Source: a virus. From it: a DNA stretch of 21,585 nucleotides. How positions within the stretch are numbered: the stretch's first letter is position 1; every line of letters begins with the position of its first letter. The position numbers and the translations under genes are program-made. Under the pieces are notes generated by a model. It did no database searches and was not told the origin of the DNA. It worked only from the letters and a program-made list of their open reading frames with translations. Location: positions 1-21,585 of the IMG/VR virus record IMGVR_UViG_3300043409_000035; one strand, written 5' to 3'. Positions 1 to 21,585 of the stretch are shown one piece after another.

Positions 1-267
1 GGTTACCTGGTCGAAGTGGTCGAGAAATGGAATTCATTTACCCGAACGCGTAAGGATCTCTGGGGCTGGGCCGATCTGCTGGCCATCCGGCGCGGCGAGG
101 TGCTCGCGGTCCAAGTGACCAGCGAGGGCGTGGCCAACAGGGTTAAAAAGGTTATGGACTCAGAAACCATCGCCCGGGTGCGGGAAGCTGGGGTGCGGGT
201 TGAGGTTCACGGCTGGCGCAAGAACGTAAAAGGGCGCTACGTGCAGCGAATTGTCGATTTATCCTGA
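1..267 (+). CDS. PD-(D/E)XK-like phage nuclease family protein, 5' end missing
   Basis: The reading frame is open from the first base of the window, so the start lies outside and 88 residues are visible. The central part reads DLWGWADLLAI, followed about ten residues later by VQVTS. Asp25 and Gln38-x-Thr40 fit the acidic-residue plus (E/Q)xT/K pattern of the restriction-endonuclease-like fold seen in VRR-NUC or Holliday-resolvase-like phage proteins. The C-terminus has a GWRK motif and a basic/aromatic end, also usual in that group. A GTG at 16 could be an internal start, but similarity to the family begins before it. The usual role would be recombination or DNA processing. No partner gene is visible upstream. 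Family assignment is by recalled pattern; catalytic activity is not shown because the N-terminal acidic residue may be missing. Confidence 0.6.
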   Translation, partial: GYLVEVVEKWNSFTRTRKDLWGWADLLAIRRGEVLAVQVTSEGVANRVKKVMDSETIARVREAGVRVEVHGWRKNVKGRYVQRIVDLS

Positions 268-414
268 ATTTTTGGCTTGCGTGCTGAATTATTGTGCACT
301 AAACTGGCTGTTGCGCTGATCTCCTCCGTGAAGCGCACCCTCCCCGCTAAACGGCGGCTTGGATGTTGCGGGCATCCACCCGGCGGTCGCCGTTGCCTAT
401 CTGAAAGGGCGCTT
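268..414 (+). other. Non-coding gap with several small potential stem-loops
   Basis: No convincing reading frame fills this stretch. The frame of the following gene can be extended upstream to 277, but the translation is Cys/Arg/Pro-rich and unlike phage protein. Small inverted repeats follow one another: TGCGCT (312-317) with AGCGCA (332-337), CCGC (344-347) with GCGG (354-357), and GGATG (361-365) with CATCC (373-377). A weak sigma70-like pair is present, TTGCGT at 277-282 and TAAACT at 300-305 with 17 bases between, matching only 3 and 4 of 6 consensus bases. It may be a leader for the packaging operon. No function is assigned. Confidence 0.35.
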
Positions 415-780
415 GTGGACCATCAGAAGAACGCTGCGCTGTTTGTGTCTGTGCTGTTTCATAGCGGCACGAACGCCCATTTCATGCACTTGCAGACGAA
501 AAGTTATTCTGAGCATAAGGCGCTTCAGAAATACTACGAAGGCATCGTCGACATCGTGGACCGCTGGGCCGAGGCGTTTCAAGGCTGTTATTCTGTTATT
601 GATACCTATCCATCGGACTTTCATATCGCAAAGTCACCGCTGCCTTACTTGGGAAAGATTAAGGATTTTGTAGACTCAATCCGCAAAGTGTTACCGGACG
701 ACAGCCAGCTGCAAAACATTATCGATGAGGCGGCCGCGCTGATTGATTCGACGATCTACAAGCTGCGGGTGCTGAAATAA
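415..780 (+). CDS. Small Dps/ferritin-like helical protein (resembles DUF5856)
   Basis: Encodes 121 residues from a GTG at 415, chosen because AAAGGG lies 5-6 bases upstream and because family-like sequence starts soon after it; earlier ATGs give an implausible N-terminus. The protein looks all-helical. Residues 16-57 contain His16, His22, His25, His34, Asp49 and Glu53. The His34 to Asp49 to Glu53 spacing (+15, +19) equals that of the His63, Asp78 and Glu82 ferroxidase ligands of E. coli Dps. The stretch around HLQTKSY and the VDRWAEAFQG helix resemble DUF5856, a phage-linked family that I recognise from memory. Role by homology: perhaps iron or DNA binding, unproven. It sits just before the terminase genes. 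The low match of the first His spacing (9 instead of 12 residues) argues for caution. Confidence 0.55.
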   Translation: MDHQKNAALFVSVLFHSGTNAHFMHLQTKSYSEHKALQKYYEGIVDIVDRWAEAFQGCYSVIDTYPSDFHIAKSPLPYLGKIKDFVDSIRKVLPDDSQLQNIIDEAAALIDSTIYKLRVLK

Positions 781-795
781 TGGCTGACAGATTAA

Positions 796-1095
796 ATGGC
801 TAACGCAGGACAATTTAAAAAAGGCGACAAAAGGCCAGGGGCGGGCCGGCCTAAAGGGTTGCAAAACAAAGCAACTATAGTCGCCAAAGAAGCGATTGCT
901 CGTTTTGTTGACGGCAACGCCGACCGGCTGCAAGAGTGGCTAGACCAGATCGCAGTGCAAGACGGGCCGCAGGCGGCTTTTAAATGCTTTTCAGATCTGC
1001 TTGAATACCATGTGCCCAAACTGTCACGCGCAGAGGTCAGCGGGCCTGATGGCGGGCCGCAGGTTGTCGAAGCCACTTGGCGGCTTGCCGAGTGA
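796..1095 (+). CDS. terS: Putative terminase small subunit
   Basis: A 99-residue basic protein directly before the large terminase, overlapping it by 4 bases (GTGA). The N-terminus has FKKG, GAGRPKG and LQNKAT, a pattern common in small phage proteins that precede TerL; it looks like an AT-hook or flexible DNA-contacting arm. Helical segments follow (residues about 27-75), and the last part is Gly/Pro-rich. In this position TerS would bind the packaging site and regulate the TerL ATPase. The start at 796 has only a weak ribosome site; another ATG at 780 overlaps the previous stop but leads to a 7-codon frame. The call depends mostly on position and the N-terminal pattern. Confidence 0.6.
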   Translation: MANAGQFKKGDKRPGAGRPKGLQNKATIVAKEAIARFVDGNADRLQEWLDQIAVQDGPQAAFKCFSDLLEYHVPKLSRAEVSGPDGGPQVVEATWRLAE

Positions 1096-2429
1096 ACATC
1101 GTTAAAGTCGAGATCCCATACGCACCGCGGCGGGCGTTTATGCCTTTCCACAACCGCACGCATCGCTGGGCTTGCCTGGTCGCGCACCGGCGAGCTGGTA
1201 AGACCGTGGCCGCTATCAACGACATGATCCGCGCCGCTTTCACCAGTAAGGACTCAATGCCGCTTTTTGGCTATGTGGCGCCATATCGCAGCCAGGCTAA
1301 ATCAGTGGTTTGGGATTACCTGAAGCACTACAGCCGGCCGATCAGCAAGGATGCCAACGAAGCCGAGCTGACGGTCACGCTGCTCAACAACAGCAAGATC
1401 CGGCTATTTGGTGCTGACAACGCAGATGCCATGCGCGGGCTGGGGTTCTCTGGTGTTTATCTGGACGAATTCGGCGACTTTAAGCCAAGCGTATGGGGTA
1501 ACGTGGTCCGGCCGGCGCTCAGTGACAAGCAGGGCTGGTGCGTGTTTGGCGGCACGCCGAAGGGCAAGAATCAGTTTTACGACATACGGCAGACCGCGGC
1601 GAAACAGAAAGATGACTGGTTCCTGCTTGAGCTACCGGCCAGCAAGTCGGGATTGCTGCCCGAAACAGAGCTGGATGCTGCCCGATCGCAGCTCTCAAAG
1701 GACCAGTTTGACCAGGAATATGAGTGCAGCTTCGAGGCCGCGATCCTCGGCGCCTTCTACGGCGTCGAGATGCGCGAGGCGACCGACACCGGCCGCATCA
1801 CCCGGGTGGACTACCAGCCCGAGGTGCCTGTGCATACCGCCTGGGATCTCGGCTATCGTGACGACACCGCGATCTGGTTCTACCAGGTCATCCGCGGCGA
1901 GATCCACGTGATTGACTATCACGCTGTCAGCGGCGCCAACATCAGTGAGCTGGCCGCGGTGGTTACCGGCAAGCCTTACAAGTATGGCAAGCACTACCTG
2001 CCGCACGACGCTCGCGCTAAGACACTGGCCGCCTCTGGCAAGAGCGTGATCGAGCAGATGGCCGAACACTTGGGTATCAACAACATGGCGATCGTGCCGG
2101 ATCTAGGCGTGCAGGACGGCATCCAGGCGGTGCGTATGATGCTGCCCTATACCTGGTTCGACGAGGACCGGTGCAGCGAGGGCATCGAGGCGCTGCGCCA
2201 GTATCAGCGCGAGTATGACGAGGACAAGAAGGCATTTAGGCAAACACCGCGACACGATTGGTGCAGCCACCCGGCAGACGCCATGCGAATGCTGGCCATT
2301 GCATGGCGAGCCGAGCCGACCGTCAAGCCGCCGGACCGGATCAAACCGTTGATGGTCGGACCTGAAAACACAGTAACGCTCAACGATATGTGGTCAACAA
2401 TGAAAACAACTAGGAGTGGCAGATTATGA
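1092..2429 (+). CDS. terL: Terminase large subunit
   Basis: Encodes 445 residues from GTG 1092, whose last two bases are part of the previous stop; this start gives the typical VNIVKVEIPYAPR N-terminus. The ATPase domain shows Walker A HRRAGKT at residues 32-38, a Walker B segment GVYLDE at 121-126, and a coupling-type GGTPKG at 153-158. The C-terminal nuclease domain shows WDLGYRDD (Asp252), PHDA (His305/Asp306) and HPADAMRM (Asp396), the acidic residues expected of an RNase H-like headful or cohesive-end nuclease. TerL pumps DNA into the prohead through the portal and cuts the concatemer. Length fits the 430-500 residue norm. The gene overlaps both neighbours, which suggests translational coupling. 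Confidence 0.95.
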   Translation: MNIVKVEIPYAPRRAFMPFHNRTHRWACLVAHRRAGKTVAAINDMIRAAFTSKDSMPLFGYVAPYRSQAKSVVWDYLKHYSRPISKDANEAELTVTLLNNSKIRLFGADNADAMRGLGFSGVYLDEFGDFKPSVWGNVVRPALSDKQGWCVFGGTPKGKNQFYDIRQTAAKQKDDWFLLELPASKSGLLPETELDAARSQLSKDQFDQEYECSFEAAILGAFYGVEMREATDTGRITRVDYQPEVPVHTAWDLGYRDDTAIWFYQVIRGEIHVIDYHAVSGANISELAAVVTGKPYKYGKHYLPHDARAKTLAASGKSVIEQMAEHLGINNMAIVPDLGVQDGIQAVRMMLPYTWFDEDRCSEGIEALRQYQREYDEDKKAFRQTPRHDWCSHPADAMRMLAIAWRAEPTVKPPDRIKPLMVGPENTVTLNDMWSTMKTTRSGRL

Positions 2430-2734
2430 GTGGCGTAAGCAATCCGTATCGGTATCAGTATGAGACAGTCGCAGCATCACAAACCGCGCAGGTATTGGGC
2501 GGCACCGGCGCAGCGGGTGATTACGTGCACCGGCTTCTAATCAACGTTATTACCGTTGCCAGCGCCGGCGTGACGCTGATTGATGGTTCTACGTCAATCG
2601 TGATTAGTACCGCTGCATCTGCTCAACTGGGGCCACTTGACCTAGAGCTGAATATGGCGGCCGTTACAGGACCGTGGAAAATCACCACCGGCGCCGGCGC
2701 GACCGTCGTAGCAGTCGGGATATTCTCAGCATGA
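2426..2734 (+). CDS. Small beta-rich structural protein of unknown role
   Basis: A 102-residue protein starting with an ATGA overlap on the terL stop. It opens with a Tyr-rich YRYQYETVAASQTAQVLGGTG segment, followed by alternating hydrophobic and Gly/Thr/Ser residues that look like beta strands, with no charged clusters or membrane segment. Proteins with this YETVAASQTAQVLGG signature are common in tailed phages near head genes and are mostly called hypothetical; they may be decoration or fibre-like proteins. Placement between terL and portal supports a head role. I cannot name a specific function. Confidence 0.65.
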   Translation: MSGVSNPYRYQYETVAASQTAQVLGGTGAAGDYVHRLLINVITVASAGVTLIDGSTSIVISTAASAQLGPLDLELNMAAVTGPWKITTGAGATVVAVGIFSA

Positions 2735-2889
2735 ACAAAGCCGGGCTTTATGCCAACATTTTAGCCAAGCAAGAACGCATAAAAGCGGGATCTGGCGAGC
2801 GTATGCGTAAGCCCGGCACGCCTGGTGCGCCGACTGCTGCCGATTTTAAAGAATCAGCAAAGACCGCAAAGCCTGAGAAGAAAAAATGA
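2731..2889 (+). CDS. Short basic protein (KxGLYANI-type phage hypothetical)
   Basis: A 52-residue basic protein beginning at ATG 2731, which overlaps the preceding stop (ATGA). It contains GLYANILAKQERIKAGSGE and MRKPGTPGAPTAADF, a pattern I recognise from many phage genomes where it sits beside a DUF6321-type gene, as it does here. It is Lys-rich to the C-terminus and has no hydrophobic core, so it may be largely disordered and bind DNA or a partner. The function is unknown. The longer frame starting at 2674 overlaps the previous gene by 61 bases and is not preferred. Confidence 0.65.
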   Translation: MNKAGLYANILAKQERIKAGSGERMRKPGTPGAPTAADFKESAKTAKPEKKK

Positions 2890-3173
2890 CCGCCGCCTGG
2901 ACGCGCAAAGAGGGCAAGAATCCCGAAGGCGGGCTGAATGCCAAAGGCCGAGCTTCCTACAAAGCCGAAACAGGCGGCACGCTCAAGGCGCCTGTAAAGG
3001 CTGGCGATAACCCGCGGCGTGCCAGCTTCCTTGCAAGGATGGGCGGTATGCCTGGCCCGATGGAAAAGAACGGCGAGCCGACACGGTTGGCACTTGCGTT
3101 AAAAGCGTGGGGCGCATCTAGCAAAGCCGAGGCTAAGAGCAAAGCCGCAGCAATCAGCGAAAGAAACAAATAA
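2886..3173 (+). CDS. DUF6321-like phage protein
   Basis: A 95-residue, strongly basic protein that overlaps the previous stop by ATGA and ends exactly before the portal start. It begins TAAWTRKEGKNPEGGLNAKG, the hallmark of the family I recall as DUF6321, followed by APVKAGDNPRRASFLARMGGMPGP. Many Lys, Arg, Ala and Gly residues and no hydrophobic segment suggest an extended, nucleic-acid-associated or partner-binding protein. Its fixed place between terminase and portal suggests a packaging or head-assembly accessory role, but this is inference. Confidence 0.7.
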   Translation: MTAAWTRKEGKNPEGGLNAKGRASYKAETGGTLKAPVKAGDNPRRASFLARMGGMPGPMEKNGEPTRLALALKAWGASSKAEAKSKAAAISERNK

Positions 3174-5465
3174 ATGGAACACACCAGCACCGGCGTGCAG
3201 AAATACCTGAATGTCGTCAGTCAATACGATAACGAATTCAAGAAGTGGGAAGCGCGTGCAGAGAAGATCGTCAAACGCTATCGTGACGACAACCGCAGCC
3301 AGCACACCAACGAAACCGCGAAATTTAATATTCTGTGGTCAAACGTGCAGACGCTGATTCCTGCCGTTTACGCAAAGTTGCCGAAAGCGGTCGCAGAGCG
3401 CCGGTTCGGTGATAACGATCCTGTGGGCCGCGTGGCCAGCGAATTGATCGAGCGTGCGCTGGATTACGAGATCGAGCATTACCCAGACTTCCGCGCCACC
3501 ATGCGCTATGCCGTTGAGGACCGGTTCCTCGGTGGCCGCGGTAGTGCTTGGGTGCGCTACGAACCGCATGTTCGCACGCTTGACATACCCGAAGATGGTC
3601 TGCAGGTCACCGAGGACATTGACGATGAGCCAGCCCGCGAAGGCGCCGAGAATCCCGAGAATCAGGACTACACCGCGGGAGAGACTGAGCCGCAAGAGGA
3701 AATCGAATACGAGTGCGCCCCCACCGACTACGTTCATTGGAAGGATTTTGGGCATAGTGTCGCTCGCACTTGGGAGGAAGTAACCTGCGTGTGGCGCTGG
3801 GTTTACATGACACGCGAAGCACTGACAGAACGATTTGGCGAAAAGATGTCAAAGAAAATCCCGCTGGATTCAGGACCGGAAACGCTCAAGAGTTATGGCC
3901 AGAGCAACAAAGAGCGCACCCGCGCCAAAGTGTGCGAGCTGTGGGATAAGGAAACCGGCAAGGTTTACTGGTTTACAAAGAATTATAATGAGCTGATTGA
4001 CGAGCGCGACGATCCGCTTGAGCTGGAGGGATTCTTTCCCTGCTCAAAGCCTCTCTACAGCACCACGACCAGCGATACCTTGATTCCGGTGCCGGATTTC
4101 GTGCTTTACCAGGACCAGGCCAACGAGCTGGACATTCTCAGCGACCGTATTGATGGACTCGTTAAAGCACTGCGTATTCGTGGCGTTTACGACGCGAGCC
4201 AGCCGGCATTGCAACGCCTGCTGACCGAGGGCGATAACAACACGCTGATCCCCGTCGACAAATGGATGCAATTCAGCGAAAAAGGCGGGCTTAAAGGCGC
4301 TATCGACATTCTGCCAATTGACGAGCTGGCCAATGCGCTGCTGAACTGCTACCGGGCACGCACAGAGATTAAAGCGCAGATCTACGAGATTACCGGCATC
4401 AGCGACATTATCCGCGGTGCCTCAGCGGCAAGTGAGACTGCGACCGCGCAGCAGATCAAAGGTCAGTATGCTGGCCTGCGTCTACGCTCAATGCAGGAGG
4501 AAGTCGCATTGTTTGCCAGCGAGCTGATCCGGCTAAAAGCCCAGGTCATGTGCAATAAATTCCAACCGCAAACAATTATGCTCTACGCTGCTGCCGGCCA
4601 AATGAGCCAGCCCGATCAGCAGATGATCCCGCAGGCCATGCAACTGATGCAGGACAAGCCGCTGCGGAACTTTCGTATTGAGGTTGATGCAGACAGCCTG
4701 GTGCAAATTGACGAACAGCAGAACAAAAAAGACCGCGTGGAATTCCTGACCGCATTTGGTGGATTCATGCGTGAAGCATTACCAGTTGGCCAGCAGTCGC
4801 CGGAACTGGTGCCGATGCTGGTTGAGCTGATCAAATTCGGTATCGGTGGCTTTAAACAAGCCAAACCGATCGAGGGCGTGCTTGATGTGGCGCTGGAACA
4901 GATGAAACAGAAACAAGCTGGACCGCAAGAACAGAAACCCGATCCCGAAATGATGAAGATGCAGGCGCAACAACAATCCGACCAGATGCGCTTGCAGGCC
5001 GACACGCAAGCCGCCCAGGCAAAGATGCAATCTGACATACAAATGACGCAAGCCAAAACGCAAGCAGAGATGCAGATCGAGCAGATGAAGATGCAATACG
5101 CAGGCCAATTGGAACAGCAAAAGCTGCAATTCGAGGGCCAGCTTAAAAACATGGAAATGCAAGCTGCAAAAGAACGCACCGAGTTGGAAGCGGCAACCAA
5201 GATCATGGTGGCAAGGATCGGCGCAAATCCGGGCTTAGATATACCGATGATCGAAGCGCAACAGGCCGCAAGCGAGAAGGTCAGCGCCGAGCTGGGCGAG
5301 AACGTCAAAATGGCCATTGACCACATGGCGCAGATGCACGAGAACATGGCAAACATGCATGGCGAAACCATGAACCGCATCGGCGGTGTTATGCAAACAC
5401 TGGCGGCACCAAAACGCATCGTGCGTGGTCCTGACGGCAAAGCAGTCGGCGTGGAGGTGGCATGA
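3174..5465 (+). CDS. Portal protein (P22-like long form)
   Basis: A 763-residue protein whose ATG directly follows the stop of the previous gene. The N-terminal 400 residues match the portal family in style: a NILWSNVQTLIPAVYAKLP helix, RRFGDNDPVGRVASELIE, and later ITGISDIIRGAS near residue 410. Residues about 575-680 form a long Gln/Met-rich coiled coil with repeated QMKMQ-type units, which fits a barrel extension in long portals. Twelve copies would form the unique vertex through which DNA enters and leaves. The gene starts the head cluster and is followed with ATGA overlap by small accessory genes. Family identity is strong; coiled-coil function is inferred. Confidence 0.93.
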   Translation: MEHTSTGVQKYLNVVSQYDNEFKKWEARAEKIVKRYRDDNRSQHTNETAKFNILWSNVQTLIPAVYAKLPKAVAERRFGDNDPVGRVASELIERALDYEIEHYPDFRATMRYAVEDRFLGGRGSAWVRYEPHVRTLDIPEDGLQVTEDIDDEPAREGAENPENQDYTAGETEPQEEIEYECAPTDYVHWKDFGHSVARTWEEVTCVWRWVYMTREALTERFGEKMSKKIPLDSGPETLKSYGQSNKERTRAKVCELWDKETGKVYWFTKNYNELIDERDDPLELEGFFPCSKPLYSTTTSDTLIPVPDFVLYQDQANELDILSDRIDGLVKALRIRGVYDASQPALQRLLTEGDNNTLIPVDKWMQFSEKGGLKGAIDILPIDELANALLNCYRARTEIKAQIYEITGISDIIRGASAASETATAQQIKGQYAGLRLRSMQEEVALFASELIRLKAQVMCNKFQPQTIMLYAAAGQMSQPDQQMIPQAMQLMQDKPLRNFRIEVDADSLVQIDEQQNKKDRVEFLTAFGGFMREALPVGQQSPELVPMLVELIKFGIGGFKQAKPIEGVLDVALEQMKQKQAGPQEQKPDPEMMKMQAQQQSDQMRLQADTQAAQAKMQSDIQMTQAKTQAEMQIEQMKMQYAGQLEQQKLQFEGQLKNMEMQAAKERTELEAATKIMVARIGANPGLDIPMIEAQQAASEKVSAELGENVKMAIDHMAQMHENMANMHGETMNRIGGVMQTLAAPKRIVRGPDGKAVGVEVA

Positions 5466-5659
5466 TCGTTACCACGACCAAAGGCAAGATGGACGATTCA
5501 CTGCTCGAAAAGCGCGAGGGGTCGGTCGACAACGACAACGAGAGCACGACATGGGTTGAATATTGGCTGGCCGACGAGCTGGTGCACAGATCCGCGCATG
5601 TCAGACTGAAAAAACCGATAGTTTCAACATCCGAAGCAGGGAGTTTCCCAAATGGCTAA
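5462..5659 (+). CDS. Small conserved phage protein of unknown function
   Basis: A 65-residue acidic protein that starts within the portal stop (ATGA) and ends 8 bases into the next gene. It contains KMDDSLLEKREGSVDNDNE, then WVEYWLADELVHRSAHVRLKK. This pair of motifs is familiar from many podovirus-like genomes just after the portal, always as a hypothetical protein. It looks globular and soluble, with a likely beta-hairpin formed by the EYWLADELVHRS part. No known catalytic motif is seen. Position suggests head assembly. Confidence 0.7.
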   Translation: MIVTTTKGKMDDSLLEKREGSVDNDNESTTWVEYWLADELVHRSAHVRLKKPIVSTSEAGSFPNG

Positions 5660-6107
5660 CACGCAAGCAATGTGCACCAGTTTCAAAACAGAGATTCTAT
5701 CCGGCATTCACGCGCTGGGAACGACCGTTATTCGGGCCGGAACGGGCGCAGACACCCTAAAAGCTGCGCTGTATCTGGCAAGTGCCACTGTAAACGCTGC
5801 TACGACCGTCTACAGCGCCACTGGCGAGGTTTCCGGCACTGGCTATAGTGCCGGCGGGGTCACAGCGACAAACGCCACAGCGCCCACGTCAAGCGGAACT
5901 ACAGCCTATTGGACGCCGAGCGCGAGTTTTACCTACACGACCGTCACGCTCACCACTTCGTTCGATTGCGTGCTCGTCTATAACAGCACCCAGTCAAATA
6001 AGGCGATTTCAGCCCACACCTTTGGCGCCCAAACGATCACCGCAGGCACGTTTGTGTTGTCGATGCCGACCAACGACAGCACCAATGCACTTATCCGTAT
6101 TGCCTAA
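5652..6107 (+). CDS. Beta-rich virion protein, probable minor head or fibre-like protein
   Basis: A 151-residue protein with AGGGAG 9 bases before ATG 5652. It starts MANTQAMCTSFKTEILSGIH, then becomes a long Thr/Ser/Ala-rich run of probable beta strands (VYSATGEVSGTGYSAGGVT) and ends in MPTNDSTNALIRIA. The overall pattern, including FDCVLVYNSTQSNKAISAHTF, is common among tailed phages close to portal and scaffold genes. It is probably a structural surface or head-fibre protein. No cleavage, membrane or metal-binding signature is visible. Confidence 0.7.
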   Translation: MANTQAMCTSFKTEILSGIHALGTTVIRAGTGADTLKAALYLASATVNAATTVYSATGEVSGTGYSAGGVTATNATAPTSSGTTAYWTPSASFTYTTVTLTTSFDCVLVYNSTQSNKAISAHTFGAQTITAGTFVLSMPTNDSTNALIRIA

Positions 6108-6110
6108 GAT

Positions 6111-6584
6111 ATGGCACAGGGCGCATGGGATACCGGCACCTGGGATGCTGCCCTATGGGATAGCCTGCCCGTCACCGGCAATTCTGCAACCGGATCGCCG
6201 GGTAATGTTGGCTTGGTCATCACGGTTTCATTGTCTGGCAATGACGCAACCGGATCAGTCGGCACTGTTACGCCGAGCGCACCGCCCATCGTCATCATTG
6301 ATGACACGCACGACGGCCGACGCTTTAAAGAACAGCTTGAACGCGACCGCAAGCTCAGAGCAAAGAAAAAGCAGGCAATCCTTGACGCTTTTGAGCGCAT
6401 CGTCGAAGGCCGGCCAGAGATCGCCGAGGAAATCGCAGCACCTTATGTTGTCACCAGACCAAAGGCAAAGTCGGCGCCTCCGACTATCAATTATGACGCG
6501 CTATTTGCCGATCTGGACCGCGTGCAGCGGATCTGGGATACCCACCTCGAAATGGATGATGAGGAAGTTCTGACACTCTTATGA
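6111..6584 (+). CDS. Repeat-bearing small virion-type protein with WD motif
   Basis: A 157-residue protein with three parts. Residues 6-19 are Trp-rich (WDTGTWDAALWDSL). Residues 21-54 contain two copies of a 20-residue unit centred on GNxATGS. Residues 70-157 are charged and helical (a KEQLERDRKLRAKKKQAIL run). The gene starts 3 bases after the previous stop and overlaps the next by ATGA. Functions of this group are unknown. The small beta repeat plus helical tail looks like an adaptor or fibre-base protein. The WD segment recurs in the nozzle-type protein encoded at 13044-14609. Confidence 0.6.
   Translation: MAQGAWDTGTWDAALWDSLPVTGNSATGSPGNVGLVITVSLSGNDATGSVGTVTPSAPPIVIIDDTHDGRRFKEQLERDRKLRAKKKQAILDAFERIVEGRPEIAEEIAAPYVVTRPKAKSAPPTINYDALFADLDRVQRIWDTHLEMDDEEVLTLL
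6171..6272 (+). repeat. Two-copy 20-codon in-frame repeat
   Basis: The core GCAACCGGATC occurs at 6186 and again at 6246, exactly 60 bases apart. It encodes ATGS in both copies within a GNxATGSxGxVx unit. The unit length is 20 residues and looks like a pair of beta strands. Only two copies are seen here. Confidence 0.7.
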
Positions 6585-6910
6585 GAAAACAATACGTGCA
6601 AATCAATGGCGAGCTGGTTGAGAAAGTCGATTACTACTCAGATCCGCTGGCGCCGATCGTCATGCCCGATATTCAGCCGTATCAGTCGATGGCCGATGGC
6701 AGCATGATCACCAGCCGCAGCCAGCACCGCGAGCATCTGCGGGCGCATAACTGCATCGAGATCGGCAACGAGAGCATGGAAACCAAAGTGGCGCCACCAA
6801 CAGACAACCGGCGCGAGATCCTGCGGGCGCAGCTCGACAATATGACGCACGACCAGGCTAATAAAATGCTTGCCAAAGCGCGAGATGATTTACGTTTCAC
6901 CCGTCGTTAA
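6581..6910 (+). CDS. Conserved phage protein upstream of scaffold, unknown function
   Basis: A 109-residue protein overlapping the preceding stop by ATGA. It begins KQYVQINGELVEK, has DIQPYQSMADGSMITSRSQH and HREHLRAHNCIEIGNE in the middle, and ends with a charged helix. This combination is familiar in many podovirus-like genomes just before the scaffold gene. The function is unknown. It could be a scaffold accessory or a decoration-precursor protein. It has only one Cys and no zinc-ligand cluster, so a zinc-finger call is not supported. Confidence 0.65.
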   Translation: MRKQYVQINGELVEKVDYYSDPLAPIVMPDIQPYQSMADGSMITSRSQHREHLRAHNCIEIGNESMETKVAPPTDNRREILRAQLDNMTHDQANKMLAKARDDLRFTRR

Positions 6911-6934
6911 ACCAACCCCCACAGGGAGAAGCAA

Positions 6935-7927
6935 ATGCCAGACCTGAACGAGATAGTGCCAGTCGAAAACGCAGACGCACGCCGCGAGATGCTCTCAGCG
7001 CAGTTCGATGAGGCCGAGGCCGCCGCACCCGAACCCGAAAGAGCGCAACCGACCGAAAAGCCGCGGGATGAGGTCGGCAAGTTTGCGAAAGCAACCGCAC
7101 CGGCCGAGGTAAAGACTGAGGAAGATCCGGTCTGGCGCCGGCCGCCGGCAAGCTGGAAGAAGGACTATCACGAGACTTGGAATCTGGCAGACGACAAGCT
7201 AAAGCAATACGCCTGGCAGCGCGAAAGCGAGATGAAGGCGGGCGTCGAGCCGCTGATCAGCAAAGCCCAGTTTGCAGACCAAATGCAGGAGGTTTTGAAC
7301 CCCTACATGAACACCATTCAGGGCTTGGGCATTGACGCGCCGAAAGCGGTTAAGGCGTTGATGGAGGCCGATCACGCGCTGCGCTATAGCACGCCGCAAG
7401 AGAAACGTCAATATTTCGCTAGACTCGCACAATCTTACGGTGTAAATTTGAACGATGTGGGTTACGACCTGCCACAACAGGTTAATGTTGATCCGACAAT
7501 CTATGCACTGCAAAACGAACTAAATAATGTTCGCGGCGAGGTGCAAGGCTGGAAACAGCAACAGGAACAGCAGCAAAATCAAGCCTTACTCGGCGAAATC
7601 AACAATTTCAGTCAGAAGGCCGAACACTTCGAGGAAGCACGCCCAGCCATGATCCAGCTTCTACAAAGCGGCATGGCTACGGATCTCGATGATGCGTACG
7701 ATAAAGCAATACGCTTAAACCCCGAACTTTTTGATGCCGTCCAAAGTGGCCTACAAGCCCAAACGGATGCAACAAAACGAGCAGCAGCTAATACTGCGGC
7801 GAAACGGGCGAGGGCGGCAGCGGTGAGCGTTAAAGGTTCTACACCCGGAACTGTTACGAATACCAAAGCGCAAGATCGCCGGTCGTTGCTTGCCGAACAA
7901 TTCGACAACATAAGCGACCGACTCTGA
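6935..7927 (+). CDS. Capsid scaffolding protein
   Basis: A 330-residue protein with GGGAG 8 bases before ATG 6935. It is acidic, Glu/Gln/Ala-rich and largely helical, with little globular core. Residues 1-65 are disordered and charged (an EAAAPEPERAQP-type stretch); residues about 190-215 form a Gln-rich coiled coil (WKQQQEQQQNQ); the C-terminus is basic helical (KRAAANTAAKRARAAA, residues about 281-296) then LLAEQFDNISDRL. It sits directly before the major capsid gene, as scaffolds do. It would form the internal core for prohead assembly, bind the capsid through the basic C-terminal helix and leave or be degraded before packaging. Sequences of scaffolds are poorly conserved, so the assignment rests on composition and position. 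Confidence 0.85.
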   Translation: MPDLNEIVPVENADARREMLSAQFDEAEAAAPEPERAQPTEKPRDEVGKFAKATAPAEVKTEEDPVWRRPPASWKKDYHETWNLADDKLKQYAWQRESEMKAGVEPLISKAQFADQMQEVLNPYMNTIQGLGIDAPKAVKALMEADHALRYSTPQEKRQYFARLAQSYGVNLNDVGYDLPQQVNVDPTIYALQNELNNVRGEVQGWKQQQEQQQNQALLGEINNFSQKAEHFEEARPAMIQLLQSGMATDLDDAYDKAIRLNPELFDAVQSGLQAQTDATKRAAANTAAKRARAAAVSVKGSTPGTVTNTKAQDRRSLLAEQFDNISDRL

Positions 7928-7949
7928 TAATTTTCTAAGGAGCTTTATT

Positions 7950-8951
7950 ATGGCTTTTGCCAATAGCTCGATCAGCGACATCATTGCGACCAACATTCAA
8001 AGTCGTTCTGGTGAGCTGGCCGACAACGTAACAAACAACAATGCGCTTCTGCGCCGCCTCAAAGAACGCGGTAACGTGAAAACGTTTTCCGGTGGTAACG
8101 TAATCTTGCAAGAGGTTATGTATAACGACAGCACAACCAATAACACGAATTCTTATTCGGGTTACGAAGTGCTCAACGTTTCACAAAACAGCCCGATCAG
8201 TGCGGCGCAATACGGCATCACGCAATACGCTGCTGCGGTTTCGATCAGCGGTCTGGAGATGATCCAGAACAGCGGCAAGGAAGCGATCATCGACCTGCTT
8301 GACGGCCGTATGAACGTGGCCGAGGCGCAGCTGGCTAACCGTATCGGTGGCGATATTTATCTTGATGGTACGGGAAACTCCGGTAAGAACATCACCGGAC
8401 TGGCAGCTGCTGTGCCGGATAGTCCGAGCACAGGTACGTATGGCGGCATTAACCGCGCTACGTTCTCGTTCTGGCGTTCGGTTTCTTTCTCTGGTGTAAC
8501 GAACGGTGGATCTGCTACGTCAGCCTCCAACATCCAGCAATACATGGATTCGGTCGCTGTGCAGCTCATCCGCGGAACCGACAAGCCGGATCTGATCGTT
8601 GCTGATAACAACTACTACCGTTTGTATCTGCAATCGTTGCAGTCGATTCAGCGTATCTCTGATTCGGGATCTTCAATGGCCGGTGCGGGCTTTGCTTCGC
8701 TGAAATATTACGGCGCTGGCATGGCTTCCGACGTTGTGCTTGACGGCGGTATCGGTTCGGCAGCAACAGCAAATCATATGTGGTTCTTGAACACGAAATA
8801 CATTTTCTTCCGGCCGCACGTTGACCGGAATTTCGTGCCGATTGGCGGCGAACGGCAAGCCGTAAACCAAGACGCTATTGTGAAACTGATTGGCTGGGCG
8901 GGCAACATGTGCGCCAGCGGTCCGCAGTTTAGCGGCGTGTTGGTTGCTTAA
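7950..8951 (+). CDS. Major capsid protein (HK97 fold)
   Basis: A 333-residue protein with a strong AAGGAG ribosome site 8 bases before ATG 7950. The start MAFANSSISDIIATNIQSRS, then NNNALLRRLKERG and later ADNNYYRLYLQSLQSIQRI and NHMWFLNTKYIFFRPHVDRN are hallmark segments of a widespread phage capsid family. It lacks a proteolytic prodomain, consistent with a separate scaffold. The C-terminus, SGPQFSGVLVA, matches the usual end of this family. It is the most abundant virion protein and is followed at 12 bases by a probable decoration gene. Confidence 0.93.
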   Translation: MAFANSSISDIIATNIQSRSGELADNVTNNNALLRRLKERGNVKTFSGGNVILQEVMYNDSTTNNTNSYSGYEVLNVSQNSPISAAQYGITQYAAAVSISGLEMIQNSGKEAIIDLLDGRMNVAEAQLANRIGGDIYLDGTGNSGKNITGLAAAVPDSPSTGTYGGINRATFSFWRSVSFSGVTNGGSATSASNIQQYMDSVAVQLIRGTDKPDLIVADNNYYRLYLQSLQSIQRISDSGSSMAGAGFASLKYYGAGMASDVVLDGGIGSAATANHMWFLNTKYIFFRPHVDRNFVPIGGERQAVNQDAIVKLIGWAGNMCASGPQFSGVLVA

Positions 8952-8963
8952 GGAGATATTGAC

Positions 8964-9512
8964 ATGGCTTATACTTTTGACGACAACAAAGCCGGTTTGC
9001 TTCAGATTGCGGTCATCGACACGGGCGTTACTAGCCCGAGTGGTGTCTCATCTGGTAGCGCAACCGTTATCCCAACCCCGCCTAATACGTTGGGTCAGGT
9101 CGAACGCGCTTTCGATCCGACTTATGGCGCCGGTGAATTCATCCTTCTGGTTGGCGTTGCCAACACGACGGTTGGCTCGCTGGTCACGTATGACGGCACC
9201 ACGTATCAGACTACTCTGTGCGCTACTACCAGCAACCAGGCCCGCCCGGTTGCGGTGGCAATGTCTGCCAATCTGGCCGGCACTTTCGGCTGGTATCAGA
9301 TTGAAGGCACTGCGGTTTGCGCTAAATCCACTTCGTCGAACTTTGCGGCAACCGTTGCGGTTGGCGTGAAATCGACCGGCAAAGTCGGCGCCACTGGTTC
9401 GGGTAAAGAAATCCTCGGTGCACGCACCGCGAACGCTGCGACGGTTGCTTCTGCAACCACCACAGTGAACGTGGTGATGAACCGCCCGCATCTGCAAGGC
9501 CGTATCACCTAA
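8964..9512 (+). CDS. Probable capsid decoration/stabilisation protein
   Basis: A 182-residue protein with AGGAG 8 bases before ATG 8964, immediately downstream of the capsid gene. It is beta-rich and Thr/Ala/Val-rich, with the FDPTYGAGEFILLVGVA and VAVAMSANLAGTFGWYQIEG segments common to a phage family placed after capsid genes. The end reads VNVVMNRPHLQGRIT. No enzyme motif is visible. By position and composition it probably binds the outer shell as trimers or covers inter-capsomer gaps, but this has to be inferred. Its stop is in the same frame as the next gene, with a hairpin in between. Confidence 0.75.
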   Translation: MAYTFDDNKAGLLQIAVIDTGVTSPSGVSSGSATVIPTPPNTLGQVERAFDPTYGAGEFILLVGVANTTVGSLVTYDGTTYQTTLCATTSNQARPVAVAMSANLAGTFGWYQIEGTAVCAKSTSSNFAATVAVGVKSTGKVGATGSGKEILGARTANAATVASATTTVNVVMNRPHLQGRIT

Positions 9513-9514
9513 AG

Positions 9515-9554
9515 AAAGGAGAGCAGGCCAGACGACAATCTGGCCTGCAATCTT
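9515..9554 (+). promoter_or_regulatory. Shine-Dalgarno separated from its ATG by a perfect hairpin
   Basis: AAAGGAG at 9515-9521 is a strong ribosome site, but the ATG is at 9555, 33 bases away. GCAGGCCAGA (9523-9532) and TCTGGCCTGC (9539-9548) form a perfect 10-bp stem with the 6-base loop CGACAA. If it folds, only A9522 and AATCTT (9549-9554) remain unpaired, giving an effective 7-base spacer. No alternative ATG, GTG or TTG lies in frame between the upstream stop and 9555. Known precedents exist in phage T4, where a hairpin shortens the distance for gene 25. A terminator reading is weak because no T-run follows the stem. Confidence 0.75.
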
Positions 9555-10856
9555 ATGGATATAGAAATCATCTGCAACACTAACGATGACGAATTATTTG
9601 CCAACGTTAAACTGAATTCTCGATCATGCGATCGCTGGATCGCGCAGGCGCCTGCTCACGATGGCCATGCTGTCATTGTCGGCGGTGGACCGTCTGTTAC
9701 TGACCAGCTCGACATGATCCGCAAACGGCACGCGCTGGGGCAAAAAATATTTGCTCTCAACGGCGCGGCAAAGTTTTTAAACAAAAACAATATCGTGCCG
9801 GAATACCAGGTCATTCTTGACGCACGCCCCGGCAATATTGATCTGATTGGCAAAGCTGATGAGTATCTAATCTCCAGCCAGTGCCATCCTGCGCTGTTTG
9901 ATGCCGTCGAAAACATCACCACTTGGCACCCTGCGGTTGATGGTTTGGATGCGCATTTGCCTGACTATGATGGCGAGTTTGCAATGGTCGGCGGCGGCAC
10001 GACTGTTGGCCTGTCGACCATGTGCCTGGCTTACACAATGGGTTACCGCAAGCTGCATCTGTTTGGCTATGACTGCTCGCACCGTAACGCGATGGGTCAT
10101 GCTTACAAACAGAAAATGAACGACAACGACGTTCTTTGCAAAGTGACGGTGAATGGCAAAGTATTTACCAGCTCGCTGACAATGGCGCGGCAGGCCGAGC
10201 TGTTCCCGCAGGTTTGCAATAATCTGATGGATCTGGGGTGCGTGATCACAGTCGACGGTGACGGGCTAATTAAAGAGGTTGTGGCCGATATGCGCCGGAA
10301 TGCTGTTCCAATGGCCGAGGATGAGAAATACCGCAAAATGTGGTCAATTCCGGCTTATCGTGACACCGCACCAGGCGAATTGATTGCAGAAACCTTCGTT
10401 AAGGTCGCCAATATCACAAAAGAACAGAAAGTGGTGGATTTTGGTTGCGGAACAGGCCGAGGAAGTAAGAAAATACACGAATTGACCGGCGCCACAATGC
10501 AGATGGTCGACTTCAGCAACAATTGCCTGGACTCGAATGTGACGTTTCCCCTGCTTATTGCCGATCTGACAAAGCCCATCGCCGCCGCCGGTGATGTGGG
10601 CTATTGCACCGACGTGATGGAACACATTGCGCCCGAGAACGTCGACACCGTTATCAAAAATATTATGGATTGCGTCGAATCGGCGTTTTTCCAGATCAGC
10701 CTTGTGCACGACAACATGGGTGCGTTGATCGGCCAGCACCTTCATTTGTCTGTTTTCCCCTATGCTTGGTGGTCGAATAAGTTTAAGGAATACCGCATTC
10801 TCTGGTCAGATCAAGATGCAATTAATGCAGTTTTTTATGTAAAAAAGGAGATTTAA
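9555..10856 (+). CDS. DUF115/MptE-like domain fused to SAM-dependent methyltransferase
   Basis: A 433-residue two-domain enzyme. The N-terminal part (about 35-240) has a Rossmann-type VIVGGGPSVTDQL loop at 41-52, ALNGAAKFL, PEYQVILDARPG and MVGGGTTVGLSTMCLAYTMG at 144-163 with GYDCS, a pattern matching DUF115, the family of archaeal MptE (6-hydroxymethylpterin pyrophosphokinase) and of Maf-type flagellin glycosylation factors. The C-terminal part (about 255-433) is a class I methyltransferase, with motif I VDFGCGTGRG at 294-303, an acidic loop at Asp319, and CTDVMEHIAPENVD at 351-364. It lies between the decoration gene and two small virion-type genes, in the same direction. Substrate unknown: glycan, virion protein and a small molecule are all possible. 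Domain calls are firm for the methyltransferase, good for DUF115. Confidence 0.82.
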   Translation: MDIEIICNTNDDELFANVKLNSRSCDRWIAQAPAHDGHAVIVGGGPSVTDQLDMIRKRHALGQKIFALNGAAKFLNKNNIVPEYQVILDARPGNIDLIGKADEYLISSQCHPALFDAVENITTWHPAVDGLDAHLPDYDGEFAMVGGGTTVGLSTMCLAYTMGYRKLHLFGYDCSHRNAMGHAYKQKMNDNDVLCKVTVNGKVFTSSLTMARQAELFPQVCNNLMDLGCVITVDGDGLIKEVVADMRRNAVPMAEDEKYRKMWSIPAYRDTAPGELIAETFVKVANITKEQKVVDFGCGTGRGSKKIHELTGATMQMVDFSNNCLDSNVTFPLLIADLTKPIAAAGDVGYCTDVMEHIAPENVDTVIKNIMDCVESAFFQISLVHDNMGALIGQHLHLSVFPYAWWSNKFKEYRILWSDQDAINAVFYVKKEI

Positions 10857-10858
10857 AA

Positions 10859-11218
10859 ATGGCTATTCCTTCACGTGTTTTGGCTTCAGGCAATTCCCCG
10901 CTTTCAACGATCAGCATTTGCGGCGATGGCGCCACTGGTCTGGTTGCGGTTGGCAGCACGATTGCTGACGCGCTGCAACTGTCGGCGGTTTGGAACACGA
11001 TTACCACCAGCTCGGCCAGCACCGGCGTTATTTTGCCGCCAACTGAAGCGGGCGCTATGATCGGCATCCGTAATGATTCTGGCCAAACGGTAACCGTTTA
11101 CCCAAAATCAGGATCAACGATCAATGCTGGTGCCTCAACTTTGTCTGTTGCAACAGCGAAAACCGTTATTCTGTTTGCTACCAGCGCAACAACTTGGGCA
11201 TCGGTTCTGACGGCATGA
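10859..11218 (+). CDS. Small beta-rich virion-type protein, first of a tandem pair
   Basis: A 119-residue protein with AAGGAG 8 bases before ATG 10859. It starts AIPSRVLASGNSPLSTISICGDGATG, continues ADALQL, and has GVILPPTEAGAMI and VYPKSG, all Gly/Ser/Thr-rich strands with no charged clusters. The next gene is a clear paralogue. The SICGDG and VYP motifs occur in a common phage family of unknown function that sits near decoration or tail genes. It is probably a structural protein. It is only 2 bases from the DUF115-methyltransferase stop, so the two are probably translated together. Confidence 0.7.
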   Translation: MAIPSRVLASGNSPLSTISICGDGATGLVAVGSTIADALQLSAVWNTITTSSASTGVILPPTEAGAMIGIRNDSGQTVTVYPKSGSTINAGASTLSVATAKTVILFATSATTWASVLTA

Positions 11219-11580
11219 CAATACCCTCGCGGGTTCTTGGGGCCGGTGCGTCATCATTAATGACCGTTGCCATTTGTGGCGACGGCGTGGATGGTTTGAC
11301 TGCGACCGGCTCCACCCGCGCTGATGCGTTGCAACTGAATAAGATTTATAACTCGATTGATACTGCAACTGCTGGCACTGGCGTTTTGTTGCCGCCCACA
11401 CAAATGGGTGCGACGATCTACATCGCCAATTCAGGCGCCAGCACAATCAAGGTTTATCCGTACGAAACCGCAACAACGGTTAATCAAACAACATCGGCAT
11501 CCATTCCAAAAGATCACACAAGTATATTTTTTGCAGTGACCAATGCCATGTGGTACAGCATCAACGGCACTAAAACTTAA
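11215..11580 (+). CDS. Small beta-rich virion-type protein, second of a tandem pair
   Basis: A 121-residue paralogue of the gene before it, starting at ATG 11215 within the previous stop (ATGA). By hand alignment, 48 of the first 83 residues are identical, including IPSRVL, ICGDG, ADALQL, GVLLPPT and VYP. The last third diverges, and this copy ends with VTNAMWYSINGTKT. An earlier ATG at 11194 would extend it by seven residues into the preceding gene and is not favoured because the paralogue starts at the equivalent of 11215. Role as for its neighbour; the pair could form hetero-oligomers, which is speculative. Confidence 0.72.
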   Translation: MTIPSRVLGAGASSLMTVAICGDGVDGLTATGSTRADALQLNKIYNSIDTATAGTGVLLPPTQMGATIYIANSGASTIKVYPYETATTVNQTTSASIPKDHTSIFFAVTNAMWYSINGTKT

Positions 11581-11599
11581 TCCCCACAGGAGAAATCAA

Positions 11600-12136
11600 A
11601 TGGCTTTAGACAGCGACATTCATAATGCAGATTCGCACCTTCACGTTGAGTTTTATTTGAACGAGGACGGCGAATTTAAGGCAAATCCGAAAGAGTTTGT
11701 GCGGATCATTGTGCCGGGTGACAAAACTAATGTCGTTGACCAGCCTGTGCGGGAGGATCACAAAGAGCGTTTTCCTCGCCAGTATCTGTATTGGAAGATG
11801 CAGAACACCGATTCCTCGGTGATTGGCACGCCGCTGTCGGAATGGCACGCAGATGCGTCTGAAGAATTTAATTCTCACCAGATGGCCGAACTGCAAATCT
11901 TAAAATTTCAGACTGTTGAGCAGCTTGCGACCGCTACGGATTCGCAATTGCAGCGCGTAGGCATGGGTGCGTCAGGACTGCGCGAGAAAGCGCGGCTGTA
12001 TTTGACAAACAAGAACAAATCGCAAAGCGACACTGAGCTGGAAGAAACCCGCGCACAGCTTAAACAATTGCAAGAACAAATGGCGATGCTGATGGAAACC
12101 CGCAAGCCTGGGCGACCGCGCAAAGAGGCCGAATAG
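11600..12136 (+). CDS. Small protein with HhH-like and AT-hook-like motifs
   Basis: A 178-residue protein with CAGGAG 8 bases before ATG 11600. The N-terminal 90 residues are a globular domain (VRIIVPGDKTNVVDQPVRE, then RFPRQYLYWKM). Residues 103-135 read TVEQLATATDSQLQRVGMG and LREKARLYL, like a helix-hairpin-helix. A short Glu/Gln-rich coiled coil follows (143-166), and the end RKPGRPRK (168-175) has the GRP core of an AT-hook. This suggests DNA contact. The family is otherwise known from phages as hypothetical, near head-tail genes. The start at 11543 is not used because its first 19 codons overlap the preceding gene. Confidence 0.65.
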   Translation: MALDSDIHNADSHLHVEFYLNEDGEFKANPKEFVRIIVPGDKTNVVDQPVREDHKERFPRQYLYWKMQNTDSSVIGTPLSEWHADASEEFNSHQMAELQILKFQTVEQLATATDSQLQRVGMGASGLREKARLYLTNKNKSQSDTELEETRAQLKQLQEQMAMLMETRKPGRPRKEAE

Positions 12137-12148
12137 AAAGGTTGAATT

Positions 12149-13057
12149 ATGTCGAGCACGATGTTGCAACTGGTGCAGCAGGTCACAAACGAGCTTGGCG
12201 TTTCGACGCCGACGTATGTTGCGGGCAACACGAATCAAGATGTGACGCAGATTCTGGCGCTGATGAACGCGACCGGCTACGAGCTGCTGCGCCGGCACAA
12301 CTGGCGTGCGATGACAAAACAGTATGGCTTTTATACGCAATTCCTGACCACGACCGGCACCTGGACAACATCGGCACGCACAATTACCGGGATTCCCAGC
12401 ACCGCCGGGTTGGATACAACTTACCAGGTGCAGGGCACTGGCATTAACCAAAACACCTATATCGAATCGGTTGATTCTGGAACGCAGGTCACGGTCAATC
12501 AAGACTTTGCGGCCGATGGCACTGCTGCAACTGCTTATTTCCAGAAGATCCGTTACGATCTTCCCAGTGATTACGAAGCACTCGTGCCGCGCACAATGTG
12601 GGATAAATCCAAGCATTGGGAAATGCTCGGACCTGAGGATGCCCAGCAATGGGAATGGTTGCTCTCAGGCTATATCAGCACCGGACCGCGGATTCGCTGG
12701 CGCCTGCTGGGTAAGTATTTCCAGATTTGGCCTGGAACGTCTACCGCAGAAAGCCTCGGGCTTGAGTATCGCAGCAACGGGTGGGCAGAATCTGCAACCG
12801 GCACTGTCAAAACCAGCTTTACGGTCGACACCGACACCACGGTCTATCCCGATCGCCTAATGGTGCTCTCGACAAAGCTCAAATACTTCGAGGCCAAAGG
12901 TTTTGACACCACCGCAATGTATCGAAACTATATTGAGGAACTTGAGGTTTCAATGGCTCTCGATATGTCGTCTGCAAACCTGAGCTTTGCGCCGCGCCCC
13001 GGCACCGTGTTGATCGGCTACGACAACATACCGGATAGTGGATATGGCCCAAACTAG
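12149..13057 (+). CDS. Head-tail adaptor / tail tubular protein A-like
   Basis: A 302-residue protein with AAAGG 9 bases before ATG 12149. The N-terminus (LVQQVTNELGVSTP, then LMNATGYELLRRHNW) is the helical start of the T7 gp11 / P22 gp4-type adaptor group that docks under the portal. A beta domain of about 68 residues (66-133), with GTGINQNTYIESVDSGTQVTV, is inserted before the conserved part (YDLPSDYEALVPRTMWD, YRSNGWAE). It would form a ring that extends the portal and opens or closes the DNA channel. It overlaps the next gene by 14 bases. Identification is by recalled motif pattern and gene order. Confidence 0.8.
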   Translation: MSSTMLQLVQQVTNELGVSTPTYVAGNTNQDVTQILALMNATGYELLRRHNWRAMTKQYGFYTQFLTTTGTWTTSARTITGIPSTAGLDTTYQVQGTGINQNTYIESVDSGTQVTVNQDFAADGTAATAYFQKIRYDLPSDYEALVPRTMWDKSKHWEMLGPEDAQQWEWLLSGYISTGPRIRWRLLGKYFQIWPGTSTAESLGLEYRSNGWAESATGTVKTSFTVDTDTTVYPDRLMVLSTKLKYFEAKGFDTTAMYRNYIEELEVSMALDMSSANLSFAPRPGTVLIGYDNIPDSGYGPN

Positions 13058-14609
13058 AGCACTGGTTCAGCGTACTGCAGCCCGCGTGGCGTCGATTCCG
13101 GCGCCGGTGGGCGGCTGGAATGCCCGCGACTCTATCGCCAACATGGAGCCGTTAGATGCGGTCCAGTTAATTAATTTCTTTCCGACGATCAGCAACTGCG
13201 TATTGCGTGGTGGATCTACAAACTGGGCAACCGGCATGACCGGCCAGGTGCAGACCATCATGGTCTACAACGGCGGCACCAGCAGTAAGATGTTTGCCGC
13301 GGTCGGCACGCCGGACCTTAAATTCTACGATGCCAGCACCGCAGGGGTTGCAACTGCAACCACTGTCACCGGCTTGACCAATGCAATTTGGGAATACATC
13401 AACATCACGACGACCGGCGGCACTTATTTATATGCCGTGAATGGCGTCGACAAGCCGCGGTTGTATGATGGCACTACTTGGACCGCTATTGATGCCGCTT
13501 CGACACCGGCCATTACCGGCGTGACAACGACAACGCTATCGAATGTGACGCTGTTTAAAAACCGCCTGTGGTTTATCCAGAAAGACACGCTCAAAGCGTG
13601 GTATTTGCCGACGAGCGCAGTCGGTGGCGCCGCGCAAGTGCTCGATCTGTCGGCCATTGCCAAATTCGGCGGGCATCTGGTGGATCTGGACACCTGGACT
13701 ATTGATGCAGGTTATGGGGTCGATGACAACCTGGTATTCGTCACCAGTAACGGCGAGGTCATCGTCTACCGAGGAACCGATCCATCTAGCGATGCCACCT
13801 GGGCGCTCGCAGGCGTTTGGAAACTGGGATCACCGATCGGCAACAGAGCCATGCTGAAATGGGGCGGCGACCTTTTAATCCTGACCTATGACGGCCTGAT
13901 GCCGATGGCTCAGAGCCTGCAATCTTCCCGACTAGATCCTCGGGTGGCGCTGTCGAACAAGATTCAAGGGGCCATCACAGCAGCGACAGCGGCCTACAGC
14001 AGCTCTACAGTAGGGTGGCAGGTCTATTACAACGCTCGCAGAAATGCCGTATGGATCAATGTGCCGGTTGCAGTAGGCCAGCAGGAACAGTATGTGATGA
14101 ACACCATCACGACAAGCTGGGCGCAGTTTCAAGGGTGGGCGGCCAACGTCTGGGAAACATACAATGATAATCCGTATTACGGTGGCAACGGCGTGGTGGT
14201 CAGGGCGTGGGATGACACTTATGTCGATAACACATCCAATATAACAACAAATGCTTTTCAAGCATTTAATTATTTTGAAAGCCGCGGCGTCAAGAAATAC
14301 TTTACCCGAGCGCGACCGAGCATTTTTACTAATGGCTCGCCAGCTATATTTGTCGGCATAAATGTGGATTTTGACGTTGACGACACCGCAGCACCTCTTT
14401 CTTTATCGTCATCGTCTGTTGGTCTGTGGGATGCAGGAACATGGGATTCTGCGTTTTGGGGATCTGGCTTAGAGATTACAAATAACTGGCAAGGCGTTAC
14501 AGGGCTGGGTTATTGCGGATCTATTCAACTTAAAAGCGCCAGCAGCGGTCTACAGATTGAATGGGCATCGACAGACGTAGTATTCCAGGCCGGATGGGCA
14601 GGCATATAG
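13044..14609 (+). CDS. Tail nozzle/stabilisation protein (P22 gp10-like role)
   Basis: A 521-residue protein from ATG 13044, overlapping the adaptor by 14 bases; GTG 13038 is a possible but weaker start. Repeated beta segments (FAAVGTPDLKFYD, YAVNGVDKPRLYDG, FVTSNGEVIVYRGTDPS) look like blades of a beta-propeller with a toroidal core, which is expected of long tail nozzle proteins. The start APVGGWNARDSIANMEPLDAV is a very common phage motif. Residues 462-475 carry WDAGTWDSAFWGSG, also found in the protein encoded at 6111. It would prolong the adaptor ring and hold the DNA. The length is close to P22 gp10 (472). Confidence 0.8.
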   Translation: MAQTRALVQRTAARVASIPAPVGGWNARDSIANMEPLDAVQLINFFPTISNCVLRGGSTNWATGMTGQVQTIMVYNGGTSSKMFAAVGTPDLKFYDASTAGVATATTVTGLTNAIWEYINITTTGGTYLYAVNGVDKPRLYDGTTWTAIDAASTPAITGVTTTTLSNVTLFKNRLWFIQKDTLKAWYLPTSAVGGAAQVLDLSAIAKFGGHLVDLDTWTIDAGYGVDDNLVFVTSNGEVIVYRGTDPSSDATWALAGVWKLGSPIGNRAMLKWGGDLLILTYDGLMPMAQSLQSSRLDPRVALSNKIQGAITAATAAYSSSTVGWQVYYNARRNAVWINVPVAVGQQEQYVMNTITTSWAQFQGWAANVWETYNDNPYYGGNGVVVRAWDDTYVDNTSNITTNAFQAFNYFESRGVKKYFTRARPSIFTNGSPAIFVGINVDFDVDDTAAPLSLSSSSVGLWDAGTWDSAFWGSGLEITNNWQGVTGLGYCGSIQLKSASSGLQIEWASTDVVFQAGWAGI

Positions 14610-15025
14610 TATCGGGGCCGGAAGTCGGCCATTGGGTTGCACAACGAATTGACGGTGGTTTCTTTGAGGGCAGGGCAACGGCAATAGGATTAAAACGGAA
14701 TGATCAGATTATTGCAGGCGTTATTTATGAGAACTGGAACCACAAAAGCATTTGGTGCCATTTCGCTATTGAAGGGCAACTGACGCCGGCCTACTTGGCG
14801 GCAATATTTGATTATCCGTACAACATTTGCCAAGTCGAAAAGATCATTGTGCCAGTGGGCAGCGATAACGAACAAAGCGCAAAAGTGGTGACAAATATGG
14901 GATTTACAGAAGAAGGCAGGATCAAAGAAGGGCGCCCAGCGGGCGATATTGTGTTTTACACGCTGCGCCGTGATGACTGCCGGTTTTTAAATGAACGCTA
15001 CAGCAAAAGGATAAATCATGGGTAA
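14594..15025 (+). CDS. GNAT-family acetyltransferase-like protein
   Basis: A 143-residue protein from ATG 14594, overlapping the nozzle gene by 16 bases and the next by 8. Residues 13-60 give a beta-strand pattern (IGLKRNDQIIAGVIYENWNH), and the GNAT motif B region is clear: SDNEQSAKVVTNMGFTEEG at 90-108, which follows the usual DN..S..V...GF order. The acetyl-CoA loop (motif A) is not obvious, so activity needs proof. GNAT genes in this position are seen in other podovirus-like genomes, as far as I recall. It may acetylate virion or host protein, or an antibiotic-like small molecule; the tail context favours a virion or ejected protein. The ribosome site is weak (AGG), so translation may be coupled. 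Confidence 0.75.
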   Translation: MGRHIVSGPEVGHWVAQRIDGGFFEGRATAIGLKRNDQIIAGVIYENWNHKSIWCHFAIEGQLTPAYLAAIFDYPYNICQVEKIIVPVGSDNEQSAKVVTNMGFTEEGRIKEGRPAGDIVFYTLRRDDCRFLNERYSKRINHG

Positions 15026-16904
15026 ATCGTCACCATCAGCACCGCCGCCACCGGATTACGCAGGCGCCGCTGCCGCACAAGGTGCAGCAAACGTTGAAAC
15101 AGCCCGTTTGCAGGGCCGGATAAACAATCCAAATGTGATTGGTCCGTTGGGCAGCCAGACAGTGACTTTTGGAACGCCCACCTTTAACCAAGCCGGCTAT
15201 GACCAGGCAATGTCAGCATATCAAACAAATCCAAGGGGGGAACTTCCAAGAGAAAGCCAATATTCCGGTGAGGATGGTTTTTTTGATTCAACTGGATATA
15301 ACAATGCAATGAATTCTTGGGCGGCAGGCAGAATAGCGCCAACACGAGAACAATTCACGACAAACACAAATGCAGATCAGCCGACCGTAACGCAAACTCT
15401 GACACCGGCCGCACAGTCCACCTTGGACGCACAGCAGCGCGTACAACGGGCTTTGGCAGGTCTGGGTGAGCAAGGTATCGGAACGGCCAGCAACGTGCTA
15501 GGGAACGCGTTTAATCCAAACCTTGCGGGCTTGCAGACTAATGTCGGCAACGCTGGGCAAATTTCTCAAACACCAAATTTAAACCAATACGGGCAAGCTG
15601 GCGGCAATATTAATGCAGGTCAAATATCACGGGCGCCGGAACTTGGTGTTTACGGCATGGCAGGTGCAAACGTCAACGCTCAACCAGTAAACGCCGGACC
15701 ACAAAGCGGTCAGTATGGGATGGCCGGTGCAGGCCCACAAGCTGGGCAATATGGTTTTGCACAAGGCGGCTTAAATACCAGCAACGTGGCAGCAATGCCG
15801 GTGAACGCAGGTATGACCGGCCAGCAGGCAATTATGAACCGCCTGGCGCCGCAGCTTGAAAGAGCAGATGCATCAACGCGGCAACGGTTGATTAATCAAG
15901 GTTTGGTGCCAGGCGGCGAAGCGTACGAAAACGCCATGATTTCCCAAAACCAGCAAAAGAACGATCTGCTCTCGCAGGCAGCGTTGCAAGGTATTGGCCT
16001 GGACACTGCGGCAAACGCACAAGGGTTTAATCAGGCATTGCAAGCAGGGCAATATGGCAATCAAGCCGTGGCTCAGAATTTTGCTCAAGGTCAAGCCGCA
16101 AACGCTGCCGGAAATCAAGCGGTGGGGCAGAATTTCGGTCAAGGACTGGCCGCGCAGCAAGCGCAGAACGCCGCTTCACAGCAGCTCTACAATCAATACA
16201 TGGGTGTGCAGGGATTACAGAATCAGGCCGTAAACCAGAATCAACAGGCTGCATTGGCACAATATCAAGCGCAACTCGGTGGTCAGCAACAAGGTTTTGG
16301 TCAAAATGTCACGCAACAGCAGCTCAGCAATCAAGCCATTGCACAAAATCAACAAGCCGCATTGCAACAGCAGCAAGCCGCACTGGCCGCGCAGAATCAG
16401 CAATACAACCAGCTTTTGCAAGGCGCACAGTTTGGAAACACGGCCCAACAGCAAAGTTTGGCGCAGCAGCTCGCATTGCGAAATCAACCGCTGAACGAGA
16501 TTTCCGGTTTGATGGCTGGCTCGCAGATCCAGATGCCGCAGTTTCAAGGCTATCAAGGGTCAAACATCGCACCGGCACCGATCTTTGCAGGGGCGCAGGC
16601 GGCAGGGCAGGGCGCAATGGACCGGTATGGGATTCAGTCTGCCAACGTCAACGCGCAGAATGCTGGGCTTTATGGATTGGCAGGCACTGCGGCAACTGGC
16701 GCCATGATGTTTTCAGATCCTCGTTTAAAGTCTAATGTTGTCCGCGTCGGCACGCATCCGTCTGGTTTTGGCGTTTACGAATATGACATATTTGGCAACA
16801 GAGAACGCGGCGTGATGGCAGATGAAGTTGAGGCCGTAATGCCTGAGGCTGTGGCGTTGCATCCGAGTGGCTATAAGATGGTCAATTATGGGATGATTAA
16901 TTAA
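15018..16904 (+). CDS. Gln/Asn/Ala-rich virion protein with minimal S74 chaperone end
   Basis: A 628-residue protein starting 8 bases inside the GNAT gene, with AAAGG before ATG 15018. Residues 1-20 are Ser/Pro/Ala-rich. Residues about 185-275 hold Gly/Asn-rich repeats with recurring YGxAG, and about 340-490 are Gln/Asn/Ala-rich with recurring NQA(V/I)xQN units. The last 63 residues start with SDPRLK and hold GVYEYDIFG, GVMADEVE, VNYGMIN, a short Peptidase_S74 intramolecular chaperone. Ser566 and Lys571 have the five-residue spacing proposed for the Ser-Lys pair that releases the chaperone. This suggests a trimeric tail or ejected protein. The lack of a beta-helix region is atypical for S74 bearers. 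Confidence 0.78.
   Translation: MGKSSPSAPPPPDYAGAAAAQGAANVETARLQGRINNPNVIGPLGSQTVTFGTPTFNQAGYDQAMSAYQTNPRGELPRESQYSGEDGFFDSTGYNNAMNSWAAGRIAPTREQFTTNTNADQPTVTQTLTPAAQSTLDAQQRVQRALAGLGEQGIGTASNVLGNAFNPNLAGLQTNVGNAGQISQTPNLNQYGQAGGNINAGQISRAPELGVYGMAGANVNAQPVNAGPQSGQYGMAGAGPQAGQYGFAQGGLNTSNVAAMPVNAGMTGQQAIMNRLAPQLERADASTRQRLINQGLVPGGEAYENAMISQNQQKNDLLSQAALQGIGLDTAANAQGFNQALQAGQYGNQAVAQNFAQGQAANAAGNQAVGQNFGQGLAAQQAQNAASQQLYNQYMGVQGLQNQAVNQNQQAALAQYQAQLGGQQQGFGQNVTQQQLSNQAIAQNQQAALQQQQAALAAQNQQYNQLLQGAQFGNTAQQQSLAQQLALRNQPLNEISGLMAGSQIQMPQFQGYQGSNIAPAPIFAGAQAAGQGAMDRYGIQSANVNAQNAGLYGLAGTAATGAMMFSDPRLKSNVVRVGTHPSGFGVYEYDIFGNRERGVMADEVEAVMPEAVALHPSGYKMVNYGMIN
16059..16166 (+). repeat. In-frame 18-codon repeat in Gln/Asn-rich segment
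   Basis: Two copies start with AATCAAGC at 16059 and 16113, 54 bases apart, and encode NQAVAQNFAQG and NQAVGQNFGQG. Similar but shorter NQA units occur at 16221 (NQAVNQNQ) and 16329 (NQAIAQNQ), so at least four related units are spread over about 280 bases. They are probably coiled-coil or fibrous. The copies differ at many wobble positions, so they are not recent. Confidence 0.65.
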
Positions 16905-17153
16905 ATGAATTCTTCCTACAATTTCAATTCCGACGACAAGCGTATACAGCTCGCTGCGCTGCTGCAAGATCCGACGCAACCATATCAGAAGTATCGCGGA
17001 CCATTGGGTGCGCCTGCGGGTGGCGGCGGCATGAATGACATGATGATGAAAATGATGATGAAGAAAGCCGGAACTCAGCCCGGCGCCCCTGTTGTTGATC
17101 GGTCTACGCAATACAATCCGAATTCCCAAAACTTTACGCCGTCAAATTATTAA
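16905..17153 (+). CDS. Small Met-rich phage protein
   Basis: An 82-residue protein whose ATG directly follows the preceding stop (TAAATG). Residues 1-30 are polar (SSYNFNSDDKRIQLAALLQDP), then comes GAPAGGGG and a run MNDMMMKMMMKKAG, in which 8 of 14 residues are Met. It ends polar and Pro/Asn-rich. It has no membrane segment in spite of the Met-rich run, and no homologue I can name. The location, between two large virion-type genes, suggests a virion role. The initiator has no clear ribosome site and probably depends on re-initiation. Confidence 0.55.
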   Translation: MNSSYNFNSDDKRIQLAALLQDPTQPYQKYRGPLGAPAGGGGMNDMMMKMMMKKAGTQPGAPVVDRSTQYNPNSQNFTPSNY

Positions 17154-17162
17154 GGGCGAAAA

Positions 17163-18806
17163 ATGGCTAACGAATTAGTTAATTTCAATCTGCCAAGCCC
17201 ATACCAGGCTGACCTTGCAAAACTTGCCCAGCAGCAAAAGATGGCAGAGCTGCTGCAAGCGCAATCCATACAGCCCACAGAGCGTTACAGCTATAAGGGC
17301 ATAGAAGCACGCACGCCAGCGACTGCGGGGCTTGCGAAGATCCTGCAAGCAATGGGCGGGGCTTATTTGCAGAAACAGGGGCTTGAGGAACAGAAGGCGC
17401 TGGGGGAAAGGTATCGTGCAGATCAATCTGCTGATTTTACCAGTCTTGCAAAAATGCTATCTGCACCTGCTGTTGCTGGTTCTGCGGCTGTTCCAGAAAG
17501 ACTTGCTGAACCGCCAATGATACCGACCGATGACGAAGGCAATCCCATGCCAGGCGTATCGGCTGCGCCTGCAATTCCTGCTGTTGCATCGCGTATAAAA
17601 GGGCAAATTGATCCTGAAATGATTGGGCAATTTAAAACGCCAGAAACGCAACAAATGGCAATGGCGCAATTGTTGGCACAAATTGGTCCTAAAACTCCAA
17701 TTAAAGCATCTGCTGGCGATGTATTTTTTGATGCACAAGGTCGGGAACTTTTCCGCGCACCAGACAAAAAAGAATATGGCACGACGCCATCATACGAAAA
17801 AGATGATACAAGCCCGACTGGTTATGTTGCGGTTTTGTATGGGAAAAATGGCGAGCGCAACGTGGTTGGCCCAGCAAAACCAATGAACCAATTTACAACA
17901 GGAAGTGTTGACGCACAGGCAAGACTTGCACAAGAACGTGCAATATCAGATCGAAACTTCAACCAATTGTCTGCTAATCAACAAGCGCAATTGAAAAATG
18001 AGGGGGCTAGACTCGGTATCAGCGCAGAACAATTGTTTTTTGATACAGGCGTTCGCGCTGGTGGCGCTGCAATGCCGCCTGCTACTGGCCCAAGTTATTT
18101 GCCTGTGCCTTCTGCGCCGGGTATGCCGCAAACAGCTCAACCTGCGCCCGGTGTGTCGCCTGTGCAAGCTGCACCTCGTATCGGCATGGCGCCAGCTCGT
18201 GCTGCTCAACCAACTGTTGCGTTTGCACCTAATGCGGTTGGGCCTACTGGTCAGGCTGTGCAAGCAAATCAACCTAATGTTGTTCAAACCGCTGCCGGTC
18301 CTGTTCAATTAAGTGGGAAAGAACGTCAAAAATTAGCGGGTGCTACACTTGAAGCGCAACAAAAGAAAGAACAAGGAATGTCTGGTCTTGGTGAAACCAT
18401 TACTGAAGCCCGACAAATATTGACTGGCACAGATCCATTGACCGGAACGCCTGGGCAAAAACCATTGCCAACTGCCAGCGGTGCCGGCAGTCTTGTTGAT
18501 TATTTAGGAAATATTGGTGGTGTAGCACCTAGAGGGCAAAACGAAGCAAAACGACTTGAAGTTATTGCTGCAATATTGACATCAAAAGTGCCTAGAATGG
18601 AAGGGCCGCAATCTGATAGAGATGTTGAGCTTTACAAAAAAGCGGCTGGTGATGCTGGCAATTCTGGTTTGCCAATTAGCACCAGACTTGCTGCATTAGA
18701 TACCATGCAAAAACTTTATGGAAAATATGAACGGCTCAACGCGCCCGCGGCAAATCAGCAAACGCAATCACCGCAATCAAATCAGCGTAGATACGTGGAT
18801 TATTAA
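17163..18806 (+). CDS. Large internal-virion/ejection-type protein
   Basis: A 547-residue protein with AAGGG 8 bases before ATG 17163. Residues 1-90 are helical and Gln/Ala-rich (LAKLAQQQKMAELLQAQS). The middle (about 100-390) is Pro/Ala/Gln-rich and looks flexible. A helical C-terminal part (about 474-525) contains SKVPRMEGPQSDRDVELYKKAAGD and STRLAALDTMQKLYGKY, a pattern shared by many phage proteins next to S74 or ejection genes. No lysozyme or protease motif is seen. Position before another ejection-type gene supports an internal or delivered protein. AT content from about 17.6 kb is visibly higher than in the head genes. Confidence 0.65.
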   Translation: MANELVNFNLPSPYQADLAKLAQQQKMAELLQAQSIQPTERYSYKGIEARTPATAGLAKILQAMGGAYLQKQGLEEQKALGERYRADQSADFTSLAKMLSAPAVAGSAAVPERLAEPPMIPTDDEGNPMPGVSAAPAIPAVASRIKGQIDPEMIGQFKTPETQQMAMAQLLAQIGPKTPIKASAGDVFFDAQGRELFRAPDKKEYGTTPSYEKDDTSPTGYVAVLYGKNGERNVVGPAKPMNQFTTGSVDAQARLAQERAISDRNFNQLSANQQAQLKNEGARLGISAEQLFFDTGVRAGGAAMPPATGPSYLPVPSAPGMPQTAQPAPGVSPVQAAPRIGMAPARAAQPTVAFAPNAVGPTGQAVQANQPNVVQTAAGPVQLSGKERQKLAGATLEAQQKKEQGMSGLGETITEARQILTGTDPLTGTPGQKPLPTASGAGSLVDYLGNIGGVAPRGQNEAKRLEVIAAILTSKVPRMEGPQSDRDVELYKKAAGDAGNSGLPISTRLAALDTMQKLYGKYERLNAPAANQQTQSPQSNQRRYVDY

Positions 18807-20402
18807 ATGGCTTACGAGATTGAAACAAAAGACGGTATTGTTATCAGAAATATTCCAGATAACATCAAGCCCGATGATCCTAGCGTAAAAGCAAAAGTCA
18901 CCAACGCCAGACAGGCCCGCATGGCAGAACAGGGCGCCACTGGTGAACAACTCTCTGCGCCTGGCATCAACCCGACTGAGGGCATGAGCACCGGCCAACG
19001 TTTTCTAGCAGGCACAGGCAAAGCATTTTCCGACATTGGCCGCGGTGTTGGGCAGCTCTTTGGCGCTGTTCCGCAATCTATTATTGATGAATCGGCAAGG
19101 CTGGATAAGCCGTTAATGAATACCGGCGCAGGAATGGCCGGTAATATTGTCGGCAACGTGGCCGCACTGGCGCCCACTATGATGATCCCAGGCGCTAATA
19201 CGATGGCGGGCGCTACAATCGGCGGCGGCTTGCTGGGCGCCGCGCAGCCAGTCGAAACAGGACAATCAAGAGCACAAAATATCGGAACTGGCGCATTAGG
19301 TGGCGCTTTAGGTCAAGGCGCCGCTAATGTGATTGGCCGCGTAATCCGTCCTGTGCAGTCGCAGCTCACGCCAGAAGTGTCTGCATTGGCATCTAAAGCT
19401 GAAAATGTTTACGGCATTCCTTTGACCGCAGCAGATAAAACAGGATCACGGCCGTTAAAAATTATTGAATCTGTTTTAGATCAATTGCCTTTAACCGCAG
19501 ATCGTCAGGCATTGGCAAAAGAATTGCAGCGATCTGCATTCAATAAAGCTGCGCTTGAAACAATTGGCGAATCTAGCACTAAGGCAACGCCGGAAGTGCT
19601 AAATGCTGCACGCACAAGGATCGGCGAATCGTTTAATGATCTATCGGGCAGGAATACTGTAACGCTTGCCGATGATTTTCTTGATTCATTGATAAGCATT
19701 GAAAGCGGCATTAATCCGTTTACCAAGCCAGCAGTGCGTGAAGCAATAGACAAAGGGCTTGAACTTGCAACGCAAAAAACAATCAGCGGCAAGGATTATC
19801 AAAAGATCAGATCAACGCTTGGCAAACAGGGGAATGATGCGTTTGCCTCTGGCAACAGCGAGCTGGGCCAAGCCTTAAAATCCCTTAAAGCTGGTTTGGA
19901 TGATGCCGCGACTGGATCTGTATCAGCAGCAGACAAAGATGCGTGGAATCTTGCTCGTAAGCAATGGCAGTCTTTAAAAGTTGTTGAAAAAGCTGCGGCG
20001 CCGACTTCTGCTGATGCGGTGGCCGGTAATGTATCACCGGCAAAGCTAGCGCAGGCGTTAATGTCTGTTGACAAAAAAGGATTTACTTACGGCACCAGCA
20101 ATCAAACTTTGGGCGATATAGCTAGAATTGGTCAGGCTTTCGTTAAAGAACAGATCCCAAATTCTGGAACCGCGCAACGCAGCTTTTATCAGAAATTGAT
20201 GAACAATCCTATTACCGCAGTAATGGAGGGCGGCGTTGGTGGTTTGTCTGTGCCAATGCAGAGAATTATGCAAAGTAAAGCAGGCCAAGCGTATTTGGGG
20301 CAGGGTCCGGTATCAGCAAGAACACTTGCACTTGCAAGGAAACTGCGTGAAGGCGCCGGTATTGTTGGCGGCGCCGCGTTACCGGGTTATGTGGAACAAT
20401 AA
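18807..20402 (+). CDS. DNA ejection/internal virion protein with Gly-rich hydrophobic segment
   Basis: A 531-residue protein starting directly after the previous stop (TAAATG). The N-terminal part, YEIETKDGIVIRNIPDNIKPDD at residues 3-24, is a motif I recognise at the start of phage ejection-type proteins. Residues 106-180 are Gly/Ala-rich and hydrophobic (MAGATIGGGLLGAA and later GALGGALGQGAANVIG), able to insert in or cross a membrane. The rest is helical and charged. In P22-type phages such proteins leave the virion first and build a channel through the host envelope. No peptidase or transglycosylase motif is visible. The assignment is by composition and position after the tail genes. Confidence 0.68.
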   Translation: MAYEIETKDGIVIRNIPDNIKPDDPSVKAKVTNARQARMAEQGATGEQLSAPGINPTEGMSTGQRFLAGTGKAFSDIGRGVGQLFGAVPQSIIDESARLDKPLMNTGAGMAGNIVGNVAALAPTMMIPGANTMAGATIGGGLLGAAQPVETGQSRAQNIGTGALGGALGQGAANVIGRVIRPVQSQLTPEVSALASKAENVYGIPLTAADKTGSRPLKIIESVLDQLPLTADRQALAKELQRSAFNKAALETIGESSTKATPEVLNAARTRIGESFNDLSGRNTVTLADDFLDSLISIESGINPFTKPAVREAIDKGLELATQKTISGKDYQKIRSTLGKQGNDAFASGNSELGQALKSLKAGLDDAATGSVSAADKDAWNLARKQWQSLKVVEKAAAPTSADAVAGNVSPAKLAQALMSVDKKGFTYGTSNQTLGDIARIGQAFVKEQIPNSGTAQRSFYQKLMNNPITAVMEGGVGGLSVPMQRIMQSKAGQAYLGQGPVSARTLALARKLREGAGIVGGAALPGYVEQ

Positions 20403-20414
20403 GATGCGTGATTT

Positions 20415-20978
20415 TTATTTTCTATTATGACCACTTTTTATTCTTGAAACATGAGATTGGCTTATTTTAAAATACATCGATATTTCTTTTTGAGATTTAT
20501 TGCTAGAACGAATGTTGATAATATCTTCATCAGTCAATCTTCCATTCCAATGGTCAACTCCATAATGGTGGCGATGCTTTATAGATGTATCAGCATTATT
20601 TTCTGCTTTTGTTCCTACGCGCAAATGTGCTGGATTAACACAAGGAGGATTGTCGCAAATGTGCATAATTATTTTGCCAAAAGGTATTTTTTCTCCAGTA
20701 AAAAATTCATAAGCATATCTATGCGCTCGTACAGAAACTTCACCCGGCAACAAAAAAATCCCATATCCATAATCGTTTTTTGTTCCGGTCCAAAGCCAAC
20801 AAGTCGCAGTTTTTTTTATTCTAGATTCAAAAACATCGGCTGGACCAATTTGAGCAAATTTATGCAATGTTCCATTATTTCGCGCTCGGTTGTAACATGG
20901 TCTGCAAAGTTTTCGTCCGATAGCCTGGGCAATATTACAAACAACGCAAAAAATTGTTCCTCTGGATTGATAGGTCAT
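20415..20978 (-). CDS. Freestanding HNH homing-type endonuclease
   Basis: A 187-residue protein on the opposite strand to all others. AAGGAG lies 6 bases before ATG 20978, so the frame extension to 21014 is not needed. Residues 11-28 have a CxxC-x10-CxxC zinc-finger pattern. Residues 60-120 form the HNH core (CWLWTGTKNDYGYG, then MHICDNPPCVNPAHLRVGT), with His106, Asn115 and His118 as probable metal and catalytic residues. Residues 148-183 look like a helix-turn-helix for site recognition (LTDEDIINIRSSNKSQKEI). The region is AT-rich, as in most homing genes. There is no intron around it. It could promote spread of its own segment between phages. Confidence 0.9.
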   Translation of the reverse strand: MTYQSRGTIFCVVCNIAQAIGRKLCRPCYNRARNNGTLHKFAQIGPADVFESRIKKTATCWLWTGTKNDYGYGIFLLPGEVSVRAHRYAYEFFTGEKIPFGKIIMHICDNPPCVNPAHLRVGTKAENNADTSIKHRHHYGVDHWNGRLTDEDIINIRSSNKSQKEISMYFKISQSHVSRIKSGHNRK

Positions 20979-21031
20979 TTTTATCTCCTTAGTGGAACTT
21001 CTAGTATATACCATATCAATGGAGGTGGCTA
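20979..21031 (-). promoter_or_regulatory. Probable promoter and leader of the HNH gene, facing the tail-fibre gene
   Basis: On the minus strand a TATACT -10 (21003-21008 on the given strand) has TAGCCA 17 bases upstream, matching 5 and 4 of 6 consensus bases; AAGGAG lies downstream of it. The 8-base palindrome GTATATAC is at 21004-21011. The same short gap carries GGAGGT at 21021-21026, the ribosome site of the + strand tail-fibre gene. Not tested experimentally, so moderate to low confidence. Confidence 0.4.
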
Positions 21032-21585
21032 GTGTCCTATAATGGTTCGGGAACTTTTAACATCAACACGGCGGGCCAGCCTGTAGTAACCGGCACCGTC
21101 ATTTCTTCAACCGCTTTCAACGCCCTCACCGCGGATCTAGGAACCGGTCTGTCAACGGCAATCACGAAAGACGGCCAGACGGTTGCAACCGCCAGGATAC
21201 CGTTTGCACAAGGCATCAACAGCAGCCTGGTCACGGACGCCACAAGCACGACGACTGGCTCAATCATCACGGCGGGCGGCGTAGGGATTGCTAAGGCGTT
21301 GTTTGTGGGAACGACTGCGAATATCGCAGGCACCACGACGTTGGCCGGTGTGACTGCAACCAGTATCACCGACTCAGGTTTAACTTCAGGCCGCGTAACC
21401 TACGCTGGCACCGCTGGTCTGCTGCAAGACTCTGCCAACCTGACGTTCAACGGCACGACACTGACTGCAAACACCATCGGCGCATTCACACTGGGCGGCA
21501 CAGTCTCAGGTGGCGGCAATCAGCTTAATAACGTCATCATCGGCACGACAACTCCGCTGGCTGGTGCGTTTACGACGCTGAGTGC
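21032..21585 (+). CDS. Tail fibre or tail-tip protein, N-terminal part (runs off the window)
   Basis: A gene starting with GTG 21032, with GGAGGT 5 bases upstream, which makes the choice of start firm. The frame has no stop to the end of the window, giving 184 residues. The N-terminus, SYNGSGTFNINTAGQPVVTG and ISSTAFNALTADLGTGLSTAITKDGQT, is a well-known phage fibre start that attaches to the tail. After that the protein is Thr/Gly/Ala-rich with repeated beta-like units (TLAGVTATSI, TLTANTIGAFTLGG). It would carry the receptor-binding end beyond the window. Its placement after the HNH insertion is consistent with a mobile element next to a tail gene. Confidence 0.82.
   Translation, partial: MSYNGSGTFNINTAGQPVVTGTVISSTAFNALTADLGTGLSTAITKDGQTVATARIPFAQGINSSLVTDATSTTTGSIITAGGVGIAKALFVGTTANIAGTTTLAGVTATSITDSGLTSGRVTYAGTAGLLQDSANLTFNGTTLTANTIGAFTLGGTVSGGGNQLNNVIIGTTTPLAGAFTTLS

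Follow-up and report, generated by a model that had tools for sequence, protein, structure and literature searches.

The window analyzed here, an IMG/VR virus record 21,585 bases long, carries two consecutive plus-strand genes separated by a 42-nt gap. The upstream cistron (8964..9512) is an open reading frame for a decoration or other virion structural protein (PHROG 29386, head and packaging, E 1.4e-20). The downstream gene (9555..10856) encodes a protein of 433 amino acids that, judging from the open reading frame, domain matches and N-terminus, is a fusion of an MptE/Maf-like domain with a SAM methyltransferase domain. The N-terminal part matches the MptE-like domain (Pfam, E 1.4e-17), which is related to the Maf/PseD flagellin-modification proteins, the match to NCBIfam FlagModPseD being weak and far under the cut-off. 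The methyltransferase domain is indicated by a sub-threshold Pfam match and by PHROG 24759, and the enzyme also matches PDB chain 5mu5_A (E 9e-10), an entry named merely 'uncharacterized protein'. The gene sits among capsid/decoration and further structural genes, and a fusion of this type, encoded beside capsid genes, possibly modifies the virion or the host surface. In the annotated phage collection, the window has no relatives at the DNA level and a partial protein match only.

The decoration gene ends with a TAA stop codon (9510-9512), which is followed by the Shine-Dalgarno (SD) sequence AAAGGAG (9515-9521), a single A (9522), and the two arms of a hairpin, GCAGGCCAGA (9523-9532) and TCTGGCCTGC (9539-9548), enclosing the 6-nt loop CGACAA (9533-9538). 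The hairpin is followed by a pyrimidine-rich spacer, AATCTT (9549-9554), and the ATG codon of the enzyme gene (9555-9557). The predicted duplex of the SD with an assumed anti-SD has an energy of -8.7 kcal/mol. ATG 9555 is secure as the start because there is no in-frame alternative and because the N-terminal sequence MDIEIICNT is invariant among the enzyme homologues of alignment A1. Between the stop at 9510 and ATG 9555, including the stretch from the hairpin to the ATG, there is no in-frame ATG, GTG or TTG, and the only near-cognate codon in this frame is CTG 9540, within the 3' arm. The assertion of the initial annotation that ATG 9555 is the sole possible in-frame start is thus borne out, and its positions and counts at the junction proved correct when the sequence was re-read.

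Predicted fold and spacing at the start codon

The arms of the hairpin are 100% complementary and form a 10-bp stem, so that the structure spans 26 nt in total, and the distance from the SD to ATG 9555 is 33 nt in the linear sequence and 7 nt when the hairpin is excised. The neighboring genes starting at 7950, 8964 and 10859 all have strong SDs at 6-7 nt, and the same measure gives 32 nt (linear) or 6 nt (excised) at 9555. No SD was found between the hairpin and the ATG in the window.

The region folds better than shuffled sequence, with z-scores of -3.5 over 91 nt and -6.2 for the 42-nt gap. The loop and both arms are parts of this predicted fold, and the minimum free energy (MFE) structure contains an additional weak pairing between the AGGA of the SD and the UCUU immediately 5' of the AUG, an extension of 3-4 weak pairs past a 2x2 internal loop that contributes about 4 kcal/mol. 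The predicted mean unpaired probability of the SD in the window is accordingly low, at 0.28. The hairpin is predicted to be stable up to about 75-85 C, and the suggestion that its folding could make translation temperature-dependent therefore finds no support; a thermosensor was rejected on this ground. The hairpin region matches no Rfam family above the gathering score.

Conservation of the hairpin among related phages

Homologous junctions were collected from viral contigs by scans that used both the decoration protein and the enzyme as queries. All gapped junctions of the enzyme clade carry a hairpin between the decoration stop codon and the ATG (26/26 distinct gap sequences), and the stem sequences vary widely among these gaps. 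Each of the 26 folds better than its dinucleotide shuffles (z from -3.1 to -6.2, with at most 3 of 300 shuffles doing as well). L058, which is more distantly related, has a gap but no hairpin, and in L056 the two genes overlap.

An SD, defined by a duplex energy of -5 kcal/mol or better with the same assumed anti-SD, lies at the 5' base of the hairpin or close to it in 22 of the 26 distinct gaps, and none of the 26 has an SD between the hairpin and the ATG. Across the 22 SD-bearing gaps, the linear distance from SD to ATG ranges from 30 to 42 nt; excision of the hairpin reduces it to 6-10 nt in 20/22, the longer values for L049 and L050 depending on where the base of the stem is drawn. Four gaps (L023, L052, L099 and L104) retain the hairpin without a good SD 5' of it.

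The structure was tested on alignment A4, which consists of 10 distinct rows and was anchored on the flanks, AAGGA on the 5' side and AATCT...ATG on the 3' side, rather than on the structure. We rely on this alignment because an earlier choice of the stem in each gap maximized pairing, so that the 100% pairing obtained in that way and the accompanying shuffle test were biased. In A4, AAGGA, AATCT and ATG are fixed while the stem changes, standard pairs are formed in 100 of 100 stem cells, and six of the 10 pairs show two-sided compensatory changes; at one pair (columns 17-28), A-U, C-G, G-U and U-A are all seen. The covariation score of the whole structure is 0.435, compared with 0.199 in shuffled alignments, and was reached by none of 500 shuffles; nor did any slid register of A4 come near it. 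The hairpin between the SD and the ATG is not a chance occurrence. The comparison of related phages that had been named beforehand as a check on a bypass thus yielded compensatory changes in the stem, retention of SD and ATG, and constant excised spacing. The numerous G-U pairs in the stems favor a structure formed in RNA, and a DNA palindrome for a binding protein was rejected because such pairs break the symmetry of DNA but not RNA pairing.

A motif consisting of an SD, a hairpin with 9 bp or more and an ATG at 4-12 nt was sought on both strands of the 1.65 Mb of fetched DNA, a redundant set. The scan returned 22 distinct matches, 20 of which are decoration-enzyme junctions, against 6 per 5 Mb in shuffled sequence.

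In the tree of decoration proteins, the hairpin-bearing enzyme junctions belong to one clade of 33 rows with moderate support (82/95). In most members of the sister clade, the start codon of the enzyme overlaps the stop codon of the decoration gene (TAATG or TAGTG), with neither gap nor hairpin (L109-L148, L163-L185). We checked whether the hairpin had merely moved in these phages and found none 3' of the enzyme gene. Phages within the sister clade that have another downstream gene in place of the enzyme carry a hairpin after the decoration stop codon, with no SD before it. Their SD follows the hairpin, at 3-4 nt from an ATG located 16-19 nt beyond the foot (L150, L151, L153, L155-L157, L189 and L192), with merely a weak SD after the hairpin in L144. 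In the enzyme-less L144, L149-L162 and L166, the hairpin after the decoration gene is strong and often has a UUCG loop, and the SD of the next gene is 3' of it. In the junctions compared, then, the SD precedes the hairpin where the hairpin abuts the AUG and otherwise follows it.

A candidate split ribosome-binding site and competing explanations

The best explanation of these observations taken together is that the intergenic hairpin probably forms part of a split ribosome-binding site and serves to bridge it. The SD lies too far from the ATG in the linear sequence, with no nearer SD available; the stable hairpin brings the spacing to 6-7 nt in the window and 6-10 nt in homologues, within the range of about 5-11 nt expected of such sites; the covarying stem is conserved and the excised spacing constant; no other SD or start is present; the motif is enriched at this junction; and the anatomy resembles that of known sites in phage T4. 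The shift in SD position with the distance between hairpin and AUG further supports the bypass. Under the proposed mechanism, the SD of the methyltransferase gene would be placed directly after the decoration stop codon, the 26-nt hairpin would loop out and leave SD and AUG effectively 6-7 nt apart, and a 30S subunit could then bind both simultaneously. Both the SD and the hairpin start at most about 10 nt from the stop codon, so ribosomes that finish the decoration gene probably help to feed ATG 9555, by reinitiation or coupling. We infer both the use of the hairpin-bridged site by ribosomes and this coupling. The partial pairing predicted between the SD and the pyrimidines before the AUG speaks against the bypass, but is not a strong objection because similar pairing is predicted for T4 gene 38.

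The bypass comparable to that of T4 gene 25 that the initial annotation had proposed therefore stands in its core, but is perhaps not the sole reason for the hairpin. Enzyme-less relatives carry a hairpin where a bypass is impossible, so that in this setting it can have another reason to exist, and the hairpins of the four SD-poor gaps are left unexplained by the bypass. The hairpin may have a second role, in attenuation or in protection of the mRNA 3' end. One version of this idea overlaps with the split site and adds a second role to it: a terminator-type hairpin inside the ribosome-binding site would set the capsid-to-enzyme ratio by attenuation, and its fold would keep the SD usable in read-through transcripts. 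In five homologues (L019, L020, L046, L053 and L092), an SD and an ATG occur together with a stable stem and a U run, as this version would have it, but the clade of the window lacks U runs, and we regard the version as possible rather than probable. Equally tentative is the corresponding scenario for the lineage, in which one hairpin would attenuate transcription after the capsid genes and bridge the SD to the enzyme AUG in read-through RNA, having arisen as an alternative to the stop-start overlap for coupling both genes.

Less likely still is that the hairpin acts mainly as a transcription attenuator (a leaky intrinsic terminator) or as a 3'-end stabilizer for abundant capsid and decoration messages, with the enzyme started by reinitiation and the purine run incidental. 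The homologues that point this way are those in which the tail is U-rich and the E. coli terminator d-score positive (L019, L020, L023, L052 and L053), those with pyrimidine-tailed hairpins at the end of a decoration gene followed by another gene (L144, L150-L162), the canonical terminator in L188, and the four enzyme-type members without an SD. U runs are also present in L046, L047 and L092, and, as in the window, a GC-rich stem right after the stop codon is typical of the intrinsic terminators and attenuators at the ends of capsid genes. An immediate U run after the GC stem is, however, a feature of some homologues only: the tail in the window, AATCTTAT, has an nT of 0.77 and a d-score of -32.7, terminator prediction on the plus strand of the window does not list the junction hairpin, and tails are poor throughout the window and its near relatives (nT 0.5-1.05, d about -30 to -44), although compensatory changes have preserved the stem in them. 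Unlike capsid-end terminators, the stem of this clade is placed between a conserved SD and the AUG at fixed distances, and the preservation of both stem and distances without a U run makes it unlikely that the hairpin of the window is a terminator and nothing else. Attenuation or stabilization would also leave unexplained why AAGGA is invariant at the 5' foot, why roughly 5-10 nt separate the foot from the AUG, and why the SD moves past the hairpin when the AUG is more distant.

An SD-sequestering switch, in which the extended stem (AGGA in the SD paired with UCUU ahead of the AUG) would repress translation until opened by a ribosome, a protein or a small molecule, is suggested by the MFE pairing, the low accessibility of the SD and the invariance of AATCT in A4, but seems improbable given that the few weak pairs involved compete with the stronger anti-SD duplex, that the extension is not kept in L009/L010, and that full opening of the hairpin would separate the SD from the AUG by 33 nt. 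A minus-strand terminator (GCAGGCCAGA...TCTCCTTTCT) was rejected because its T-rich tail is the complement of the SD and inspection of the junction showed no convincing gene on the opposite strand.

Parallels in phage T4 and additional observations

Hairpin-bridged ribosome-binding sites have been documented for very few genes, chiefly genes 25 and 38 of phage T4. Folding changes the spacing from 22 to 5 nt in gene 38 and from 27 to 11 nt in gene 25; expression from the T4 split sites is lost when the structure is destabilized, the structure of gene 25 has been probed with DMS, and the sites are present in close T-even phages only (PMC3014915, which also summarizes the work on gene 25 by Nivinskas 1999 and Malys and Nivinskas 2009). 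Both T4 regions, read from NC_000866, have the order SD, hairpin, AUG. Our search of the open-access literature found no further natural examples, which is weak evidence of their absence.

The site of gene 25 resembles that of the window in that the SD is near the end of the upstream gene, a hairpin lies between SD and AUG, a functional spacing is restored (27 to 11 nt versus 33 to 7 nt), and the arrangement is conserved in close relatives and absent from more distant ones. It differs in that the phage and the gene are unrelated, the stems in the lineage of the window are longer (9-14 bp), GC-rich and covarying, the SD is strong (AAGGAG as opposed to GAGG), the sister clade uses stop-start overlap, and the T4 site is experimentally supported. 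Gene 38 is nearly identical in anatomy, with UAAGGAGA, a GC hairpin, a short spacer and AUG, and its SD is likewise predicted to pair in part with the spacer; unlike the window, it has an extended stem of 8 bp, a UUCG loop and a shorter linear distance, and is a tail-fibre assembly gene. The window junction shows all the features of such split sites that can be checked in sequence. The principle is already known, and the junction described here appears to be a new, well-supported and apparently independent example, identified by comparative analysis, in an unrelated lineage of uncultivated phages.

Gene finders and models of ribosome-binding sites overlook such sites if they expect the SD no more than about 15 nt from the start. 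Covariation over many distinct stems, together with the different solutions found at this junction in sister lineages, provides a natural series on the origin of such sites, in which one can ask whether terminator-like hairpins can become ribosome bridges.

Several additional features were observed. In L186 (1049-1118), the decoration gene is followed by an unrelated gene whose ATG is immediately preceded by a terminator-like hairpin with TTTT. The enzymes of L127, L179 and L180 are about 260 amino acids long, apparently without the methyltransferase domain, and in L006 (3001-3720) a stop codon breaks the enzyme frame after 239 codons, with homology continuing past it. On the minus strand of the window, an open reading frame of 199 amino acids (20415-21014), which has no NCBIfam match, contains by eye an HNH-endonuclease-like pattern, HICDNPPCVNPAHL, and is probably a mobile element.
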